64,000 bases of DNA. Source: a virus. Numbering within the stretch: the stretch's first letter is position 1; each line of letters starts with the position of its first letter. Under the pieces are notes generated by a model, which was not told the origin of the DNA, made no database searches, and saw only the letters and a program-made list of their open reading frames with translations. The DNA is taken from IMG/VR virus record IMGVR_UViG_3300032770_000014, positions 29,617-93,616 of that record; one strand, 5' to 3'. The position numbers were made by a program, and so were the translations under genes. Positions 1-64,000 of the stretch are shown here, piece by piece.

Positions 1-2
1 TA

Positions 3-1976
3 ACCGACGTGGCCTCGCCAACCGTCAATGGTACATACACGCTTGGATGGGTAGTGACTGGAAGCGCAGCCTTAGCGCCGACTGCCATCAACGCTAACAC
101 GCTGTCCGTGAGCAGCGCGTCTACCGCAACCACAGCCACGAACGCAACCAATGTAGCGACCACGACCACGAGCAGCAACACGACGTACTATTTGGCGTTG
201 CTCGCGGCGAACGCCACGGAGAATCAAGGCGTGCTGGTAGCTTCGGGTCCGACCTACAATCCTTCGACTGGCGCGTTCTCGGTTGGCGGCGGCTCATCGC
301 ATGGCATCACCATCCCGGCTGGATCAGCGGTAGCAGGTAGCTCTGGGAACGTGGTCATCTCCTCGGATGCCACTTATGGATACTTGGAAGCTAACGAGAA
401 CAACACCGGCGCATCGCGTGTTTGCACAGCGGCAAACGGCATCTGCGCCCCTGCTTCAGCGATCCCGATAGCCGATGTAGGCAGCACAGGCTTGCAAGGC
501 ACAGCGCCTATCTCGGTAGCGTCCACGGGCACGATCTCGGTAGCGGCGGCGACGACAAGCGCCTTGGGCGTAGTCGAAACGGACGCGGCGGGAACGCTCT
601 CGAACTCCAGCGGCCTGATCGCGGTAGCCAAGGTGCCTTATGCGCTGACGTTCAACAATGGCGGATCTGGAGCGGCCAGCGGTCAGACCTTCGACGGCAG
701 CGCGGCATATACGATTAGCTACAACACTCTGGGCGCGGCTCCCACGGCGAACCCGACCTTTACCGGGACACTGAATGCGGCTGCCCTTACCGCCAGCGGG
801 ACGATCACGCTTTCTGGGATTGAAGGCGTATCAACCTACTGCGTGCAGGTTAGTTCGACAGGCGTCCTGAGCAACACGGGAGCAGCGTGCGGCAGCGGCG
901 GAGGCGGCGCGGTTAACTCGGTTAGCAACTCCGATGGGAGCCTGACGATCTCACCAACTACCGGCTCCGTCGTGGCTTCGCTGAATCTTGGGAATGCGCA
1001 GACTTGGACCGCGAAACAGACCTTCGGGACCAACATCAGCATCGGCGGCGTAACACCCTCCGGCGCAACCGGCACAGGCAACGTCGTGTTCTCAGCGTCT
1101 CCGGCGCTCACTGGCACACCGACCTTCGCCAGCGGCTTTGCGGCAGCTACGGCGGGAACCGGATCAGCGGGAACCTCGACGGCTTGGCTGAGTGCCCTCT
1201 ACATTGGCAACGGAACTTACTACTCGGAAATCACGCCTGCCAGCCCTGCGGCGAATGAGAGTATCGCCATGCCGACGACAGCCACGAGCACGGACACCTT
1301 CGCAGTTCTGGGTACGCAGCAGACCTTCACGGCAGGCCCAAAATTCAGCACGGTCGCTCCCACGATTGCGATGACGAGCAATCAACTGATCACCGGGACT
1401 GGCTCGAACCTCACCACGCTGACCTTCCCCGTGCCGTCGGGCGGGGTTACGCTGACCTTCCCGATTACGAGCGAGTACATGGTCGGGGCGAACTCGGATA
1501 CGACTACGACCCACGTTCTCCATGCAACGGCTGTAGCGGGAGTCTTCAACTCCGCAGCGATTGCGGCGGGTGATCTTCCGGCTGCTGGAACTGCCACGTT
1601 AGGCGCGGTGAGCACGGGTACATCCACGAGCAGCGGTATTGCAAACTCTAGCGGCGCAATCAGCGTGGTGAACTTTGTCGCCGATGTGACATTCACAATC
1701 GCTTCGAGCACCACTATTAACGCCAACTCCTGCTCTCCGGCATCGAGCAGCAGTGGAACCTCAGTCAACATGACGGGGCTTACCTCGACGATGGCGATGA
1801 TGGTCACGCCGAACACAGACCTTACAAACATAACAGGATGGGGCAACCCCGCAGCGGGCGTGCTCTACATTACCGTCGCTCCCGGCTCTGGGGCGTTCAC
1901 TTATCACGTCTGCAACAACACGGGTTCAAACATCACGACCGGTGGCTCGGCAACCTTCAACGTGAGTGCGCGATGA
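3..1976 (+). CDS. Tail fibre-like structural protein (5' end cut by window)
   Basis: The reading frame is open to the left window edge, so the true start is probably outside; the first possible start inside is a GTG at 9. About 655 residues are visible. The sequence is extremely rich in Ser, Thr, Ala, Gly and Asn, with short beta-strand-like repeats (TATTATNATN near residue 40, then repeated TPTFTGT-type units around residues 245-260 and 360-370). This composition is typical of phage tail fibre or baseplate fibre shafts. It overlaps the next gene by 4 bases (ATGA). No enzymatic motif is seen. It could also be another virion surface fibre or a repetitive adhesin; the fibre assignment rests on composition and on its position next to spike-like and lysis genes. 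Confidence 0.6.
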   Translation, partial: TDVASPTVNGTYTLGWVVTGSAALAPTAINANTLSVSSASTATTATNATNVATTTTSSNTTYYLALLAANATENQGVLVASGPTYNPSTGAFSVGGGSSHGITIPAGSAVAGSSGNVVISSDATYGYLEANENNTGASRVCTAANGICAPASAIPIADVGSTGLQGTAPISVASTGTISVAAATTSALGVVETDAAGTLSNSSGLIAVAKVPYALTFNNGGSGAASGQTFDGSAAYTISYNTLGAAPTANPTFTGTLNAAALTASGTITLSGIEGVSTYCVQVSSTGVLSNTGAACGSGGGGAVNSVSNSDGSLTISPTTGSVVASLNLGNAQTWTAKQTFGTNISIGGVTPSGATGTGNVVFSASPALTGTPTFASGFAAATAGTGSAGTSTAWLSALYIGNGTYYSEITPASPAANESIAMPTTATSTDTFAVLGTQQTFTAGPKFSTVAPTIAMTSNQLITGTGSNLTTLTFPVPSGGVTLTFPITSEYMVGANSDTTTTHVLHATAVAGVFNSAAIAAGDLPAAGTATLGAVSTGTSTSSGIANSSGAISVVNFVADVTFTIASSTTINANSCSPASSSSGTSVNMTGLTSTMAMMVTPNTDLTNITGWGNPAAGVLYITVAPGSGAFTYHVCNNTGSNITTGGSATFNVSAR

Positions 1977-3496
1977 AAAAGATTCTCTCAATCCTGCTCC
2001 TTTTTCCGCTGCCTATATTGGCGCAGTACACGGTTCCGACGTATGTGATGGGGCCAATTTCCTTGCCCCCTCCTGCTATAACCAAGGCCATCGTCACCGC
2101 GTCCACCACGAACGCGAACTCCTACACCACCGGCTCGTTCTCGCCAGCGTCCGGCGTCCTGCTCTATGTCGAAGTGATCGCTTCGGGCACCACGGACCCC
2201 GGCACCAGCGTCACCGAATCCGCTTCGGAGACAACCTTCTCCCTGATCGGGACGGCGGTCACGGCGAGCAGCGCAAACACGCTCTATGCCTATGTGTCGA
2301 ACGGCAAGACTACTTCGACAACCTCGCGCACAGTGACATTCAACTGTCCTAATACCGCTGCGACGGGTGCTTTGGTCGGTGTCTACGCGATTACCAACAT
2401 GACGGCTCTGGGCCTAAGCGCCTTCGTACAAGAGGCAGTCGCTAACAACGTCGGCGCTTCGACAACCCCGGCGCCTGTCTTTCCTTCGGCCGTGCTAACC
2501 GCCGACCCTGTGCTGGCCTTTGTCGGCAACGCAACCAACCCCGGCGGCATCACGGCTCCCTCAAGCTGGCATACGACCGACTCCTACGGGTATGCCACAC
2601 CGACGACTGGCTTCAGCGGCTCCTATATCAACTCTGGGTTCACGGGCACGACGGTGACATGGGGCAGCACGTCCACCGCCCATGGCGACTTCGCGGTAGA
2701 GCTTACCAGCGGATCAGGGCCAGCCGCCGCGACCAAGACCTTCTACGCTGTCGATTCGATCATCACCGCAAATGGGACACCCGTGGGCACGACGGCGACT
2801 GTAGCGAACATGAATGCCGGAACCTATGGGAAACTGCATTCGTGGAGTTCAAGTTCCATAGGTGATTTCTCATTTGCTGCGAGCCAGGTTGCCCTGCCGG
2901 CCAGCGTGCCTGTGAACAGTTGCGGGACGTGGCCGCAGAACATGTCTTTGCAGAGCATAGCGTGGAACGATACAGTGACATACGCATATCCGCAAATGGA
3001 TATTTCCAGCACATCACCCGCAAAGGCCGTCTTTACTGGATACTTTAAGTTCAACACTCCGGATCAGGGCGGCAGTGGGGGTCAGATGGATCGTGTCTAC
3101 GCGGCGTTTGAAAGCGGCGATTACTGTGTGATCCAACAGCAAACAGGCACCGGAGCGGGAGCACCCTGTAGTGGTTATGGAGTTGAGATTGAAGGGAAGA
3201 ACACTGGCGCTGGCGGCACGGTACACAGCTCTGGCTGTGTGCCTATGACTCCGGGTACAGGTTATTGGTATACCTTTCTTGTGGACAGCACGGATAAGGT
3301 CTGCAAGTTACAGGTGTACGACTCGACTTTCACAACGCAGGTGGGGAGTGAACTCACGCTCACAATCTCAACAAGTGACACTCTAGGTGTGATTAAGTAC
3401 GGTAACGGCGAAGGCGCGTCCAGTTCGACCACTTCGTATTATCAGTATGGTATGGTGGATGTGACCAATGCGACCTATCCGAACATCCCGCATTAA
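1973..3496 (+). CDS. Secreted lectin-like (jelly-roll) protein
   Basis: 507 residues. The start is set at the ATG overlapping the previous stop, because the protein then opens with a clear Sec signal peptide (MKKILSILLLFPLPILAQ); a longer frame upstream is possible but loses this. Residues about 30-245 form a Ser/Thr/Gly-rich beta domain. The C-terminal half, from about residue 270, with its WYTFLVDSTDKVCKLQVYD stretch and GYFKFNT segment, resembles a concanavalin/LamG-type jelly-roll used for glycan binding. A cleavable signal is odd for a tail component, since tails assemble in the cytoplasm. It may instead be exported to the host surface. The fold is inferred from pattern only. Confidence 0.55.
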   Translation: MKKILSILLLFPLPILAQYTVPTYVMGPISLPPPAITKAIVTASTTNANSYTTGSFSPASGVLLYVEVIASGTTDPGTSVTESASETTFSLIGTAVTASSANTLYAYVSNGKTTSTTSRTVTFNCPNTAATGALVGVYAITNMTALGLSAFVQEAVANNVGASTTPAPVFPSAVLTADPVLAFVGNATNPGGITAPSSWHTTDSYGYATPTTGFSGSYINSGFTGTTVTWGSTSTAHGDFAVELTSGSGPAAATKTFYAVDSIITANGTPVGTTATVANMNAGTYGKLHSWSSSSIGDFSFAASQVALPASVPVNSCGTWPQNMSLQSIAWNDTVTYAYPQMDISSTSPAKAVFTGYFKFNTPDQGGSGGQMDRVYAAFESGDYCVIQQQTGTGAGAPCSGYGVEIEGKNTGAGGTVHSSGCVPMTPGTGYWYTFLVDSTDKVCKLQVYDSTFTTQVGSELTLTISTSDTLGVIKYGNGEGASSSTTSYYQYGMVDVTNATYPNIPH

Positions 3497-3497
3497 C

Positions 3498-5555
3498 ATG
3501 AAAAGCCTCGCTCTCATCCCGTTCCTCTTCGCTTCGCTCGCCTTTGGGCAGGCATGGTCCGGAATCCTCGCTACTTCTCGCGCGATGGACTGGACCACGG
3601 CCGGCGCAGGAACAATCCCTACCCGCACAACCTACTGCACGACGACTGCCTGCACGACGCTATGCGGTACCCCGCAATCTGACAACACCTGTCACGGCGG
3701 AACGGTCACGGCGACGACGATCACGAACGCGGTCAACTCGGCCAGTAGCGGCCAAGTCGTGCGTATTCCCGACGGATCGTTCACCGTTGCGGGGTTCAAG
3801 ATCGGGGTCAGCAACATCTCACTGCGGGGTGCAGGTCCGAACAAGACTTTCCTTGTCCTCTCTGGCAGCGGCTACAACTGCAACGGTCCTGATGCGGCGA
3901 TCTGCGTCTGGAACGGTGACGGTAGTTGGTGGGGAGGGCCGGACAATGGCCCAGTGAGTTGGACGGCGAGCAGCTATGCTCAAGGCACCACAACCATCAC
4001 CCTTGCCAGCCACGCGAACCTGAAAGTCGGAACGCTGCTCACGCTGATTCAGGAGGACGACACGTCAAACTCCGGTACCGGCTGGCTGGACTGCGGAGCC
4101 GAAGCGACGTGGTGCTCGCAGCAGGGCGCATCGAACAGCCAATGGGTCACTTACTACTATTCAGGGAATGGAGCGACCGAGGCCGAGAACGTGACAGTGA
4201 CCGCCTGCGGTACCTCGACCTACGGCGCATCCTGCAGCAGCAACACTGTGACCTTTACGCCGGGTCTGCGAGCGCCTAACTGGACTTCGAGCAAGACGCC
4301 GGAAGCGACTTGGCCGAGCAGTCTTCCGCTGACAGGTGTCGGCCTTGAAAGTTTCTCCATGGATTGCTCTGGCGCGACTGTGGATTGCGTGCAGTTCGAG
4401 GGCGATACGGCAAGTTGGGCCGAGTACCTGCGGACTAACTCGATCGGCTCCCTTCATTACGCCTTGGACATGTCCTCGCACATCACCGTTTTTTCGAGCT
4501 ACATGTACGGCGGTTCGGGATCTTCGGAAGCCTATGGCGTGGACAGCGAGAACGGGAGCGCGGACAACCTCGCTCTGAATAACATCTGCAACCACAATGC
4601 GAACTGCATGGCGGCGGAAGGGGGCGACTCCGGCACAGTCTTTGCCTACAACTACTCAGTCGATGACTACTTTGGGCCGGGGCAATACCAGCAGGGACCG
4701 TTCACGCACTCGGCCGGGAACCACATGGAACTCTGGGAAGGCAACGACTTTCCCGACATCCAGAACGACATCATCCACGGGCCGAGCAATGCCGGCACAG
4801 TCTACCGCAACCACCTGACGGGCCTCGACCCGATTACCAGCGCGAACAACGGCGGCGACGGGCCAAAGACCATCGGGACGACTGCCCTCAACATCGGGGC
4901 CACAAATCGCTACTACAACGTCGTCGCCAACGTTCTCGGTACCTTAACGCACCACACTCTCTATCAGGACTCTGCGCCGAGCACGTCCGCCTGCACGCTC
5001 ACGAACGAATGGACTTCAGTCTTCCCGGTCTACCTGCTTGGCTATTCGGACCAGTGGGGCGGGGCGTTCACTTCAGGTTGCGGTCTGGGAAGTCCAAATA
5101 TCAACAACGACCTTGCGGTAGGCACCACCCTGATGCGGTGGGGGAACTACGATACTGTGACCGGGACGATCAGGGAATGCTCTGCCGCGTCGCCCTGCTC
5201 CGGCGTGGACGAGGCGGGGGACGGCGCGAACACCTACCCGGCCCTCAGCAGCCCTGCCACGAGCTTTCCGGCGAGCTTCTTTCTCTCGGCCGAGCCTTCG
5301 TGGTGGGTGTTTCCATCGGGAACCGCGGCGCCGTGGCCCGGAACCGGCCCGGACGTGACCGGCGGGGATATCTCAGGGACCGGCGGGCACGCCAACCTCA
5401 ACCCGGCAGCCAACTGCTACCTGAACGTCATGGGCGGATCGACAACAGGGTCTAGCGGCTGGCTCACGTTCAATCCAAGCGCGTGCTATCCGACGAGTCC
5501 GGCTGCGCCGACAGGATTGACGGCGGTAATTATGACAGGAGTGAGCGCACAATGA
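3498..5555 (+). CDS. Secreted beta-helix (pectate-lyase-like) spike protein
   Basis: 685 residues. It starts at the ATG one base after the previous stop, giving the signal peptide MKSLALIPFLFASLAFGQ. Residues about 75-125 contain the classic entry to a right-handed beta-helix (VRIPDGSFTVAG, then ISLRGAGPNKTFL), as in pectate lyases and phage tailspikes that cut host polysaccharide. Later Asn/His-rich rungs (NNICNHNANCM, NHMELWEGNDF) fit helix coils. Many paired cysteines suggest folding in an oxidising compartment, which agrees with the export signal. The catalytic residues cannot be assigned by eye. It could be a depolymerase displayed on or released from the cell, or a virion spike with an unusual N-terminus. 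It overlaps the next gene by 4 bases. Confidence 0.6.
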   Translation: MKSLALIPFLFASLAFGQAWSGILATSRAMDWTTAGAGTIPTRTTYCTTTACTTLCGTPQSDNTCHGGTVTATTITNAVNSASSGQVVRIPDGSFTVAGFKIGVSNISLRGAGPNKTFLVLSGSGYNCNGPDAAICVWNGDGSWWGGPDNGPVSWTASSYAQGTTTITLASHANLKVGTLLTLIQEDDTSNSGTGWLDCGAEATWCSQQGASNSQWVTYYYSGNGATEAENVTVTACGTSTYGASCSSNTVTFTPGLRAPNWTSSKTPEATWPSSLPLTGVGLESFSMDCSGATVDCVQFEGDTASWAEYLRTNSIGSLHYALDMSSHITVFSSYMYGGSGSSEAYGVDSENGSADNLALNNICNHNANCMAAEGGDSGTVFAYNYSVDDYFGPGQYQQGPFTHSAGNHMELWEGNDFPDIQNDIIHGPSNAGTVYRNHLTGLDPITSANNGGDGPKTIGTTALNIGATNRYYNVVANVLGTLTHHTLYQDSAPSTSACTLTNEWTSVFPVYLLGYSDQWGGAFTSGCGLGSPNINNDLAVGTTLMRWGNYDTVTGTIRECSAASPCSGVDEAGDGANTYPALSSPATSFPASFFLSAEPSWWVFPSGTAAPWPGTGPDVTGGDISGTGGHANLNPAANCYLNVMGGSTTGSSGWLTFNPSACYPTSPAAPTGLTAVIMTGVSAQ

Positions 5556-6157
5556 AGACTATCATCGCAATCGCGCTCTGTCTTGGTTCGCTCGCATGGG
5601 GCCAGCGCAACGAGCTTGGCGTCTACGCGACCGGCAACCTCAACCCGCAGTACATCGTGAACCTTGAGCACGGGGCTAACCCGATCCTGGGCAGCAACAA
5701 GTCCACATGGGGCTACGGCTTCAGCTATGACCGCTTCTGGGGGAACTTCGGCGCTGGCTTCCTCTACGAGCAGAACCCGAAGTCAGACGGCAAGCTGGTG
5801 GTGCCAGACGGTTGCTGTTCGCTCTTGCAGGCCAAGACCTATATCTGGCCGCTCGATCGATGGGACTTGGCGGCGCTCGCCACGTACCGGATGCCCGTCG
5901 GGAAAAGCCGCTGGACCGTCTTCGCGCAGGCAGGACCGGGGTGGGTCATCACCAATGGCGGGTCGAACTCTGGGGTCAGTGAAGACTTTGCACTGGTATC
6001 CGGCCTGGGCGTGGACTACCGGATTCGTAGTCGGTGGAAGCTCCGGGCGGGTGAGACGTTCCTGAACACGCATCAGGGATGTTATGGCGATCCAACGTGC
6101 TCTGAAACATGGAGCCTGATTCAAGACTTGCGAGTAGGGGTTGTGACCACTTTCTGA
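5552..6157 (+). CDS. Outer-membrane beta-barrel-like protein with signal peptide
   Basis: 201 residues beginning MKTIIAIALCLGSLAWGQ (Sec signal). The mature part alternates hydrophobic and polar residues with aromatic girdles (WGYGFSYDRFWGNFGAGFLYEQ near residues 50-75; WTVFAQAGPGWVI near 125; DLRVGVVTTF at the end). It ends in Phe, matching the C-terminal beta-signal read by the BAM machinery of diderm bacteria. I infer an eight-strand-type outer-membrane barrel made by the phage in the infected cell. Phage-encoded barrels are rare; a role in receptor masking (superinfection exclusion) or envelope change is possible but not shown by the sequence. ATGA overlap with the spike-like gene suggests co-translation. 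Confidence 0.5.
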   Translation: MKTIIAIALCLGSLAWGQRNELGVYATGNLNPQYIVNLEHGANPILGSNKSTWGYGFSYDRFWGNFGAGFLYEQNPKSDGKLVVPDGCCSLLQAKTYIWPLDRWDLAALATYRMPVGKSRWTVFAQAGPGWVITNGGSNSGVSEDFALVSGLGVDYRIRSRWKLRAGETFLNTHQGCYGDPTCSETWSLIQDLRVGVVTTF

Positions 6158-6167
6158 GAGGTGCTAG

Positions 6168-6428
6168 GTGGCTGAAAATGAGGTTGAGTGTCCAAAGCAG
6201 GAAGGATGTCCACTTGGACTCACCGGAGGCAAGGTTGCCCTCATGGAGGAGCATGTGAGTAAACTGATGAAGACCGTCTATGGAGATGGCAACGGCAACG
6301 AAGGACTACAGCCGCTCGCACAACGCCGCGAGGCTCAGATGGCTCTCCTGCTCTACGTCTTTGGACCATCCAGCATCCTTGGCCTGATATTTGCTTTCAT
6401 CACTCTGATTTTGCAAGCAAGACACTAA
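6168..6428 (+). CDS. Small membrane protein, holin-like
   Basis: 86 residues, GTG start preceded by GAGAGGTG. A hydrophilic N-terminal helix carries a VYGDGNGNEGLQPLAQR motif seen in short phage membrane proteins of lysis cassettes. One strong transmembrane segment lies near residues 60-82 and the tail is RH. The layout (soluble amphipathic helix, then one C-terminal membrane helix) resembles XhlA/class III-type holin accessories. It sits among lysis candidates. Function is inferred from layout and position only. Confidence 0.5.
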   Translation: MAENEVECPKQEGCPLGLTGGKVALMEEHVSKLMKTVYGDGNGNEGLQPLAQRREAQMALLLYVFGPSSILGLIFAFITLILQARH

Positions 6429-6437
6429 GGAGAATCT

Positions 6438-6953
6438 ATGAAAAACCGTATCTACGCAGCCCTCGCCTCGCTCTTGGCGCTGACCATCGTCGCCGGGTGC
6501 CGCGCACAGCAGCCGCCCTCGCCCACGGCTTACACCTGTCCCACGGCTGTCAGCGGTGGGACCACCTACACGGAGATCAACCCGCCAGCCAGCAACCTCG
6601 TAGCGGCCTCAATTACCACCACCAGCTACAAGTGGACCCCCTCCACAGTAGGCCCGTATTGCGCCATAGTCCAGGCGTGGGGGCTTCCTGCCGGGGCGAC
6701 GGTCTATCAGGTCAGTTCGCCATCAAACGTCGTCCAGATCACGAATACGGCGACTGACCCGGTAATCGACTTCAGTTGGACAGCCCCCGCCACGAACGGC
6801 ACCTACTCGTCCTACACGTACATCCTGAGCTATGCGGCGGCGACGGCAGTAACGACGGTCCCGACGGCTCCAGCCTTGGCAACACCGACCATCAGCACGT
6901 CCATGGTGGAGAGCCCGCAAATAATTCTCTCCGCCAGCCTTGGAAAGCGGTAA
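6438..6953 (+). CDS. Predicted lipoprotein with fibronectin-like domain
   Basis: 171 residues with an AAGGAG ribosome site. The N-terminus has a lipoprotein signal (basic MKNR, hydrophobic core, lipobox VAGC at about residues 18-21), so the Cys should be acylated and the protein anchored to a host membrane. Residues about 95-155 (FSWTAPATNGTYSSYTYILSY) look like a fibronectin type III or similar beta-sandwich. Known phage lipoproteins include superinfection-exclusion factors and o-spanins; this one is larger and sandwich-like, so the role stays open. Confidence 0.55.
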   Translation: MKNRIYAALASLLALTIVAGCRAQQPPSPTAYTCPTAVSGGTTYTEINPPASNLVAASITTTSYKWTPSTVGPYCAIVQAWGLPAGATVYQVSSPSNVVQITNTATDPVIDFSWTAPATNGTYSSYTYILSYAAATAVTTVPTAPALATPTISTSMVESPQIILSASLGKR

Positions 6954-6975
6954 ACTCTAACTCGAAAGGATTGCT

Positions 6976-7182
6976 ATGAACTGGAGTGATCTTCTCAGCA
7001 ACAAGTATTTCACCGCAATCGAGGCTGCGGTCGCTGCGTTCCTTGTGACGTTCTTCTACAACTGGTGGACCGCTGGCGCAGCGTGGCCGATCAACTGGCA
7101 TTCGCTGGTCACGGGCGTAGTCGGGGCGGTGATCCTCGCCGTCTATAACCTGTACAAGCAGTCGCCGACAGCGAAGCCATGA
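6976..7182 (+). CDS. Holin-like small membrane protein
   Basis: 68 residues, preceded by AAAGGA. Two hydrophobic segments (about residues 14-30 and 42-60) are separated by a short Trp-rich loop, with a short charged tail (KQSPTAKP). Size, two-helix topology and position just upstream of the peptidase-like and muramidase-like genes fit a class II holin, which would open the inner membrane for endolysin release. Its stop overlaps the next start. Confidence 0.5.
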   Translation: MNWSDLLSNKYFTAIEAAVAAFLVTFFYNWWTAGAAWPINWHSLVTGVVGAVILAVYNLYKQSPTAKP

Positions 7183-7358
7183 GCACCCCTATCAACTTTG
7201 GCGCAGCCTTGCAGCAGCTCTCTGACGATCTGCACCAGTTCTTCGTGAAGGCCAACACGGCGCTCGATACGGTCAACTTAGTGCTCAACGAGGCTGTGCA
7301 GGTGGAGAAGGACGCTGACGACAAGATCATCTCAATCCACTGGCGCTGGCCGTTTTAG
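7179..7358 (+). CDS. Small helical protein in lysis cluster
   Basis: 59 residues, starting at an ATG that overlaps the stop of the holin-like gene (ATGAG) and ending in a TAG 10 bases before the next gene, with GGAGAG after its stop serving that gene. The sequence is a single amphipathic helix (residues about 8-50) with the tail IHWRWPF. No membrane segment and no recognised family. The tight fit between neighbours supports that it is real. Confidence 0.5.
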   Translation: MSTPINFGAALQQLSDDLHQFFVKANTALDTVNLVLNEAVQVEKDADDKIISIHWRWPF

Positions 7359-7368
7359 GAGAGAATCA

Positions 7369-8157
7369 ATGGCATTCGACATCTTCAAAGGCGGCAAGCT
7401 CGCGCCAGTTCACCTGCCGTGGCACGTCGCCCTCAGTGACCACCTTGACGCCGCCGCCAGTTGGCCCCCAGTCCCGCCGCAGGGATGGGAATACGCCGTA
7501 CCCCAGTCCGAGATGAGTGTGCTCGGCAACGACCAGTATGGATGCTGCGCCGAGTCCGGAGCGTGCGGCCTAGCGCAGATACAAAGCTGCAACGCTAATC
7601 CCACTGACCCCTTCGTTCCCACGACCGCCGAGGCGCTGGCGCTCTACACTGCCGTCACCGGGTTCAACCCGAACGATCCGAACAGCGACCAAGGGACAGT
7701 CTTAACCGACCTGCTCACCTACTGGCAGAACACCGGCTTCGAGTTGACTACCCGCTCCGGCAAGACGCGCCTAAGCCAGATCGTCGGGTGGGCCTCGCTC
7801 GACATTTCCAGCTTCGCGCTGCTGCGGTGGGCCGCGTACACGTTCGGCGGCTCCTACCTTGGCATCCAGTGCCCACAGAAGTGCGAGACGGACACAACCA
7901 ACTGGAACTTCGGTCCTGGTCTGCCTATCGCTGGCGGTCACTGCATTGTGCAAGCGGGCGAGGGCGCAGCTGGCGGCAAGATGCGCACGTGGGGTCTGTT
8001 CATTCCCGCATCGGCTGGCTTTATGGGCGCGTACATCGACGAGGCCTATATCATTTGCTCAAAAGACTGGGTTAATAATCAAGATAAGAGTCCGTCAGGC
8101 TTAAATCTGGATAGCCTTCTTGCAGCAATGAAACTAGCGGGATCGAGTTCACAATGA
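7369..8157 (+). CDS. Papain-like cysteine peptidase-like protein, 3' end replaced
   Basis: 262 residues. The segment LGNDQYGCCAESGACGLAQ (residues 52-70) matches the start of papain-like or C39-like folds with a catalytic Cys (C60, less likely C59). GGHCIVQAG supplies the expected His (H191) and TWG follows at 207-209. I infer a cysteine hydrolase, plausible as a lysis or peptidoglycan-processing enzyme given its neighbours, but it could be an inactive fold. From about base 8047 (residue 227 onward) the codons become AT-rich, unlike the rest. The final residues SPSGLNLDSLLAAMKLA closely resemble the C-terminus of the downstream endonuclease, so this 3' end appears to have been imported with that element. 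ATGA overlap with it. Confidence 0.6.
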   Translation: MAFDIFKGGKLAPVHLPWHVALSDHLDAAASWPPVPPQGWEYAVPQSEMSVLGNDQYGCCAESGACGLAQIQSCNANPTDPFVPTTAEALALYTAVTGFNPNDPNSDQGTVLTDLLTYWQNTGFELTTRSGKTRLSQIVGWASLDISSFALLRWAAYTFGGSYLGIQCPQKCETDTTNWNFGPGLPIAGGHCIVQAGEGAAGGKMRTWGLFIPASAGFMGAYIDEAYIICSKDWVNNQDKSPSGLNLDSLLAAMKLAGSSSQ

Positions 8158-8900
8158 GTAGAGCGAAAATTCATTCCGGCGTTTGCCTTGCCTGTTGTTG
8201 CTCTTTCCCATCCGAGAGAACCAAGACACAATTTTGTAGTCGAAGCTGTGCATCGAAGGCTACGCAGCGTATGCGCAAGGAACGCGGAGACTTTAAAAAC
8301 AAAATCTTGGATCATGTAATTCTTCGCGCAGTGAATTTAATTAACTCAGGTATGACTTGGAAGAACGCGGCCAAAGCTATAGGGTTGGACCATACGACCT
8401 TGCGCAAAAGAGTTAGACTCCTTGGTTGTCCTGTTCGCCGTGGACTCCGTGGCAGCAGACTACCAAGGACTTTGAATGTTCCCACCGATGACGCTACTCT
8501 AGCCTATATTGCAGCGATGATTGATGGAGAGGGATCAGTCCAAATGTGTAGGGGGAAACGGCTCTCGCTTTGCGTCTACATTTACAACACTAGTCTTGAT
8601 TTGATGAAATGGCTTGCTTTGGTTGGCGGCGTGTATGTGCCTCGGCACACGTTGCCGCATCGTAAGCAGGGCTATGAGTGGCGAGTAAAAGGCAGGGAAG
8701 ACGCCCTTGCTTTGCTCATGGCCGTTGAGCCTTTCATGATTATTAAAAAGAAACAGGCCCACGAAGCTATTGAATTTTTGCAAAGGGAAATCGGAAAGAA
8801 CTATTTCAACGCGCAAAACGTATCACCAACGGGCTTGAATCTCAACAGCCTTGTCGCCGCCATGCAAGCGGCCAAGCGCAACAGACCACCTGCAATTTGA
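8154..8900 (+). CDS. LAGLIDADG homing endonuclease carrying a captured gene 3' end
   Basis: 248 residues. An N-terminal zinc-binding segment (CLACCCSF, then CSRSCAS) and a helix-turn-helix (MTWKNAAKAIGLDHTTLRKRV) precede a LAGLIDADG-type motif (YIAAMIDGEGSV, about residues 119-130). Single-motif enzymes of this type normally act as dimers and make a staggered cut that drives copying into empty alleles. Codons are AT-rich up to about residue 222. The last 25 residues (SPTGLNLNSLVAAMQAAKRNRP...) are GC-rich and resemble the C-terminus of the upstream protein, so they look like the original 3' end of that gene now fused to the endonuclease. The downstream gene's ribosome site (AAAAGGAG) follows directly. 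Confidence 0.75.
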   Translation: MSRAKIHSGVCLACCCSFPSERTKTQFCSRSCASKATQRMRKERGDFKNKILDHVILRAVNLINSGMTWKNAAKAIGLDHTTLRKRVRLLGCPVRRGLRGSRLPRTLNVPTDDATLAYIAAMIDGEGSVQMCRGKRLSLCVYIYNTSLDLMKWLALVGGVYVPRHTLPHRKQGYEWRVKGREDALALLMAVEPFMIIKKKQAHEAIEFLQREIGKNYFNAQNVSPTGLNLNSLVAAMQAAKRNRPPAI

Positions 8901-8915
8901 AAAGGAGCTAACCAC

Positions 8916-9482
8916 ATGAAATCGCTTTTCGCAGCACTCGCAGCACTCATCCTGCTCATGCTCGTGATCCCTGGGTACGCGCAAGTCACCACGCAAGCTA
9001 CCGCCTCAGCGATCCACTACGACGGCGCTTGGACCGCCGGAACCGAAGAGACGGAGAGCCTGCCGGTGGTCTACCTCGGCGCAGCGAAGAACAACATCGT
9101 ATCGCTCGGCGCACGGGAGATCATTAATCCGGGCTACTGGAACATGTATGGCGCTCTCGGCAACTACCAGCCTGACCTGACGTGGCTATTCAAGCACACG
9201 GCGCTCGATCCGTCGCAGTTCACGCTTTCCTTCGATGTGGATGGTGGGATAGCTACGCTGACAGATGGCGGGACAAAACCGGCAGTCGAGGGCCGCGCTA
9301 ACTTCCAGTACGCGCTGACGGCCAACACCGCGCTCACAGGCGGCTACGCTGGCGGCGGCATGATTGGCGGCAAGCCATTTGGCGTGGTCAGCGTGGGATT
9401 CGCGTACCTGTTTGGTGATCCTAACTCGACGCAGAGCATGAGCCGGAAACGGTTTCTGCTCAGGCAAGCAATCAAGAAGTAA
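8916..9482 (+). CDS. Secreted outer-membrane-like protein
   Basis: 188 residues with the ribosome site AAAAGGAG and a Sec signal peptide ending PGYAQ at about residue 23. The mature part has alternating beta-rich segments (FTLSFDVDGGIATL; FQYALTANTALTGGYAGGG; FGVVSVGFAYLFG), typical of a small barrel. Unlike the product at 5552 it does not end in an aromatic residue but in a basic helix (RKRFLLRQAIKK). It may be a periplasmic or envelope protein. No family recognised. Confidence 0.5.
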   Translation: MKSLFAALAALILLMLVIPGYAQVTTQATASAIHYDGAWTAGTEETESLPVVYLGAAKNNIVSLGAREIINPGYWNMYGALGNYQPDLTWLFKHTALDPSQFTLSFDVDGGIATLTDGGTKPAVEGRANFQYALTANTALTGGYAGGGMIGGKPFGVVSVGFAYLFGDPNSTQSMSRKRFLLRQAIKK

Positions 9483-9485
9483 GCC

Positions 9486-9800
9486 ATGCCCTCCATAACC
9501 CCACTCACGCCCGCCGAGTGCCGCCAGATCGACTGGGAAGTCTCGCACTACCCGTGGTGGCGCAAGCGGCTTATCGAACTGGACATCTTCATCAATGTCT
9601 GGTTCCTCAATGGCCTGCTCGGCGAAACAATCTCAGCCCGCGCCGGCCGGATGGCCTACCGGCACCGGTGGTGGGCCGAGTGGCTCTGCGACTTTCTGGA
9701 CCTGATCGAGAATAACCATGGCCCAAAGGCGGTAGAGGCTGATCGCTACCGCGCCTGGCTGGTCGAGCAGGCCGAGCTTAATTCGGGGTTGCTGACATGA
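9486..9800 (+). CDS. Phage lysis-region protein of unknown function
   Basis: 104 residues. The stretch FLNGLLGETISARAGRMAYRHRWW (residues about 37-60) matches a pattern I recall from short proteins in many tailed phages (FLNALLGG...ETISSRAGR), usually encoded beside holins and endolysins. Their function is unknown to me. The protein is Trp-rich and has no clear signal peptide. ATGA overlap with the next gene places it in the lysis unit. Confidence 0.55.
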   Translation: MPSITPLTPAECRQIDWEVSHYPWWRKRLIELDIFINVWFLNGLLGETISARAGRMAYRHRWWAEWLCDFLDLIENNHGPKAVEADRYRAWLVEQAELNSGLLT

Positions 9801-10171
9801 CCATCATGCAAGGAATCGCGCGAGAAGAGGGATTCTACGTTGAGGACAGCCGGTCCCTAAGGAACTTTAACCCCGGAAACCTCGACCTCGAACCATGGCT
9901 TGAGCGTCCCCCCTACAACGCCGTCCTTGAGACGATCCCACACGGCTACCACGAGACGCCGCGCTTTGCCAGCTTCCCGTCCGCTAACGCTGGCTGGAGC
10001 GCCATGCGCGACCTGCTCACGAAGGACTATATCGGCATGAACGTGGCCGCAGCAATGAACAAGTGGGCGCCGCCGAGCGACGGCAACGACACTTCAGCCT
10101 ACACGGAGACGATCTGCAAACTGTGCAGCGTCACGCCAGAGACGATCCTGACGGCTGAGTTGATCGGGTAG
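9797..10171 (+). CDS. Muramidase-like peptidoglycan hydrolase
   Basis: 124 residues. The features IAREEGFY, RNFNPGNL (residues 23-30), FASFPSANAGWSAMRDLL (about 58-75), KWAPPSDGNDTSAYTETIC (about 90-108) follow the pattern of a phage muramidase-like family (RRNNNPGNL ... F..A.AG..AL ... YAPPSENDT..Y) found in tail-tip and lysis proteins. The likely catalytic acid is Glu10 or Glu11, but this is not proven by eye. As the last gene before a strong terminator it is the best endolysin candidate along with the product at 7369. Confidence 0.6.
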   Translation: MTIMQGIAREEGFYVEDSRSLRNFNPGNLDLEPWLERPPYNAVLETIPHGYHETPRFASFPSANAGWSAMRDLLTKDYIGMNVAAAMNKWAPPSDGNDTSAYTETICKLCSVTPETILTAELIG

Positions 10172-10231
10172 AGCTTCACTGCAAGGGGAAGAGAAAGGAG
10201 GCGGAGCAGAGCCGTACAAACCGCATTGCAC

Positions 10232-10260
10232 GCGAGGGCCGGAGCAATCCGGCCTTTCGC
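10232..10260. terminator. Bidirectional hairpin terminator between convergent operons
   Basis: A stem GCGA-GGCCGGA closed by a GCAA tetraloop pairs with TCCGGCC-TCGC. It lies between the convergent genes ending at 10171 (plus) and 10271 (minus). A long U-run is absent; stability comes from the GC stem. Confidence 0.75.
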
Positions 10261-10270
10261 GTCGGTGGGG

Positions 10271-10633
10271 TCACTTCTTCGCCGGTTCTTCCTTCGATGT
10301 CACCGATGGCTGTAGCGGCTTTGCTACGCACGCCGGGTCGCCGCTTCCATCAAGCTGCGGTATAAGATTCTCGCCACACGCTTTCACTAGCTCTTGGATT
10401 ACGCCCTGAAGGGCAACAGACGTATCCTGTAGCTTTTTCTGTGCCGCCTGAAATTCGGCCTGCGCCTGCCGGTTCAGGTCATCAACCTTGAAATACTTGG
10501 CCTTCAATTCAAGGGAGATAGTGGGAGCTTCCGGAGCCTTCGCTGGCGGCGATGTAGGCGGCTGCTGTGCGGTTGCGGCGTAGGCAGCGAGGCAGAGCGC
10601 GGTGAGGGCGATGAGGCGGATGAACAACTTCAT
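10271..10633 (-). CDS. Secreted coiled-coil protein
   Basis: 120 residues. A Sec signal peptide (MKLFIRLIALTALCLAAYAATAQ) is followed by a Pro-rich linker, then a helical coiled-coil segment (residues about 50-90, LNRQAQAEFQAAQKKLQ) and two Cys near residues 86 and 102 that could pair. It is the last gene of the minus-strand operon and overlaps its upstream neighbour by 4 bases. The topology resembles periplasmic spanin-type proteins, but no lipobox or membrane anchor remains after cleavage. Function unknown. Confidence 0.55.
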   Translation of the reverse strand: MKLFIRLIALTALCLAAYAATAQQPPTSPPAKAPEAPTISLELKAKYFKVDDLNRQAQAEFQAAQKKLQDTSVALQGVIQELVKACGENLIPQLDGSGDPACVAKPLQPSVTSKEEPAKK

Positions 10634-11106
10634 TTCGATTTCTCCTTTTTGGATGGTTGATCTTGGTCTGAAAAGTACCAGTCTGCATCGCCTGTGATGT
10701 AGCCGCAGGGCATATCCTTCTTTGGCGATGCTGTGGTTTTCCTAGATGTGAGTATCTTATCGATCTCACACAAGTCTCTCTCATGAGCGTCTAGCTCCTT
10801 ACGGAAAGCATCGTATATCTGATCGCGGTTTGCGGACACTTCGTCGTATCGCCGCTGGAGATCAGCAATGTACGCCGCCACATCATCGAGGGTGCGACCT
10901 TCGGGTAAAGTGCATTTGGTCAAATCACCCCTCGCACAGATGATTAGCACGCCCCCATCTGAGGGCAATGCTGGACTGATGGTGGTGTAGTACGTTTCTA
11001 CTGATGGGAGAGGTGCCCGCGAGGAGCCGTCATAGGTTGTTGCTGGTACGCTCTGCCCCAGGACCGGCAACGCCGCGAGCAAAAGTGACGCGATGAGATG
11101 TTTCAT
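10630..11106 (-). CDS. Secreted hypothetical protein
   Basis: 158 residues. The start is chosen at the ATG preceded by GGGAAGGAGAAAC, which gives the signal peptide MKHLIASLLLAALPVLGQ; a longer frame exists but its extra residues look non-coding. The mature part has a helical middle (VAAYIADLQRRYDEVSANRDQIYDAFRKEL region) and four Cys. No recognised family. With the gene at 10271 it forms a coupled pair of exported proteins at the end of the early operon. Confidence 0.55.
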   Translation of the reverse strand: MKHLIASLLLAALPVLGQSVPATTYDGSSRAPLPSVETYYTTISPALPSDGGVLIICARGDLTKCTLPEGRTLDDVAAYIADLQRRYDEVSANRDQIYDAFRKELDAHERDLCEIDKILTSRKTTASPKKDMPCGYITGDADWYFSDQDQPSKKEKSK

Positions 11107-11135
11107 GTTTCTCCTTCCCAGTCCTGGTCGCGGTT

Positions 11136-11537
11136 CTAGTCGTCGGTGGCCTTCATGCCGCGCTGCAAGTCGTCTAAGGCTGCACGCTCGCGAATAAGGA
11201 TTGCTGTGCCGTGCTGGCTCCATGTTGCGCGGACTCGCCCAACGCGAAATAACCACACAATATCTTTTTTGCGCTCTGCGATCTGGCGCTCCCGCTCCAC
11301 GGTGAAGAGGTAGGCGGCGTGGATAGCTTTCGCTCTTCCTTCAGGGCTATCATCCTCCTGCCATTCTTTAAAAGAATTGTCATGCCACTTGGCGTCTGCT
11401 GGCATGAGGAATATGCCGATATGAAATTGGTCAGTTCCATAGGAATCAAGATCACGAACCCACGTTCTGACGTATTTCCACCGCGCTTTTATGTACTTCC
11501 GCTCCTGCTGCTCGGTAAGTGGCTGCTGCTCAATCAT
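11136..11537 (-). CDS. Hypothetical protein, helical
   Basis: 133 residues, charged and mostly helical, with a Trp-rich centre (ARWKYVRTWVRDLD; KWHDNSFKEWQEDD). No known motif. It overlaps the end of the small membrane gene upstream by 8 bases, as expected inside a compact phage operon. Confidence 0.5.
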   Translation of the reverse strand: MIEQQPLTEQQERKYIKARWKYVRTWVRDLDSYGTDQFHIGIFLMPADAKWHDNSFKEWQEDDSPEGRAKAIHAAYLFTVERERQIAERKKDIVWLFRVGRVRATWSQHGTAILIRERAALDDLQRGMKATDD

Positions 11538-11673
11538 CGTCTTTCCCTACCTTTCTTATAGCCGCCTTCAAGTCCTGAAGATAGCAGATAATCACGAACG
11601 CGAGTACGCCGCTCCATACAAATAGGAGCACGAACGAGCAAAAGATAACATTCGCCAATCTATCCAGCGTCAT
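11530..11673 (-). CDS. Small single-pass membrane protein
   Basis: 47 residues, starting MTLDRLAN after a GGGAG ribosome site. One transmembrane helix (about residues 8-28, VIFCSFVLLFVWSGVLAFVI) is followed by a short basic tail. The gene is nested by 14 bases into the end of its upstream neighbour. Role unknown. Confidence 0.5.
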   Translation of the reverse strand: MTLDRLANVIFCSFVLLFVWSGVLAFVIICYLQDLKAAIRKVGKDDD

Positions 11674-12085
11674 GCTCGGCTCCCTTCGCTTGCACGGAAC
11701 GGGGGCTGTAAGAAGTGCGTGGATTACAGCAATTTGCCGCATTAATGGAATCCACGATAGACTGCGGATCGTTCTCTTCATACCATTTGCGATCTCGCTC
11801 CTGTTCGACTTCTTGGAATCCGCCAGATTCCCCTAAAAATTTTTCGCCTCGTGGTTGGTCATCACCCTCTATCACATCTTTCTCGCTGACCGGCGCTTTC
11901 AGCCGCGCGTTCTCAGCCTCTAGCTCGGTGATGCGCAACCGTAAATCAGCGATGCCCTTGGTATGTTCGATAAGTTCGCCTATCTCTTCATGGTTAATTC
12001 TTATCGAAACACACTCATCTTCACGAGCAAACTTACTCCTCAATTCAAGGGCTTCCAAGATAGTCTCAATCGGCGTCTCAGTCAT
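11660..12085 (-). CDS. Hypothetical coiled-coil protein
   Basis: 141 residues, start at MTETPIETILEAL with GAAGGGAAG upstream. A heptad-like region (LRLRITELEAENARLKAP, about residues 48-65) indicates a coiled coil, and the C-terminus is acidic then Cys/Asn-rich. Typical of small phage operon proteins without assigned function. Confidence 0.5.
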   Translation of the reverse strand: MTETPIETILEALELRSKFAREDECVSIRINHEEIGELIEHTKGIADLRLRITELEAENARLKAPVSEKDVIEGDDQPRGEKFLGESGGFQEVEQERDRKWYEENDPQSIVDSINAANCCNPRTSYSPRSVQAKGAEHDAG

Positions 12086-12266
12086 GCTTCCCTTCCTTCT
12101 GCTTCTGGATGTTCCGCCATGCGTCGGCCCATGCTTGTCGATCCTGTCGATTGTATCCAACGCGTTCGCCTAAGAGCCTACCACCGGAAAACACACAGAT
12201 GGATCGAATGCTATATTCAAGACGGGCATCCGGGTAGACCTGCTTCACTCTCTGCTCTGAAGTCAC
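12078..12266 (-). CDS. Small hypothetical protein
   Basis: 62 residues (MTSEQRVKQVYPDA...). A central beta-hairpin-like part (YSIRSICVFSGGRLLG) and a C-terminal helix with a W..AW pattern (RQAWADAWRNIQ) recur in short phage proteins. Overlaps both neighbours by 4-8 bases. Unknown function. Confidence 0.5.
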   Translation of the reverse strand: MTSEQRVKQVYPDARLEYSIRSICVFSGGRLLGERVGYNRQDRQAWADAWRNIQKQKEGKHD

Positions 12267-12703
12267 TTCCGTTCTCCCTTCTGCCCTAGCAGGCGAGTGC
12301 TAACCCTAGCAATCTCTGCTGCTATCCACGCTGGTGATTCTTTTCGCAGCCGCTCATCGTAGTGGCGCAGAGCGGCGAGCATCCCCGCTTCACCACTGCG
12401 TCCGGATGGGCCAATCTGCTGCTCAAAAGTATCCAGACACTCGCTCACCATATCCTGCTCGATCACGCGATGCAAAAAAGCAGGCGCGACGAGCGGCTCA
12501 GCGGGCGATTCATACTTTTTACGCGCTTCGCCAAAAGTGCGCGGCTCGGTAGCGAGCGCGGTCTGGCTGCATAGCTCTAAATCTTTAATTCGTTTCGCAA
12601 GGTTGATTACCGCCCCTGCGATAATCTCTGGCTCATTTGTATGGTTAAGTATTTCCCTCACCACATCCAAGTCGCCATACATCACTTCACTGAGTTGACT
12701 CAT
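12263..12703 (-). CDS. Hypothetical protein
   Basis: 146 residues, helical and rich in Glu and Arg, no motif recognised. Preceded by GAAGGGAAAATAAT, the end of the small zinc-ribbon gene, whose stop lies one base upstream of the start. Probably cytoplasmic. Confidence 0.5.
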   Translation of the reverse strand: MSQLSEVMYGDLDVVREILNHTNEPEIIAGAVINLAKRIKDLELCSQTALATEPRTFGEARKKYESPAEPLVAPAFLHRVIEQDMVSECLDTFEQQIGPSGRSGEAGMLAALRHYDERLRKESPAWIAAEIARVSTRLLGQKGERK

Positions 12704-12704
12704 A

Positions 12705-12875
12705 TTATTTTCCCTTCTCCACCAGCCTCTCGCCGTCCCACACCAGCCGCCGTTCCGCTGCTACCTCGCCATACTTCGTGCTCCGCCGCTCCCACGTCAC
12801 TCGACTTACCCTGCACCGGCAGACCTCAACGCCGTCGATCACGCGCGGGGCCTGGTTGCAGATGGGGCAGGTCAC
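12705..12875 (-). CDS. Small zinc-ribbon protein
   Basis: 56 residues read from a GTG that overlaps the stop of the upstream gene (GTGA). Cysteines at CPIC (residues 3-6) and CRC (19-21) give a likely zinc-binding knuckle, followed by a basic helix and a short Val/Trp strand. It closes a gap between tightly packed genes. One of several tiny zinc-ribbon proteins in this genome. Confidence 0.5.
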   Translation of the reverse strand: MTCPICNQAPRVIDGVEVCRCRVSRVTWERRSTKYGEVAAERRLVWDGERLVEKGK

Positions 12876-13162
12876 TTCAACGCCTCAGAGATTTCTTCTC
12901 GCATGATTTCGCGTATTACTTCTTCCAGTGTCGGTGGAATAACTGGCGCGGTTTCTTTTGGTAAACCAAAACTGCCGGGGTGCATGATACCCATCGCTAC
13001 AATGCACTCCTCGCACCAGTGCCGCGTGGGAATCGCCGCGTCAACCCACCCATCCCGGCTCCATGACGCCCCTATTCTCACTGTGATAGGTTTCAAGAAC
13101 CTGTCATTATCAACTGCCGACTTGCCGCATCGATCACATGTGTACGTTGTTGTTTTTGCCAT
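12872..13162 (-). CDS. Zinc-ribbon protein
   Basis: 96 residues. The second in-frame start (MAKTTTYTC) is preferred because GAGAGGAGAG sits at proper distance; the GTG nine bases upstream is too close to it. CDRC (about residues 9-12) and CEEC (about 50-53) form a four-Cys zinc site. The C-terminal helix is acidic (PTLEEVIREIMREEISEAL). Likely DNA- or protein-binding, partner unknown. Confidence 0.55.
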   Translation of the reverse strand: MAKTTTYTCDRCGKSAVDNDRFLKPITVRIGASWSRDGWVDAAIPTRHWCEECIVAMGIMHPGSFGLPKETAPVIPPTLEEVIREIMREEISEALK

Positions 13163-13167
13163 CACGT

Positions 13168-13485
13168 TCACTCTCCTCTCTGCTCCCTGTCAGATGGTCT
13201 TACCTTCTCCCGCCCCCCTGTCCCCTCTGCCTCTTCTGCCTCGTCCTCATCTTCTTCCTCATCCTCGCCCTCTCCCTCCTCCTCTTCCTCGCCTCCATGA
13301 AACTCGTCGCAGCAATCCTGCCCACAGAACACGTTCCCTTCCTCGTCCCACACCACCATAGCCTCGTCCCAGAATTCGTCCTCGGGGGGGTCATATCCGT
13401 TGTAGCCACCACTACCATTAGGCAAGGCAGGATAGGCCCGGCCGATCGCATCGCCGCAGTTCGAGCATTCAATCAACTGGCTCAT
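13168..13485 (-). CDS. Zinc-ribbon protein with acidic tail
   Basis: 105 residues from MSQLIECSNCG, whose ATG overlaps the previous stop. Cys pairs CSNC (7-10) and CGQDCC (about 55-60) suggest a zinc site. The C-terminal third is a long run of Glu/Asp/Gly encoded by GAG/GAA-rich simple sequence and prone to slippage. Such acidic tails can mimic nucleic acid. Function unknown. Confidence 0.55.
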   Translation of the reverse strand: MSQLIECSNCGDAIGRAYPALPNGSGGYNGYDPPEDEFWDEAMVVWDEEGNVFCGQDCCDEFHGGEEEEEGEGEDEEEDEDEAEEAEGTGGREKVRPSDREQRGE

Positions 13486-13937
13486 AGGATCTCTCCGGCG
13501 GAGGCCGCTGCTTGCTGCGCATGCTTCTGGGTTAGATCGTCCACAGTGGCCAGTGCGCGCTCGGTAAAGGTGACGTCCTGCCCCAGCTCCCTTCCCGGCT
13601 CCCGCTCCCCCTCCTTCCCGCATCCCCTTGCCTGCAAACTAGCCGCGTCCTCGATCATCACCTGGGCGCCATCCAGCGAGCGGAACTCCAGCTCGGCCAC
13701 CGGCACGATCTCATAGCGATCCGGCTTGTAGGTCCAGCCCCAGAGAGCGATCATCTCGGCGTTCTTTCTCTCCCACGACTCTTTCCGCGCCCGCTCGCGC
13801 CGACCGATCGCCTTCTCAGCATCCTCGCGCGACAACCACAACCCCACCAGCTGCGCGTCTGCCTCTTCGATCTCCCCACGCTCGTCGCGCTCGATCTCAA
13901 CCGTGCAGACGGCGTAACATGCGAAGTTAAATCTCAT
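13482..13937 (-). CDS. Hypothetical protein
   Basis: 151 residues: an N-terminal beta strand (FNFACYAVCTVEIERD), then a long charged helix (LSREDAEKAIGRRERARKESWERKNAEMIALWGW) followed by a second strand-rich part (YEIVPVAELEFRSL). No family recognised. Overlaps both neighbours by 4 bases (ATGA), indicating translational coupling with the ribbon-helix-helix gene. Confidence 0.5.
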   Translation of the reverse strand: MRFNFACYAVCTVEIERDERGEIEEADAQLVGLWLSREDAEKAIGRRERARKESWERKNAEMIALWGWTYKPDRYEIVPVAELEFRSLDGAQVMIEDAASLQARGCGKEGEREPGRELGQDVTFTERALATVDDLTQKHAQQAAASAGEIL

Positions 13938-14197
13938 GACCGCGACCTCCCCCCTCCCTCACGTCCGCCTCCAGTTCCTCCTCTACTTCCCCCTCTACCC
14001 TTCCTGCTCGCCAGCGCCTCTCGGACCAGCACCCGGATCGTCGCCAGGACCGTCCGGTCCTCTGCCGCAGCCAGCCGCTCGATCTCTGTCATGGTCTCGG
14101 CGTCGAAATATACGTGGGCGTCGCGCTTGGGTTCAGACTTGCTGTCAGCCCCCTCAGCCCTCCCTTGCTTGCTCTCGCTCCTGCTTCCTGTCTTCAT
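13934..14197 (-). CDS. Ribbon-helix-helix regulator, predicted leaderless
   Basis: 87 residues. After a disordered Ser/Lys/Glu N-terminus, residues about 27-67 form a ribbon-helix-helix domain (AHVYFDAETMTEIERLAA, then two helices ending VREALASRKG), the fold of Arc/MetJ-type dimeric repressors; the tail is Gly/Arg-rich. The start codon lies six bases after the -10 box of the promoter at 14204-14231 with no Shine-Dalgarno, so the mRNA should begin at or beside the ATG. It heads the 10.3-14.2 kb group and may regulate itself. Confidence 0.65.
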   Translation of the reverse strand: MKTGSRSESKQGRAEGADSKSEPKRDAHVYFDAETMTEIERLAAAEDRTVLATIRVLVREALASRKGRGGSRGGTGGGREGGGRSRS

Positions 14198-14203
14198 AAG
14201 CCA

Positions 14204-14231
14204 ATACTAGACCTTTCTTTAGGATTGTCAA
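14204..14231 (-). promoter_or_regulatory. Sigma70-type promoter driving the 14.2-10.3 kb genes
   Basis: On the minus strand, TTGACA (14231-14226), a 16-base spacer, then TAGTAT (14209-14204). The start codon of the ribbon-helix-helix gene follows after six bases. The sequence GGTCTAGTAT around the -10 box is shared with the promoter at 23997-24025. Confidence 0.7.
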
Positions 14232-14245
14232 GGATAAAATGGGAA

Positions 14246-17200
14246 TTATCTTTTCAGGTCCACTTCTGCCATCTCGGCCCAGTTCTTGCCCACGGCGCAA
14301 TCGACCCCGATCCACAATCCCCCTGGCGCCGCCGGGCCGCGCAATACCTTGCTGGGAGACTCCAGAATCGGCCGTACCCGCGCCAAGTGTTCCTCCAGCA
14401 GCGCCTCGTCGAAGTGGAACAGGAAACTGTCGTGAATGTTATCGCAGAGCCCGTACCTGTCCACTAGCCCTTCCCGGTCCAGCTCCTTCATCTTCTCTCT
14501 GATATGCCCGAACGCGATATTGCTCAACCAGAACGAAATGGCCTCCTCGCCTTGATCGCCGTGGCCCCACTCCGACTTCCTAGCGTCCCAGCGGAACACC
14601 TCGTAGTAATGCCGCAAGTGTCCAAACTCGGTCTGTAGGAAGTTCTGCTTATGAGCTAACTCCTGTACCCACTCCTGCCACGCAAACACCTTGGGGAAAA
14701 CCTCCTTATAAGATTCCAGAATGGATGTCGCCTCGAAGAGTCCAGAGAAAAATTCTATATACCTCGTATACAATCCGTTGTCCTTGAGCCCGTTGCCTAT
14801 TCCCAAGCCGGCGTGCTTGACCTTGGAGTCGCGTATCTCCCTGAACTTCTCATTCGACTTCAGCCACTTGCATCGCTCCTTCAGTTCCTCATCGGACTCG
14901 TGTAGGATTTCTTGCACACGCCACAACTTCAGGAAGTGCCCGGTCATGATGCTGTGCATGTCGATGCGTGCGAGGCGGATATAATTCGGGTCGTTGGCGA
15001 GGTAACCCAGGGTCAGGACGTGGCAGGACTTGAAATCCCATTCGCTCAGGAGTTTCCCCGGCTCGGCTGCGATCATGGATCGCGTAGCCTTGGCCAGCCG
15101 CCCATGCTTGGGAAAGTTCTGAATGTTGGGATTGCGACTGCTCAACTGTCCAATAGCTGTGGCAAACGTGAAAGTCGTATGCACTCGACCATCTGCGTGC
15201 GGCCTGAACCCTTCCACGTAAGTTCCCTTGGCCTTTCCAATTTCACGGCACTCGATCACCTTGACGTAGAAATTGTCCTTATAGCGCGCAGATAACCGCA
15301 TCAACTCCTTCTTCCCGGTCGTCTTCTTGCCATCCTTGGACTGAGGGATCTTGTGCCGTCGAGCGGTCATGTAGGCCATCAATTGAGGAGATGAGTTGGG
15401 CGAGAACTCGTAGACCCGGCACCAGCGGCGGTCAGTCGAACCAGTCGAGCCCTCCGAGCCCTCCGAGAACGGACGGAGGTCGTAGAAGTACCTCTCGCCC
15501 TCTTCCAGTTCGCCGTCCTCGTTCTTGGTCGGCGGCTCTTGGAACCGCTCCTGCCTGACTTGGGTCAGCTCGTTCTCCGTGATGGCCTGCCAGCGAGCCA
15601 GCTTCCCTGCCCTCTCTGCCTTCTCGCGCTGGGCCTTGGTCAGGGGCCTCTCTGTAGGCCCAGTGGCAGGAAGGGGCAATTCCGGGGCAGCAATGACCCT
15701 CTCCAGCACCTCCTTCAGCCCCGCAGGGACCGTCTTGTACCCGCCCTTGGGATGGATCTTCCGGGCCTCGTCAGGGAACTTCTGGTCCAGCTCCGCCCTG
15801 GCCTCCCGCTCCGCCTGCTCGAACTCTGCCCCCAACGCCATTCGCTTCTGGTCGTTTATCGGCAACCCCTGATCCTCCATCTTCGCCAAGATTGGCCGTA
15901 CCTGCTCGACCTGAGCGACATAACCAGCTGACTGCCGACCGGGAACCGAGTCCCACCAAATCTTGCGGTCCTCCATCGTCTTGCGCGTGGTCCGGTAAAC
16001 GCGCAAGGAAGCGTCCGTATCCACAATTCCATAGAATTCCAGACACTGATCGTTGTAGTGCTTCCACGGAAAGGGGAACGAGGAGAAGGAGGCCGAGAAC
16101 TGAAGGTGGGCTGGCAGGTCCGGCTGTGCGAAGTGGTGCTGCTGGAGGGTATCATGGACCGTACCAGTAGGCAGGAAATAAGAGGGATCTGAGAAGTCAC
16201 GCTCCCCGACCGCGCGCAAGACCTTCTGGTCGAACAGCCAGTAGTTATGACCGCACTTGGGCAGCGATAGTCGCAGCAGCCACCTCGTCGCTGCAATCCC
16301 GTCCTGGTCCCACTGCAAGGCAATCCCTTGACCCGGCTCGATCGAGAACTGACTCAGCCTGACTTGCGTGTCCGTGAACCCGTCCGTCGCGTCCTCGTCC
16401 AAGGAGGCCGATTCGTAGGTCTCGATGTCATGGCTCAGGCACAGGTACGACCTCTCCCGTTCGTCAGGGCTCAGGGCCAGCCAGGCGTCCGACCGCGCTT
16501 TGACGTCCCGGCAGAACAGGTCGATCTCGCGGCGGGTCGGGTGGAGCTGGTAGCGGAGGGAGTGACGCCGGAGCCAGCAGGTTAAGTCAGCCTGCACTTG
16601 CTGCTTCCGCTTCTGCTCCCAGTCCGAGTAGTTCGCGTCCCAAGCATCCGGGTTATCCACTGGATCATAAGGACCGTCGTAGTTCTTCAGTGAGAGGTCC
16701 GGCAGGTCCAGTATGAACTGCTGATCCCTCCCCGCCGCCACGTTCACGGCCCGAGCGATATCCCTGGCCAGCACCCCCGTAAGGTGAATGGCGCCGCGGC
16801 GGAGGAAAGCTGGGTGGTAAGTTGGGACAACCAGCAGGGGGTCGGCCTCGTGGTCCCTCCCGGCTGCCTGCTCGTAGACCTCCAGCGCGCGTAAGACATA
16901 TCCCCGGAGATGCCCTACCCCTCGGTGCTCTCCTGACAGCCCGGTCATTGTCCGCGTCGGCACGTTCCCCAGAGTCAGCACGACCTTGGGCTTGAACTTT
17001 CTCAAGAAATCCAATACGTTCTGTTCGCAATGCTGGATCGCCTCGTACTCGTAGCTGGCTCCATCGAGCGCGTTCCCAAAGGGGCGGCAGAAGATTGTGT
17101 TGGCGATAGCGAACTGGTCGCGAGCCAGCCCTATCCGGCGGATAGTACGTTCGAGCACCGATCCGCTGGCTGCGTATGGCCGGAAGGGGAGCTGGTCGCG

Positions 17201-17338
17201 GGCTTCGTTTTCTCCGCTGGCCTCCCCCAAGATGGCTACCTTGAGTGTGCCAAATCCTTCAGGAGAGAGGAAATCGGAGCCAGCGGACTCCAGCGGACAG
17301 CCGTAGCACGTGAGACATTCTTTCTTCCGAGGGGTCAT
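14246..17338 (-). CDS. DNA polymerase, family A, fused to N-terminal uracil-DNA glycosylase domain
   Basis: 1030 residues. Residues 1-190 match a family 4/5-type uracil-DNA glycosylase: Fe-S cysteines C11, C14, C84 and C104, GEASGENE (38-45) and the HPAF motif (175-178). A proofreading exonuclease follows, with ExoI DIETYE, ExoII GHNYWLFD and an ExoIII-like YGIVDTD. The polymerase part has motif A (LLSEWDFKSCHVLTLGYL), motif B (KHAGLGIGNGLKDNGLYTR) and motif C (NIHDSFLF, with HDS in place of HDE). It should replicate phage DNA, while the fused domain could remove or sense uracil. UDG-like fusions to PolA-type enzymes are, as I recall, known from some large phages. It begins one base from the helicase gene. 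Confidence 0.9.
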   Translation of the reverse strand: MTPRKKECLTCYGCPLESAGSDFLSPEGFGTLKVAILGEASGENEARDQLPFRPYAASGSVLERTIRRIGLARDQFAIANTIFCRPFGNALDGASYEYEAIQHCEQNVLDFLRKFKPKVVLTLGNVPTRTMTGLSGEHRGVGHLRGYVLRALEVYEQAAGRDHEADPLLVVPTYHPAFLRRGAIHLTGVLARDIARAVNVAAGRDQQFILDLPDLSLKNYDGPYDPVDNPDAWDANYSDWEQKRKQQVQADLTCWLRRHSLRYQLHPTRREIDLFCRDVKARSDAWLALSPDERERSYLCLSHDIETYESASLDEDATDGFTDTQVRLSQFSIEPGQGIALQWDQDGIAATRWLLRLSLPKCGHNYWLFDQKVLRAVGERDFSDPSYFLPTGTVHDTLQQHHFAQPDLPAHLQFSASFSSFPFPWKHYNDQCLEFYGIVDTDASLRVYRTTRKTMEDRKIWWDSVPGRQSAGYVAQVEQVRPILAKMEDQGLPINDQKRMALGAEFEQAEREARAELDQKFPDEARKIHPKGGYKTVPAGLKEVLERVIAAPELPLPATGPTERPLTKAQREKAERAGKLARWQAITENELTQVRQERFQEPPTKNEDGELEEGERYFYDLRPFSEGSEGSTGSTDRRWCRVYEFSPNSSPQLMAYMTARRHKIPQSKDGKKTTGKKELMRLSARYKDNFYVKVIECREIGKAKGTYVEGFRPHADGRVHTTFTFATAIGQLSSRNPNIQNFPKHGRLAKATRSMIAAEPGKLLSEWDFKSCHVLTLGYLANDPNYIRLARIDMHSIMTGHFLKLWRVQEILHESDEELKERCKWLKSNEKFREIRDSKVKHAGLGIGNGLKDNGLYTRYIEFFSGLFEATSILESYKEVFPKVFAWQEWVQELAHKQNFLQTEFGHLRHYYEVFRWDARKSEWGHGDQGEEAISFWLSNIAFGHIREKMKELDREGLVDRYGLCDNIHDSFLFHFDEALLEEHLARVRPILESPSKVLRGPAAPGGLWIGVDCAVGKNWAEMAEVDLKR

Positions 17339-17339
17339 C

Positions 17340-18908
17340 TTAGAGCCACCTCAACGCCAACGGGTCAACCTTGCATCTCTCCGCCAGCATGTCCATCGGC
17401 CCCACGAGCCGCAACCCTTCCAGACTCCTGGCACGACTAAGCGCGACATATAGCATAGCGTGCTGCCGGGCGAACATCCACCCACGGAAATCGACCTGCA
17501 CCCGGTCCAGACTCAGCCCCTGCGCGCGATGAACCGTACTCGCATAGGCCAGCCTCAGCGGGAAATACTCGATCTGGCCTACCACCCATCTCCGCTTTGA
17601 CTTACGGTAGTAGGGCTGGGCTAGGAATCTCCCGTCCCCCTCGCCTCCCTGATCGATCCACGCCCCGTTGTACCAGTCCGGCTTGTCCCCGAAGTCCATT
17701 GCGCGAACCAAGCTCTCTACTCCCACGACCTCTCCGGTGCGCACCAGCTCGACCAGCACAGTCGGCGCCATGCCACCTTCCCGGCTTGACTGAATCCCCC
17801 GGACCCATCCACAATCCCCATTCGCGTAGACGATCTGCCGGTCCTCGTACTTGTTGGCCAGGATCATCACGTAGCAGCCCTCACGCAAGATGGTCCGCTC
17901 GGGGATGATCTGCCACTCTTTCCTGATCCTTCCTCCTGCGGCCCAGCGGCGGCTCGGCAACTGGATCAGCCTCCCCCGCTCCCGGTCCAGCCTCAGTTGG
18001 TTGATCCGGTCCACCTCGTCGTTCTTGCCCACGATCGTTGTCCCGCGAAACTCGTTATCGACGAAGCTCTCAAACCTCTGGCCGCAGGACTGGAACACCT
18101 GCAGGCAGTCCTGCCCCCGGCCGGCGCGCGCGAAGTTCAGCGCGGCCAGAAATCTCTGATCGGCTTGGCGCCAGACCTTGGTCAGGCGGGTCTCGTTCTT
18201 GGCGAAGCGGTCCCAGAACTGGGAGAGGAAGGCCCACGGGATAGGCTGGGCAGCACGGCGTCGGCCTCCGTTCGTGCTCCCCGCTGGCCGATCTGCGATT
18301 GCCGGCAGCTGCATGAAATCTCCAACCAGAATCAGTCCTACCGGCCTAGCTCCATCCTCGGCCCGGTGTAGGTTTACGTCGTCGAACACCCGAACCAGCA
18401 GGTCCAGTGTCTCCCTCGAAACCATTGAGCACTCGTCGAGCACGACATTCCGGTATCCCTCTTCAGCCAGCTTCTTCAGCCGACGTTGCGCCGTCCCCTG
18501 AATATAGGCGTCGCGCAGGGAGTCGGTGTCGAAGAATCCCAGCAGGGAGTGGATCGTGATCGTGTTCAGGTTAACGGCTGAGATCCCGGTCGAAGAGGAA
18601 AGTGCTGCATAGCGAGGGTCCGAGGCACAGCGTTCGCGGCACAGGAAAGTCTTCCCACTCCCGGCGATCCCGGTCACGAAAGCGCAGGGGGTGGGGGCGT
18701 CGGAATCAAGCGGGATGTCGTGCAGGGAAGAGAGAGACTCGGCAAGACCGGCTTCGTCGGCGACTTGGCTGTGCTGCAGGTGGCCGGTGGAGATTTCCAG
18801 CTGGTCGAGAAAGGCGTCGGCGGCAGCGGCAGCAGAAGCAGCGGCGGAGGCCGGTTCCACAATCTCGTCATTGGTCTTGGTCTTGGTCTCGGTCTCGGTC
18901 TCGCTCAT
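17340..18908 (-). CDS. Pif1/RecD-like superfamily 1 DNA helicase
   Basis: 522 residues. Walker A is TGIAGSGKTFLC (about 79-90), Walker B is VVLDECSMVS, motif III is LVGDFMQLPAI, and near the C-terminus lie STVHRAQGLSLD (motif V-like) and YVALSRARSLEGLRL (motif VI). This order is that of 5'-to-3' SF1B helicases such as Pif1 and Dda, used in phage replication and recombination. The N-terminus (SETETETKTKT) is encoded by a simple repeat that overlaps the end of the upstream gene by 41 bases. It lies directly upstream of the polymerase in one transcript. Confidence 0.9.
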   Translation of the reverse strand: MSETETETKTKTNDEIVEPASAAASAAAAADAFLDQLEISTGHLQHSQVADEAGLAESLSSLHDIPLDSDAPTPCAFVTGIAGSGKTFLCRERCASDPRYAALSSSTGISAVNLNTITIHSLLGFFDTDSLRDAYIQGTAQRRLKKLAEEGYRNVVLDECSMVSRETLDLLVRVFDDVNLHRAEDGARPVGLILVGDFMQLPAIADRPAGSTNGGRRRAAQPIPWAFLSQFWDRFAKNETRLTKVWRQADQRFLAALNFARAGRGQDCLQVFQSCGQRFESFVDNEFRGTTIVGKNDEVDRINQLRLDRERGRLIQLPSRRWAAGGRIRKEWQIIPERTILREGCYVMILANKYEDRQIVYANGDCGWVRGIQSSREGGMAPTVLVELVRTGEVVGVESLVRAMDFGDKPDWYNGAWIDQGGEGDGRFLAQPYYRKSKRRWVVGQIEYFPLRLAYASTVHRAQGLSLDRVQVDFRGWMFARQHAMLYVALSRARSLEGLRLVGPMDMLAERCKVDPLALRWL

Positions 18909-19140
18909 CCCTCTCCCCCTTCTCTACCTTCCCCGCCTCCGCGCGCCTGACCCACCTCAACTCGAATCCTAGTCCCGCGGCGACCTTCTGGTTGATCGGC
19001 TCCGTTCCTGACTTGATCGCACGGAGGCGGCCAGCCTCCACGCCCAGCCGCCTTGCCAGCCGCGCACCGTTCCCATAGCCGAGCATCCGCCGGTCGAGTT
19101 CTTGGAGGACCAGATCGGGATTGACGGGACGGAGAGACAT
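18868..19140 (-). CDS. Helix-turn-helix regulator (Cro/XRE-like)
   Basis: 90 residues, start at MSLRPVNPD. Residues about 25-60 (ARLARRLGVEAGRLRAIKSGTEPINQKVAAGLGF) form a helix-turn-helix like small phage Cro-type repressors. The tail is a charged RDRDQDQDQ repeat that is read in another frame as the start of the helicase. It probably regulates this replication operon, but no operator can be assigned. Confidence 0.6.
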   Translation of the reverse strand: MSLRPVNPDLVLQELDRRMLGYGNGARLARRLGVEAGRLRAIKSGTEPINQKVAAGLGFELRWVRRAEAGKVEKGERDERDRDRDQDQDQ

Positions 19141-19160
19141 GACAACCGAATCAGATTGAA

Positions 19161-19340
19161 CTAAAACCACGCGCCCCAGCGGGCCATTTCCGTGGGCACT
19201 CGATGAATGCAACCCAGATGCACAAGAAGCTCCGCCACCAGATCACCATTGTACTGGCGAGCCGCATTGGAGTCAGAGATGGCTTGGGTCAACCGAGCTA
19301 GTTCCGCGTCGTACTCCTTCTTCTGCTTTGTTGTCACCAT
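19161..19340 (-). CDS. Small hypothetical protein
   Basis: 59 residues with a good ribosome site (GAGAGGTAAGTC before ATG). It begins MVTTKQKKEYDAELARL, is helical, and its C-terminal part (LVHLGCIHRVPTEMARWGAWF) resembles end segments of short phage proteins. First gene after the structured non-coding region. Confidence 0.55.
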   Translation of the reverse strand: MVTTKQKKEYDAELARLTQAISDSNAARQYNGDLVAELLVHLGCIHRVPTEMARWGAWF

Positions 19341-19402
19341 GACTTACCTCTCTTAATCGAATTTCTATTTTAAACAAGCCACCTCGCTCCCTCTCAATCA
19401 AG

Positions 19403-19439
19403 AAGGCCGCCACGCAGACTCTCGCCCCGTGGCGGCCTT
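19403..19439. repeat. 12-bp perfect inverted repeat
   Basis: AAGGCCGCCACG pairs with CGTGGCGGCCTT across a 13-base loop. It may act as a terminator or attenuator in the minus-strand operon. Confidence 0.7.
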
Positions 19440-19494
19440 CGTTGCAGCCTCGGCCCAGAGTGAAGGAGGCCGTCACAATCCCCGGACCTTGTAA

Positions 19495-19529
19495 CCTCTC
19501 TCAGGAAGGGGCGAAGAAACTGAGAGAGG
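19495..19529. repeat. 10-bp perfect inverted repeat
   Basis: CCTCTCTCAG pairs with CTGAGAGAGG across a 15-base loop. Confidence 0.65.
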
Positions 19530-19547
19530 GCGGCTGCAAAGTCAAAC

Positions 19548-19615
19548 GCGCAAGGATCAGGCCGGTGCAGGTCTCTCTGCTGTAAGTGATTTGCCCGTCT
19601 CACCGATCCTTGCGC
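19548..19615. repeat. Long-range inverted repeat next to the 19622 gene
   Basis: Arms GCGCAAGGATC and GATCCTTGCGC are separated by 46 bases. The outer arm ends six bases from the stop codon of the gene at 19622, so in the transcript it forms a structure immediately 3' of that gene. Confidence 0.65.
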
Positions 19616-19621
19616 GACCTG

Positions 19622-20434
19622 TTAGCGCCCTTTCGGCCCGTACTCCACTCCACTGGCCTTGGCTGACCCGACCGCGAAATACCCGTTGATCCTCGGTCTG
19701 GCATGCAAATGGACCTTCCCGAGCTTGGTATCCACGTCCATATCCGGAATTGAGTTGCCCTTGGAGTCCGGTGGGAACCGGTGCTGGCCCAGCACTCTCG
19801 GCAACCGCTCCCCGGCCGTGTCGAACCGCTCCTGGGTGTCCTGATCCGGACTCCCTTCCCAGACCGTCTCGACTTCCAGCATGGGCTCGGCGGCCGTGGC
19901 CTTGAAGAACTCGTCGAGGAGGGTCCGGGCCGTGATCCTGGCTGGCAACTGGACCTTCAACTGGGCCAAGATCCAAGCCAGCGGAATCGCCCCGCCCTTT
20001 CTGGAGTCAGCTCGGGTCGAGACAAAGTAGTCAGTCAGCGAAATCCCGTCCCACTTGCCACTCGCGTCCACGACCGTCGCATCCAGGGCCGTGAATGCAT
20101 AGACCTGGCCCCCCTTGTCGGTCGCGACCTTGTACCGCGCCGGCTGTCCGTCCTGACCCTTGACGTCGCGCTGCTTGATCTTGACCAGCCACCGTCCGTC
20201 CGGTAGCGGCGGAGGCGCGGCATACGGGTCCACGTCCGCGTGTGTGTCCATCTCCTGCATGAGCAGGTTCGGATCGTCGAGGTTGAGGACCGGCGCGTCG
20301 AGGCCCGAGGCAGCAGACCCTCCGCCGCCAGCGCCGTCCACCTGCTGGTCCATGTAAATCGGCTGGGCGAAGTCGTCGGCGGTGCTGACCGTCGAGGGCT
20401 GGCCGGAGCCGGGTACTGCTGTCGAAGTTGCCAT
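19622..20434 (-). CDS. Possible single-stranded DNA-binding or recombination-associated protein
   Basis: 270 residues. A disordered Gly/Asp/Pro N-terminus (to about 75) precedes a beta-rich domain (GRWLVKIKQRDVKG; YKVATDKGGQVYAFTALDATVVD) and a C-terminal half with a Pro/Gly/Lys-rich end. The N-terminal strands could form an OB-type barrel. In phages a protein of this size beside a Sak4-like ATPase and a polymerase is often the ssDNA-binding protein. This is inferred mainly from neighbourhood; no diagnostic motif is visible. Confidence 0.45.
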   Translation of the reverse strand: MATSTAVPGSGQPSTVSTADDFAQPIYMDQQVDGAGGGGSAASGLDAPVLNLDDPNLLMQEMDTHADVDPYAAPPPLPDGRWLVKIKQRDVKGQDGQPARYKVATDKGGQVYAFTALDATVVDASGKWDGISLTDYFVSTRADSRKGGAIPLAWILAQLKVQLPARITARTLLDEFFKATAAEPMLEVETVWEGSPDQDTQERFDTAGERLPRVLGQHRFPPDSKGNSIPDMDVDTKLGKVHLHARPRINGYFAVGSAKASGVEYGPKGR

Positions 20435-20496
20435 ATCAGTAAATCTCCTTTGATATCGTTTCGATGGTGCTTGGTTAACGTCAGATTCGCTGCGAA

Positions 20497-20802
20497 CTAG
20501 AATTTCATTCGCTCGAACTTCTCTACTGCTGCTATAGCATCTGCGGTCTCAGCGAACAGAACAGCTTGCATTGCCGAATGAAATGCCGAATCTACAGCAT
20601 CCGTCACTTGATCCCTTAACTTGTCGCAATGCCTATTCCAGTCTGCCAATATCTTCTTTGCTTTCTCCATCTGTGCATTGGCCCGCTTTACCTTGGGAGG
20701 GATAGGCGGAATAGGAATTTTCTTATCGCCGTATCGGCTTGGTTTAGCCCGTTTAGCTTCATCGAGTCGGTTTAACAAAAACCGTTTTTGAGATGAATTC
20801 AC
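20497..20802 (-). CDS. Hypothetical helical protein
   Basis: 101 residues, Lys/Ala-rich and helical, with a Pro-rich turn (IPIPPIPPKVKR). AAGGAG before the start region supports translation. AT-richer than its neighbours, which may mean recent acquisition. No function recognised. Confidence 0.5.
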   Translation of the reverse strand: MNSSQKRFLLNRLDEAKRAKPSRYGDKKIPIPPIPPKVKRANAQMEKAKKILADWNRHCDKLRDQVTDAVDSAFHSAMQAVLFAETADAIAAVEKFERMKF

Positions 20803-20907
20803 GGCTGAGTACTCCTTTCTTGTGGCCTAGCTTCTGGCATACTGTGTTGCTCTGTTGCCAGTCGCCGCCGTTGTTTGCGTCGTTACCGCCTCCGTTACCG
20901 CCCTCCA

Positions 20908-21342
20908 CTATTGCTGCTCGACGACTCTATCGGTGACCCTGACTTCCGGGTACTCAAAGCTCTGTATCCGGTTCTGCTGTTGCGCTATAGACGACTCTGG
21001 CATCTGGCGACTGGCCTGACTAGCCGTCATCTGCTGTCGCAGTTGCCTGAGCTGCCATGCCACGTACTTCTGCACGCTGGGCTCATACGGCGCCTGACTG
21101 GCCTGCTGCTCGTACCACTCGACAACATCCTTGGGTAGGGTGATGGTGATGGTCCGCGAGTTAGAATCGGCGTCGTTGCTGGCTGCCGGCTTCGCCTTGC
21201 CTGGGCGATGCGTCCGACGGCCAGAGGTCCGGGCCGGAGCTGGCGTCTCGGCCGAGGCCTGCGAAGCCAGCGATGACCCTGCAGCGCCGCTGACCTGGTT
21301 GCCGATTCCCGCTCCGGGGAGCGTTCCTGTTACTGTAGACAT
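20908..21342 (-). CDS. Ribbon-helix-helix protein
   Basis: 144 residues. A disordered N-terminus rich in Ala, Ser and Arg is followed by RTITITLPKDVVEWYEQQASQ (residues about 63-83) and a second helix (YEPSVQKYVAWQLRQLRQQ), the ribbon-helix-helix pattern of small DNA-binding dimers. The C-terminus ends in a beta-like stretch. The start is preceded by AAAGGAGGAAACC. A regulator or DNA-organising protein of the early operon. Confidence 0.55.
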   Translation of the reverse strand: MSTVTGTLPGAGIGNQVSGAAGSSLASQASAETPAPARTSGRRTHRPGKAKPAASNDADSNSRTITITLPKDVVEWYEQQASQAPYEPSVQKYVAWQLRQLRQQMTASQASRQMPESSIAQQQNRIQSFEYPEVRVTDRVVEQQ

Positions 21343-21407
21343 GAGATAGGTTTCCTCCTTTCTTGAGAGATGATGGTGCTTTAGAAACTCAACTCGTCCA
21401 CGCGACC

Positions 21408-21983
21408 CTATCGCAGACGTCCTTCAAACTTCGGCTCGTCCCACGCTTCGACGTAATAAGCCTCGACATCCTCAGAATACTTATACGCCCCCGATTCCCT
21501 TTGAGTCTGAGTACAGACAACCAAGAAGGGATCTGGTGACTCATTCAACCACTCAACAAAAATCGCCACGTCTGGTACAGCCTTCTTGATCTGAATGGCC
21601 TTGTCCAACACAAACTCAGGGATGGGTTCTTTGTACTCGTCGATCTTGGTACGCATCCAAGTCGGGATCGAGTACCAGGAAGAATCGGAAGTCATCCATG
21701 CCGCAAAGGTTCGTGCAGCCACTTCCTTCAGATGTTCCTTCTTGTATTTCTCCACGTCGGCCTTGTCAAGCACGTCCATTTCCAGCCGGGCCAGGGCGCT
21801 CGCCAAGGGCATCTCGGCAACTTCCTCGCCGTTCTTGATCAGAGCCTTCTTTGCTGAATAGCCGAGGACTTCTTCAGCCTCTGTCAGTAATCCTGCCACC
21901 AGTGAATCGGAACTCAACACGGCCAAGGAACTGCGCTTGATTTCCGCGTGGGTCATTGTCGTTGTCATTGTTGTCGTTGCCAT
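21408..21983 (-). CDS. Hypothetical protein in recombination cluster
   Basis: 191 residues beginning with a MATTTMTTTM repeat, then helical and acidic. The stretch VEWLNESPDPFLVVCTQTQRE followed by YSEDVEAYYVEAWDEP suggests an alpha/beta C-terminal domain. No family is recognised. Directly downstream of the Sak4-like ATPase, so a role in replication or recombination is likely but unproven. Confidence 0.5.
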   Translation of the reverse strand: MATTTMTTTMTHAEIKRSSLAVLSSDSLVAGLLTEAEEVLGYSAKKALIKNGEEVAEMPLASALARLEMDVLDKADVEKYKKEHLKEVAARTFAAWMTSDSSWYSIPTWMRTKIDEYKEPIPEFVLDKAIQIKKAVPDVAIFVEWLNESPDPFLVVCTQTQRESGAYKYSEDVEAYYVEAWDEPKFEGRLR

Positions 21984-22023
21984 TCTGATTCCCCCTTCTT
22001 CGCAACCCCTCCGTTGCCGTCTG

Positions 22024-23106
22024 TTACTTCGTTGCTGTTGAGGTCAGTACAGGTACGGACTCAGGCCTAACCGCTTGCTGCCCTGCCTGTCCAACCTGCC
22101 CGGCCTGACCCCCTACCGCCTGCTTCCCCCTGAACCTCTCATCGACCTTCTTCCGCCATTCGTCCATAGCGTTCCCTTGTTCTGACTGTAACTTGTCAAC
22201 TGTGTGCAGGAACTCGTCGAACCCCCCCTCCAGCGTTGGTACAAAGTACCCACCGGGATACTTTTTTAACAAATCCGGCAGCTTCGCCGACACAACCCGA
22301 GGATTTGCGGGATAAAGTATGTTCGTGACTGGATCAGGGTGCTTCATAAAATACATTCTGACAACATTTTCGATCTCGTCCACTACCATCTTCTTCTTCG
22401 GATCGGCGGGATCAGGAACCTCTACAGGCTTGCGAACCATGTAATCCTGCGCGTGAATGCAGTGACCGACCCAAGTAGGAACCTTTGCCGTAGCTTTCTT
22501 GCCTGCCACATCAGGGCCATAGATCGGTGTTCGGTCCTCTTCCTCTGACTTCGAGGAATGCGCCGTCCACAACACGTACTCTACCGGCCACGAAGCAAAC
22601 TTCATCACTAGAGAATAAAGATGATTTTGTGTAAATCCGTAGTGCCCACGTGAATTACCGGCAAACTTGACCATTGTTTCTCTGCCGTTAACCCAGACAT
22701 TGAGTCCGAATTGATTGGTCGCGTCCTCGCCCGTCTTGACTCCGTTATCAGCCAGGTAGCGCAACACAGTCTGCGAAACCGAGGACAATCCTTCGATTGC
22801 CAAGCCCCCGTATTCATCCCAGTTTGTAGGAATGAGATTAGTATGGGAGCTTGAGTCCTCTGGATGCTCAGGCCAGTAACCCTCCGCGATCTTGTAAAGG
22901 AATGGGAGAGGAACCTGAACATTACAGCGATGTGGCACAAGCAAGCCTCCACGAATCTCTCCCTCGATGGGGTCAAGTCCACCGCCATCCGTAGTCAACA
23001 GTAGCGTCCTCTTATGGGTTTTCTCGTAGATATACTTTGAGAAATGTCCCACTGCCGTTGATTTGTAAGTGTTTGTGTCACCGTAGATGAGTCCTGTCCT
23101 TGCCAT
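22024..23106 (-). CDS. Sak4-like RecA-fold ATPase (single-strand annealing/recombination)
   Basis: 360 residues from [19 protein letters not shown] lies upstream at normal distance, and six earlier residues are dropped. Walker A is GDTNTYKST (residues 9-17). The hydrophobic strand preceding GLSSVSQTV (AIEGLSSV) is the likely Walker B, and [25 protein letters not shown] matches the RecA-core sensor region of phage Sak4/RecA-like proteins, which bind ssDNA and promote annealing with an SSB partner. The C-terminus is a Gln/Gly/Val-rich low-complexity tail. Neighbours (possible SSB, Cas4-like nuclease, Pif1-like helicase) complete a recombination set. Confidence 0.75.
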
Positions 23107-23145
23107 TGCCAATCCCCCCTTCACATAGTTGCTTTGTATTTACTT

Positions 23146-23265
23146 GCTCCAGCTCCGGCTCCAGCTCCGGCTCCCGCTCCGGCTCCAGCTCCGGCTCCCG
23201 CTCCCGCTCCCGCTCCCGCTCCGGCTCCGGCTCCGGCTCCGGCTCCAGCTCCAGCTCCGGCTCCT
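23146..23265. repeat. Hexanucleotide tandem repeat, 20 copies of GCTCCN
   Basis: Twenty consecutive GCTCC(A/G/C/T) units lie just upstream of the Sak4-like gene. On the minus strand they read as Glu-Pro/Glu-Leu/Glu-Arg dipeptides in a frame (GTG at 23272 to 23078) that would overlap the first bases of the ATPase gene; on the plus strand they read as Ala-Pro. Whether either is translated is unclear. Such arrays change copy number by slippage and could tune expression of the gene downstream. Confidence 0.8.
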
Positions 23266-23308
23266 TACCCACCCAATGAACAAGACGGCTTGATTCATGC
23301 CCAGCCTC

Positions 23309-23650
23309 CTACTTCTGTTTTCTAGGCAGGTTGGCGATTTGCACCGCGTCAATTACAGAACCGCGACCGACGATAACCCTTCCCTCAGGAAAAGGCTCAA
23401 CTTCATTGAATTCACATGAGGTAAGCGAACCAGAAAATCGTCCAGTGTCTGCGACCCACGCCGCTGACTCCAGAACCAATTCCCGTGGTCCAACTGCAAC
23501 CAGTTTTCCGGTGTCAATCATGGTCACTGTACGAATGAGGTAGTTCTTACCAATCTCCCAAGGCCCAAGCGTATCGGTCGGGATTGTCTGCGTTGAAAAC
23601 ATTGAGGCCAATTGCCGCGCTTCGCCGATTGTTAGTTCATCGAGTTTCAT
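23309..23650 (-). CDS. Conserved phage protein of unknown function (DUF6948-like)
   Basis: 113 residues. The pattern [52 protein letters not shown] matches a family I recall from many phages and prophages, which I believe is DUF6948; the name should be confirmed. Beta-rich and cytoplasmic. AAGGGGAG precedes the start. Its codons are AT-richer than its neighbours. Confidence 0.65.
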
Positions 23651-23708
23651 CTGACTCCCCTTAATCCCTCAGTTAATGTTGCTGCTCATCTTTCTCTTCC
23701 TGCGTAGC

Positions 23709-23963
23709 CTATCCGTGCCTGCGCACCCACCCGTCCAGCACATCCCTGACCAAGGCCGCCGTGCTCCAGCCCCGCGCCTTGGCCGCCTTCTCCAGCCGCT
23801 CGACCGTGCTCCTCTTCAGCTTGTAAGTCTGATAGTTGACCAAAGGCTCCTCGTCGGTTGACCGTAGCCTCGCGGGAGGAGTCCTAGCAGTGGGAGGGCG
23901 GCGTAGACCATCCGGCCTGCCATTCTTGCTACCTGAAATATCGTTGTGGCTTCTCGTCCTCAT
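23709..23963 (-). CDS. Ribbon-helix-helix regulator
   Basis: 84 residues. A basic disordered N-terminus is followed by YQTYKLKRSTVERLEKAAK and a second helix (STAALVRDVLDGWVRR), a ribbon-helix-helix domain at residues about 43-82. The gene follows its own strong promoter (23997-24025) with GGAGAG near the start. Probably an autoregulated repressor of the early operon. Confidence 0.6.
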   Translation of the reverse strand: MRTRSHNDISGSKNGRPDGLRRPPTARTPPARLRSTDEEPLVNYQTYKLKRSTVERLEKAAKARGWSTAALVRDVLDGWVRRHG

Positions 23964-23996
23964 GTGCTGCTCTCCACTCTTTACTGAGATTTGTTG

Positions 23997-24025
23997 ATAC
24001 TAGACCCAGGCCGGGGCGATGTCAA
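23997..24025 (-). promoter_or_regulatory. Strong sigma70-type promoter inside the early operon
   Basis: Minus-strand TTGACA (24025-24020), 17-base spacer, TAGTAT (24002-23997). It shares GGTCTAGTAT with the promoter at 14204-14231. The -35 box overlaps the stop codon of the upstream gene. It should drive the ribbon-helix-helix gene and the Sak4-to-polymerase block. Confidence 0.75.
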
Positions 24026-24258
24026 GAGGAAAACGGGGGAGGAGGGAGATTATTTTTCTCTGCTGTCTGCTCTCTGGCCTGTTCCTCCGCCCGCTCCTCT
24101 TCCCACTCCCTGACCGCCGCTTCGCACTCCTGTCGGGCCTCGTCCTCGGTCCGCCCCCAGCCATAGAACCGGGTCTCCTCCTCGCGGTCGGCGAGAAAGG
24201 CCAGCCAGTCGTGCGAACGGTCAGGGATGGGCGGGAAGACGGGGCAAAGAGTAATCAC
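24022..24258 (-). CDS. Small hypothetical protein
   Basis: 78 residues starting at a GTG that overlaps the previous stop (GTGA). The pattern DWLAFLADREEETRFYGWGRTEDEARQECEAAV resembles short phage proteins with a W.A...E....GWG.TE.EA signature. The C-terminus is a Glu/Arg helix followed by PPPPFSS. Unknown function. Confidence 0.5.
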   Translation of the reverse strand: MITLCPVFPPIPDRSHDWLAFLADREEETRFYGWGRTEDEARQECEAAVREWEEERAEEQAREQTAEKNNLPPPPFSS

Positions 24259-24497
24259 TTGACTGACTCCTCGGCCGGCTCCCCCGCCTGTCCCAGCTCC
24301 CCCAGATTCTGCGTCAGCCACTTATGCAGACACCCCTCCCCGCACAGGATATCCCCGCCCTCGTGCGCCTCACTGAGCGAGTAACTCAGAATGACAAGGG
24401 ACTGGCGCCCGCCTCCGTGCCGCCCGAGGAACCAGTGATTGCAGGCCTGCCTGACCGCTCCGCAGAGGTCGCACTTGGCTATGGTTTCAATGGCCAT
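24255..24497 (-). CDS. Zinc-ribbon protein
   Basis: 80 residues. CDLC (9-12) and a second CGEGC pair (about 52-56) with nearby His residues make a treble-clef or ribbon zinc site. The start codon lies inside the end of the HNH endonuclease gene, in the part derived from the nuclease gene's original 3' end, so the ancestral nuclease gene and this one were probably coupled. Confidence 0.55.
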   Translation of the reverse strand: MAIETIAKCDLCGAVRQACNHWFLGRHGGGRQSLVILSYSLSEAHEGGDILCGEGCLHKWLTQNLGELGQAGEPAEESVK

Positions 24498-25212
24498 CGA
24501 TCTCGACCAGCCCTTCCTTCGGGTGGTTAGGCCTTTCTGACTCAGGCCACAAAATTTCGTTAATGATCCTACTCACATGCGCTGGATGGCAACCAAACAT
24601 CTTGCCTAACTCCTTTTGGTTGGCCTGCTTTTCACGGTAGAGAGTTCTCATCCGACCTACATCCTCCCAAGTCAAGTGGCGCTCGTAAGGATTCGTCCGT
24701 CCATTGCGGTGCGCAGCTCGCCATATCTCACAAACGCTCCTCACCTTCTTCCGCTTGCGCCGCATTTCTGCCACGTCGTCAGGAGTTGCGGTAAGAAGCC
24801 ACGCAATCTCAGTTTGGGAGCGCCCTTCATCAAAAAACCATACAGCAATCTGATCCATTTGCTCAGGAGTAAAATGATGTTTTCGGTTACCAATTTTGAA
24901 CGCATGGTGTTGGTTGCCTTGAACTGTGACGTATTCCAGATTCTCTGGGTTATTGTGTGTATGTACAGCATCAAGGTGGTTGACTTGGTAGCCTATTGGA
25001 CGCGGACCAATAAACGCCGCTGCAACCAAAAAGTGAACATAAGCTCGTGCTTGGTCGCGCTGCTTACCGCCTGGTAGATGAACTACTGGATAACCGTTTC
25101 CTGTAGCAGGACTAGCCTTCAACACTCTCAGTGATCGGACTCGTCCAAGTGAACTCACCTGTAACCTTCCTTCAAATCCAGGAACATCCCTCCAAACCTC
25201 TTGATTGTCCAT
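24487..25212 (-). CDS. HNH homing endonuclease (NUMOD4 type) with captured 3' end
   Basis: 241 residues. The opening EVWRDVPGFEGRLQVSSLGRVRSL is a NUMOD4 domain. The HNH core is YQVNHLDAVHTHNNPENLEYVT (about 85-106), and two helix-turn-helix-like repeats follow (EIAWLLTATPDDVAEMR; ELGKMFGCHPAHVSRII). Codons are AT-richer than in the host genes. The last residues (RPNHPKEGLVEIDGH) parallel the C-terminus of the upstream nuclease (VPNHPKENVLVQIQEK), so the enzyme appears to have inserted near that gene's 3' end and kept the original end as its own C-terminus. Confidence 0.8.
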   Translation of the reverse strand: MDNQEVWRDVPGFEGRLQVSSLGRVRSLRVLKASPATGNGYPVVHLPGGKQRDQARAYVHFLVAAAFIGPRPIGYQVNHLDAVHTHNNPENLEYVTVQGNQHHAFKIGNRKHHFTPEQMDQIAVWFFDEGRSQTEIAWLLTATPDDVAEMRRKRKKVRSVCEIWRAAHRNGRTNPYERHLTWEDVGRMRTLYREKQANQKELGKMFGCHPAHVSRIINEILWPESERPNHPKEGLVEIDGH

Positions 25213-25224
25213 AAAGCAACTGTA

Positions 25225-27207
25225 CTACTTTTCCTGAATCTGGACAAGTACATTTTCTTTTGGGTGGTTTGGAACTCTCGTCCTGAAGTGTTCTAATACA
25301 GCAGGATCATGCTCTGGGTCGGGGGGACCAAAACAAAATCCTGGCTGAGTTGGCATACTTCTGAAATTACAAACTCCAGGATATGAACAGGCGGTCCGCG
25401 TCTGTGGAAAATATTTGTTTAACGCACTCCTTTTGGAGGAATAGCCGCCTTCACGTTCGGCCTGTCTGACCTTCTCTACATCTTGCGCGACTTGCGTTTC
25501 GGCGCTTGCGAGTTGCTCCAGCAGGTCTAGGGTCTCGTCCCGGTTGCGATATTGCACGAGCACCGGCACCAGTTGCTCGGCCAGCGCGTCCAGCTCCTCG
25601 CCATCCTCTCCGAGCGCGCCTTCTTGAACCTTACCCTGATCCAAGAGGTCGATCCACTCGGCCACCTTCATCGTCCTCCACACGGGACTCTTCTGCCACG
25701 ACCGGTAATCCAACCTTCTCCCCCTCCCCGACTCGTCCTTCCACTCGTAGGTCCAGGCCCAGCGCCGGTCGTCCGAGGTGATCCCTTCCTGCTTGTAGGC
25801 GCGGACCAGCACCGACTCCTGATTCCAGCGCGGCTCTCCGGGCTGCGCCTTCTTGTTTTCCTTCCGGCTGCCCTTGAGGAGGTATTCGTAGCGGACGCCG
25901 AGGACGGTGGGGGGGTCAGGAAGGGAGGAGAGCCAATCAGCAGTACGGTCTGAGACCAGCTCGCCGATTCTTGTTTGTAAGATATTTACTTTCGCTGACA
26001 ATTCCTCCATGCGGGAATGATCAAAGTCCGAAGCGCCAGCAGAGTCAATACAAGTACACTCTTCCCGATACTTTCCGCACACGCGACACTCGTGGTCTTC
26101 TCCCAACTCATCATAATGAGCGTCTTCTTGCATCTCAGATGCGTGCTGCTCGGCTACTTCCTTCAATTCCCGCTGTAGATCCCACGCCCCTTCCAGCCTC
26201 TTCTCCACGTCCACCGCCTCGCTCAGACCCTGCATATCGACCTGCGCGTCCAGTTCCTTCCTGCGGTCCCACGAACCGGTGGTCTTGAACGACTGTAGAT
26301 AGAGATAGCCGGTCGATCGTTCGTGCAGCAGAGCGTCGTGGCGGGAGAGGAAATGCAACTCGAACTCTACACCACTCCCCCCACATTTGGGACAAGTCAG
26401 CTTAACGGAGTGGTCAAACGTAGAGTCAAACTGCAGCTTACCGCCAGCACAGAATTTGCAAGGCTCCTCTGCCAATTTCCAACAGCCCTCTCTTTCCACT
26501 TCCAAAATGGTGAACGCCTCGTGGATTCCACGCCATCGCCTTCTCGCCCAGCACCTCACCATCGCCTCGACCAGCGCGGCCATCTCTTCCTTCAACCACT
26601 GGTCCTGATCGAACGGCTGATACTGTGCCACTCCCCCCGCGGTCGATTCCATGTTGCACGCAACCGCGACAGGTGGTACCGCTCCTGGCGCCAGATCCCC
26701 AAACTCCACCACGATCGGCGACTCGGCCGCCGGGCCACCCCTTGCAATCGGATTCGCCATCAGATCCGCGAAGTCATTGACCACCTCGGGCTGACCCCCG
26801 GCGACCGCTGCCGCTGCCTGCCTCTGCCTAGCCTCTTCAGGGTCTAACTCGACTCCCTCGGACCACTCGGCGGTGAAGTCGGCAAGGGCCGCAGCGACAG
26901 CGCGATCCTCGATCTGGCGCGCAGCAGTTTGGCCGTCACCATAGCGGTAATCGAACAGTGCAATCAACTGGTCGGCTAGGGACAGCTCTGGATACTTTTT
27001 GGAAATGTTGTCGAGACCCTGTTGGCCATCGCGCAACAGGATTTCCATGCCGCTGTGCACCGCCGACCCCACGACCAAGTGACTCGACTTCCTCGCCGGC
27101 ACGAGTCCGACCCCAGCAGCGCCCTCGTGATACTCTAGCCATCTAAGACGGCGGCATCTCTGGGCAGCCTGTACTCTCGACCGATCCGTGAATATCGTCT
27201 GTGTCAT
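25225..27207 (-). CDS. Cas4/AddB-like PD-(D/E)XK nuclease with Fe-S cysteines
   Basis: 660 residues; start MTQTIFTDRS overlaps the previous stop (ATGA). C18 (QRCRRLRWLEY) with three C-terminal cysteines (ACSYPGVC...PGFC) gives the four-Cys Fe-S arrangement of Cas4 and AddB nucleases. Other motifs are GSAVHSGME (motif I region) and RHDALL followed by LQSFKTT (the D...QxK catalytic pair). Two further Cys clusters (CKFC...CPKC; CRVC...CTC) form an inserted zinc-binding region. It probably processes DNA ends for Sak4-type recombination or replication. From about 25440 to the stop the codons become AT-rich, including the Fe-S cysteines, consistent with import together with the adjacent HNH gene. 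Confidence 0.75.
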   Translation of the reverse strand: MTQTIFTDRSRVQAAQRCRRLRWLEYHEGAAGVGLVPARKSSHLVVGSAVHSGMEILLRDGQQGLDNISKKYPELSLADQLIALFDYRYGDGQTAARQIEDRAVAAALADFTAEWSEGVELDPEEARQRQAAAAVAGGQPEVVNDFADLMANPIARGGPAAESPIVVEFGDLAPGAVPPVAVACNMESTAGGVAQYQPFDQDQWLKEEMAALVEAMVRCWARRRWRGIHEAFTILEVEREGCWKLAEEPCKFCAGGKLQFDSTFDHSVKLTCPKCGGSGVEFELHFLSRHDALLHERSTGYLYLQSFKTTGSWDRRKELDAQVDMQGLSEAVDVEKRLEGAWDLQRELKEVAEQHASEMQEDAHYDELGEDHECRVCGKYREECTCIDSAGASDFDHSRMEELSAKVNILQTRIGELVSDRTADWLSSLPDPPTVLGVRYEYLLKGSRKENKKAQPGEPRWNQESVLVRAYKQEGITSDDRRWAWTYEWKDESGRGRRLDYRSWQKSPVWRTMKVAEWIDLLDQGKVQEGALGEDGEELDALAEQLVPVLVQYRNRDETLDLLEQLASAETQVAQDVEKVRQAEREGGYSSKRSALNKYFPQTRTACSYPGVCNFRSMPTQPGFCFGPPDPEHDPAVLEHFRTRVPNHPKENVLVQIQEK

Positions 27208-27425
27208 CTCTCCTGTTCCCCCTTCTCCTCTTCTTGCTCCCCCTCCGCTTCCCTCCACTCGGCCTCCCGCGCCGCCTTCTCTTCTCTCTCCTGGGCCAGC
27301 TTCCCTTGGATCATCCCCACCGTCCGGCAGACCTGCTCCCAGTTCGTCGCCGGCCGGATGCCTGGCTGGTCGAGGGGTTGGGGCGGAGGGAGAGAGGAAT
27401 CAGAACCATTTTCACAACCATTCAT
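27204..27425 (-). CDS. Small Glu-rich coiled-coil protein
   Basis: 73 residues. The N-terminus is polar and Pro-rich; residues about 40-73 are an uninterrupted charged helix (KLAQEREEKAAREAEWREAEGEQEEE). First gene of the minus-strand early operon, with GGTGAT just upstream and the promoter at 27441-27470. Overlaps the nuclease start. Confidence 0.5.
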   Translation of the reverse strand: MNGCENGSDSSLPPPQPLDQPGIRPATNWEQVCRTVGMIQGKLAQEREEKAAREAEWREAEGEQEEEKGEQER

Positions 27426-27440
27426 ATATCACCAAACTGA

Positions 27441-27470
27441 ACCCTACCACCCCTCTTCACTACTTGTCAA
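27441..27470 (-). promoter_or_regulatory. Probable promoter of the minus-strand early operon
   Basis: Minus-strand TTGACA (27470-27465), 18-base spacer, TAGGGT (27446-27441); the first gene starts about 16 bases downstream. The -10 match is moderate. Confidence 0.5.
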
Positions 27471-27818
27471 TACCAAAATTACCATAATCTTCAGTTTGTC
27501 TGCAGACCTTCTATAGTTGGCAACCTTCCCAACCCCCTCCGCCCCCTTCCACCCCCCCCCCTCCTCCAAGAATCCCCTTGCGTTCCCGCCGCTCCCGGTC
27601 TACAATTCCTTTCGTCCGGGTCGATCTGGCCAGGAAAAGCCCAGACAGCCTGCCCTAACAGGTCGCGTGAATGGGATCGGGCCGGTCCCCCAAGGCCGGC
27701 CCAGTCACCTTCCAAGACCTCGGTCAGGCAAATTCACGCGATTATCCACGCCGTCAGATTCCCCCACCGACGCCACGGGATATTTGTGCTCATGCAACTC
27801 CAGAAAAGGAGCACGCTG
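27471..27818. other. Divergent intergenic region, origin candidate left flank
   Basis: No convincing gene in about 350 bases. It holds a TTGGCAAC copy near 27518 (the motif repeated at 29106-29268), a C10 tract at 27552-27561, a long inverted repeat at 27663-27741 and, at its right end, the ribosome site AAAAGGAG of the RepA-like gene. Confidence 0.5.
27663..27741. repeat. Long inverted repeat upstream of RepA-like gene
   Basis: TCGCGTGAAT (27663-27672) pairs with ATTCACGCGA (27732-27741). Inside lies a second GC stem, GGGCCGG with CCGGCCC, so the region can fold into a long two-part hairpin or cruciform. Confidence 0.7.
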
Positions 27819-29039
27819 ATGTACGACGACGAGTATGACGACCATCATGACAATGACTATTCTGGTGACTATTCTGATGACTATTCTGGTGATCCTACAG
27901 ACTTTAGAAATTTTGATACCGCGTCAATCTATAATCCCGAGGAGCCGGACACCTCCCCGGCTCCGGCAGCGGCCTTACCCCCTCCTCTCCCCCTCTCCAC
28001 CCGCGCCCCTGCCCCCGTCCCGGCCCCAGCTCTAGCCCCTCCTCCCTCCCTCCTCTATTCCCTTGACGCGACCGTGCCCGGCCTGTTCGCGCGCCGATCG
28101 ATCAATATCATCGTGGGAGACGCCAAGACCGGCCGACTGCGCTTCGCCCTGACTCACCTCAATACCTATGCCGATCCTGAGAATCCACTCTTCCTTGACC
28201 ACCCCGTATCCAGACCCGTCCAGCTTGGCTGCCTTCTCTGCCTCCGCGATGATAGCCGCACCTTCAACGACATCCGCGGCATGGCGCTTTCCAACCTTGA
28301 GCGGCCAGGAGTCTTCCCTACGGAGCGCTGGTACCCCTCCAAAGTCGATGAGAGCGAGCCGCTGCACTTCCTGAAACAGCCATACGATCTGCTCTCCAAC
28401 TCACATAAAGGACGCATTCGCAACGGCCCTCCGCACTTCATCCTTATCGAGAACCTGCAGCTCCTCCTCCACGGCGACACGACCAAAGAGAAGGATGTGG
28501 TCGTGTTTCTGGATCTTCTGCGCGAGTTCTGCAACGACAAGGACGTGACCATACTGGGGACTGTTGGCACTCCCAAGATGCAGAAAGGCACATCCTATTC
28601 TTCCCACTGCCAGCGCATCCGCGGCGCTTCAGTGTGGGCCGAAGGCGCCGACACGGTAATCAGTATCGAAGAGGCGCGCGCCAGTTCCAAGACTGGCCTG
28701 ACGCCTATGGATGCCGAACTCTATCGCCGGGTGACCTTAATCCCACCAGGCCAGCCCCGCTCTTACCTATGGACCCGGTTCACCCTCGACGGCCAGCTCC
28801 CTCTTGTCAGCGCACCCCAGGCCGAGATGATCACGGGACAGGGACTCATGGACCAGATGCTCGACCTGGTTGAACCCAACGCCGTGCTCAGTCGGTCAGA
28901 TTTCATGTCGTGGGGAGCCAAAGCAGGGTCCAGCGGTCGAACGGTAGACAGGTGGATCGCGGCGTGCGTCAGGTTCAATCTGCTACAGAAAAACGGCAGC
29001 GGACCAGCCACAACGTACACCAAATCGGTGCCAAATTAG
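27819..29039 (+). CDS. RepA-like RecA-fold protein with degenerate Walker A
   Basis: 406 residues; start at the ATG after AAAAGGAGCACGCTG. An acidic Tyr/Asp repeat (DYSGDYSDDYSGD) and a Pro/Ala linker (to about 80) precede a RecA/AAA_25-type core: VGDAKTGRLRFAL at the Walker A position, FILIENLQLLLHGD at Walker B, then TILGTVGTPK and RIRGASVWAEGADTVISIEE, the usual series in RepA-like hexameric helicases. The Walker A lacks the normal GK(S/T) (here GRL), so ATP binding may be lost or altered. A C-terminal winged-helix-like part (SSGRTVDRWIAACVRFNLLQKNG) could bind DNA. Flanked by a long inverted repeat and iterons, it is the best initiator candidate. Confidence 0.65.
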   Translation: MYDDEYDDHHDNDYSGDYSDDYSGDPTDFRNFDTASIYNPEEPDTSPAPAAALPPPLPLSTRAPAPVPAPALAPPPSLLYSLDATVPGLFARRSINIIVGDAKTGRLRFALTHLNTYADPENPLFLDHPVSRPVQLGCLLCLRDDSRTFNDIRGMALSNLERPGVFPTERWYPSKVDESEPLHFLKQPYDLLSNSHKGRIRNGPPHFILIENLQLLLHGDTTKEKDVVVFLDLLREFCNDKDVTILGTVGTPKMQKGTSYSSHCQRIRGASVWAEGADTVISIEEARASSKTGLTPMDAELYRRVTLIPPGQPRSYLWTRFTLDGQLPLVSAPQAEMITGQGLMDQMLDLVEPNAVLSRSDFMSWGAKAGSSGRTVDRWIAACVRFNLLQKNGSGPATTYTKSVPN

Positions 29040-29336
29040 CGCACCACAATATACGACGCCATCCCACATAATGAAACGTGCTCTATACACTAGATAGATA
29101 TAGGGTGGCAACATGTCAACATAGACTTAACTTCAATCCCACCACAGAGTTAATGTTGCCACGGGCTTGGCAACATATGGCTGTATTCGTAGCCACCTCG
29201 CCTAATCTTGCCAACCCAATTGGCAACATTAAACCGCACATTACACTAGACTTAACCCTATGTTGCCATCTTGCCACTATATTGCCCCGTTACACTTTAG
29301 TACCTTTCCATTTCCTTCGCCTTCACCATCACCTCT
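29040..29336. other. AT-rich non-coding region downstream of RepA-like gene
   Basis: About 300 bases without a gene, clearly richer in A and T than the surroundings. They contain the TGGCAACAT iterons (29106-29268) and a direct repeat TAGACTTAAC at 29122-29131 and 29247-29256. This is the expected make-up of a replication origin. Confidence 0.6.
29106..29276. repeat. TGGCAACAT iterons (candidate replication origin)
   Basis: TGGCAACAT occurs at 29106-29114, 29168-29176 and 29221-29229, and inverted (ATGTTGCCA) at 29153-29161 and 29260-29268. Shorter copies are TTGCCAA at 29208-29214 and TTGCCA at 29271-29276. A related TTGGCAAC lies on the other side of the gene near 27518. Such spaced repeats are typical binding sites of plasmid and phage initiators. 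Confidence 0.7.
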
Positions 29337-30194
29337 TCACTGCCTCCCTGCCACCTCCCCCGCCACCTCTAGCTTGCACTCCGCCGCCGTCTTCCAGACC
29401 GCTCCCCGCTCCCCTCCGACCCCTCGGAACTGCCAGCCTCCCAGGACTTGCTGAATCCGTCCGGCCAGCCGTCCCTGCTGCCTGACTTCGATAACGATTC
29501 GCACCCGGCCATTGGGCAACGGCTTAACAATACGGCGGAAATCGATCCCCTGATCTGTCATACTGGACTTGTGACCCTCGCCGTTGAGTCCGTCCCGCTT
29601 GTTCTGACCCCTCGACTTTTGCATCTTCCTCCTCGTGCCTCTACTGGCACTACCACCACCACCACTGCCACCGCTACCACCGTCGAACCACCCGCCTGCG
29701 CGATCCGCTGGCCTTCGCTCGGCGTCCAGCTCCGATTCCAGGTCTCCCTCTCTGGCGACGGCGTGCCCAGTTCCCTCGTCCTCCCTCGCCAGCCCATCAG
29801 CATCAGCCCCCCGCGGTGGATTCCCAGCCAGACCATTCGCCTCTGCTCCGACCTCATCCCTCCCTACCCCCCGCGCCAACTCCCCTCTCGCCGACTGTGG
29901 TTCTGCTGCCCGAGCCGCGGCTGCCATCGCCGCTGCTCCCGGCTCTACCTGCCCGACCGCGCTGGCCGCTTCCGCTGCCGCCTCTGCTACCACCTCCAGC
30001 ATGCCTCCCTGCTCCAGCATCGTCACCGGCTGGTCGCCGCAGCCCGAGCCCCCCTGCCCCCCTCTACTCTTCGCCTCCTGCCGGCCCTCCCGCTCTGGTA
30101 CCGTTGGCACACGAACGGGAAATGGTGGAAGAATTGCTGGCGCGGCGCGGAGTGGGAAGTCGTTATGGAGCAGCCGTTGCCCTAAGAGGAACAC
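29337..30194 (-). CDS. Hypothetical protein, conserved-looking C-terminal domain
   Basis: Up to 285 residues; the start is uncertain (30194 overlaps the upstream gene by 32 bases, and internal starts near residues 59 or 65 are possible). The first two thirds are Ala/Gly/Glu-rich and probably disordered. The last 70 residues (GIDFRRIVKPLPNGRVRIVIEVRQQG, then a VLGGWQFRGV segment) look like a compact beta domain. Strand choice rests on this domain and on the orientation of neighbours; a long plus-strand frame across the same DNA was rejected. Confidence 0.4.
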   Translation of the reverse strand: MFLLGQRLLHNDFPLRAAPAILPPFPVRVPTVPEREGRQEAKSRGGQGGSGCGDQPVTMLEQGGMLEVVAEAAAEAASAVGQVEPGAAAMAAAARAAEPQSARGELARGVGRDEVGAEANGLAGNPPRGADADGLAREDEGTGHAVAREGDLESELDAERRPADRAGGWFDGGSGGSGGGGSASRGTRRKMQKSRGQNKRDGLNGEGHKSSMTDQGIDFRRIVKPLPNGRVRIVIEVRQQGRLAGRIQQVLGGWQFRGVGGERGAVWKTAAECKLEVAGEVAGRQ

Positions 30195-30477
30195 TGGCCA
30201 GGATGGTTGTCGGCTGACCCTCTTCCTTCCTGCTCCCTCCCCGGCCCTCCCGCAGGATCTCTAGGCAGACCTGCGCGGTCCATTCCGCGCACTCCAGAGT
30301 CCCACGCAAGAACTTCTCTTCCTCTCGATCGTGCTCTTGGGCTAGCTTGGCACGGCAGTCGGCCGCTTGGGCCAGCGAGTCCCTCCGGACCCGGCGCGCC
30401 AAGGCCAGGTCGCGGCTGTAAAGGGAATAGTCGGCAGACTGATGCGCCGGACGAGTGCACTGCTTTGGTGATTTCAT
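30163..30477 (-). CDS. Hypothetical charged helical protein
   Basis: 104 residues from MKSPKQCTRP with a good ribosome site (GGAGGAGGAATTTTGGA). A long helical stretch (LALARRVRRDSLAQAADCRAKLAQEHDREEEKFL) and three Cys are seen. No family recognised. Confidence 0.5.
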   Translation of the reverse strand: MKSPKQCTRPAHQSADYSLYSRDLALARRVRRDSLAQAADCRAKLAQEHDREEEKFLRGTLECAEWTAQVCLEILREGRGGSRKEEGQPTTILASVPLRATAAP

Positions 30478-30721
30478 TCCAAAATTCCTCCTCCTCCGTT
30501 GATGTTGCAAACCCTAGTTCCTCCCTCCCTTGCCTGCCCACTTGCCCACCCCCCTCCCCTCGACCAAGGCGGGAGGGAGGCCGGCCGGGCCAATCCCCAG
30601 CGGCCTCCCCTCTTGGCGGGCGCCCGTGAGAGCTGCCGTTCGCCATTCCTGGTGAACCTCTCCGGGCGGGTGCAGGTGGGCGGTGGTGCGAGAGGTTGAG
30701 TGAGGATTCCGCTGGGCGCGG
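30478..30721. other. Intergenic region with one inverted repeat
   Basis: About 245 bases without a convincing gene. An 8-bp inverted repeat AACCTCTC/GAGAGGTT spans 30655-30697 and the DNA is otherwise GC-rich simple sequence. It may hold a terminator or regulatory structure between minus-strand genes. Confidence 0.4.
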
Positions 30722-30874
30722 TTAGTCTTCGTCTTCTTTCATTTTGACGTGGAGTTCTTCCAGCGTTTCTCTCAACTGGTCGCACTCGTAGATGATTTGC
30801 CCGATTCCAATGTCAGTGAGTTCTTCCGGTTCAACGAATTTGTCTTCCAAGTCGATGATCTTTAGGCGTACCAT
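30722..30874 (-). CDS. Small acidic protein
   Basis: 50 residues preceded by GGAGGAGAAAAG. Opens MVRLKIIDLEDKFVEPEELTDIG and continues as a charged helix ending KMKEDED. Good ribosome site and balanced codon use support a real gene; function unknown. Confidence 0.55.
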   Translation of the reverse strand: MVRLKIIDLEDKFVEPEELTDIGIGQIIYECDQLRETLEELHVKMKEDED

Positions 30875-30893
30875 CTTTTCTCCTCCCCCTCAA

Positions 30894-31151
30894 TTAGGAA
30901 GCCAAAATCACCCCAGCCAGCAAAACCCCTGCCAGCCAGACCCAGACCCAGGCCGGCACCCTGCCCCAGCTCCTGCCCCAGCTCCGCCATATCCCCGGCC
31001 GGCAATAAACCACCCCGGCCAGCCGGTACGGCCGTTGCTCGCGGATCTCGGCCAGCAAAACCGCTTCCCGGTCGGGCCGATGCTGCCCTGCCTGCTCTGT
31101 CTGGCCTGCCTGCCCGGCCTGCCATAGCGCATTACATCGATCTTGCGTCAT
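30894..31151 (-). CDS. Small protein with C-terminal membrane segment
   Basis: 85 residues starting MTQDRCNALWQAG, two bases from the upstream stop. An N-terminal Gln/Gly/Ala helix and an Arg/Trp-rich segment precede a C-terminal transmembrane helix (PAWVWVWLAGVLLAGVILAS). Tail-anchored topology. Unknown role. Confidence 0.45.
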   Translation of the reverse strand: MTQDRCNALWQAGQAGQTEQAGQHRPDREAVLLAEIREQRPYRLAGVVYCRPGIWRSWGRSWGRVPAWVWVWLAGVLLAGVILAS

Positions 31152-31152
31152 T

Positions 31153-31842
31153 TCACCGTACCCCCACCGATAAATCATGCCCAAAGTAGTCAATTCCTAA
31201 CTTCTCCTCGATTCCATAAGGCAAGAATGGGTTATACACCCGCGGATTGACCCCACGGCCCCAACACGCTTTCATCCAATCCTTGAGACTTTGCGCCGGC
31301 CTGCGCTTCAACAGTTCCCATCCTGCGGTGCTGCAATCGACAAACACACCCCAGTCTTGATAGGTAATACCCCACTTGTCTCTAAATGGAGTGCCAACCT
31401 TCCGCAGTTCAGCCTTGAATCCGTTAAACCTCGCTCGCTCTGCCTGGTGCTCTGCAGCCTCCCGCGTGTACTTCTCGCACCCATACCCCTGTGAGGCATA
31501 AGATCCTGAATAGACAGTAGAGACGTGGTTTAGCTCCAGCGTGTGATCTGGGAGGCACTCTCGTGCAATAGCGTCTAGTTTCTCCTCTAGTGCCTTCTCT
31601 GCCGGCCGGTATACTTCTTTCAGCCATACGTCCGCGCGCGCCCTGAAGTCAGCGTCAATGGCTACCCCGTTTGGGCACTGCGAAAATTTTTCTCGTGAAT
31701 ACCGGCGCCGCGGAAAAGCTGTCTTGTAATCCGCTGCCAGTGCTGCGGTCAGCTCTCCGTTCATCTCGTCTGACTTTTGCCGCAGTGTAGGCCATAATGC
31801 CTGCAGTTCTGTTAGTGTTTTCTCAAAGTCTTGAAAGTTCAT
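31153..31842 (-). CDS. Hypothetical protein
   Basis: 229 residues, mixed helix and strand with seven Cys, AT-richer than most of the window. AAGGAGGATTGTAAG lies before the start. No motif recognised; the C-terminus (VYNPFLPYGIEEKLGIDYFGHDL) looks globular rather than disordered. Confidence 0.55.
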   Translation of the reverse strand: MNFQDFEKTLTELQALWPTLRQKSDEMNGELTAALAADYKTAFPRRRYSREKFSQCPNGVAIDADFRARADVWLKEVYRPAEKALEEKLDAIARECLPDHTLELNHVSTVYSGSYASQGYGCEKYTREAAEHQAERARFNGFKAELRKVGTPFRDKWGITYQDWGVFVDCSTAGWELLKRRPAQSLKDWMKACWGRGVNPRVYNPFLPYGIEEKLGIDYFGHDLSVGVR

Positions 31843-31878
31843 CTTACAATCCTCCTTCGCGTGTGATCTCTCTCTGTC

Positions 31879-32166
31879 TCACAGCATCCCCCAGACTCGC
31901 GCCCACCACCACGGCGCCAGAATCACCCCCCAAGCCACGACGGCCAGCGCGAGCAGGATCAGCAGCACTCCCCACGGCGGGAGAGCAAACTTAGGCCTGC
32001 CCTCCTCGACCTCGACCTCGACCTCTGCCTGCGCTCCTGCCCCTATCCCTCCCCGCGCCCTCTCTCCCGCGCGCGCCATTGCCTGCATCTCTGCCAGCTC
32101 CGCCGGCCGTGGCATGATCCCGTACCGCGCCAGCACTCGTAACGTCACTAACTGAGTCTCTGTCAT
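31879..32166 (-). CDS. Single-pass membrane protein
   Basis: 95 residues. The N-terminal cytoplasmic part contains a VEVEVEEG repeat; one strong transmembrane helix (WGVLLILLALAVVAWGVILAPWWW) lies near the C-terminus. Two bases separate it from the small membrane gene upstream, so they may act together at the inner membrane. Confidence 0.5.
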   Translation of the reverse strand: MTETQLVTLRVLARYGIMPRPAELAEMQAMARAGERARGGIGAGAQAEVEVEVEEGRPKFALPPWGVLLILLALAVVAWGVILAPWWWARVWGML

Positions 32167-32169
32167 CTC

Positions 32170-32361
32170 TCATCGCCTCCATTCTGCCTGCTCGGCGTAC
32201 CACTCGGACCTCGGCCGCTCCGCTGGCCCGAACTCTCCCCGGACCCACTCAACCCGGCGCAGATACTTGCGACCCCGCCGGGTCAGCACAAGCGGAATAC
32301 TCTCTGCGACTATCCAGCTGATAGTGATAGTCCAAGGAATCCAATGCATTAGATCGTACAT
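32170..32361 (-). CDS. Small membrane-associated protein
   Basis: 63 residues: an N-terminal hydrophobic helix (HWIPWTITISWIVAESIPLVL) followed by a basic, Arg/Trp-rich cytoplasmic tail. Co-transcribed with the gene at 31879. Unknown function. Confidence 0.45.
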   Translation of the reverse strand: MYDLMHWIPWTITISWIVAESIPLVLTRRGRKYLRRVEWVRGEFGPAERPRSEWYAEQAEWRR

Positions 32362-32457
32362 GGTCTAACCTCTCGCTCGCCAGCTCTCGCCTGCGCACAT
32401 TTCCTGTATGCGGGGGATTCGCGCCCCCCCCCCTCGCCTGCCCTTCCCTTAACCCCG

Positions 32458-33087
32458 CTAACTCATCTCTCTAACCGCTGCCGCAATGGCTCTCTTGTTG
32501 AATCCCATCTCGTACAAGATCCTCCTCAGCTCGCTCAACTGATTCCGTTCCTCTTCGCGGATGTAGGACTCTTCAGAGTCAGACTCGATCCCCCAGAGTC
32601 CGCCCGAGGTCACTTTCTGACAGACTCCGCCGATAACCACTTCGGCCTTGGCGCCGATGCCAATGAATACCCAGTTTCCCCTCTGCAAACCTTCCATCCG
32701 CGCGTAGTCCTGCGCGACATACTTCCGGATCTCTTCCGGAGTGTTGCCGTCAATCGGCTGCCCTTTTTCGTCAACGTAATTGAAAGAGGGATTGAAATAA
32801 CGATACTCGCGGTGATTCCATTCCCCACACTCGCACTCATATTCTGGACATACTTCGCTGCAGTCGGTTGCCTCACATTTCAAGCAACGTCCCTCTGCCT
32901 CACTCCAATCGTGCGTGTTCGTGTAATCGCCCTGAGACGTGCGTAGTGGGCAATCCTCCTCGTGCGCGCGGTCAATCGAGAATTCGCTTGTCCGCCGATT
33001 CGAGTACTCCCCCAACCAACTCGTGTCAGGGTCTGTGTCGTCCATCCGCTCTAGTTCGATCTTGAGAATGCGTTTCGTCTGTTTCAT
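32458..33087 (-). CDS. Hypothetical protein with Cys-rich zinc-binding segment
   Basis: 209 residues, start at MKQTKRILKIELER after GAGGAGAAAAGACGCC. A cysteine-rich stretch (CLKCEATDCSEVCPEYECECGEW would be its core, about residues 69-90) probably binds zinc. A second, beta-rich domain follows (NWVFIGIGAKAEVVIGG), and the end is a short helix-turn-helix-like region (LRRILYEMGFNKRAIAAAV). It could be a nucleic-acid-binding host modulator. Confidence 0.5.
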   Translation of the reverse strand: MKQTKRILKIELERMDDTDPDTSWLGEYSNRRTSEFSIDRAHEEDCPLRTSQGDYTNTHDWSEAEGRCLKCEATDCSEVCPEYECECGEWNHREYRYFNPSFNYVDEKGQPIDGNTPEEIRKYVAQDYARMEGLQRGNWVFIGIGAKAEVVIGGVCQKVTSGGLWGIESDSEESYIREEERNQLSELRRILYEMGFNKRAIAAAVREMS

Positions 33088-33137
33088 GGCGTCTTTTCTC
33101 CTCTTCGTCGGCACCTCCGCCGGCCGGTTTACCTGCG

Positions 33138-33380
33138 TTACGCTTTGACCCACATGTGAAACGGACCGTCAAACCTGTATTCTTGTCCGTTTGGCGCCAT
33201 GGCGCGCAATGTAGGCAGATTCCCGTTATACCCTTGCTCATCCATCCACATGGCGAATCCCCAGTCTTGCAAAGATTCGCCACACCAGAACTTGACCGTG
33301 CAGGAGATCCGGTTAATGTCCGTGCGCATCGCAACCTGAATGCGCGCCAAGCGTGCAGCTGATGTATCGCTGTAGGCCAT
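33138..33380 (-). CDS. Small hypothetical protein
   Basis: 80 residues from MAYSDTSAAR; AAGGAGG sits eight bases upstream, whereas an ATG six bases earlier would be too close. Contains WCGESLQDWGFAMWMDEQGYNG, aromatic and globular. No family recognised. Confidence 0.5.
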   Translation of the reverse strand: MAYSDTSAARLARIQVAMRTDINRISCTVKFWCGESLQDWGFAMWMDEQGYNGNLPTLRAMAPNGQEYRFDGPFHMWVKA

Positions 33381-33393
33381 TGTCATTTCCTCC

Positions 33394-33489
33394 TTACCTG
33401 CGAGTCTGAATCCGTGCCAGCGCAACGGCCAGCACGAGGAAAACTGCGGGTATTGCGTACACGGGGCAGACAGTCATAACTTGCGTCAT
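33394..33489 (-). CDS. Micro-protein with one membrane helix
   Basis: 31 residues: MTQVMTVCPVYAIPAVF then a hydrophobic helix and a basic end (RIQTRR). It starts just after the stop of the gene upstream and its own stop precedes the ribosome site of the gene downstream. Plausible from spacing, but very short. Confidence 0.4.
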   Translation of the reverse strand: MTQVMTVCPVYAIPAVFLVLAVALARIQTRR

Positions 33490-33491
33490 TT

Positions 33492-33623
33492 CTACTTGCT
33501 CCACGTCTGGTACTCGTCCATGGTCGCAAACACCGCGTATCCTCCACACACCTTGACGATCTTCGCGGCATCGCGGTACCAGTCTTTAATCTGTTTCAGT
33601 GTGTACCCAGTTATCAGTCTCAT
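33492..33623 (-). CDS. Micro-protein of 43 residues
   Basis: Begins MRLITGYTLKQIKDWYRDAAKIV, preceded by GGAGGAGGGAGTGAG, a strong ribosome site. Helical, soluble. Not recognised. Forms a two-gene unit with the membrane micro-protein at 33394. Confidence 0.5.
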   Translation of the reverse strand: MRLITGYTLKQIKDWYRDAAKIVKVCGGYAVFATMDEYQTWSK

Positions 33624-33735
33624 CTCACTCCCTCCTCCTCTGCTACCCATACCCCCCAAGCATGACCCCTACTCCATCCATACTTCTCACATCTCCCAGC
33701 CATCCCCTAGCCCCCCCCCCGGCCCTCTTGTTGAT

Positions 33736-34308
33736 TTAGTCCGCTCCAACCGCAACCTCTTTAGAATCAGCAAGATACTTATACAAACTCTGTCTACTGA
33801 CTCCCATCTCTCTCGAAACACGAGACTTAGACACCCCCGCTGCCAGTTTCCCTCGAATCTCGTCTATATCCTGTTGATTTAAAACGGGTTTGCGCCCTTT
33901 ATACTTCCCAGCCAATTTTGCCAGTGCTATTCCCTCGCGCTGCCTCTCAAGAATCAAACTGCGCTCAAATTCGGCTACCGCTCCGAGTAAGTTCAACAAT
34001 AATATAGACATAGGCGAATCTTGTCCGGTGAATTGGACATTCTCTTTTACAAACTCGACTCGGACTCCCTTGACGATCAACTGGTCTACAATTTTCCGTA
34101 GATCGATCAAATTGCGCGCCAGGCGGTCCATCGAATGCACCAGGACGGTATCGCCGGCGCGCGCAAACTCTATCATTTCCAGTAACTTAGGACGCGCACA
34201 GTCTTTGCCTGAGGCTTTGTCTTCGAAGATCCGGTCAACCTGGGCGCCCTCGAGCTGGCGCGCTGTGTTCTGGTCGATCGTTGAGACGCGGCGGTATCCG
34301 ATGCGCAT
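33736..34308 (-). CDS. Serine recombinase (resolvase/invertase family)
   Basis: 190 residues. The catalytic Ser is S9 in IGYRRVSTIDQ; DKASGKDCARPKLLEM and VHSMDRLARNLIDL (with the conserved DRLARN arginine) follow, then a long E helix and a C-terminal helix-turn-helix (GVSKSRVSREMGVSRQSLYKYL). This is the complete small serine recombinase layout of Tn3-type resolvases and DNA invertases. It may resolve genome multimers, invert a segment, or be cargo of a past transposon; no transposase is present. A palindrome at 34331-34357 lies just upstream. Confidence 0.9.
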   Translation of the reverse strand: MRIGYRRVSTIDQNTARQLEGAQVDRIFEDKASGKDCARPKLLEMIEFARAGDTVLVHSMDRLARNLIDLRKIVDQLIVKGVRVEFVKENVQFTGQDSPMSILLLNLLGAVAEFERSLILERQREGIALAKLAGKYKGRKPVLNQQDIDEIRGKLAAGVSKSRVSREMGVSRQSLYKYLADSKEVAVGAD

Positions 34309-34330
34309 GACGGTGACTCGACTCTCTGGT

Positions 34331-34357
34331 AAGTTAGTCTAAGTTGGACTAACTTAG
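34331..34357. promoter_or_regulatory. Palindrome upstream of the serine recombinase gene
   Basis: AAGTTAGTC and GACTAACTT arms (9 bp, perfect), with a further CTAAGTT in the centre and AACTTAG at the right end. Twenty-two bases separate it from the recombinase start, so it could be a recombination subsite or an operator. Confidence 0.6.
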
Positions 34358-34361
34358 GTAG

Positions 34362-34628
34362 TTATGCTGCCAAGTTATCCGCGTGAGTGGTATCGACACT
34401 AACCACTGTCCGCTCGCCTTTGCGAATGATATAGCAGGTTCCGATGTTAGAGTAAATGCAGCAATAGACACGCTGCCACACGTGGCCGGCCCAAACCTTG
34501 TATCGAGTAGGGATCTTATCGCCGTAGCCTGTGGCTGTATAAGTTAGTCCCGCGCGCTGCCAAGGTAGCTCTACTCTCTTGACGTTTGCTCCGCTGAATT
34601 CTAATCTATCTTCGGTCCAAGTCGCCAT
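34362..34628 (-). CDS. Hypothetical protein
   Basis: 88 residues from MATWTEDRLEFSG with GAGG just upstream. Beta-rich, with aromatic and basic residues (RYKVWAGHVWQRVYCCIYSNIGTCYII). Clearly AT-richer than most of the genome, like the next two genes. No family recognised. Confidence 0.5.
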   Translation of the reverse strand: MATWTEDRLEFSGANVKRVELPWQRAGLTYTATGYGDKIPTRYKVWAGHVWQRVYCCIYSNIGTCYIIRKGERTVVSVDTTHADNLAA

Positions 34629-34716
34629 AATCCTCTTCCCTTCCGCGCGGACTTGTGACCGCGCTATGTGCATTAGACGGCCTGAGTTGGCAGGCCGCTC
34701 ACTCTGCTGTGCTTTG

Positions 34717-35292
34717 TTACTTAGCGTAGTGCTTCCGTTCCATTTCCGCACCAGCGTAATCCCTTGCTGCCTGATAGTCGTTCCAGAATCTTTGCTCGCC
34801 TACATACCATGCCTGATAACATTGACTAGGCTTGCCGTCCTGGTCTTCCCACTTGTTGACTAACTGCAATTCTGGGAATCTCTCAGCGAACAGATCATAG
34901 CGGACATCCGTAAGCATGGCGCAATCAAAGCATTCATGGATCTCATCTTTAATATCGTTCCGATTGCGTCCACTAATACGGATGTTGAAACGGAATTGCA
35001 GACTAGGAGTAACGGTAACAGTGTGCTCTGTCCAGCCGTCATAGTATCCGCTGTCGCTCATGTGATGGAAGCTAGTATGGAAAACTAACTTGTCCGCATG
35101 ACTGGCATCTAGGTCAATCGTAGTACCGGAATCAAAGCCAGATCCATGTGGGCAATGTTGCTTGACTAACTTCTCAATCTTTTCTTCATGCCGGTCAAAC
35201 CATTCCCGATTGACTGGGTTACTCTGCGCACAATTGCGCCTTGCTGCTACTAGGCTTGCTAACTCGCTGTAAAGGTAGCGTGCCTGATTCAT
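34717..35292 (-). CDS. Hypothetical protein
   Basis: 191 residues; the second Met (MNQARYLYSELASL) is preferred because AAAGGGGA lies at correct distance. A helical N-terminus (coiled-coil-like, to about 50) precedes a beta-rich central part (FNIRISGRNRNDIKDEIHECFD). The C-terminus resembles a W/Y-rich helix found in small phage proteins. Unknown. Confidence 0.5.
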   Translation of the reverse strand: MNQARYLYSELASLVAARRNCAQSNPVNREWFDRHEEKIEKLVKQHCPHGSGFDSGTTIDLDASHADKLVFHTSFHHMSDSGYYDGWTEHTVTVTPSLQFRFNIRISGRNRNDIKDEIHECFDCAMLTDVRYDLFAERFPELQLVNKWEDQDGKPSQCYQAWYVGEQRFWNDYQAARDYAGAEMERKHYAK

Positions 35293-35340
35293 GGTCATTC
35301 CCCTTTCAACATTCCCTTGTGTCCAACCTTTGCCAATCCG

Positions 35341-35655
35341 TTAGACAGCATTGTTATAGCCGCATCGATGTGACCGCTCCACCATTTGTCCGCAGCAATC
35401 ACACTTAATCGGCGGTACGCGGTGCATTGGAGTCTTGTTAGCATCGGCCTGAAAGTAACCACGGTCAATTTGCGCTTGCATGGCCGTGATAGCTTCCAGT
35501 TCAGTCTGTGCCGTGATCCCTCCACTACAACCATGCCCCCGATAATGGGCATCGACTACAGTCTCGCCATTGGCGAGTCTGAATGATGGATTGAAGTATA
35601 GATCGATCCAATACTTCCCTCCGCGAGACTCCCACCGCGCTAACTTGTATTCCAT
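35341..35655 (-). CDS. Hypothetical protein with C-terminal zinc finger
   Basis: 104 residues, GGGAGGG upstream. The N-terminal alpha/beta part (KYWIDLYFNPSFRLANGETVVDAHYRG) is followed by CDCCGQMVERSHRCG (about 84-98), a likely CCHC-type zinc site. First gene of the 35.7-29.3 kb minus-strand group. TTGACA-like boxes lie upstream near 35700 and 35740, but no convincing -10 was found. Confidence 0.5.
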   Translation of the reverse strand: MEYKLARWESRGGKYWIDLYFNPSFRLANGETVVDAHYRGHGCSGGITAQTELEAITAMQAQIDRGYFQADANKTPMHRVPPIKCDCCGQMVERSHRCGYNNAV

Positions 35656-35850
35656 AACTCTTACCCTCCCTCATCAATCCTTATCACTTCCCTGTGTGTC
35701 AACCTTACTTTCCTATACTCTCCCACAATCTCCTAAATCTGTCAAGCAAAATCTTAGAACTATTTTCAGAAGTGTCAGAATGGGCAAAGGGAATGTCAGT
35801 CAGACAGCGACAGCATCATATATATGTGGTCAACTTAGCCTACGCCTTAG

Positions 35851-36090
35851 ATGGACAGCGAGCGGGACTGGGACCGGGCGCCAGGCGGACTCGGACTAGG
35901 CGGACTAGCTATAGATCTCCCTGCCCCTCCCCTCCCCCTGCCGGCCAGCTCCTCCCCCCTCCCCAGCTCCCCAGCTCCCAGTCAGACTCGCTCGCAGATC
36001 GCTCAGACCACCGCTCGCCCGCGCCGGCGCCAGCGCGTTCTCAGGGGGGTGCGCGAGCGGCTGGACGTGGCCAAGATGTTGGACTCCTAG
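35851..36090 (+). CDS. Doubtful small gene
   Basis: 79 residues. The first 50 are Pro/Ser/Gly low complexity; the end (RQRVLRGVRERLDVAKMLDS) is helix-like. There is no Shine-Dalgarno upstream. It may be chance, given the GC-rich simple sequence. Confidence 0.2.
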   Translation: MDSERDWDRAPGGLGLGGLAIDLPAPPLPLPASSSPLPSSPAPSQTRSQIAQTTARPRRRQRVLRGVRERLDVAKMLDS

Positions 36091-36175
36091 CCATCTTACT
36101 CATTCCATTATATTTATTTCACATTTTATTCATTTCGTATTAAGGTTGACTTATTTTTATGCTTGACACAATCCA

Positions 36176-36204
36176 TTGGCTTGTTACATGATTCCGTGTA
36201 GGGC
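36176..36204 (+). promoter_or_regulatory. Promoter with palindromic operator (site 1 of 4)
   Basis: TTGGCT (36176-36181), 17-base spacer, TAGGGC (36199-36204). The palindrome TACATGATTCCGTGTA (36185-36200) fills the spacer and overlaps the first two bases of the -10 box. The same geometry recurs at 40421, 56606 and 58740. Confidence 0.6.
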
Positions 36205-36243
36205 TGTGAGAGTTGGCATCAAGGAACTAGGAGAAATGTTGAT

Positions 36244-36272
36244 TTGACTTGACTTACACTGGATTCTATACT
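36244..36272 (+). promoter_or_regulatory. Second promoter of the RepL-like gene
   Basis: TTGACT (36244-36249), 17-base spacer, TATACT (36267-36272), 35 bases before the start codon at 36308. Confidence 0.65.
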
Positions 36273-36307
36273 GTCTGTAGGCGGTATGGTTATCGTCTGG
36301 AGGCGGT

Positions 36308-36775
36308 ATGAAACCTATGGCAGATGCGGACGGCCAGCACTATCTGAACCTTGAAACCGAAGAGATGGTCCGGCTGGTTCCGGTCAAGCACCGCGGCGTT
36401 CGCTTCGCCTACCCTGGAGGGTATCTGACTATGAGTTTGATTGATGCAAAGAGACTTATTGAGTTGAGGCTACCGGCAGATGGATACCGGCTGGCGATCT
36501 CGGTAGCCACTAAGGCGACTGTAGCGACTGGGCTGGTCCACTTCTCGAACGCGGAGTTCGGAGCGGAGTTGGGACTCAGACCACAGCGCGTGTCCGACCT
36601 GTTCGCGATCCTGAAGAAGCATGGCTTTGTGCGGCGGTTGTCATCGCGGGTCGTGTTGGTCAATCCGCGCTGGTGCTTCCGCGGCAACCCTGAACAGCAA
36701 CGTGCGGCGATCGAGGAATGGGCGCAGTTCAATCCTCCGGCGATGGTACGGAAGGGAAAAGGAAAAGCCGCATGA
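36308..36775 (+). CDS. RepL-like winged-helix DNA-binding protein
   Basis: 155 residues with GGAGGCGGT before the start. Residues about 78-120 form a winged helix (FSNAEFGAELGLRPQRVSDL, then LKKHGFVRRLSSRVVLVNPRWCFRGNP). The ending with VNP..cfrGn and a final helix matches RepL-type plasmid initiators and related phage regulators. It heads the 36-40 kb operon and has a palindromic site in its own promoter region. It could be a second replication initiator or the transcription factor that binds the shared palindromes; the sequence does not decide between these. Confidence 0.6.
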   Translation: MKPMADADGQHYLNLETEEMVRLVPVKHRGVRFAYPGGYLTMSLIDAKRLIELRLPADGYRLAISVATKATVATGLVHFSNAEFGAELGLRPQRVSDLFAILKKHGFVRRLSSRVVLVNPRWCFRGNPEQQRAAIEEWAQFNPPAMVRKGKGKAA

Positions 36776-37047
36776 ACGCTCTCACCCGCCTCGTCCTCAG
36801 CGTTCCCTGTCCCCGGTGCCGGGCCTCCGCGGGGGAGGCTTGCCAGACGTCCGCCGCAGAATGGGCTATCTCGAAATATCCGTGGCACTACGAGCGTTGG
36901 GCCAACCGGCCGCTGGCGCAGTCGGAGGAGGCGGTCAGTCGGCGCTATCGCGAGAAACTGTCCCCCGAGCGCCGCGCCGAGGTTGCGCGCCGACAGAGGG
37001 AGTCGCAGCGGAGGCTGCGGCGGGAACGGTTGGGGAGAGTGAACTGA
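36772..37047 (+). CDS. Phage zinc-finger protein
   Basis: 91 residues; the ATG overlaps the previous stop. VPCPRCRASAGEACQT followed by H and R (WHYERW) matches a compact phage zinc finger (CPxC..GxxC...HxxR) common in small phage proteins. The rest is a very basic helix (SRRYREKLSPERRAEVARRQ), suggesting nucleic-acid binding. Confidence 0.6.
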   Translation: MNALTRLVLSVPCPRCRASAGEACQTSAAEWAISKYPWHYERWANRPLAQSEEAVSRRYREKLSPERRAEVARRQRESQRRLRRERLGRVN

Positions 37048-37076
37048 CCCACCTGAAAATAATTATGCTTGACCTA

Positions 37077-37105
37077 TTGACAGGAAGGTCCGGGTCTGGC
37101 ATTCT
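37077..37105 (+). promoter_or_regulatory. Possible promoter before membrane protein gene
   Basis: TTGACA (37077-37082), 17-base spacer, CATTCT (37100-37105). A half-palindrome TACATGGAAC follows at 37108, resembling the operator of the four sites but with a poor right arm. Confidence 0.4.
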
Positions 37106-37146
37106 TTTACATGGAACTGTGAATCGCCACCCCAAGGAGTCACCTT

Positions 37147-37491
37147 ATGTCGAGCGACAAGTACACCCTGAGTGAATCTGCTTTAGTGTTCACACTGGCG
37201 TTTCTCCTGATCTGCCTGACGGCGATCGCAATGCTCCCTCTACTGCTGCTGACGGCGTGGATGCGCGAGACAGTATGGAACTGGTATTGCGCGGCGGTTC
37301 ATCTCCCACCCGTTTCGATCTGGTTCATGTTCGTGGTCGGCCTGTTTGTGAGCATGTTCCTGCCTAGCTATCCGACGTTGAAGGATGACCTGCTGAAGTT
37401 CAAGTCGTGGCAGAATTCGCTGTTTTCGTTTACGGGGCAGGTGATTGTCTTTGTCATTATTGCTATAGTGCATATTTGGTTTAAGGGTTGA
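37147..37491 (+). CDS. Membrane protein with three predicted helices
   Basis: 114 residues with AAGGAGTCACCTT upstream. Hydrophobic segments at about residues 12-37, 55-73 and 95-112 are separated by Trp-rich and charged loops. No family recognised. The position among early small genes suggests a host-membrane role rather than lysis. Confidence 0.55.
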   Translation: MSSDKYTLSESALVFTLAFLLICLTAIAMLPLLLLTAWMRETVWNWYCAAVHLPPVSIWFMFVVGLFVSMFLPSYPTLKDDLLKFKSWQNSLFSFTGQVIVFVIIAIVHIWFKG

Positions 37492-37500
37492 GAGGGAGAG

Positions 37501-37535
<35 letters not shown>

Positions 37536-37544
37536 CTGACCATA

Positions 37545-38045
37545 ATGGCTACGGTTTCCATTAGTTCCATCAGTTCTATCAAATCCGAATTGGATCGAGG
37601 TCAGCTTGTGATCCGTGAGCGTCAGACTGGTAAGACTACTGCCCTGCTTGAGTGGGTCCGTGAGCACGACCCCGCGAACATGATCGTCGTCTGCGGCAAT
37701 TGGAATATGAGGGAACTGGCTCGTCGTCGTTACTGTGATATATATCCGTGCGAGCCGCAGCCCATCTTTCAGTCTGTCCATAGTGTCAGTGATCGCGACG
37801 TGTGTGGAACCATGCGCAAATGGGTCACCGATGAAGTCTGGCCTAGAGCGGTTATGCTGAGGGCTTTCTCTTACGTCGGTGCGGACTACTGTGGTGGAGT
37901 TGGAACGCCGATGTGCATGGACAATTTCAGCGGCATGTATCTTACCTATGCAGAGAACGAGAAGCCGGAGTTGCCGCAGCTATCGGAGTCTCCTGTCTTC
38001 ATGCAGGTCAGTGATGGCAGGACTAAGAAGAAAGGAAAGGACTGA
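37545..38045 (+). CDS. Possible P-loop NTPase-like protein
   Basis: 166 residues from MATVSISS. The stretch LVIRERQTGKTTALLEWV (about residues 20-37) contains a short P-loop (RQTGKTT), and NMIVVCGNWNMRELA supplies a following strand, as in small phage ATPase-like proteins. A Walker B cannot be fixed. It may be a truncated or divergent NTPase fold. Followed closely by other short genes of the same operon. Confidence 0.5.
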   Translation: MATVSISSISSIKSELDRGQLVIRERQTGKTTALLEWVREHDPANMIVVCGNWNMRELARRRYCDIYPCEPQPIFQSVHSVSDRDVCGTMRKWVTDEVWPRAVMLRAFSYVGADYCGGVGTPMCMDNFSGMYLTYAENEKPELPQLSESPVFMQVSDGRTKKKGKD

Positions 38046-38050
38046 CCCCA

Positions 38051-38287
38051 ATGCCTCATCGCAAGCTCGATTATCATGAAATCCTTTATGTCCACAGCCT
38101 TTACGTTGCGAGAGGAAGACCATGGCTGGAGAACCTTGCGCCGTTCTCGGTGCGATTGTTGGGCCATAAGAAGGACGCGCCTGACGGGACTTTCGCAGCG
38201 GTAGCTGGAGGGCTGTATCTTCCCAAGCGGAAGCGGGGCGAGAAATTCGTGGTTCGTTATGCGACCTTGCATGAGAAGGAGTTCTAG
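38051..38287 (+). CDS. Small hypothetical protein
   Basis: 78 residues, basic (pattern LYLPKRKRGEKFVVRYATLHEKEF at the end). The start follows the previous stop by five bases. Unrecognised. Confidence 0.5.
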   Translation: MPHRKLDYHEILYVHSLYVARGRPWLENLAPFSVRLLGHKKDAPDGTFAAVAGGLYLPKRKRGEKFVVRYATLHEKEF

Positions 38288-38291
38288 CCTG

Positions 38292-38486
38292 ATGACAAGT
38301 AAGCAGCAGGAGATTGAGAGGGCTTATATCGCTGCGCAGAAAATGAGCAACTGGCTCTACAACATGGCGCAACGTGAGGACTTCAAGTCGTTGAGTAGTC
38401 AGATGAGAGAGATGGTTGATGAGTGGGATAACGCAAAGTCCTCGATCGCATTAAAAACTGTACGAGGAAAGACGACGAGAGGTTAG
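38292..38486 (+). CDS. Small helical protein
   Basis: 64 residues from MTSKQQEIERAYIAA. A helical hairpin-like sequence with a basic end (KTVRGKTTRG). Unrecognised; short gaps to both neighbours. Confidence 0.45.
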   Translation: MTSKQQEIERAYIAAQKMSNWLYNMAQREDFKSLSSQMREMVDEWDNAKSSIALKTVRGKTTRG

Positions 38487-38488
38487 AG

Positions 38489-38788
38489 ATGGTAACGGTC
38501 AGATTTCCAACTGGATTCTCGGTGCAGTACAACAACCTTAATCAGATTGATTGGGATCGGGACGGTTCCCATGGAGCTATGCTCTACGGCTCCAAGACTG
38601 ACGGCACGAGAGATTCCGGATGGAGCGTGCATGTTCCTGCAGATTGCATTATTGAGTTTGTCACTCCCTGCCGCACCTACAATGCCGCGCGGGAGGAAAC
38701 AGAGAGCCAGTTGAAGTTGCAGATAGACGCCCTGCGCAAGGAGGTCCGGTCCTTGGCGCGGAAGATAGGCAAGCAGGGAGGAAAGTAA
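38489..38788 (+). CDS. Hypothetical protein with C-terminal coiled coil
   Basis: 99 residues, GAGAGG upstream. N-terminal beta-rich half (VTVRFPTGFSVQYNNLNQIDW) resembles short phage proteins with an FPTGxxVxY pattern; the C-terminal half is a coiled coil (ETESQLKLQIDALRKEVRSLARKI). Probably oligomeric. Function unknown. Confidence 0.55.
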   Translation: MVTVRFPTGFSVQYNNLNQIDWDRDGSHGAMLYGSKTDGTRDSGWSVHVPADCIIEFVTPCRTYNAAREETESQLKLQIDALRKEVRSLARKIGKQGGK

Positions 38789-38977
38789 GTGTCTGAGCGC
38801 CGCCACTATCTCGACCTGACTCCCTCCGAACGACAGGAAGTCCTCCGCCGCCTGAAGCGCGCCCCGGCGATGGCGAAGGAGGAACTGGGCGAGTACGCCT
38901 GCAAGGTCAGGCTGGCGGTGCTGGCGAAACGAGAGAAGAAGGAGCAGAAGGAGAAGAAGGAGCAGAACAGGAGATGA
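38789..38977 (+). CDS. Small basic protein
   Basis: 62 residues, GTG start with GGGAGGAAAG upstream. A helical start (LTPSERQEVLRRLKR) leads to a Lys/Glu tail (KREKKEQKEKKEQ) encoded by simple-repeat DNA. Overlaps the next gene by 4 bases. Confidence 0.45.
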   Translation: MSERRHYLDLTPSERQEVLRRLKRAPAMAKEELGEYACKVRLAVLAKREKKEQKEKKEQNRR

Positions 38978-39303
38978 CCTGTCCAAGCCAGTCCGCCTCC
39001 CCGCGCCCTCCGCGCCCCCCGCGACCCATCCACCCCAACGAGCGCCTCGCCCTCGGCCGCGCCAGGAAGAATGAAGTCCGTCGCGAGCAGGTCCGCGAGC
39101 TGGTCGAGGAGTGGGTGGACAAGGAGACTGGCCTGCCGCTGTCGTTTGCCGCGATTGCTGACGAACTGGGATTGAGTAGAGAGAGGGTCAGGCAGTTGGC
39201 GCTGGAGGTGGCGGGCGTCAGAGGGCGCGTGCGGGTGAAAGGAAAGCTGACGTTGCGCGGACGGAGGAGATATTTCGGCGATGACAACCAATCCACTGGA
39301 TGA
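38974..39303 (+). CDS. Stand-alone sigma region 4-like helix-turn-helix protein
   Basis: 109 residues. After a Pro/Arg-rich start, residues about 57-82 read LSFAAIADELGLSRERVRQLALEVAG, which matches the region 4.2 helix-turn-helix of sigma70 factors (GxSRERVRQ), the part that reads the -35 box. Regions 2 and 3 are absent. It could redirect host RNA polymerase, act as an anti-sigma decoy, or simply be a DNA-binding protein. Overlaps the next gene by 23 bases. Confidence 0.6.
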   Translation: MTCPSQSASPRPPRPPRPIHPNERLALGRARKNEVRREQVRELVEEWVDKETGLPLSFAAIADELGLSRERVRQLALEVAGVRGRVRVKGKLTLRGRRRYFGDDNQSTG

Positions 39304-39559
39304 TCTTGCTGCATTCGACCCGGCCACCTTGACCAAGCATCATTCCTCCGGCCGCCGCGAACTCCGCGCGGCCATCCTAGCGCGCGGTATCCCCATCACG
39401 GCCAGAGCGCGGTCAGTCGTGGAACAGGAGCGCGCGATACTGACAGGAGAGATGGTGCCGACCCTGCCGGTCAAGCGCAAGGAGAGGAAACGGCCCGAGG
39501 GAATGTCGGCGAGGCAGTGGCGGAAGATGAAGCAATCGGCGCGAAAGGACTCTCAATGA
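39281..39559 (+). CDS. Small basic protein
   Basis: 92 residues: helical and Arg/Lys-rich, ending MSARQWRKMKQSARKDSQ. No motif recognised. Coupled to neighbours by overlaps on both sides. Confidence 0.45.
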   Translation: MTTNPLDDLAAFDPATLTKHHSSGRRELRAAILARGIPITARARSVVEQERAILTGEMVPTLPVKRKERKRPEGMSARQWRKMKQSARKDSQ

Positions 39560-39816
39560 CTAACCCTGTTTACTGGACCGGCTCTCAATCGTGGTGCTCT
39601 TGCTGTGGGTGCGTTCTCCTGGTAATCGACCGGGGTGACAAGAGTGGAAAAGTCACTGGTCGAGTCGTCGTAGAACATCCTGTACAGGGTTGTCCGAATG
39701 ATCGGCGCAAATTCGCTGCTCAATTTCAGGAAATGGTGGAGGTGGGCGCGAATGATCAACCCCCTCGGCTGGCTGCTCGGCTACCTCTGGGCCATTGCCA
39801 CTCGCATTCACGTTAG
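39556..39816 (+). CDS. Zinc-ribbon protein
   Basis: 86 residues from MTNPVYWTGS (ATGA overlap). CSCCG (about 12-16) and a later HPVQGCP give a probable zinc site in a small beta domain. Its end overlaps the next gene by 65 bases, so the true product could be shorter or the overlap real. Confidence 0.45.
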   Translation: MTNPVYWTGSQSWCSCCGCVLLVIDRGDKSGKVTGRVVVEHPVQGCPNDRRKFAAQFQEMVEVGANDQPPRLAARLPLGHCHSHSR

Positions 39817-39967
39817 GCTCCATCCTGATGGCGGATCGATGTGGCTTCCCATCTGGATTCAGCCCTACTGGGCGCGCTGCATGGGATGGGAAGTGAGCGA
39901 GGAAGTGCTGGAGTCTCGTAAGAAGAAGGCGGCGGGAAAGGAGTCTTCTGATGTCTCGTCCCTCTAA
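39752..39967 (+). CDS. Small Trp-rich protein
   Basis: 71 residues with GGAGGTGGGCGCGA upstream. Hydrophobic, Trp-rich N-terminus (PLGWLLGYLWAIATRI) that may associate with membranes, then a charged tail. Unrecognised. Confidence 0.45.
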   Translation: MINPLGWLLGYLWAIATRIHVRLHPDGGSMWLPIWIQPYWARCMGWEVSEEVLESRKKKAAGKESSDVSSL

Positions 39968-40433
39968 CTCCTTTCTGCATTTGTACAACTATGATCTTCA
40001 TCTTCCCTTTGTCGAGAAGTGGATGCGGCACTGGTATACTGTCCAACCGCCTGATCCGTTGCGACGCCGCTTGTTGGTCTTCTTGTGGATGTTTCGCCTA
40101 AGGCTCTCCTTTCGATCAGAACAAATCGACTGCAATCAGCGAATCCGGGGATTCTCCTGCGTTCTGTGGACACCGTTCTTCTCTATTGACTTCTGTTGGA
40201 AATACCCACGCTACTTCTCCTACCTCCCGTTGCAGACTTCTCTGGCCGTCCTGTGGCTCCCACAGAAGTGGTGGAATCTCGTCGATGGTGATAAGGCATA
40301 TCAATATGAATACTCATGGGTCTGGCAGAGATGGGAAATAATGCTGCGATACGAGGCGCGGGAGGATGGAGGATTCGATAAGGTGGCGTGGCTGGAGAAA
40401 ATTCCTCTCAAAAATAATTCTTGCATTTTATAA
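39951..40433 (+). CDS. Aromatic-rich hypothetical protein
   Basis: 160 residues, exceptionally rich in Trp, Tyr and Phe, with a basic hydrophobic patch (RRRLLVFLWMFRLRLSFR) and a segment like VLWTPFFSIDFCWKYPRYF. AAAGGAG lies upstream inside the previous gene. It is the last gene before the groES promoter. No family recognised; AT-richer than GroEL. Confidence 0.5.
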   Translation: MSRPSNSFLHLYNYDLHLPFVEKWMRHWYTVQPPDPLRRRLLVFLWMFRLRLSFRSEQIDCNQRIRGFSCVLWTPFFSIDFCWKYPRYFSYLPLQTSLAVLWLPQKWWNLVDGDKAYQYEYSWVWQRWEIMLRYEAREDGGFDKVAWLEKIPLKNNSCIL

Positions 40434-40450
40434 ATGGTTTCATGTAAGAT
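40421..40450 (+). promoter_or_regulatory. groES promoter with palindromic operator (site 2 of 4)
   Basis: TTGCAT (40421-40426), 18-base spacer, TAAGAT (40445-40450). TAAATGGTTTCATGTA (40431-40446) occupies the spacer and the first two bases of the -10 box. The start codon follows seven bases later with no Shine-Dalgarno. Confidence 0.65.
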
Positions 40451-40457
40451 TCTCCGC

Positions 40458-40805
40458 ATGTCCGATTCCGTCGAAATCCTCTCTCCCCTCGCCCCGCGCG
40501 CCCTCTTGCGCCGCCTTGACTCCCCTGCCACTGCCTCCTCCCCCTACGTCGTCCCCGACAGCGCCAAGGAGCGCGGCACGGAATGCGAGGTCGTGGCCAT
40601 CCCCGACCCGCCTGTCTACGTGACCGAGTGGGGCATACGGCTGCTCTGCCCGGTCAAGGTTGGGGACCGGGTGCTGGTCGGCAAGTACGCCGGAGATTAC
40701 CGATTCAGGAATGAAGACGTGACCTTGGTTAGATGGGACGAGATTCTGGCCGTCATCGCCGACGAGAAGAACGATAAGAACGAGAAGGAAGAGCTGATCC
40801 CATGA
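40458..40805 (+). CDS. groES: Phage co-chaperonin GroES
   Basis: 115 residues (host GroES is usually about 97). VVPDSAKERGTECEVVAIP and VKVGDRVLVGKYAG are GroES signatures, and LVRWDEILAVI ends the fold. The mobile loop that touches GroEL (normally with GGIVL) reads TASSPYVV here, so it is divergent and likely matched to the phage GroEL encoded next door. An Asp/Glu/Lys-rich tail is extra. It forms a seven-fold cap over the chaperonin to fold virion or other phage proteins. Predicted leaderless mRNA; its stop overlaps the groEL start (ATGA). Confidence 0.9.
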   Translation: MSDSVEILSPLAPRALLRRLDSPATASSPYVVPDSAKERGTECEVVAIPDPPVYVTEWGIRLLCPVKVGDRVLVGKYAGDYRFRNEDVTLVRWDEILAVIADEKNDKNEKEELIP

Positions 40806-42616
40806 GTTCGATCAATCCCAAGCAAATTGTCCTGTGCGATGAAGCGCGCGCCGCCCTCCTCAAGGGAGTCAATGCTCTGGCCGATGTGGTCGGGGCCACT
40901 CTCGGCCCCGGTGGCCGCGCGATCCTCCTTGATCGTGGCGCTTTTCAATCCCCGCGGTCCTCGCGCGATGGCGTGACGGTGGCCAAGGAGATCCGCCTTG
41001 CCGACCCGCTGGCTGACTTGGCTGTCCGGCTGCTCTACGAAACGGCCAAGCGCGCAGCCGACACTGCGGGCGATGGTACCACGACGGCGACCGTGATAGC
41101 GCAACGAATGTTCGTGGAAGGAATAAGGCTGGTTGCTGCCGGAGCCAACCCAACCCTGCTGAAACGCGGGATCGACGCGGCCACGCGCGCAATCGCGGGC
41201 GACCGGGGCGAGGACGGCAGGTACTCCGGCGGCACGCTGGCTTCCCTGACCATTCCCATCGCCTCGCCGGACCAGATCGCGCAGGTCGGCACCCTCTCGG
41301 CCAACTCCGACCCGGCCATCGGCCAGATGATCGCGGCGGCCCTCGCGCAGGTGGGGAAAGATGGCACGGTCACGGTGGAGGAAAGCCAGTCGCTGGAGAC
41401 CACTCTCGAAGTCGTCGAGGGCATGCAGTTCAACCAGGGCTACCTCTCTCCCTACTTCATCACTGATCCGGAGCGCATGGAAGCCGTGCTGCTCGGCGAC
41501 AGCGACGACAACTCTTCCTCTCCCCTCTATGTCTACCTGCATGAGAAACCGCTCCGGCACATGCAGGAAATCCTCCCAGTCCTGACCACTCTCGCTGGCG
41601 GGCCGGGGATCGCCTTCACCGGCTCCCTGCTGATCGTGGCCGAGGACATAACCGACTCCGCCCTCGCCTTCCTTGCCGTCAACAAGTACCAAGGCCGCCT
41701 CCGCGCCTGCGCCGTCAAGGGACCAGGGTTCGGGGACCGGCGCCGCGCCTTGTTCGACGATCTGGCCGTGCTGACCGGAGCCACCTTGATCTCGCCTGAA
41801 CTCGGCCTCAAGCCGGACAACATCACGCGCGAGATGCTGGGCCGCGCGACCAAGGTAACAGTAACTAAGGACGACTGCACCGTGGTCGGCGGCATGGGCC
41901 GGGCGGACCAGATCGACGCGCGACGGGCAGACCTGCGCGAACAGGTGGCTCGGGCCAGCGGCGACTACGACCGGGTTCGGCTGGAGGAGCGGCTGGCCAA
42001 GCTCACGGGCGGAGTGGCTGTGGTGAAGGTAGGTGGGCAGACCGAGGCCGAGATGAAGGAGAGGAAGGACCGCGCGGAGGACGCGATGTACGCGACCAGA
42101 GCGGCGGTCTTGGAAGGGATCGTGCCGGGAGGGGGGGTGGCGTTGATCCGGGCTGTGGACTCGCCGCAGTTCCAGAAGGAGATGCGCGAGAAGGCTGTCC
42201 TCAGCGATACGATAGCCGGCTGGCAGTTGGTTGTGCGGGCCTGCGAGGAACCTCTGCGCCGGATCGTCCAGAACGCGGGCGGCGAGGGAGGGGAAATTGT
42301 GGCCGAGTTCCGCCGCCGCATCCGAGAGGGACAGGACATTGTGGTGGCGGAGAACGCTGCTGGCGAGGAGCGCAAGCTCAGGATAGAAGGCTACGGCTAC
42401 AACGCGGCCACCGGGGAGTTTACCGACCTGTTGTCGGCCGGGATTATCGACCCAGCGCGGGTCACGCGGACGGCTCTGCTTGCAGCATCAAGCATAGCGG
42501 GACTGCTGCTTACCAACGAGGCCATCGTCGCGGATGACGTCGCGGCGGCGGCGGAGGTCAGGAAGTCGCTGACCCCGGTGATGCCTGGTGGGCAGCAGCA
42601 AATGCTGCAGTACTGA
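40802..42616 (+). CDS. groEL: Phage 60-kDa chaperonin GroEL
   Basis: 604 residues, about 55 longer than typical bacterial GroEL. Conserved ATPase elements are present: VGATLGPGGRAILLDRG, RDGVTVAKEI, AGDGTTTATVIA, and VPGGGVALIRA near residue 440. Extra segments include RGEDGRYSGG in the equatorial part and DDNSSSPLYVY in the apical domain. The C-terminus is GGQQQMLQY instead of the usual GGM repeats that line the cavity. With its own GroES it should form a dedicated folding chamber. Complete groESL pairs are unusual in phages, most of which encode only a co-chaperonin. Confidence 0.95.
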   Translation: MSSINPKQIVLCDEARAALLKGVNALADVVGATLGPGGRAILLDRGAFQSPRSSRDGVTVAKEIRLADPLADLAVRLLYETAKRAADTAGDGTTTATVIAQRMFVEGIRLVAAGANPTLLKRGIDAATRAIAGDRGEDGRYSGGTLASLTIPIASPDQIAQVGTLSANSDPAIGQMIAAALAQVGKDGTVTVEESQSLETTLEVVEGMQFNQGYLSPYFITDPERMEAVLLGDSDDNSSSPLYVYLHEKPLRHMQEILPVLTTLAGGPGIAFTGSLLIVAEDITDSALAFLAVNKYQGRLRACAVKGPGFGDRRRALFDDLAVLTGATLISPELGLKPDNITREMLGRATKVTVTKDDCTVVGGMGRADQIDARRADLREQVARASGDYDRVRLEERLAKLTGGVAVVKVGGQTEAEMKERKDRAEDAMYATRAAVLEGIVPGGGVALIRAVDSPQFQKEMREKAVLSDTIAGWQLVVRACEEPLRRIVQNAGGEGGEIVAEFRRRIREGQDIVVAENAAGEERKLRIEGYGYNAATGEFTDLLSAGIIDPARVTRTALLAASSIAGLLLTNEAIVADDVAAAAEVRKSLTPVMPGGQQQMLQY

Positions 42617-42641
42617 GATCAAGAAGTGGAGACAAAGAGCG

Positions 42642-42809
42642 ATGAAAATTCTCTACGTTGTTCACGTCTACAAGTGGAAGCGGTGGAACAAGACCATTTG
42701 GACTCCGGGGGGCAAGCCGGTGTCAAGGCATGCCGCAATGAAAGCGAAGGCAAGGGCCGAACGTGCATTTCCAAATGCGAGGTTTCGTATTAAGGAAGTC
42801 TCTGCCTGA
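42642..42809 (+). CDS. Small basic protein
   Basis: 55 residues from MKILYVVHVYKWKRW. Basic, with a strand then a helix (AAMKAKARAERAFPNARF). AT-richer than its surroundings. Unrecognised. Confidence 0.45.
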   Translation: MKILYVVHVYKWKRWNKTIWTPGGKPVSRHAAMKAKARAERAFPNARFRIKEVSA

Positions 42810-43061
42810 ATGACCCCCCTCCCCCCATCCCGTTCCCAGCCTCCCTCGCTCGACCGCCTCCTGACGCGCGCCCAAGTCATCGAGGAACTTCGCAAGGAGC
42901 GTGGAATGCTCGGGCTGACGGCAGTGGCAAAACGGTACGAACTCTCCCCACAGCAGATCGCCGACGTGCTGGCGATTCCTCCGAGAGCCAGGTTATCGCG
43001 CCGGATGTACACCAAGCTGCGCTGGAAATTGTGGGAACTATTTGAAAGGTTGCCGGAATGA
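42810..43061 (+). CDS. Small helix-turn-helix protein
   Basis: 83 residues. GLTAVAKRYELSPQQIADVLAIP (about 35-57) reads as a helix-turn-helix; the C-terminal helix is Trp/Lys-rich. Starts at the base after the previous stop and overlaps the glycosyltransferase start by 4 bases. It may regulate the sugar module. Confidence 0.5.
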   Translation: MTPLPPSRSQPPSLDRLLTRAQVIEELRKERGMLGLTAVAKRYELSPQQIADVLAIPPRARLSRRMYTKLRWKLWELFERLPE

Positions 43062-44461
43062 CTGTCCCTCTATTACTACTCTCTGATGCTATCGCGTCCA
43101 ATACTGGCCTAAGCAGAATCGCTCGCGACCTCTCTACGCGCATCCATGCTGATCTCTCTGACACCTTCCGTATTGCAACTTTCGGTGTGGGTGGGTACAT
43201 TTCCACTTCCTCGCGCTTCCCTTTTCAGAATGGATCGATCCTGCGTCTCGATAGAATGGTTCCCAGAGATTTACCAGATTTCTGGATTGACCATGCAGGA
43301 CGTTATGGTGATGGGAAGCAGCAGGACAGCGAGACTGATCTAACTGAACGTGAAGGACAGGTTCGCAAGGGTATTCTGCTAACGTGCTGGAATCTTTCGT
43401 GGACCCCTTGGCTCTCTCAGCCCCACCTCCTCCCCCCGGACCATCCCTTGCGCCAGTTCCTTCTCCAGCGCCCTCAGTCGGTCAGCCTCGACCACTGGAA
43501 CCAGATCAGTAACCCCCAGTCCCCCTCGTTCTCGCCCCAGCTGCTCTCGCGGCTGGCCCAGTTTCCCTTTCGCCGCTGGCTCTACTGCCCAATAGACGGC
43601 AACCTCCCTGACGGTACTCTCGGCCACCAGCTCGCCCCGGTCCTGCAGGGATTCGACCGCCTCCTGGCCTACACGGGCTACGGCTCTCAGGTCATCGAGC
43701 GGACTCTGGAGAAGTGGGGCGGCCAGTCGGCCGTCACCACGATCAACTCCGTCCCCCACCTCCCTCACGGGCTGGACAAGGCAGTCTTCTACCCACGTGA
43801 TCGCCGCCTGGCCCGGCAGACCTTCATGTCGCGCGTCTCGAACGGAGTCAGCGCCCTCCCCCTGCGCGACGACCAAGTTCTCCTCTGCATGGTGGCTACC
43901 AACTCCTCGCGCAAGGACTGGGGGCTGGCATTCCAGACTGCGGCCGAGCTTCTCCGCCGCGGCAGACATGTCTTCCTCTGGGGGCATACCGACGCCTTGG
44001 TTCCGCATCCCGGCCTTCCCTCTATTCACTGGAACCTGCCCGCTCTTGCCAAGCAGTTCGGCATGGAGCAGCGCGTGGTCCTGACGGCGGAGCGGCTTTC
44101 TGACGAGGACATGGCTCAGGCCTACTCTGCCTGCGATGTGATGCTGGCGACCAGCAGCGAGGGCTTCGGGTATACCCCGTTCGAGGCGCTGGCTTGTGGG
44201 TTGCCCGTGGCCGGTACTTCCTACGCAGGTAGTTCGGAGTTTGTCCCGCCGGAGATGCAGGCCGAACCGGTCGCCTACTGTCTGGAGAATCCATACCTGA
44301 TCCAGCGCCCACTGTACGATCCGGAGAAGGTGGCGGATCTGGTGGAGAAATTGATGGCGGGCTATCCTGATCGCGCGCGGTCGCTGCTGGATGCGAGGTT
44401 CGAGTGGGAGAGCAACTGGGAGGGCTGGAAGAAGTGGTTGCTGGAGGGGGTGGAACGATGA
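43058..44461 (+). CDS. Family 4-type glycosyltransferase (GT-B fold)
   Basis: 467 residues. The C-terminal half holds the nucleotide-sugar-binding signature ATSSEGFGYTPFEALACGLPVAGT (about residues 367-390), in which Glu contacts the donor ribose, and GPV-type donor loop residues (SSEFVPPEM). The N-terminal Rossmann-like half starts LLLLSDAIASNTGLSRIARDL, with a Gly-rich acceptor loop. It transfers a sugar from an activated donor to an unknown acceptor such as a surface glycan, virion protein or DNA base. First enzyme of the 43-50 kb sugar module. Confidence 0.8.
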   Translation: MTVPLLLLSDAIASNTGLSRIARDLSTRIHADLSDTFRIATFGVGGYISTSSRFPFQNGSILRLDRMVPRDLPDFWIDHAGRYGDGKQQDSETDLTEREGQVRKGILLTCWNLSWTPWLSQPHLLPPDHPLRQFLLQRPQSVSLDHWNQISNPQSPSFSPQLLSRLAQFPFRRWLYCPIDGNLPDGTLGHQLAPVLQGFDRLLAYTGYGSQVIERTLEKWGGQSAVTTINSVPHLPHGLDKAVFYPRDRRLARQTFMSRVSNGVSALPLRDDQVLLCMVATNSSRKDWGLAFQTAAELLRRGRHVFLWGHTDALVPHPGLPSIHWNLPALAKQFGMEQRVVLTAERLSDEDMAQAYSACDVMLATSSEGFGYTPFEALACGLPVAGTSYAGSSEFVPPEMQAEPVAYCLENPYLIQRPLYDPEKVADLVEKLMAGYPDRARSLLDARFEWESNWEGWKKWLLEGVER

Positions 44462-44898
44462 GCGATTACAAATTTGGCTTCACGGGATTCAAGACGGGGC
44501 AGGAGGCAAGGCCGGATGTGGTGGTGCCGGAGGGGATGCTGGAGGCGGCGGAAAAGGCTGGACGAGATGAAGATGGATTTGTGGCAAACAATCTCCGCAC
44601 GACCATCACTGCCGCTCTACGTTGGCAGCGGGACAACCCGCCGGTGCCGACCGACGCGCAGTACACTGAATGTTTACGTGCAACCGATAAGCCGGGTTCT
44701 ATGGTGGTCCATTTATACGAGAAGGGGGAGCCGCAGAAGGCAATCGCTGAGTGGATCAGGAGAATGTACGATGCTAAATCAAGTCCGCGAGATAATCCGA
44801 CTGTCGAGCGAATCGTAGAGGGATTTCGCGGTGTCACGCTTTCCCGCGCTGAGGCTGGCTACATCATCGATCAACTTAACATGGTGACGCATGGCTGA
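44458..44898 (+). CDS. Hypothetical protein
   Basis: 146 residues, start overlapping the previous stop. Helical; MVVHLYEKGEPQKAIAEWIRRMYDAK (about 82-107) resembles helix pairs in phage accessory proteins. The gene becomes AT-richer toward its 3' end, next to the HNH gene, which may reflect that insertion. No function recognised. Confidence 0.45.
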   Translation: MSDYKFGFTGFKTGQEARPDVVVPEGMLEAAEKAGRDEDGFVANNLRTTITAALRWQRDNPPVPTDAQYTECLRATDKPGSMVVHLYEKGEPQKAIAEWIRRMYDAKSSPRDNPTVERIVEGFRGVTLSRAEAGYIIDQLNMVTHG

Positions 44899-45340
44899 TC
44901 TAAGAATTATTGTCGATCCAGAGGACGAGCCACTTCTAGGCCACTATGCTTGGTACGCGGAACAGGGAAATCGAAGCATCTGTATCGTCCGCAAAACGCG
45001 GTCGCGTGCCATGGGGACTCACATACGCATACCTCTTGCAGAGGCTATCTTGGGACACAAAGATGGCTTCATCATTGATCACATCAATGGCGATCCATTC
45101 GATAATCGCCGCTCAAATCTTCGTCACGCTACAATCGCGGAGAACAATCGAAACTCTAAGCAGCGGAAAAGCTCGACAGGTCTACGAGGCATTCGCCTGA
45201 CACCTTATGGGAAATGGTCAGCAAGGATTGTGTTTAATCGGAAAGTTACTGATAGATCATTTGATACCCGCGAAGAGGCGATTGCTTGGCGTAAACAAAT
45301 GGAGCGCGAATGCTTCGGTGAGTTTGTGAGGGCAGAATGA
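44891..45340 (+). CDS. HNH homing endonuclease with AP2-like DNA-binding domain
   Basis: 149 residues. The HNH core is IIDHINGDPFDNRRSNLRHAT (about 60-80), and the C-terminal GLRGIRLTPYGKWSARIVF stretch is an AP2-like DNA-recognition domain, together the layout of free-standing phage HNH homing enzymes. AT-rich relative to the neighbouring sugar genes. It starts inside the end of the previous gene. Its target site is probably the junction between the genes at 44458 and 45402. Confidence 0.8.
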   Translation: MADLRIIVDPEDEPLLGHYAWYAEQGNRSICIVRKTRSRAMGTHIRIPLAEAILGHKDGFIIDHINGDPFDNRRSNLRHATIAENNRNSKQRKSSTGLRGIRLTPYGKWSARIVFNRKVTDRSFDTREEAIAWRKQMERECFGEFVRAE

Positions 45341-45399
45341 GTCGCATCCTCGAAGCCTACCGCCGGGGCCAGCAATCGCCTATTGCCAAAGGGGGATAG
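45337..45399 (+). other. 20-codon frame after HNH gene, possible gene remnant
   Basis: Reads MSRILEAYRRGQQSPIAKGG from an ATG overlapping the HNH stop. GC-rich again, unlike the HNH gene. It may be the 3' remnant of a gene split by the HNH insertion or a leader to the next gene. Confidence 0.25.
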
Positions 45400-45401
45400 A
45401 G

Positions 45402-45821
45402 ATGTTCGACTGCAGGTTCAAACGCGAAGTCCTCCACCTGTTGCGAGAAATTCTTGCCAGGCTTCCTCAACCCACAACCCCGATTACAATCAAATTCAAG
45501 GAGCTTACCATGAACCCAACCGAAGCCGGTCAGACACAGGTCTTCACCGGAACCCTTCAGCCGGCCGGGGCCGTCTTCCCGTCCGACTCTGTTTTCGCCG
45601 TCACCTCGAACGATCCAGCCGTCGCGCCTACCGTGGACGCGACCGGCCTGATCGTCAGCGTGACCTACCCTGCGGGATGGACCGAAAGCACGACTACTCC
45701 CCTCGCCTTCGCCTACACAGCCACCAGCGCCTCGACGGGGATGTCCCTCGCGGCGACGATCACTCCCAGCGCTCCGCCGCCGCCGATCCCGACCGGCATC
45801 ACGTTCGTGCAGACAAGCTGA
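45402..45821 (+). CDS. Ig-like (BIG2-type) beta-sandwich protein
   Basis: 139 residues after GGGGGATAGAG. A helical N-terminus (REVLHLLREILARLPQP) precedes a beta-sandwich with the pattern VFAVTSNDPAVAPTVDATGLIVSVTYP, typical of bacterial Ig-like group 2 domains found on phage virion surfaces. It may decorate the capsid or tail and bind cell-surface sugars. Its neighbours are the glycan enzymes. Confidence 0.55.
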   Translation: MFDCRFKREVLHLLREILARLPQPTTPITIKFKELTMNPTEAGQTQVFTGTLQPAGAVFPSDSVFAVTSNDPAVAPTVDATGLIVSVTYPAGWTESTTTPLAFAYTATSASTGMSLAATITPSAPPPPIPTGITFVQTS

Positions 45822-45862
45822 CCCTCTAACCTTCAACCTCTAACCTTCTAACCCTTTGCCCC

Positions 45863-45907
45863 GGCGGCGCGGCCTGAAACTTCCTTAATCCTCCTGACCG
45901 CGCCGCC
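45863..45907. terminator. GC hairpin between Ig-like and methyltransferase genes
   Basis: GGCGGCGCGG pairs with CCGCGCCGCC (10 bp, perfect) across a 25-base loop, within a 116-base gap. Short CTCTAACCTT repeats precede it (45827-45852). Confidence 0.55.
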
Positions 45908-45937
45908 ACTTTTTGATCCGTCACAGGAGACCGCGCA

Positions 45938-47170
45938 ATGCTTCCGTCCGAGTTCCCCTCCGAGGCCATCGACAAGGTAGCGATCGGTTACTTCTTCCGG
46001 CAGGGATTCCGCCCTCGCGGTGTCGTGCATGTCGGCGCCAACGACGGCTACGAGATTCAGTTCTATCTTGACCTTGGCGTGGAGCGCGTTCTTGCCTTCG
46101 AGCCGCTGGACTCCGCCTTCGAGATTCTGCAGCGGAAATTCTCCTCCGACTCGCGCGTGTTGCTCTCTCCCTACGCGCTGGGCGACGAGCCCGGAACCAG
46201 GACTCTCCGCGTGGCCCGCGGCGACGGCATGGACAGCACGTTCCTCGCGGCCGTCCCCGGCTCGGACAGGTTCATCGGCGACTTCATTGGCTTTCAGCAG
46301 GCCGACATCGCCCGGTTCGATTCCCTCGGCGTCAACCTTCTCGGCTACGATACTCTGGTCGTCGATACGCAGGGAATGGAACTGCACGTCCTGCGCGGGT
46401 TCGGCGAGCAGTTGTCCGCGTTCAGCTTCCTCAATATCGAATGCTCTCGTACTCCAATCTACGCAGAGGGCCATGCGGCGCAGGAGATTATCGACTACCT
46501 CGACGCCCGAGGTTTCCAGCAGGAGACTCCCATCGAGGACCATAACGATATTCTGTTCTGCAGGCGAGGATTGGACCAGAGAGACCAGGCAGCCGCGCCC
46601 GAGGAAACCCCCCTCTGCCGCATTGCTGCCCGCTACTGCTGCGACAAGTGCCCCGCGATCCGGCATCATTACACTCCCTTCTACCACCAGTTACTCGGCA
46701 ACTGCGAAATCCGCCGCGTCCTAGAAGTCGGCGTCTACGGCGGGGCCAGCCTGCGCACGTGGCGCGACTACTTCCCCCAGGCGCAGGTCTTCGGGCTGGA
46801 TTTCAACTCCCTCTACATCTCCGACCCTTACTTCGCCTTCAACGAGGAGCGCATTCATACCTACCTCTGCGATGCGCTGGTGAAAGAACAGGTGGACCGG
46901 GTGGTTGGTGGGCTGTGCGGCCCCGGCGGCCTCGACGGCGGTTTAGATCTCATCATCGACGACGCGGGCCACGCGCCTGTGGAACAGCTGATCATGCTTG
47001 ACAATCTGATCCCCTACCTCCGTCCGGGCGGCCTCTACATCATCGAGGACGTGATCGCTGACTACGCAAGCGCGCTCTCCGCGGCGATCTCCTTCCCCCA
47101 CGAGGTCCACAAGTTCGGCCATATCCCTCCCCCAGACGACGACTGCCTGATTGTAGTGAGAAAGGAATAA
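45938..47170 (+). CDS. Fusion of FkbM-family and second SAM methyltransferase
   Basis: 410 residues after CAGGAGA. Domain 1 (to about 212) is FkbM-like: VVHVGANDGYEIQFYL (SAM site), VLAFEPLDSAF, VVDTQGMELHVLRGF. Domain 2 (about 225-410) is another class I methyltransferase fold: VLEVGVYGGASLRTW, VFGLDF, LIIDDAGHAP, YIIEDV. FkbM enzymes O-methylate sugars. Fusing two such domains suggests dual methylation of one glycan. A short Cys-rich stretch (CRIAARYCCDKC) lies at the start of domain 2. Works in the sugar module with the transferases and epimerase. Confidence 0.75.
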   Translation: MLPSEFPSEAIDKVAIGYFFRQGFRPRGVVHVGANDGYEIQFYLDLGVERVLAFEPLDSAFEILQRKFSSDSRVLLSPYALGDEPGTRTLRVARGDGMDSTFLAAVPGSDRFIGDFIGFQQADIARFDSLGVNLLGYDTLVVDTQGMELHVLRGFGEQLSAFSFLNIECSRTPIYAEGHAAQEIIDYLDARGFQQETPIEDHNDILFCRRGLDQRDQAAAPEETPLCRIAARYCCDKCPAIRHHYTPFYHQLLGNCEIRRVLEVGVYGGASLRTWRDYFPQAQVFGLDFNSLYISDPYFAFNEERIHTYLCDALVKEQVDRVVGGLCGPGGLDGGLDLIIDDAGHAPVEQLIMLDNLIPYLRPGGLYIIEDVIADYASALSAAISFPHEVHKFGHIPPPDDDCLIVVRKE

Positions 47171-47179
47171 GCGAAGAAG

Positions 47180-47725
47180 ATGACCCTCTACGAGCCGAAA
47201 TTCTGGGTGGACTTTCCCAACCTGCCGCAAGTCCCGACCTCTTGGAGAGGCTTGGAGAAGATCCTGCCCGACATCATCACGCGGTTCAGCCTCAAGACCG
47301 ACCTTGCCGTGGAATTCGGCGTGTGGCATGGGTTCTCAACCGCTGCCTTGGCCTGCAACTTCGCGCGCGTGATCGGCGTGGAGCCGTTTACCGGGGACCG
47401 GCTACCGGGCACCGAGGACGTGCCGATGATCGAGACCACTCGCAAGACCCTCGCTCCGTGGCCGAACGTCGAGCTGGTGGAGTCCGGATTCTTCGAGTAC
47501 GCCTGCCCGGACGCAGACCTGATCCACACCGACATCGTTCACACCTACCCCATGACCTTTGCCTGCGGGGTACTGGCTCTCAAGCACACCCGCTGCGGAA
47601 TTTTCCACGACACGGAATCCTTCCCTGAGGTCAAGGCCGCGCTGGCGGACCTGGCTCAGATCAGCGGGTTCACATTCTATAACTATCCCTACCACGAGGG
47701 ACTGGGCATACTGGTGAAGGAGTAA
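47180..47725 (+). CDS. Class I SAM-dependent methyltransferase
   Basis: 181 residues. LAVEFGVWHGFSTAALA (about 43-59) is the SAM-binding motif I; VIGVEPF follows as the acidic end of beta 2, and ADLIHTDIVHTYPMT is the motif IV region. It belongs to the same broad class as domain 2 of the preceding gene. A sugar or small-molecule methylase is likely from context. Confidence 0.65.
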   Translation: MTLYEPKFWVDFPNLPQVPTSWRGLEKILPDIITRFSLKTDLAVEFGVWHGFSTAALACNFARVIGVEPFTGDRLPGTEDVPMIETTRKTLAPWPNVELVESGFFEYACPDADLIHTDIVHTYPMTFACGVLALKHTRCGIFHDTESFPEVKAALADLAQISGFTFYNYPYHEGLGILVKE

Positions 47726-47730
47726 GTGGC

Positions 47731-48765
47731 ATGATCAACGTACTTGTTAGCGGGGGTGCAGGATTCTTGGGCAGTCACCTGACCGACTACCTGCTCAACT
47801 CCGGCTACAACGTGGTAGTGCTGGACGATCTCTCGGGCGGCTTCCTTGAGAACCTGGAATGCCGCGCCTCGGGCAAGCCGGGGGACGAGCCCGTGGTCCA
47901 GCGAGACTGCATCTTCGTCAAGGGATCGATCACGGATGCGAGGTTCGTGGACCGCCTGTTCGAGCAGTACAAGTTCACCTACGTCTGGCATCTGGCTGCG
48001 TTCGCCACCGAAGGCCTCTCACATTTCATCAAGCGTTTCATTCACGAAAACATCCTCATCGGCTCGGTCAACCTGATCAACGCTTCGGTCAACCATGGCG
48101 TCAAGTGTTTCATCTACACGTCCTCGATGGCGGTCTACGGGACCAACCAAGTCCCCTTCGACGAAGCCATGCCGCCCCATCCCGAAGACTCTTACGGCAT
48201 CGCCAAGGCCGCGGTGGAGCGCGAACTAGTCATCACCAAGGAAATGTTCGGGCTGGACTACGTGATCTTCCGTCCGCATTCAATCTTCGGCCCCCGGCAG
48301 AATATCGGCGATAAGTATCGCAACGTGGTCGGGATATTCATGAACCGGATACTGCATGGACTGCCCATGCGCGTCTTTGGCGACGGCGAGCAGGTCCGGG
48401 CCTTCACCTATGTCTGCGATATTATTCCCATGATCGCGCAGGCTCCGACCGTCCCCGCGGCCTATGGCCGGATCTTTAACGCTGGCGGCGAGACCCCTAT
48501 TACTATAAATCACTTGGCCGAGCTGGTGGCCGAGTCGATGGGAGTTCCTCTGAGCGTCGAGCATACCGAGCCGAGGTACGAAGTCAAGCTGGCCTATTGC
48601 GATCACCGGCCGGCGCGGGAGGTCTTCGGATTCGAGCCGGTTACGTCGCTGGAAGACGGCATGCGCGAGATGGCGGCTTGGGCGAAGAAGCGCGGGGCGC
48701 GGCAAAGCAAGGACTTCCAGAACATTGAAATCACAAAGAATCTGCCGAGTTTTTGGAGGAAGTAA
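47731..48765 (+). CDS. NAD-dependent nucleotide-sugar epimerase/dehydratase
   Basis: 344 residues of extended short-chain dehydrogenase type. NAD motif VSGGAGFLGSHLTDYL (5-20), DDLSGG, catalytic SSMAVYG with YGIAK (Ser, Tyr, Lys; Tyr and Lys about residues 155 and 159), then FRPHSIFGPRQ. This pattern is that of UDP-glucose 4-epimerase and related enzymes that remodel nucleotide sugars. It should supply donor sugar to the flanking glycosyltransferases. Its stop overlaps the next start (TAATG). Confidence 0.85.
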   Translation: MINVLVSGGAGFLGSHLTDYLLNSGYNVVVLDDLSGGFLENLECRASGKPGDEPVVQRDCIFVKGSITDARFVDRLFEQYKFTYVWHLAAFATEGLSHFIKRFIHENILIGSVNLINASVNHGVKCFIYTSSMAVYGTNQVPFDEAMPPHPEDSYGIAKAAVERELVITKEMFGLDYVIFRPHSIFGPRQNIGDKYRNVVGIFMNRILHGLPMRVFGDGEQVRAFTYVCDIIPMIAQAPTVPAAYGRIFNAGGETPITINHLAELVAESMGVPLSVEHTEPRYEVKLAYCDHRPAREVFGFEPVTSLEDGMREMAAWAKKRGARQSKDFQNIEITKNLPSFWRK

Positions 48766-49469
48766 TGCATTCACTCGTTCTGGGAAACGCTACTCTGCAC
48801 TGGCAGGACGCTACCGATCCGGCGCACAACTGGAAGGCCTGCGTGGAATCCTGGCAGTCCTCTGCCTCGCGCTGCTATCCCGTGTACGAGGTCTACCACA
48901 AGCCGATGATGATCGCCTATCAGGAGATCTTTGAGAACACGGCGGAAGACATAATCGGCTACGTGCATGACGACGTTTCGATTTACGAGCCGGACTGGGA
49001 CTTGCGCGTGCTGCGCGAGTTCGATGATCCGACGGTCGGGGCGGTGGGATTCTTTGGGGCGCTCGGCCACTGCTATCCATTTCTCTATGAAGTCCCGTTC
49101 GAGGTCGGCAACATGACCCGGATCGAAACCCGGTCCAACATGCGCCGCGATGCCGAACGCCATGGTAGGCGATTCGCCGGGGAGTGTGACGTGGCGGTGT
49201 TCGATGGATTCGGAATATTCGTGCGCCGATCCGTGATTGAGAAATGGGGTGGGTGGCCGCAGGGAATCCCTTGCTCGTACTGGTGCTACGATTACGCTAT
49301 CTCCTGCGAGGTGCGCCGACAAGGTTTGCGTAATCGCCTCGTCGGCATCGACTGCGATCACTGGGGCGGCAAGAGTCCTTCTATTATTGCTGAAGACGCC
49401 GTGGCCGCGCATCGGTGGCTTTATGACAACTACCGCGACGTCCTGCCGTATTACGCGGAGGTCCGCTAA
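48765..49469 (+). CDS. Probable glycosyltransferase (GT-A-like)
   Basis: 234 residues from MHSLVLGN with TTGGAGGAAG upstream. IIGYVHDDVSIYEPDWDLRVL (about 58-78) matches the region around the DXD-like metal site in GT-A transferases (HDDV), and DVAVFDGFGIFVRRSVIEKWGGW is the acceptor-side segment of family 2-type enzymes. Substrate unknown. It overlaps the next transferase by one base. Confidence 0.65.
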   Translation: MHSLVLGNATLHWQDATDPAHNWKACVESWQSSASRCYPVYEVYHKPMMIAYQEIFENTAEDIIGYVHDDVSIYEPDWDLRVLREFDDPTVGAVGFFGALGHCYPFLYEVPFEVGNMTRIETRSNMRRDAERHGRRFAGECDVAVFDGFGIFVRRSVIEKWGGWPQGIPCSYWCYDYAISCEVRRQGLRNRLVGIDCDHWGGKSPSIIAEDAVAAHRWLYDNYRDVLPYYAEVR

Positions 49470-50215
49470 TGCCCAACCCAGTTCTGATCCTTTCCTACAA
49501 CCAACTCCCCCTTCTGCAACGCTGCATCAAGTCAGTCCGGGCGCAGGATATTCCTACTTCTCTCTACGTCGTGGATAACGGCTCGACCGATGGCAGCAGG
49601 GAATGGCTGGGAAGCGACGAGTACGAAGGGATTGCTGCAATCAATTCCAATAACACAGGAGTGAGCAAGGGCTGGAATCAGGGACTGCGGCATATTTTTG
49701 CGACGTCTCCTCAAGAGGGATACCACCATATCGCCGCGGATCACTGCCTCGTTCTCAATCAGGATGTGATCCTCCCTCCCTTCTTCTATCGCGAACTCCT
49801 GAATTGCCAAGTCCCGCTGGTCACCGGCTATCCTGTGGAGACAATGGAAGAGCTGGGTAAGTTCCGCCTCAATCTTACTCCTGCCCCTTGTTTCTCTGCC
49901 TTCCTGATCCGGCGCAAGTGCTGGGAGACTGTAGGCCCGTTCGACGAGCGGCTCTGGAGCTGGGCCGGGGACTGCGCCTATCACGTAGAGGGCCATCAGC
50001 GCGGAGTCAGCATGCAGAAGGCCGAGATTCCCTTCTTCCATCAGGCCGGTACTACCATGCGCACGGCCTCGCCCGAAGAGCGAGAGTGGTTCGGACGTCG
50101 TGCCGAAGCGGACAGGGAAACCTTCAAGTCGATCTACGGCTGCAAGCCGGACGATCCGCAGTACGCGCTGTTGTTCATACCGGAACTCTTTGGGTCCAGA
50201 AAGGTGCAACGATGA
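49469..50215 (+). CDS. Family 2 glycosyltransferase (rhamnosyltransferase-like)
   Basis: 248 residues. PVLILSYNQLPLLQRCIKSV and VVDNGSTDGSREWL (about 34-47) are the GT2 nucleotide-binding signature; CLVLNQDV takes the place of the DXD site, and FSAFLIRRKCWETVGPFDERLWSWAGD is the typical ED/acceptor region. Last enzyme of the sugar module, ending in ATGA overlap with a membrane protein gene. Confidence 0.8.
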   Translation: MPNPVLILSYNQLPLLQRCIKSVRAQDIPTSLYVVDNGSTDGSREWLGSDEYEGIAAINSNNTGVSKGWNQGLRHIFATSPQEGYHHIAADHCLVLNQDVILPPFFYRELLNCQVPLVTGYPVETMEELGKFRLNLTPAPCFSAFLIRRKCWETVGPFDERLWSWAGDCAYHVEGHQRGVSMQKAEIPFFHQAGTTMRTASPEEREWFGRRAEADRETFKSIYGCKPDDPQYALLFIPELFGSRKVQR

Positions 50216-50970
50216 ACTCAACCATGAACGATCTTGCCCTGCTCGCCATTGGCATTGGAATGGGACTCGCGCTTGCCCTTGTAGCCGTGATGGTCTACTC
50301 TCTCTACCGCCTAGTCACCCAGTTCCGTTCCTCCGCTGCCGCCCTCCTCGCCCGCGTTCACGAGGCCCTCGCCGCCGACAAATTCTCCATGGACCAGCTC
50401 CGCGGCGAAGTCACCTTGGCCCTCTCGCGCGTGGACGCCGAACGCCTTTACTCGGCCTCTCTCACGCTCAACCGGCTCGTCAAGTCTCTGGCCTCCCAAG
50501 TCGATACCCTCCAGCGCGCGCTGTTCGCGCAGCCTCCTGCACCGGCGATCGACTGGACTTCTCCCGGCACCGGCCTCGACGACGAGGCCGCAGACGACGC
50601 GCGGATGCTGGCCGAGCGCGCCAGGTGGCAGCCGATCAGCCAGCCAGCCAGTCAGCCGACCAACCAGCCTCCCCCCGACCCCCTCGTCAGCCTGACCGAA
50701 GAAGAGAAATCCCTCCGCGTGCAGCAGTTCTTCGAGCGCCGTCGAGCGGAACAGGCCGCTGCTGGAATGACCGTCGGCAGCGGCGCCTACCAACCCTTTA
50801 CCGGCTCCGTTCTCCCACCCTCTACCCCTCCCGCTGCGGGTTCTGGAATCTATTCCTCCCTCTTGGACGAAGCCGGCCAGCGCCCGCAGCCTCCCTCCCA
50901 GCCAGCGGATTTCAGTGGACTGGAGATGGAAGAGGGGGTAGAGTTGTCGGGGAAGGGAGAACTCGGCTGA
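50212..50970 (+). CDS. Membrane-anchored protein with coiled coil and low-complexity tail
   Basis: 252 residues from MNSTMNDLALLAIG. One N-terminal transmembrane helix (about 7-32), a coiled-coil-like helical domain (to about 105), then a disordered segment with SQPASQPTNQPPP repeats encoded by CAGCCAGT simple sequence. Topology is type II-like with the bulk inside or in the periplasm. Possibly links glycan enzymes to the membrane; no family recognised. Confidence 0.5.
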   Translation: MNSTMNDLALLAIGIGMGLALALVAVMVYSLYRLVTQFRSSAAALLARVHEALAADKFSMDQLRGEVTLALSRVDAERLYSASLTLNRLVKSLASQVDTLQRALFAQPPAPAIDWTSPGTGLDDEAADDARMLAERARWQPISQPASQPTNQPPPDPLVSLTEEEKSLRVQQFFERRRAEQAAAGMTVGSGAYQPFTGSVLPPSTPPAAGSGIYSSLLDEAGQRPQPPSQPADFSGLEMEEGVELSGKGELG

Positions 50971-51428
50971 TGACAGAACGCTGGCGGACTCCACCAGAAA
51001 TATTTGATCCGCTTAACGCCGAGTTTCATTTCGATCTCGACGCAGCCGCGGATCTTGAACTTAGACAGTCGGCGCTGTTCTTGACTGACGCCCTTGCCGC
51101 TTACGATTGGCCGGGGCAGCGAATCTGGCTCAATCCCCCCTATGGGCGCAAACTAGAGCCATTTGTTCGTAGAGCCGCTGCTGAGGCAGCAAAGGGCAAA
51201 TTGATAGTTGCCCTGATTCCGTTTCGTTGTCGAGCGGCATGGTGGCACGAGTGCGTACTAGGTCGAGCCTCGGAAGTGCGTTGTGTTCGTAAACGTATCC
51301 GATTCTTGCGTCCTGATGGGTCGCGTCCGAAGTACACTGGATCATGTGATTCGTGCATTGTTATTTGGCGTGGAGCTACGGCGCAGACTCTATTAACTGG
51401 GACGCTGGAGAAGGGAGAACTCACCTGA
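50970..51428 (+). CDS. Phage-type N6-adenine DNA methyltransferase (Dam family)
   Basis: 152 residues. WRTPPEIFDPLNAEFHFDLDAAAD and IWLNPPYGRKLEPFVRRA show the phage Dam layout, with NPPYG as catalytic motif IV. Length agrees with compact phage Dam enzymes. It methylates adenine in phage or host DNA, probably to evade restriction. Target site unknown. ATGA overlaps with both neighbours. Confidence 0.8.
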   Translation: MTERWRTPPEIFDPLNAEFHFDLDAAADLELRQSALFLTDALAAYDWPGQRIWLNPPYGRKLEPFVRRAAAEAAKGKLIVALIPFRCRAAWWHECVLGRASEVRCVRKRIRFLRPDGSRPKYTGSCDSCIVIWRGATAQTLLTGTLEKGELT

Positions 51429-52243
51429 TGGCAACGGCCTCGCAGTCACCGGAACCGCAGCCGCCACAGCCGGCCGACTCCCCTGCCGAATCCGCTCCCC
51501 CGCCCGACTCTACCCCCGCCGACTCCTCCCCTACCGAACCCACCCTCGCCGACCGCCACCGTCACTGGGCGGCCTCCGCCGGCCAGTCCATCGCCGAGAT
51601 CGCCAAGCAGGAAGGTGTCCCTGAATCCGAGATCCTCCTCTCCATCCAGCGCGTGCGCAACGACAACGAGCAGTACTCCTCCGCCTGGGCCGGTATCGAA
51701 ACCCGCAAGCTCTACATCCAGACCCTGCCCAAGATCAACTCTGCCATCGGCGAGGCTCTCTCGGCGACCAAGCTCCACGGCAAGAAAGTCGTGATGATCG
51801 ACAAGGAGACCGGCGATGCGGTTACGATGGAGGAGACAGTAGAGCGGCCCGACCACGACGTTCGCCTGCGTGCGATTGATGGGGTGCGTTATCTCCTGTC
51901 TGTCGTCCAGCCGAAAGATCCGGCCGTCCAGATCACCTCGAACTCGCAGACCAACATCCTCAATCAGGCTCCCCAAGTCGCTGCGGGCGCGGGAGGGCAC
52001 GCTGGGCTGACCAGCCCGGAGGCGGTGATCCGCGCCATTGTGACGGCGAGGCAGCATTCGCTGACCTCGGGCAATCCAGCCAGTCAACCCGCAACCTTGG
52101 AAGGAGAACCTGTTATGGATCGTAGCACGGAAGAACTTCCCGACGATGACCAAGTGCCTGTCGATGATGATGATAATGACGACGAGGAATACGATGAAGA
52201 GAGCGAAGACGAAGAAGAGGAAGCAGACGACGAAGAAGAGTGA
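51428..52243 (+). CDS. Probable small terminase subunit
   Basis: 271 residues. A Pro/Ser/Ala-rich start (to about 38), then a helix-turn-helix (SIAEIAKQEGVPESEILLSIQRV, about 55-77) and an alpha-helical oligomerisation-type region, ending in a long Asp/Glu tail. DNA-recognition helix-turn-helix, acidic tail and position four genes upstream of nothing but small genes and the large terminase fit a small terminase. It would select phage DNA for packaging. No direct family match is visible, so the call is positional in part. Confidence 0.5.
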   Translation: MATASQSPEPQPPQPADSPAESAPPPDSTPADSSPTEPTLADRHRHWAASAGQSIAEIAKQEGVPESEILLSIQRVRNDNEQYSSAWAGIETRKLYIQTLPKINSAIGEALSATKLHGKKVVMIDKETGDAVTMEETVERPDHDVRLRAIDGVRYLLSVVQPKDPAVQITSNSQTNILNQAPQVAAGAGGHAGLTSPEAVIRAIVTARQHSLTSGNPASQPATLEGEPVMDRSTEELPDDDQVPVDDDDNDDEEYDEESEDEEEEADDEEE

Positions 52244-52586
52244 ACTCTGGAACAATGCCGACCTGCGTGAAGTCTTCTCCATTTACAACGAGCGGTACTT
52301 AGGCGGTAAGCTGGCCTTATACAACCTCTCCTTTTCTCCTATCGATGAACTTGGGCATGCGTTCCGCTATCGGACTGTAGGCAAGCGTCGTGACGAATCC
52401 GATGCATGGGAGATTCACATTAGTAGTAGGCTCCGCTACTCGCGCCGACTCTGGGCGACGACTCTCCTGCACGAGATGGTTCATCTTAAAATGCGTAACC
52501 GGCATAGTTGTGGTCTACGCGGGCGGCGGTTTAACAAGCGGATGCGTGAGTTGGCTATGGCTGGCGCGTTCGATGGACTTTGGTGA
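52194..52586 (+). CDS. SprT-like zinc metalloprotease domain protein
   Basis: 130 residues from MKRAKTKKRKQ, overlapping the acidic tail of the previous gene by 50 bases in another frame. ELWNNADLREVFSIYNERYLGGKL opens an SprT-like fold, and LLHEMVHLKM supplies the HExxH zinc site (about residues 92-96), with a further His in RHSCGLRGRRFNKRM. Phage SprT-like proteins are common but their substrate is not established; cellular SPRTN cuts DNA-protein crosslinks. Confidence 0.75.
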   Translation: MKRAKTKKRKQTTKKSELWNNADLREVFSIYNERYLGGKLALYNLSFSPIDELGHAFRYRTVGKRRDESDAWEIHISSRLRYSRRLWATTLLHEMVHLKMRNRHSCGLRGRRFNKRMRELAMAGAFDGLW

Positions 52587-52607
52587 GAAGGGGGAGGAGG
52601 AGGACGA

Positions 52608-53063
52608 ATGAAGGCACGTGTCGCTAACAACATTCGTGAATTGATTGGCCATCTCATCGGAAAGAGGCTAATTGAGATTACGTCTGAAGATGAAGAGGAT
52701 CGTGTTGCGGGGAGGGACAGATTCGTAACCTTGATGTTCGACGATGGGAATACAGCTACGTTCTACTTTGCCAAGGATTCGTCAGTCTATCGAGGAAATT
52801 CTCCGATGTCCTTCAGCGATCCTGACAACAAGGATCAGAGTTTTGAGGATGGTTATTTCCATCCCACGCCAGAAGATAAAGCGCGGCACATGTGGATTGC
52901 GGTCGATTGGAGAGATGCAACTGGAACAGAGCAGCATGTCCTGCCGGGGTGGACCGAGGATCACTTTCTTGATGAGGGGTGTTGGTGTAAGCCAGCTAAA
53001 AAATTCCGCGATGATGGCTCTTGGTATTGGGGACATAATGAGAAGGAAGGGGAGAAGGAGTAA
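52608..53063 (+). CDS. Hypothetical protein
   Basis: 151 residues, GGGGGAGGAGGAC upstream. Beta-rich with an acidic surface: ELIGHLIGKRLIEITSEDEED then RFVTLMFDDGNTATFYF. AT-richer than the terminase start. No family recognised; transcribed with the packaging genes. Confidence 0.5.
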   Translation: MKARVANNIRELIGHLIGKRLIEITSEDEEDRVAGRDRFVTLMFDDGNTATFYFAKDSSVYRGNSPMSFSDPDNKDQSFEDGYFHPTPEDKARHMWIAVDWRDATGTEQHVLPGWTEDHFLDEGCWCKPAKKFRDDGSWYWGHNEKEGEKE

Positions 53064-53072
53064 ACTTCCTCC

Positions 53073-56000
53073 ATGCGCCTGCACCGTGCAGATCCTCTGA
53101 TTAACGACGCCATCGAAGCTCTCGACCAGCGCCTTGCCCAGGCCAAGCACACTCTCCCCAAAGGCTCCGACGACGAGCGCAAGGAATATGCATGGACCCT
53201 GCTCTCTGCCGTCGAGCGGCAATTCGTCTACGACGAAACCGCGCGCTGCGTTCGTGACCGTGTTTACTATCTCCAGAACTACCATGTGATCCAGCCCGAG
53301 GGCGGCGTTCTTACCTGCATGGCTCCTCTCTATGACCTCCAGTGGATGATCGAGGAGATGCTTGCGAGGAAACTGGCCGAAGAGGGCCGCGCCTTCCTCG
53401 TCATCGATAAGCCGCGCCAATCCGGCGGAACAGAGTATTGCAACGGGGTCATGTGCTGGCGGACTTTCTTTCTGCCCAATGCCTTTACCTTATCAGTAGC
53501 ACAGAACCCTAAGACTGCGGCGTGGATACAACGTAAGGTAAACATCGCCTACGAAAACTTGCCTTGGTGGATGCGGGCTGAAAAGCAATATCACACCCGC
53601 GGCGAGTACCTAGAGTATTCGCGAAAAGATGAGAGTCGTAGGTTTGCTGACCCTGGCTTGGGAACCATTCTAGTTACGACGCATTCAGGCGAAACTGGGG
53701 GAGTTGCAATCGGACGGACTGTGCGCAGTTTGCATATGTGTCTAAGCGAGTCCAACTTCGTTATTGATTCAGAAGGCTATCATAAGTCTATATCCTCTGT
53801 TGTGGTTGGTTCAACAATCAGAACTCCAACGGGGTTGGCCAAGATAACAGCATTTACCAGCAAAGATGCTGCTACGATATATCCCGGCTCGGAGATAGGT
53901 TACCGTATAACTCCGTGGTGCGGTTCTGCGTTTCCTATCGAGGGTACTGGAAATCATCGTGTGATGGTAACGGAGCGTGTAGGTCTGTGGAGACTTGAGA
54001 AACGGCGTAAGCGTAATGGGGAAGGCATATCTGACAAGTCAGTCGTGTGGACTGGGATGTGTCAGTTGGCGGATTTGACCAAAGGGCATGAACTCGTCTA
54101 TCCTGTTCGTCCAATTACTAGACACGGAGTAGGCTGTAACGTTTTCTCTGAATCTTTGTCCGGGCACGAGCGCAGACAAAAGGGTGGAGTGATAAGCAGG
54201 TGGACTCCTCCGAAGCCTTCACGTGAGTTTGGGTTTGCTATTGGATTGTATCTCGCAGAGGGCTGTATATCTAGGAATAGACATGGTTGCCTTAGTCTGG
54301 CGCTGGACAGTGATGAGCGGCAACTGGCCGATAGGTTTGCGGCTTGTGTGGGAATGAAATATAGTAGAGATTTGAGAAGTCCATCGCGGACGGTAGACTA
54401 CAACTTCTACTCTGCTGCCTTGTCTGGTTGGTTTGACCGCTACATCGGCTGTAAGGATTTTAAGCACATTCCTCAATGGGCATGGACAAATGGAAAAGAG
54501 TTCGCCAAGGGCATTGTTGAGGGGATGATTCTAGGCGATGGGCACGTCAATCCTAAATTTCATATAGTGCAATTCACAACTATTCGTGCTCACTTGGCGG
54601 TAGAATTGCGCGATCTAGTTGCCTCCTTGGGATTTGGTTGGGGAGGATTGCACCGTAGGGAAGCAGGCATATACTATGGCAGGAATTGTCGGACTCGCTT
54701 CGATCTTATATTCAATCGGTATTCCAATGATCGTATTAGGAAGGAATTTGGGTGGAAGCCTTCTAGTTATCACGATTCTAGGGATCGAGAACTTACACAC
54801 TGGACGTACTCAGACGACAAGACAAAGGTATTTGTAGCCATCCGTAAAATTGAGCGAGTACCTTTGGATTGTGTATATGACATTGAAGTTGATTCCCCTG
54901 AGCATGAGTTCTTACTCCCTTGTGTGTGGACGCATAACTCAGAAACGTCGAGATGGCCCGCCTCAGATATTTTTTCGAGTGACATCAAGCCGTCCCTTGA
55001 AAAGGCTCCCGACCCGATCGTCCTCGCCGAGTCCACCCCCAACGGCATGTCCAACTTCCATCATGACCTCTGGGTGGCCGCCACCGACGATCACGACGAA
55101 GATACCGACTGGACCCCTCTCTTCCTTCCGGCCTATCGCGACAGCAAGAACCGCCGTCGCATTCGCATCGCCCAGCAGCCGTTTGTCCTGACAGAAGAGG
55201 AGCAGAAGGTCCAGGCGCGCGTTCAGATCGAGGAAAATTTCACGATCCCGCCTGAGTTCTGGAACTTCCGTCGTCGCGGCATCAAAGACTCCATCGCCGA
55301 GTCCGGCTTCCCCTACGGCCATCTCGAATGCTATGCGATCACGGCGCGCGAGTCCTTCCAGGCCTCGGGTTACTCGGCCTTCGCCCGGCACAAGCTGGAT
55401 CAGCAGGAGTCCAACGTTCGCAAGCCTCTCTGGGTCGGGGAGATCGTCTACCAGGGCCGGGGAGCCATTCCCAAAATCCATCTCGAATACATGCTCGACA
55501 AGGAGGGACGTTATCGGGATGTCATGTTGCCGAAGCGCGGGAGCGTGGGGAGCCGGTTCTATCTCTGGCAGCAGCCTGACTCGAGCGCGATCTACTACAT
55601 CGGAGCCGATGCGGGTGAGGGTATCGGCCAAGACTTCTCAGTGGCCGAGATTCTCCGCGCCGGCTTCCTGAACGAACCTGACATCCAGGTAGCCGAGTGG
55701 GTCGGGAACGACGAGCCCCCTGAAGCCTTCGGGCGCATTCTCTACGCCATCGGCCACTATTTCAACCGCTCGGAGATCGCCGTCGAGTACAACGGGCCGG
55801 GCCGCTCGACCGCTGATCACCTGATGAACCAACTGGAATATCCCAACCTCTACATCCCCCGCCACACCGACCGCTTCAAGGGACAGTTCGCTGCGTACAT
55901 GCACTGGCAGACCACGCCTAAGACCAAGCCTCTGTTGCGCAACAAGATGAACGAGACTCTGCTGGAAGACGGCATTCTGATCCAGTCGGAGTACCTGCTG

Positions 56001-56585
56001 AACCAACTACGTGCCTGCGAGGCGGAGGGCGAGTCGTTCTCGGCGATGGAAGGGAACGACGATGCGGCGGTCTCGATGACCATCTGCCTCTATTGCCTGC
56101 GTCAGACTGCTCCTGACCTGCGTCGGCCGGTGGGACAGTCCGCCTCCACTTCTACCTCCTCCACCTCGGCTACAGCCTTGGTCAAGGCTCTCCACCCTCC
56201 CCTTGGCGCCGTGATCTACGGCGTCTATGACCCTCTGTATCGCCTCCGCCATCAGAAGCGGTCACTCCAAGAGGCCGAGGACATCGTGAAGGCTAACCCC
56301 GGCTGGCAAATCCGTCCGATCTGCGTCTCCAAGGCCAACACCGCCTTCTCCGTCATCCATCACGGGCGCGGGTTGGAGCACGAACTCTACGCCGGGGGGA
56401 TGGCAGACCGCGAGATCACTCCCCAGATCGTCACGCAGTATGCTGCGGCCACGGGGCGGCTGGACGGGATGTTCCGAGGACAGGGCTGGGGGGCGGCCTC
56501 GCCCGGTGCTGACGCGGCGCAGTGGGATTCCAATCTGGGTGATCTGGGTGGCGGGGAACTGGGAGAGTGGTCGGAGATGGTCTAG
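53073..56585 (+). CDS. Terminase large subunit interrupted by an intein
   Basis: 1170 residues, 772 after splicing. The N-terminal ATPase has IDKPRQSGGTEYC (about 111-123) at the Walker A site and HMCLSETSRWP, rebuilt by splicing, at the site following Walker B. After the intein come LAESTPNG (motif III-like) and the RNase H-like nuclease: YYIGADAGEGIGQDFSVAEI (first Asp), IAVEYNGPGRSTADHLMN and NDDAAVSMTICLY (last Asp). It cuts and pumps phage DNA into heads. DNA from about 53480 to the intein is AT-richer than the gene's start, suggesting import with the intein. Confidence 0.9.
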   Translation: MRLHRADPLINDAIEALDQRLAQAKHTLPKGSDDERKEYAWTLLSAVERQFVYDETARCVRDRVYYLQNYHVIQPEGGVLTCMAPLYDLQWMIEEMLARKLAEEGRAFLVIDKPRQSGGTEYCNGVMCWRTFFLPNAFTLSVAQNPKTAAWIQRKVNIAYENLPWWMRAEKQYHTRGEYLEYSRKDESRRFADPGLGTILVTTHSGETGGVAIGRTVRSLHMCLSESNFVIDSEGYHKSISSVVVGSTIRTPTGLAKITAFTSKDAATIYPGSEIGYRITPWCGSAFPIEGTGNHRVMVTERVGLWRLEKRRKRNGEGISDKSVVWTGMCQLADLTKGHELVYPVRPITRHGVGCNVFSESLSGHERRQKGGVISRWTPPKPSREFGFAIGLYLAEGCISRNRHGCLSLALDSDERQLADRFAACVGMKYSRDLRSPSRTVDYNFYSAALSGWFDRYIGCKDFKHIPQWAWTNGKEFAKGIVEGMILGDGHVNPKFHIVQFTTIRAHLAVELRDLVASLGFGWGGLHRREAGIYYGRNCRTRFDLIFNRYSNDRIRKEFGWKPSSYHDSRDRELTHWTYSDDKTKVFVAIRKIERVPLDCVYDIEVDSPEHEFLLPCVWTHNSETSRWPASDIFSSDIKPSLEKAPDPIVLAESTPNGMSNFHHDLWVAATDDHDEDTDWTPLFLPAYRDSKNRRRIRIAQQPFVLTEEEQKVQARVQIEENFTIPPEFWNFRRRGIKDSIAESGFPYGHLECYAITARESFQASGYSAFARHKLDQQESNVRKPLWVGEIVYQGRGAIPKIHLEYMLDKEGRYRDVMLPKRGSVGSRFYLWQQPDSSAIYYIGADAGEGIGQDFSVAEILRAGFLNEPDIQVAEWVGNDEPPEAFGRILYAIGHYFNRSEIAVEYNGPGRSTADHLMNQLEYPNLYIPRHTDRFKGQFAAYMHWQTTPKTKPLLRNKMNETLLEDGILIQSEYLLNQLRACEAEGESFSAMEGNDDAAVSMTICLYCLRQTAPDLRRPVGQSASTSTSSTSATALVKALHPPLGAVIYGVYDPLYRLRHQKRSLQEAEDIVKANPGWQIRPICVSKANTAFSVIHHGRGLEHELYAGGMADREITPQIVTQYAAATGRLDGMFRGQGWGAASPGADAAQWDSNLGDLGGGELGEWSEMV
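53745..54938 (+). mobile_element. Intein with LAGLIDADG homing endonuclease in terminase
   Basis: 398 residues, terminase residues 225-622. N-terminal Ser1 (SESNFVIDSEGYHKSI is block A), a TGNHRVMVTE block B with the conserved His, two LAGLIDADG motifs (FAIGLYLAEGCI; GIVEGMILGDGHV), block F near VPLDCVYDIEVDSPEHEFLL, and C-terminal His-Asn followed by +1 Ser (CVWTHN then SET). All residues for Ser-type splicing and an endonuclease are present. The start could alternatively be Ser227, but Ser225 restores a continuous terminase motif. Confidence 0.85.
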
Positions 56586-56605
56586 GGGAAGTAGTGTGAA
56601 AGGTG

Positions 56606-56634
56606 TTGTAAAAGTTCATGGAATCATGTAGGCT
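56606..56634 (+). promoter_or_regulatory. DNA methyltransferase promoter with palindromic operator (site 3 of 4)
   Basis: TTGTAA (56606-56611), 17-base spacer, TAGGCT (56629-56634). TTCATGGAATCATGTA (56615-56630) fills the spacer and overlaps the -10 box. The start codon is seven bases downstream. Confidence 0.65.
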
Positions 56635-56641
56635 TTCTATT

Positions 56642-57922
56642 ATGCCTATCTGGTACGACTCTTCTAGCTATGCTGTGTTTCATGGGGACGCGCTGACAGA
56701 ATTGCGCGGATTCAGAGAGAGGACGTTTAATTGCTGCGTGACGAGTCCGCCATACTGGGGACTGCGGGATTACGGGACGGCAGAGTGGGAGGGCGGCAGT
56801 GTGGGGTGCGACCACAGGGCAAATGGCGAGCGCCGGCAGATACCCCACGGCGACGGGAGGCCGATTGAAACAGATGGCTATGCTCAGAATCGAACGCTGA
56901 TTGCTGGAGTGGGAGCGAACTTCAAAGAACGCTGCGGCAAGTGCGGCGCTACTCGTATCGACTGGCAGTTAGGACTGGAGAAAACGCCAGAGGAATATGT
57001 CGCCAAGATGGTTGAAGTGTTCCGCGAGGTCCGGCGAGTCCTGCGTGGGGATGGAACGCTGTGGCTCAATATGGGGGATTCTTATTGTTCGCAGCCAAAT
57101 CAGCGCGTGCAGAAGCCCAAGGGAAGAAACGACGTTGCTGGATACAAACAAGCAACAAATCATGGATCGCTCACGCAAGGGAGCAATTACGTTCCCGGTC
57201 TAAAAGCGAAGGACTTGATTGGCGTGCCCTGGCTCCTCGCCTTCGCCCTACGCGCCGATGGCTGGTATCTGCGGCAAGACATCATCTGGTCGAAACCAAA
57301 CCCGATGCCCGAGAGCGTGCGCGACCGCTGCACCAAGGCGCATGAGTACCTATTCCTACTCACCAAGAGCGCGCGGTATTACTACGACGCAGAGGCTATC
57401 AAGGAACCAGCGACTGCCGACCATCCCGCAGGGGGGAACAATAATCACAAAGGCACAACCGCTTACCTTGCGGGCGATGAGCGCCAAAGGACAAAGGCTG
57501 GATTGGTAGACTATGCGCAGCGAAGTAGGAATAATCGAGATAACTTCAGACGCGTGGGATCGAAGCGCGCAGCAGTAATTCCCAATCAAACAGTCGGAAC
57601 GCATCGACCCGACCGAGAAGATTCAGCCTATGATTTGGCAACTCGCAACAAGCGCGATGTATGGACCATTCCTACCTCTCCCTTTCTCGAAGCCCACTTC
57701 GCCACCTTTCCACCCAAACTGATCGAGCCTTGCATCCTCGCTGGTTGTCCTCCCTCTGGCCTTGTCCTCGACCCCTTCGCCGGTTCCGGTACCACCCTCG
57801 CTGTTGCTAAGTCTCTCTCGCGTCGCGCCGTCGGGATCGAACTCCAAGCCGACTACCTACCCATGATCCAGCGTCGAATCGAAGCGGCAAAGGAGGCGAC
57901 AACGGTGGTATCATCCTCCTAG
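56642..57922 (+). CDS. DNA methyltransferase, N4-cytosine/N6-adenine, beta type
   Basis: 426 residues from MPIWYDSSS; an ATG at 56618 lies within the operator and is not used if the mRNA starts at about 56641. TSPPYWGLRDYG (motif IV, about 34-45) comes before DPFAGSGTTLAVA (motif I, near residue 380), the beta-class order. A long target-recognition region with HRANGERRQ and a Cys pair (CGKCG) lies between. It modifies DNA at an unknown site; no matching restriction enzyme is seen, so protection of phage DNA is likely. Predicted leaderless. Confidence 0.9.
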   Translation: MPIWYDSSSYAVFHGDALTELRGFRERTFNCCVTSPPYWGLRDYGTAEWEGGSVGCDHRANGERRQIPHGDGRPIETDGYAQNRTLIAGVGANFKERCGKCGATRIDWQLGLEKTPEEYVAKMVEVFREVRRVLRGDGTLWLNMGDSYCSQPNQRVQKPKGRNDVAGYKQATNHGSLTQGSNYVPGLKAKDLIGVPWLLAFALRADGWYLRQDIIWSKPNPMPESVRDRCTKAHEYLFLLTKSARYYYDAEAIKEPATADHPAGGNNNHKGTTAYLAGDERQRTKAGLVDYAQRSRNNRDNFRRVGSKRAAVIPNQTVGTHRPDREDSAYDLATRNKRDVWTIPTSPFLEAHFATFPPKLIEPCILAGCPPSGLVLDPFAGSGTTLAVAKSLSRRAVGIELQADYLPMIQRRIEAAKEATTVVSSS

Positions 57923-57940
57923 CCCAAGGAGTACGTTCTC

Positions 57941-58735
57941 ATGTCTTCTCAATCAGGCTTCACCGGCATCTGGTGTCCCGCCTGTGATCGCGCGCAGACC
58001 CCGACTCGCCTCATTCGGCAGATGGCCGCCAAGCAGGAAGGGATGTTGCTGAAATGCCCGACCTGCTCCCGTACCTTCTCTTATGCCGCGCTCATGGCCA
58101 GTAATCCCAAGCCCCGGATGGACAAGGTGGAGTTCGTCGAGAAGCAGCCTCCCGGCACTCAGATCCTCCCGCTCTGGATCTACCCCGAAGTCATTGCGGC
58201 CCTTCAGCAGAAATTCCCCTCGAACCTGATGACCACCCTCTGCTCGGCTATAACCGCGCTGGCTGACCCTGACGCCGTGCTGATCGAGGGGGACTACGCC
58301 AGAGAGATGGCCTCCATCGGTGTCAAGCGCGGCCGGGAAGTTCTCGCCCTCGCCAAGGAGGTCAAGGAACTGCGCGAGGCTGTTGCCGCCGCCCGCTTGC
58401 GCGAACAGACCCTCCAGCAATTCTTCGGGTCGATAGGAATGGCGATGCCGCAGCCGCTGGCCCAGCAGCCAGCCCAGCAGCCAGCCAGTCAGTCAGTCAG
58501 TCAGCCAGCCAGTCCCTCCGCCGACCCTACCGCGCTCCCGGTGGACGAGCAAGGCAACCCCCTCGTCCCTCCCCATGCTCAGTTCTCCTCCCTGCGTGAG
58601 GACGGATCGGGAATGCTGGTTCCCTCGGACGGATCGGACCCGATGGCCTCGCCTGCCAGCCAGTTCTCCTTCCCCACCGGCGCGGTGCCGGCAGCCGACG
58701 CGCGACCAGGGTTCATCACAAGGAATCTGCGCTGA
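57941..58735 (+). CDS. Zinc-ribbon protein with coiled coil and QPAS repeats
   Basis: 264 residues after CCAAGGAG. WCPACD (11-16) and KCPTCSRTF (about 38-46) form a zinc ribbon. The middle (to about 150) is helical with a coiled coil (REVLALAKEVKELREAVAAARLRE), and a Gln/Pro/Ala/Ser repeat (QPAQQPASQSVSQPASPS) leads to a disordered C-terminus. It sits between two DNA methyltransferases and may be a virion or regulatory protein. Not recognised. Confidence 0.5.
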   Translation: MSSQSGFTGIWCPACDRAQTPTRLIRQMAAKQEGMLLKCPTCSRTFSYAALMASNPKPRMDKVEFVEKQPPGTQILPLWIYPEVIAALQQKFPSNLMTTLCSAITALADPDAVLIEGDYAREMASIGVKRGREVLALAKEVKELREAVAAARLREQTLQQFFGSIGMAMPQPLAQQPAQQPASQSVSQPASPSADPTALPVDEQGNPLVPPHAQFSSLREDGSGMLVPSDGSDPMASPASQFSFPTGAVPAADARPGFITRNLR

Positions 58736-58739
58736 GAAG

Positions 58740-58768
58740 TTGAAACTTTACATGGAATCATGTATGAT
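58740..58768 (+). promoter_or_regulatory. Cytosine methyltransferase promoter with perfect palindrome (site 4 of 4)
   Basis: TTGAAA (58740-58745), 17-base spacer, TATGAT (58763-58768). TACATGGAATCATGTA (58749-58764) has perfect arms TACATG/CATGTA and overlaps the -10 box. The start codon follows six bases later. Confidence 0.75.
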
Positions 58769-58774
58769 CCGTCT

Positions 58775-60256
58775 ATGTCTGTGTCCTCCTATCCCAGCCT
58801 GACTTATCTTTCTGTCTGTTCAGGCATCGAGGCGGCGACCGTTGCGTGGCACTCGCTCGGCTGGACCCCTCTTGGATTCGCCGAGATCGACAAGTTTCCT
58901 TCCGCAGTCCTTGCCTACCACTACCCGGAGATTCCCAACTATGGCGACTTCACGCAAATCACGCTCGACCAACTCCCCTCCCGCCCTGACATCCTTGTTG
59001 GAGGAACTCCGTGCCAGGATTTCTCCGTCGCTGGACTCCGCGCAGGGATGGGAGGAGTTCGTGGTCAACTCACAATTGAGTTCGTTCGACTTGCTGAACG
59101 TCTGCGGACCCGATGGCTGGTATGGGAGAACGTGCCCGGCGTCTTGTCGGCTGACGGAGGACGAGCGTTTGGAACCTTCCTTGGGGCGCTGGGGAAGATC
59201 GGGTATGGGTTCGCCTACCGAGTTCTTGACGCTCAATACTTTGGAGTTCCCCAGCGGCGCCGCCGCGTCTTCCTTGTCGGACATCTTGGAGACTGGCGAC
59301 GTGCCGCAGCGGTACTTTTTGAGCGCCAAAGCCTGTCAGGGGATTCTCCGCCGCGCCGAGAAGCGAGGCAAGGCGCTCCCAGGGGCGTTGAAATATGCGT
59401 TGGATTTAGTGGCGAATCCGACGGAAGCACCGTACGAAATGCTGAAGACGTTGCACGACCCCTCACTAACAGGCACGGCGATCCAGGATTTGTCGCCTTC
59501 TCTGAGTCCGCCCAAAGAGGATGTTTCTGGGATGGAGGACAAGTAACTCAGACCCTCGACGCCGTATTGCAGAAGGGCCAGACCATGCCTGAGAAGAACA
59601 GGTTCCCTGCGGTCCTCGTCCCGCAGGGAACCTTGAGTACGAACGGCGCGGATGTCGCTCACTCCCCCAGCGTCGACGGATTCGACGCCTTGGAGGATGG
59701 AACGGGGCGGGGGACGCCGCTGATACCGATAGCCTTCTCCTGCAAGGACTCCGGTCTCGACTCAGGTGACCAGGCTCCAACTCTCCGCAGCATGAACTTC
59801 GATCAGAGCCACGCCAATGCAGGAGGACAGGTTGCTGTTGCCTTCAACCTCCGAGGCCGCGACGGCGGATCGCAGCCGGAACTCGATCCTGACGGCAAGG
59901 CAAGCCTCCGCTCGCCGAGCGGAGGCAGCAGCAGGAGTTACGTGGCGACGGCTTTTACTGAGCGCACACGAGAAGGCGGACGCAATTTGGAATACCAAAA
60001 TGATCTGTCGTACTCGTTGAACAATCCCGGTGCGGGAGGACGTGCTCAGGAACGCAATATCATGACCCCCGCGATGGCCGTCAGGAGGCTATTGCCCGAA
60101 GAGTGTGAACTTTTACAGGGATTTTCTCGTGGATACACCAAGATCAGCGACAAAACCGCCGACGGCCCTCGCTACAAGGCTCTCGGCAACTCGATGGCCG
60201 TTCCTTGCATGGCCTGGATTGGACGGCGGATTCAACTTATAGATCGTTTGTCCTAG
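58775..60256 (+). CDS. DNA (cytosine-5) methyltransferase
   Basis: 493 residues from MSVSSYPSL; an upstream in-frame ATG at 58760 overlaps the -10 box. Motifs: SVCSGIEAATVAW (I), EIDKFPSAVLAYH (II), GGTPCQDFS with catalytic Cys (IV), ENVPGV (VI), QRRRRVFLVG (VIII), and near the end YKALGNSMAVPCM (IX-X). A long target-recognition region with Gly/Ser-rich insert lies between VIII and IX. Third DNA methyltransferase of the window. No Shine-Dalgarno, predicted leaderless. Confidence 0.95.
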   Translation: MSVSSYPSLTYLSVCSGIEAATVAWHSLGWTPLGFAEIDKFPSAVLAYHYPEIPNYGDFTQITLDQLPSRPDILVGGTPCQDFSVAGLRAGMGGVRGQLTIEFVRLAERLRTRWLVWENVPGVLSADGGRAFGTFLGALGKIGYGFAYRVLDAQYFGVPQRRRRVFLVGHLGDWRRAAAVLFERQSLSGDSPPRREARQGAPRGVEICVGFSGESDGSTVRNAEDVARPLTNRHGDPGFVAFSESAQRGCFWDGGQVTQTLDAVLQKGQTMPEKNRFPAVLVPQGTLSTNGADVAHSPSVDGFDALEDGTGRGTPLIPIAFSCKDSGLDSGDQAPTLRSMNFDQSHANAGGQVAVAFNLRGRDGGSQPELDPDGKASLRSPSGGSSRSYVATAFTERTREGGRNLEYQNDLSYSLNNPGAGGRAQERNIMTPAMAVRRLLPEECELLQGFSRGYTKISDKTADGPRYKALGNSMAVPCMAWIGRRIQLIDRLS

Positions 60257-60292
60257 CCTTACCGTTCGCCCTGCTCTATACTGACCCGCGAG

Positions 60293-62230
60293 ATGGCCAC
60301 CCAGTCCGTTCAGTTCGCTTCCTCCACCCGGCCACCTGCGACCCGCGTCGTCCCCTCCTACGCCAACCGCCCCGACCTTCCACTCCCTTGGCAGCGCCTC
60401 GAAGGTGATGTCGTGGCCTGGGCCGACAAGGCTCTCCTCCAGGCGCGCGAGAAGGCCTCTACCTCTCCCATAACCACTCTGATCCCGCGCATTATCCAAT
60501 ACCTCTCTGGCTCGCAGTGGCCGGCGCGCCCGACCGCTTATGGCAACTCGCGGCCCGTGACCAACCGGATGTTCCGTCAGTACTGGGAGCTGGTCTCTCT
60601 CCTGACGGACGGCAAGCCCGAGCCCCAGATCAAAGTCTGGGACACCGAGGACGGCTATTCAGAAACCCAGAAGCTCCTTCAGCTCCTCCTCGAACCGTGG
60701 GCCGCGAATCCCCTCTATCACGACGCCTTTCAGGACATTGTTGGGTTCGGCTTGCTCGCTTACGCCGTCGGCAAAGTCCAGTGGAACCGGCATCTCGCCG
60801 GTGGCCTCGGCGACACGGAACTCTGCGGGGTCAACCCGCTGCGATTTTACAAACTGGGCGTCGAGGGCATCTCCACTCCCATCCCCGAGTGCGAGTGCCT
60901 AATCGAATGCCGTCCTGTCACGATCGAGTCTCTTGTCCGGCGCTACGGCGAGGTGGCCCGGCTGATCAAGCCCGACGCCGACCTGTCCTCCTCCGGCCTC
61001 AAGCCGATGCGACCCAGCGGTGTCTCCTCCGAGCAGTGGGGAAAGTACTCTCCGCAAATGCAATCAGTCATCTCGCAGGTCGCTGGATCGCGCGGCATGT
61101 CCTCGACCACCGACCAGATCTACCCCACCGTTGAGGAACAGATTTTCTGGCTGCGCGACCCGGCGATCAACGAAGGGAAATCCACAATCCGTGTTGGTGC
61201 CCAAGTCCGCAGCAGGTCCGGCGAGATTGGCTATGCCAACTGGTCCTACCTCGTCGAGCCGGGCATGCCCCTGTTCCCGCGCGGCCGCGTCTTCTCTAAG
61301 GCTGGCGGCCGGATCATGGAGGACACCTGCAATCCCTACTTCCACAATCTCGGACCCGGCCCTTATGTCGAGTTCCTTCCTCTTCGCACCCCCTGGCAGA
61401 CACCACAGTCGATGTCAGTGATTGGCAACCTGATCGGCTCGCAGGACATTCTGAACCGGCTCATGGCGGGGATGCTAGAAACCATCAAAGCCGGTCTGAT
61501 CCCGACCATCATGACGCCGACCGACGCGATCTCGCGCGGCGACCTCGACAACCTTTCTACCACTATCTCCGGCGGCAAGATTGAGTTCGACCCGCGCCGC
61601 ACGATGGGCCAGAAGCCGGAGTTCCGCTCGCAGCCGAGTTTCCCCTCCGCCGCGCAATGGTACACCCAGACCCTGATGCGCGAGATGGACCAGACAACGG
61701 GATCGGCGGCTGTGGATGCCGCCGCACAGAAAGAGCAAATCCCCTCGCACGACACGATGGAGATGATTCAGAACTCGCGGTCGTCGATGGTACGACTGCT
61801 TGGTCGCCGCCTCGAAAACTTTATGAACCGCTCTGGTCAGATGGTGGTCAGCAACATGCTCCAGTTCTACTCGCTCGGCCATCGCCGTGCAATTCTCGGC
61901 GACAAGGGCGAAAGCCAGTGGGACTTCTCTCCCATGTACGGATCGCTGATGCAGCGCGGAATGGCTCCAGAGAAGTTCGTGCGCAAGTTCCAGTTCTCGA
62001 TCCGGCCCGGCAGCGCCCTCTCGTTCGACAAGGAAACCCGCCTGCAGGCGTCGATCATTCTCAACCGGCAGGGGATCATCTCGACCAAAAATGTCCTGCG
62101 CGCGCTCAACCAAGCCGGGGCCAATATCAATATCGAAGAAAACATGAAAGACCTGCAGCAGGAGGCCTTGCAGAAGATGGCGATGGCCGCGCTGATGGCG
62201 GGAGGGAAGAAAACGGGAGGGAGGAAGTAG
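60293..62230 (+). CDS. Portal protein
   Basis: 645 residues. It follows the terminase block and has the features of a large podovirus-like portal: an N-terminal helical region with RMFRQYWELVSLLTDGKPEPQIKV (about 84-108), a stem region ILNRLMAGMLETIKAGLIPTIM, and a C-terminal helical part (MIQNSRSSMVRLLGRRLENFMNRSGQM). Portals form the 12-fold ring through which the terminase pumps DNA. No catalytic motifs are expected. An upstream terminator or promoter was not identified. Confidence 0.75.
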   Translation: MATQSVQFASSTRPPATRVVPSYANRPDLPLPWQRLEGDVVAWADKALLQAREKASTSPITTLIPRIIQYLSGSQWPARPTAYGNSRPVTNRMFRQYWELVSLLTDGKPEPQIKVWDTEDGYSETQKLLQLLLEPWAANPLYHDAFQDIVGFGLLAYAVGKVQWNRHLAGGLGDTELCGVNPLRFYKLGVEGISTPIPECECLIECRPVTIESLVRRYGEVARLIKPDADLSSSGLKPMRPSGVSSEQWGKYSPQMQSVISQVAGSRGMSSTTDQIYPTVEEQIFWLRDPAINEGKSTIRVGAQVRSRSGEIGYANWSYLVEPGMPLFPRGRVFSKAGGRIMEDTCNPYFHNLGPGPYVEFLPLRTPWQTPQSMSVIGNLIGSQDILNRLMAGMLETIKAGLIPTIMTPTDAISRGDLDNLSTTISGGKIEFDPRRTMGQKPEFRSQPSFPSAAQWYTQTLMREMDQTTGSAAVDAAAQKEQIPSHDTMEMIQNSRSSMVRLLGRRLENFMNRSGQMVVSNMLQFYSLGHRRAILGDKGESQWDFSPMYGSLMQRGMAPEKFVRKFQFSIRPGSALSFDKETRLQASIILNRQGIISTKNVLRALNQAGANINIEENMKDLQQEALQKMAMAALMAGGKKTGGRK

Positions 62231-62232
62231 CA

Positions 62233-62445
62233 ATGCCAGTCGAGCGATTCCGCAGCAAGGAGGCCTATCGTCGTAACCTCGCGTATCGCCACGTCCACCA
62301 CATCCCCATGACTGCTGAGCGCGTCATAGTCGGAGGCCGTTCGCACAGGGTTAAGCATTCCCGTGACCCCAAGCGCCGCCAGATCAACGCGCGCCAGCGG
62401 AGGAAAGTAGCCAGCCGCTCGCATCGCAGGGAGGCTCGCCGATGA
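62233..62445 (+). CDS. Arginine/histidine-rich small protein
   Basis: 70 residues with 19 Arg, 4 Lys and 6 His (MPVERFRSKEAYRRN...). Begins two bases after the portal stop and overlaps the next gene by 4 bases. Very basic, probably nucleic-acid-binding. First of three such products between portal and head genes. Confidence 0.55.
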   Translation: MPVERFRSKEAYRRNLAYRHVHHIPMTAERVIVGGRSHRVKHSRDPKRRQINARQRRKVASRSHRREARR

Positions 62446-62609
62446 CCTCCACCCTTCGCCATCTCCCTGCTCGCCGCAAGTTCTCCCGTGGTCGCCAGCG
62501 CCGCCCAGTTCGCTCCATTCTCGGCGGACGCGGCCCTCTCTCCTTCCGCCGCGCCGCGCGGCAATCCCAGCGTATGCACTCGCGCCGAACCGGATTTCGC
62601 GGACTCTGA
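62442..62609 (+). CDS. Protamine-like arginine-rich mini-protein
   Basis: 55 residues with 16 Arg, one Lys, and no Asp or Glu (MTSTLRHLPARRKFSRG...). ATGA overlap with the preceding gene. The composition resembles DNA-condensing peptides. Coding status rests on the overlap and composition. Confidence 0.5.
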   Translation: MTSTLRHLPARRKFSRGRQRRPVRSILGGRGPLSFRRAARQSQRMHSRRTGFRGL

Positions 62610-62788
62610 AAACTAGACATACCAGCAATTATGTGATTGACTTTCTGCGATGGGTAGAGCGTAGGCCGCAATCCTTCTCTTTGCCTGTCCGATGGTGGAG
62701 GCCACCGATACCAAAACCCCGTCGCGGCTAGAAGATTCATTTCATCGAGTCCCTCACCGCGAATTCCTACGAAAGGAGGACTCGGAAC

Positions 62789-62851
62789 ATGGCGCATCGT
62801 CGTCGGCATCGCAGTTCCGTGAAGCGCGAGGCAAAGCGCAAGAAACGCTAA
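62789..62851 (+). CDS. 20-residue basic micro-protein
   Basis: MAHRRRHRSSVKREAKRKKR, 11 of 20 residues Arg or Lys, preceded by an ideal ribosome site (GAAAGGAGGACTCGGAAC). The strong ribosome site argues that it is translated despite its length. Confidence 0.45.
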   Translation: MAHRRRHRSSVKREAKRKKR

Positions 62852-62885
62852 GTCTCCCGTTTTAAGCCCCGATGAGGGGTCAACG

Positions 62886-62940
62886 GTTCCGAGTCAGCGC
62901 GGCAGCAAGACAGTCACCTGCCCTCTGTCGCGCTCGGAAC
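62886..62940. repeat. Inverted repeat before the 62980 gene
   Basis: GTTCCGAG pairs with CTCGGAAC, with an inner GCGCG/CGCG extension. A leader hairpin or terminator in the head operon. Confidence 0.55.
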
Positions 62941-62979
62941 TTTCATCACTACGATCTCATCACCAAAGGAGCACATCTC

Positions 62980-63201
62980 ATGCCCACAACCGACAAGTCC
63001 CCCGTCGAGAAGACTGGCCCGCGCGACGAGAAAGATCTCGAAGTCAGCTACGGCAGACCGGTCCCGCAGCCCAAGCAGAAGAAGGGCGATTACGTCGCTT
63101 TCGGTGAACTGGCTGGCTCGACCGACACGGCGACTTCCGTCGAAGGCGTTCGCTCGACCACGTTCGGCGACTCCGTAACCGACGCAGCGAAGAACATCTA
63201 A
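62980..63201 (+). CDS. Small hypothetical protein, head region
   Basis: 73 residues from MPTTDKSPVEK with AAAGGAGCACATCTC upstream. Charged and largely disordered (YGRPVPQPKQKKGDYVAFGEL). Its place between portal and probable scaffold suggests a virion accessory protein. Confidence 0.5.
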   Translation: MPTTDKSPVEKTGPRDEKDLEVSYGRPVPQPKQKKGDYVAFGELAGSTDTATSVEGVRSTTFGDSVTDAAKNI

Positions 63202-63253
63202 CCGGCGGTCAGGTAGCCAGTAAGCCAGCGAACCAGAAAGGAACCAGATCGCC

Positions 63254-63679
63254 GTGGCCACTTCTCCCTTGCCGTCGTCTCCAGCCGCCTCCAGCCAGAC
63301 GCCTGCGACAGCCCCTCCCAATTTCTATGCCCAGGCCGCCACGGCCCAGCCAGCTCCCGCCCCCGGCCAAGCCGCTGGCGCCGAGGACGCGGCCAAGTTC
63401 CGCCGCGCCGTCGAGAAACTGCTGGACATCTTCGACAAGATGGAGAAGTTGAAACCCAACGGCATCGACATCTCGAAGAAGCTCAAGCCGGTGGCGCAGT
63501 CCCTCAAGGATTTGAAGAATGAAGTCTTCGAGGGCGAGGAAGGTGAGGAAGGCGCGGACACGGATTCTGGCCCAGTAGCCAGCGCGGGAGGAGGGACCGG
63601 TGCCGGAGCTGGCGCAGGGGCCGGTGCTGCCTCTCCTCCACCTGCCATGCCCGGCGGAGCACCCGGTACGGGCGCTTGA
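63254..63679 (+). CDS. Low-complexity protein with central helix, possible scaffold component
   Basis: 141 residues, GTG start after AAAGGAAC. Ala/Pro/Gln-rich ends flank a helical segment (FRRAVEKLLDIFDKMEKLKPNGIDISKKLKP, about 50-80) and an acidic patch; the tail is Gly/Ala-rich. Such layout and position suit a scaffold or head-assembly helper. Confidence 0.45.
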   Translation: MATSPLPSSPAASSQTPATAPPNFYAQAATAQPAPAPGQAAGAEDAAKFRRAVEKLLDIFDKMEKLKPNGIDISKKLKPVAQSLKDLKNEVFEGEEGEEGADTDSGPVASAGGGTGAGAGAGAGAASPPPAMPGGAPGTGA

Positions 63680-63720
63680 GTTTGATCGCAACTCTAACCT
63701 AACCCCAAGGAGAAAACATC

Positions 63721-64000
63721 ATGCCAGACCTCGACAATTCCCTGGACGACCTGCTCAACACCTTTGCTGAAGCCGATCGCCCTGCCGCGCGCGACCTTAT
63801 CACTCGCAATGCTGCGGCGCAATCCCATCTGACCTCGCGTGAGACTGTCTATCGCGCGTTTGTGGACAATGACCCGGTGAAGCTGCAACAGGCTGCGGCT
63901 GGGGCGGCAGGTAGCCAGAATCCTCCGGTCGTAGCAGCCCAGCCCAATCCTGCCAATCCCGCTAATCCCCCCGCCTCTCCTCTCAGCGTCTCCCTCGATC
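63721..64000 (+). CDS. Head-region protein, cut by right window edge
   Basis: 93 residues visible, start ATG after AAGGAGAAAACATC. Acidic helical start (PDLDNSLDDLLNTFAEADRPAARDLI), then Ala/Pro/Asn-rich linker. The frame continues beyond the window. Position after portal fits a scaffold or capsid maturation protein. Confidence 0.55.
   Translation, partial: MPDLDNSLDDLLNTFAEADRPAARDLITRNAAAQSHLTSRETVYRAFVDNDPVKLQQAAAGAAGSQNPPVVAAQPNPANPANPPASPLSVSLD

Follow-up and report, generated by a model that had tools for sequence, protein, structure and literature searches.

Displaced gene ends on free-standing homing endonucleases: probable terminus replacement at a viral nuclease gene, with parallels in other phages and prophages

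The window analysed here is a stretch of 64,000 nucleotides of viral DNA (positions 29,617 to 93,616 of IMG/VR record IMGVR_UViG_3300032770_000014). On its minus strand, a nuclease gene, an HNH endonuclease ORF and a zinc-ribbon-like gene follow one another closely (Table 1): 12 bp separate the nuclease from the HNH ORF, and the last codons of the latter overlap the start of the zinc-ribbon-like gene. The HNH is a separate ORF with its own start and stop, and the nuclease upstream is closed by its own stop; the C-termini quoted for both proteins in the initial annotation are as it gave them. The HNH ORF matches Pfam NUMOD4 (5.2e-11) and HNH_3 (4.7e-10) as well as phrog_59 (1.3e-39, residues 1–225), and the conserved catalytic H/NH/N residues are present; judging from these features, it is a NUMOD4/HNH_3 free-standing homing endonuclease, cleavage and homing being predicted activities. 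As a single query against IMG/VR, it retrieved no close HNH relatives. The nuclease gave no Pfam, PHROG or PDB match above cutoff, so that its name, Cas4-like, rests on its cysteine pattern; the zinc-ribbon-like gene gave no Pfam or PHROG match. Relatives of the nuclease, none of them in cultured phages or bacterial genomes, are present in loci L002–L006 and have in common a Cys-rich end and the conserved terminal motif of the family, R-x-x-(N/H)-H-x-x-E, which is found in five HNH-free nuclease ends.

Table 1. Features of the nuclease–HNH locus and of the LAGLIDADG-like locus (window coordinates)
Feature	Position	Strand	Description
Cas4-like nuclease, host (target) gene	25225..27258	-	677 codons, large; C-terminal Cys cluster; ends FRTRVPNHPKENVLVQIQEK, stop
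Nuclease, AT-rich last 72 codons and stop	25225..25443	-	putative imported replacement 3' end (from GC3)
NUMOD4/HNH_3 ORF	24487-25212	-	241 codons; ends ESERPNHPKEGLVEIDGH, stop
HNH homing endonuclease core (NUMOD4 + HNH_3 + HTH)	24541..25212	-	Pfam and phrog_59 matches
Captured tail SERPNHPKEGLVEIDGH, stop	24487..24540	-	putative displaced native nuclease 3' end, fused in frame to the HNH; resembles the nuclease end and the L002/L003 family ends
Zinc-ribbon-like gene	24255..24497	-	80 codons; start codon within the captured HNH tail
Host gene, phrog_19005 family	7369..8157	+	last 32 codons AT-rich, putatively imported
LAGLIDADG-like endonuclease core (LAYIAAMIDGEGSV)	8154..8816	+	phrog_5046 1.7e-15; LAGLIDADG_3 weak, 0.023
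Captured tail NVSPTGLNLNSLVAAMQAAKRNRPPAI, stop	8817..8900	+	putative displaced native end (comparison with endonuclease-free L012)

The terminus of the nuclease gene is present twice, on either side of the endonuclease ORF. The nuclease ending, VPNHPKENVLVQIQEK, and the ending of the HNH tail, RPNHPKEGLVEI, have an in-frame stretch in common, PNHPKE-(N/-)(V/G)-LV(Q/E)I, in which about 12 residues match and whose DNA reads CCnAACCACCCrAArGAA..CTnGTCnAGAT. The protein score of this pair, 44, stands well above unrelated pairs. By DNA alone, the two tails score 13, whereas 300 shuffles gave scores of up to 16, the match being too short, and the case therefore rests on the protein match, the base composition and the relatives. 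HNH relatives in phages align only up to about residue 222–226 (phrog_59 up to 225), which argues that the last 17 residues of the ORF are an add-on.

The composition of the two copies differs as the initial annotation had described it. GC3 falls to 0.375 in the last 72 codons of the nuclease versus 0.686 in the rest of the gene (reached in 0 of 20,000 permutations), and the interval 24487–25440 comprises the HNH gene plus this AT-rich nuclease end; the HNH tail, which indeed includes the next gene's ATG, has a higher GC content than the core (GC3 about 0.6 versus 0.3–0.4 in the N-terminal half). At the same place, five HNH-free relatives of the nuclease have a GC3 of 0.53–0.79 and lack an AT-rich end, bearing in mind that such ends could in principle arise without import. 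The initial annotation had proposed HNH-free relatives as the test of its reading: the outcome that would have refuted it, an HNH-free nuclease ending like the AT-rich copy, was not observed, but the ending of the nearest HNH-free nuclease, that of L002 (REANHPQELVQIENS, stop; 55% identity over the best segment), resembles the two window copies to about the same degree. Since L002 is, moreover, too distant, it neither refutes nor proves the polarity of the exchange, and the direction in the window rests on composition and analogy; by these, the present nuclease end would be the imported one and the HNH tail the native one.

Such an analogy is provided by the same genome, where the initial annotation had pointed out the same architecture with an unrelated nuclease family. 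The pair 7369–8157/8154–8900 ranked first in a scan of neighbouring ORFs for common C-termini; the host gene ends SPSGLNLDSLLAAMKLAGSSSQ and the LAGLIDADG-like endonuclease VSPTGLNLNSLVAAMQAAKRNRPPAI, each followed by a stop. Here a relative is informative: L012, whose host gene is 79% identical and which has no endonuclease, ends SPTNLNLDSLIAAMKAAKANIPPSN (short form KSPTNLNLDSLIAAMKAAKANIPPSN), so that the AAKxNxPP ending is common to L012 and the endonuclease tail and is missing from the present host-gene end. Over 68 bp, the endonuclease tail is about 75% identical to L012 versus about 53% for the present host end (hand count on the alignment). GC3 in the last 32 codons of the host gene is 0.31 versus 0.78 upstream, and the L012 end is not AT-rich (0.69). 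Comparison with L012 thus supports the view that the native ending would now reside on the endonuclease, and the claim of a second instance stands. In L014 (3917–5779), another member of the phrog_19005 family, an apparent intein with an HNH-like segment interrupts the coding sequence; this family is therefore a target of two kinds of homing element.

Tails of this type are also found in other free-standing phage endonucleases, as the initial annotation had suggested checking. Among 251 distinct NUMOD4-HNH ORFs, drawn from 256 loci, nine carry an in-frame copy of a neighbour's terminus versus 0.20 expected under a cross-locus null (protein score of at least 44, 843 comparisons). Four are 3' captures, in which the C-terminus of the upstream gene is copied (the window, L075, L219 and L253), and five are 5' captures, with a copy of the downstream gene's N-terminus (L004, L023, L032, L055 and L251). 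The junction of most 5' captures immediately precedes the conserved E-(V/I)-W of the HNH, implying that the HNH has lost its start and uses that of the host gene. A three-frame scan around the HNH ends gave 20 hits versus 0.16 expected and added eight cases where the displaced terminus is out of frame, untranslated or a separate remnant: L029 (NinG-like), L031 (MetK), L041 (exonuclease), L143 (PD-(D/E)XK, Cas4-like), L151 (DnaB-like helicase), L158 and L159 (terminase, up to the P-loop) and L224. In total, 17 of the 251 ORFs show end captures or remnants, at 3' and 5' ends, a figure that may be biased upward and is not an unbiased frequency since the loci were partly seeded with capture cases. 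The duplicated stretches are short, about 12–28 codons. For the prophage cases L219 and L253, genome relatives were only distant or lacking. Two further hits, L068 and L138, were left out because they were doubtful (an unlikely ORF, low complexity).

These data support 3'-end capture as a real phenomenon: this genome contains two instances, whose endonucleases belong to families unrelated to each other, and there are further instances in unrelated phages and prophages. The recurrence put forward in the initial annotation is thereby borne out, but not its restriction to 3' ends, because about half of the cases concern 5' ends.

Several surveyed loci deserve mention in their own right. In three phages (L041, L067 and L075), a NUMOD4-HNH immediately follows a metallophosphoesterase-type exonuclease gene, the same in all three; the gene end is captured in frame in L075, left as a remnant in L041 and un-captured in L067, which makes this a recurrent insertion niche. 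In L158 and L159, an HNH precedes the terminase together with a partial terminase N-terminus that breaks off at the P-loop (LLYGG); these truncated copies are likely mis-annotated as separate small genes. In L143 (813–2376), a NUMOD4-HNH is flanked by two copies of the Cys-cluster 3' end of a PD-(D/E)XK/Cas4-like nuclease, which independently parallels the case in the window.

The direction of the exchange can be read from close relatives in three cases. The first 140 codons of the L075 exonuclease are about 92% identical in DNA to those of the HNH-free Enterococcus phage phiEG37K (LC625742, L257), and the later codons about 53%. phiEG37K has no HNH core at the corresponding position, and identity resumes inside the L075 HNH tail: this tail and the next gene match the native exonuclease end of phiEG37K and its next gene at 95.3% over 255 bp, so that the tail corresponds to the native exonuclease end of phiEG37K. 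The 3' two thirds of the L075 exonuclease most likely came in with the HNH. In L055, the HNH-fused start, MELSKYIKSESVELNRSAIHFAGYKP, is identical at 24 of 26 positions to the native ParB start of L267, and some 30 HNH-free ParB relatives start with MELSKYIKSESVELNRSAIHFADYNPR or close variants, that is, with the sequence now found at the HNH start. The present ParB start of L055 (codons 1–22) is closer to the L295/L296 lineage (16/26), whereas the ParB body is that of L267 (213/218 identical). In L296 and L297, a related HNH (68/166) lies un-fused directly upstream of ParB, which is the donor-like state, as a donor should look. In L023, the upstream flank plus HNH start and the downstream flank are 82% and 86% identical, respectively, to HNH-free L314, but the whole dUTPase gene is of the L310 type (79%), unlike its L314-type flanks. 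As far as sequence comparison can establish it, these relatives prove for L075 (3'), L055 (5') and L023 (5') that the native terminus sits on the HNH and that the present terminus of the host gene is imported. A dUTPase gene is also associated with an HNH in L258 (Caldibacillus phage CBP1, 2115–2714), where an HNH of a different type lies directly downstream; the L023 dUTPase is affected at its 5' end. The idea that these elements target conserved sites is unsupported in ParB, the only family tested, whose insertion window, at rank 219 of 239 for DNA conservation, does not stand out as conserved.

Taken with the three cases in which relatives reveal the mosaic product at the level of sequence, the window locus is quite likely to have arisen by entry of the HNH into the terminal codons of the nuclease gene together with a diverged replacement terminus, the native end being displaced to the HNH tail along with the start codon of the neighbour. 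As the HNH would have brought the replacement, the nuclease would have stayed complete, with an imported end. The route that we infer, including cutting, repair, immunity and mobility, is as follows. The endonuclease would cut an endonuclease-free relative inside the coding sequence, near the gene end, and repair of the break would use as template a donor in which the HNH lies next to a diverged version of that gene. On the gene side, a crossover within the gene would bring in the donor's gene end; on the other side, where there is little homology, short matching stretches would link the HNH to the terminus cut in the recipient, in many cases in frame at the start or stop codon of the HNH itself. 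This would leave a complete host gene whose foreign end probably escapes further cutting, with the displaced native end attached or adjacent to the HNH and next to the old downstream neighbour.

A further proposal, compatible with this terminus replacement since it concerns the retention of the tail, is that selection acted on the captured tail specifically to keep the downstream gene translated. The position of the zinc-ribbon gene's ATG in the tail, the exact conservation in L075 of the native overlap of the next gene, ATGACATCTAAG, and the nine in-frame cases out of 17 speak in its favour. However, the displaced termini are out of frame or untranslated in the other eight, the in-frame excess over one third is weak, and in the 5' cases there is no start further downstream that would need preserving, the start in use being that of the host gene itself; we therefore consider this proposal unlikely. 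Selection for in-frame fusion only is rejected by the eight non-fused remnants. In-frame fusion is common, as is protection of the neighbour's start codon, but neither is obligatory, so that the initial annotation, which had seen in the architecture a strategy preserving both the target gene and translation of its neighbour, described a frequent outcome but not a rule.

Two similar ends flanking the HNH would also be left by tandem duplication in situ, if the nuclease end had been doubled locally at the insertion of the HNH, by a long staggered cut or slippage, and the copies had later diverged; the shortness of the duplicated stretches would suit such an origin. Yet the copies differ from each other far more than the native copy differs from other phages: in L075, the present host end is about 53–67% identical to phiEG37K, compared with 95% for the tail and next gene. 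Moreover, the imported segments match a different lineage (L310 for the L023 dUTPase, L295/L296 for the L055 start) and can cover much or all of the host gene. Local duplication is already refuted for L075, L055 and L023, and we hold it to be very improbable for the window.

Even less credible is the idea that the HNH tail belongs to the C-terminal region of the HNH family itself, its similarity to the nuclease end being fortuitous. The small number of matching residues and a DNA similarity not above that of shuffled sequences would be in keeping with it, but the HNH homologues stop short of the tail, the tail fits the terminal motif of the nuclease family, a second instance with an unrelated endonuclease exists in the same genome, and the survey found nine in-frame copies where chance predicted hardly any. 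Finally, a self-splicing intron or intein holding the endonuclease, with the repeats as splice-related sequences, is the least probable reading of all: many homing endonucleases within coding sequences are borne by introns or inteins, and an apparent intein does occur in L014, but no Rfam intron was found in the window or at the 16 case loci, so that a group I intron is rejected for want of an intron RNA fold, and nothing needs splicing, given that the upstream gene is closed by a stop of its own and that there are two copies of the terminus.

Terminus replacement as such has precedents. Phage 21 and e14 in icd are incoming elements that carry a replacement 3' end and displace the native one; unlike the elements described here, they rely on a site-specific integrase and comprise a whole prophage, not a homing endonuclease. 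In fungal mitochondria, replacement of gene ends by mobile endonuclease ORFs (mORFs) has been published (PMC3630166; also PMC4019555), first for Allomyces atp6 and then for Glomus atp6, atp9, cox2 and nad3 (PMC3630166). The foreign origin of the ends is backed by phylogeny, and the Glomus atp6 copies are 91% identical in protein versus 63.5% in DNA (PMC3630166). As we propose for our cases, the endonuclease ORF brings a foreign C-terminus and the native one is displaced downstream; the fungal ORFs, however, are mitochondrial, encode LAGLIDADG or GIY-YIG enzymes and are reported at 3' ends only (PMC3630166), whereas those described here lie in dsDNA phages and prophages, are mainly of the NUMOD4-HNH type, affect 5' and 3' ends, and often carry the displaced end in frame on the endonuclease, sometimes overlapping the start of the next gene.

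The T4-type Seg and Mob enzymes resemble the present ones in being free-standing, in the HNH class of Mob, in a target often lying in a neighbouring gene and in homing by double-strand-break repair; the passages that describe them in PMC2988022 present them as intergenic insertions and mention no duplication or replacement of a host-gene terminus. The ShiLan element, an out-of-frame HNH inserted internally in phage methylases, likewise lies within a phage coding sequence with no support for an intron or intein, and the sequence that follows the insertion site is similar to the first 11 residues of the element; in contrast to our cases, the insertion is internal, the host gene reads through and no replacement terminus is described (PMC11855218). 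We found no report of end replacement by endonucleases in phages in the open-access literature, some of the searches being narrow. The general principle is already known from fungal mitochondria.

A broader generalization is conceivable and is offered tentatively: terminus replacement might serve phage homing endonucleases in general as a means of targeting coding sequence without splicing, in which the element supplies a diverged, probably cleavage-resistant gene end and the endonuclease uses the displaced ends as a translation start (5') or as coupling and homology arms (3'). End replacement suggests, in any case, a way to live in coding sequence without intron or intein. Most descriptions place free-standing phage homing endonucleases between genes; an appreciable minority here (17/251, in a maybe-biased sample) lie inside gene ends. 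Such end-swapping HNHs are a source of chimaeric phage genes (nucleases, dUTPase, ParB-like, helicase and terminase genes) and of mis-annotated gene ends, and the captures give testable predictions of HNH cut positions.

Two other features of the window were recorded. A GC-rich hexamer-like repeat (ctccggctccag...) at 23140–23270 encodes Glu-Pro/Ala-Pro repeats in several frames and adjoins the start of a Sak4-like gene, and a type-P5 twister ribozyme (Rfam RF02684, 47 bits, E 1.2e-6) is located at 34647–34708 on the minus strand.
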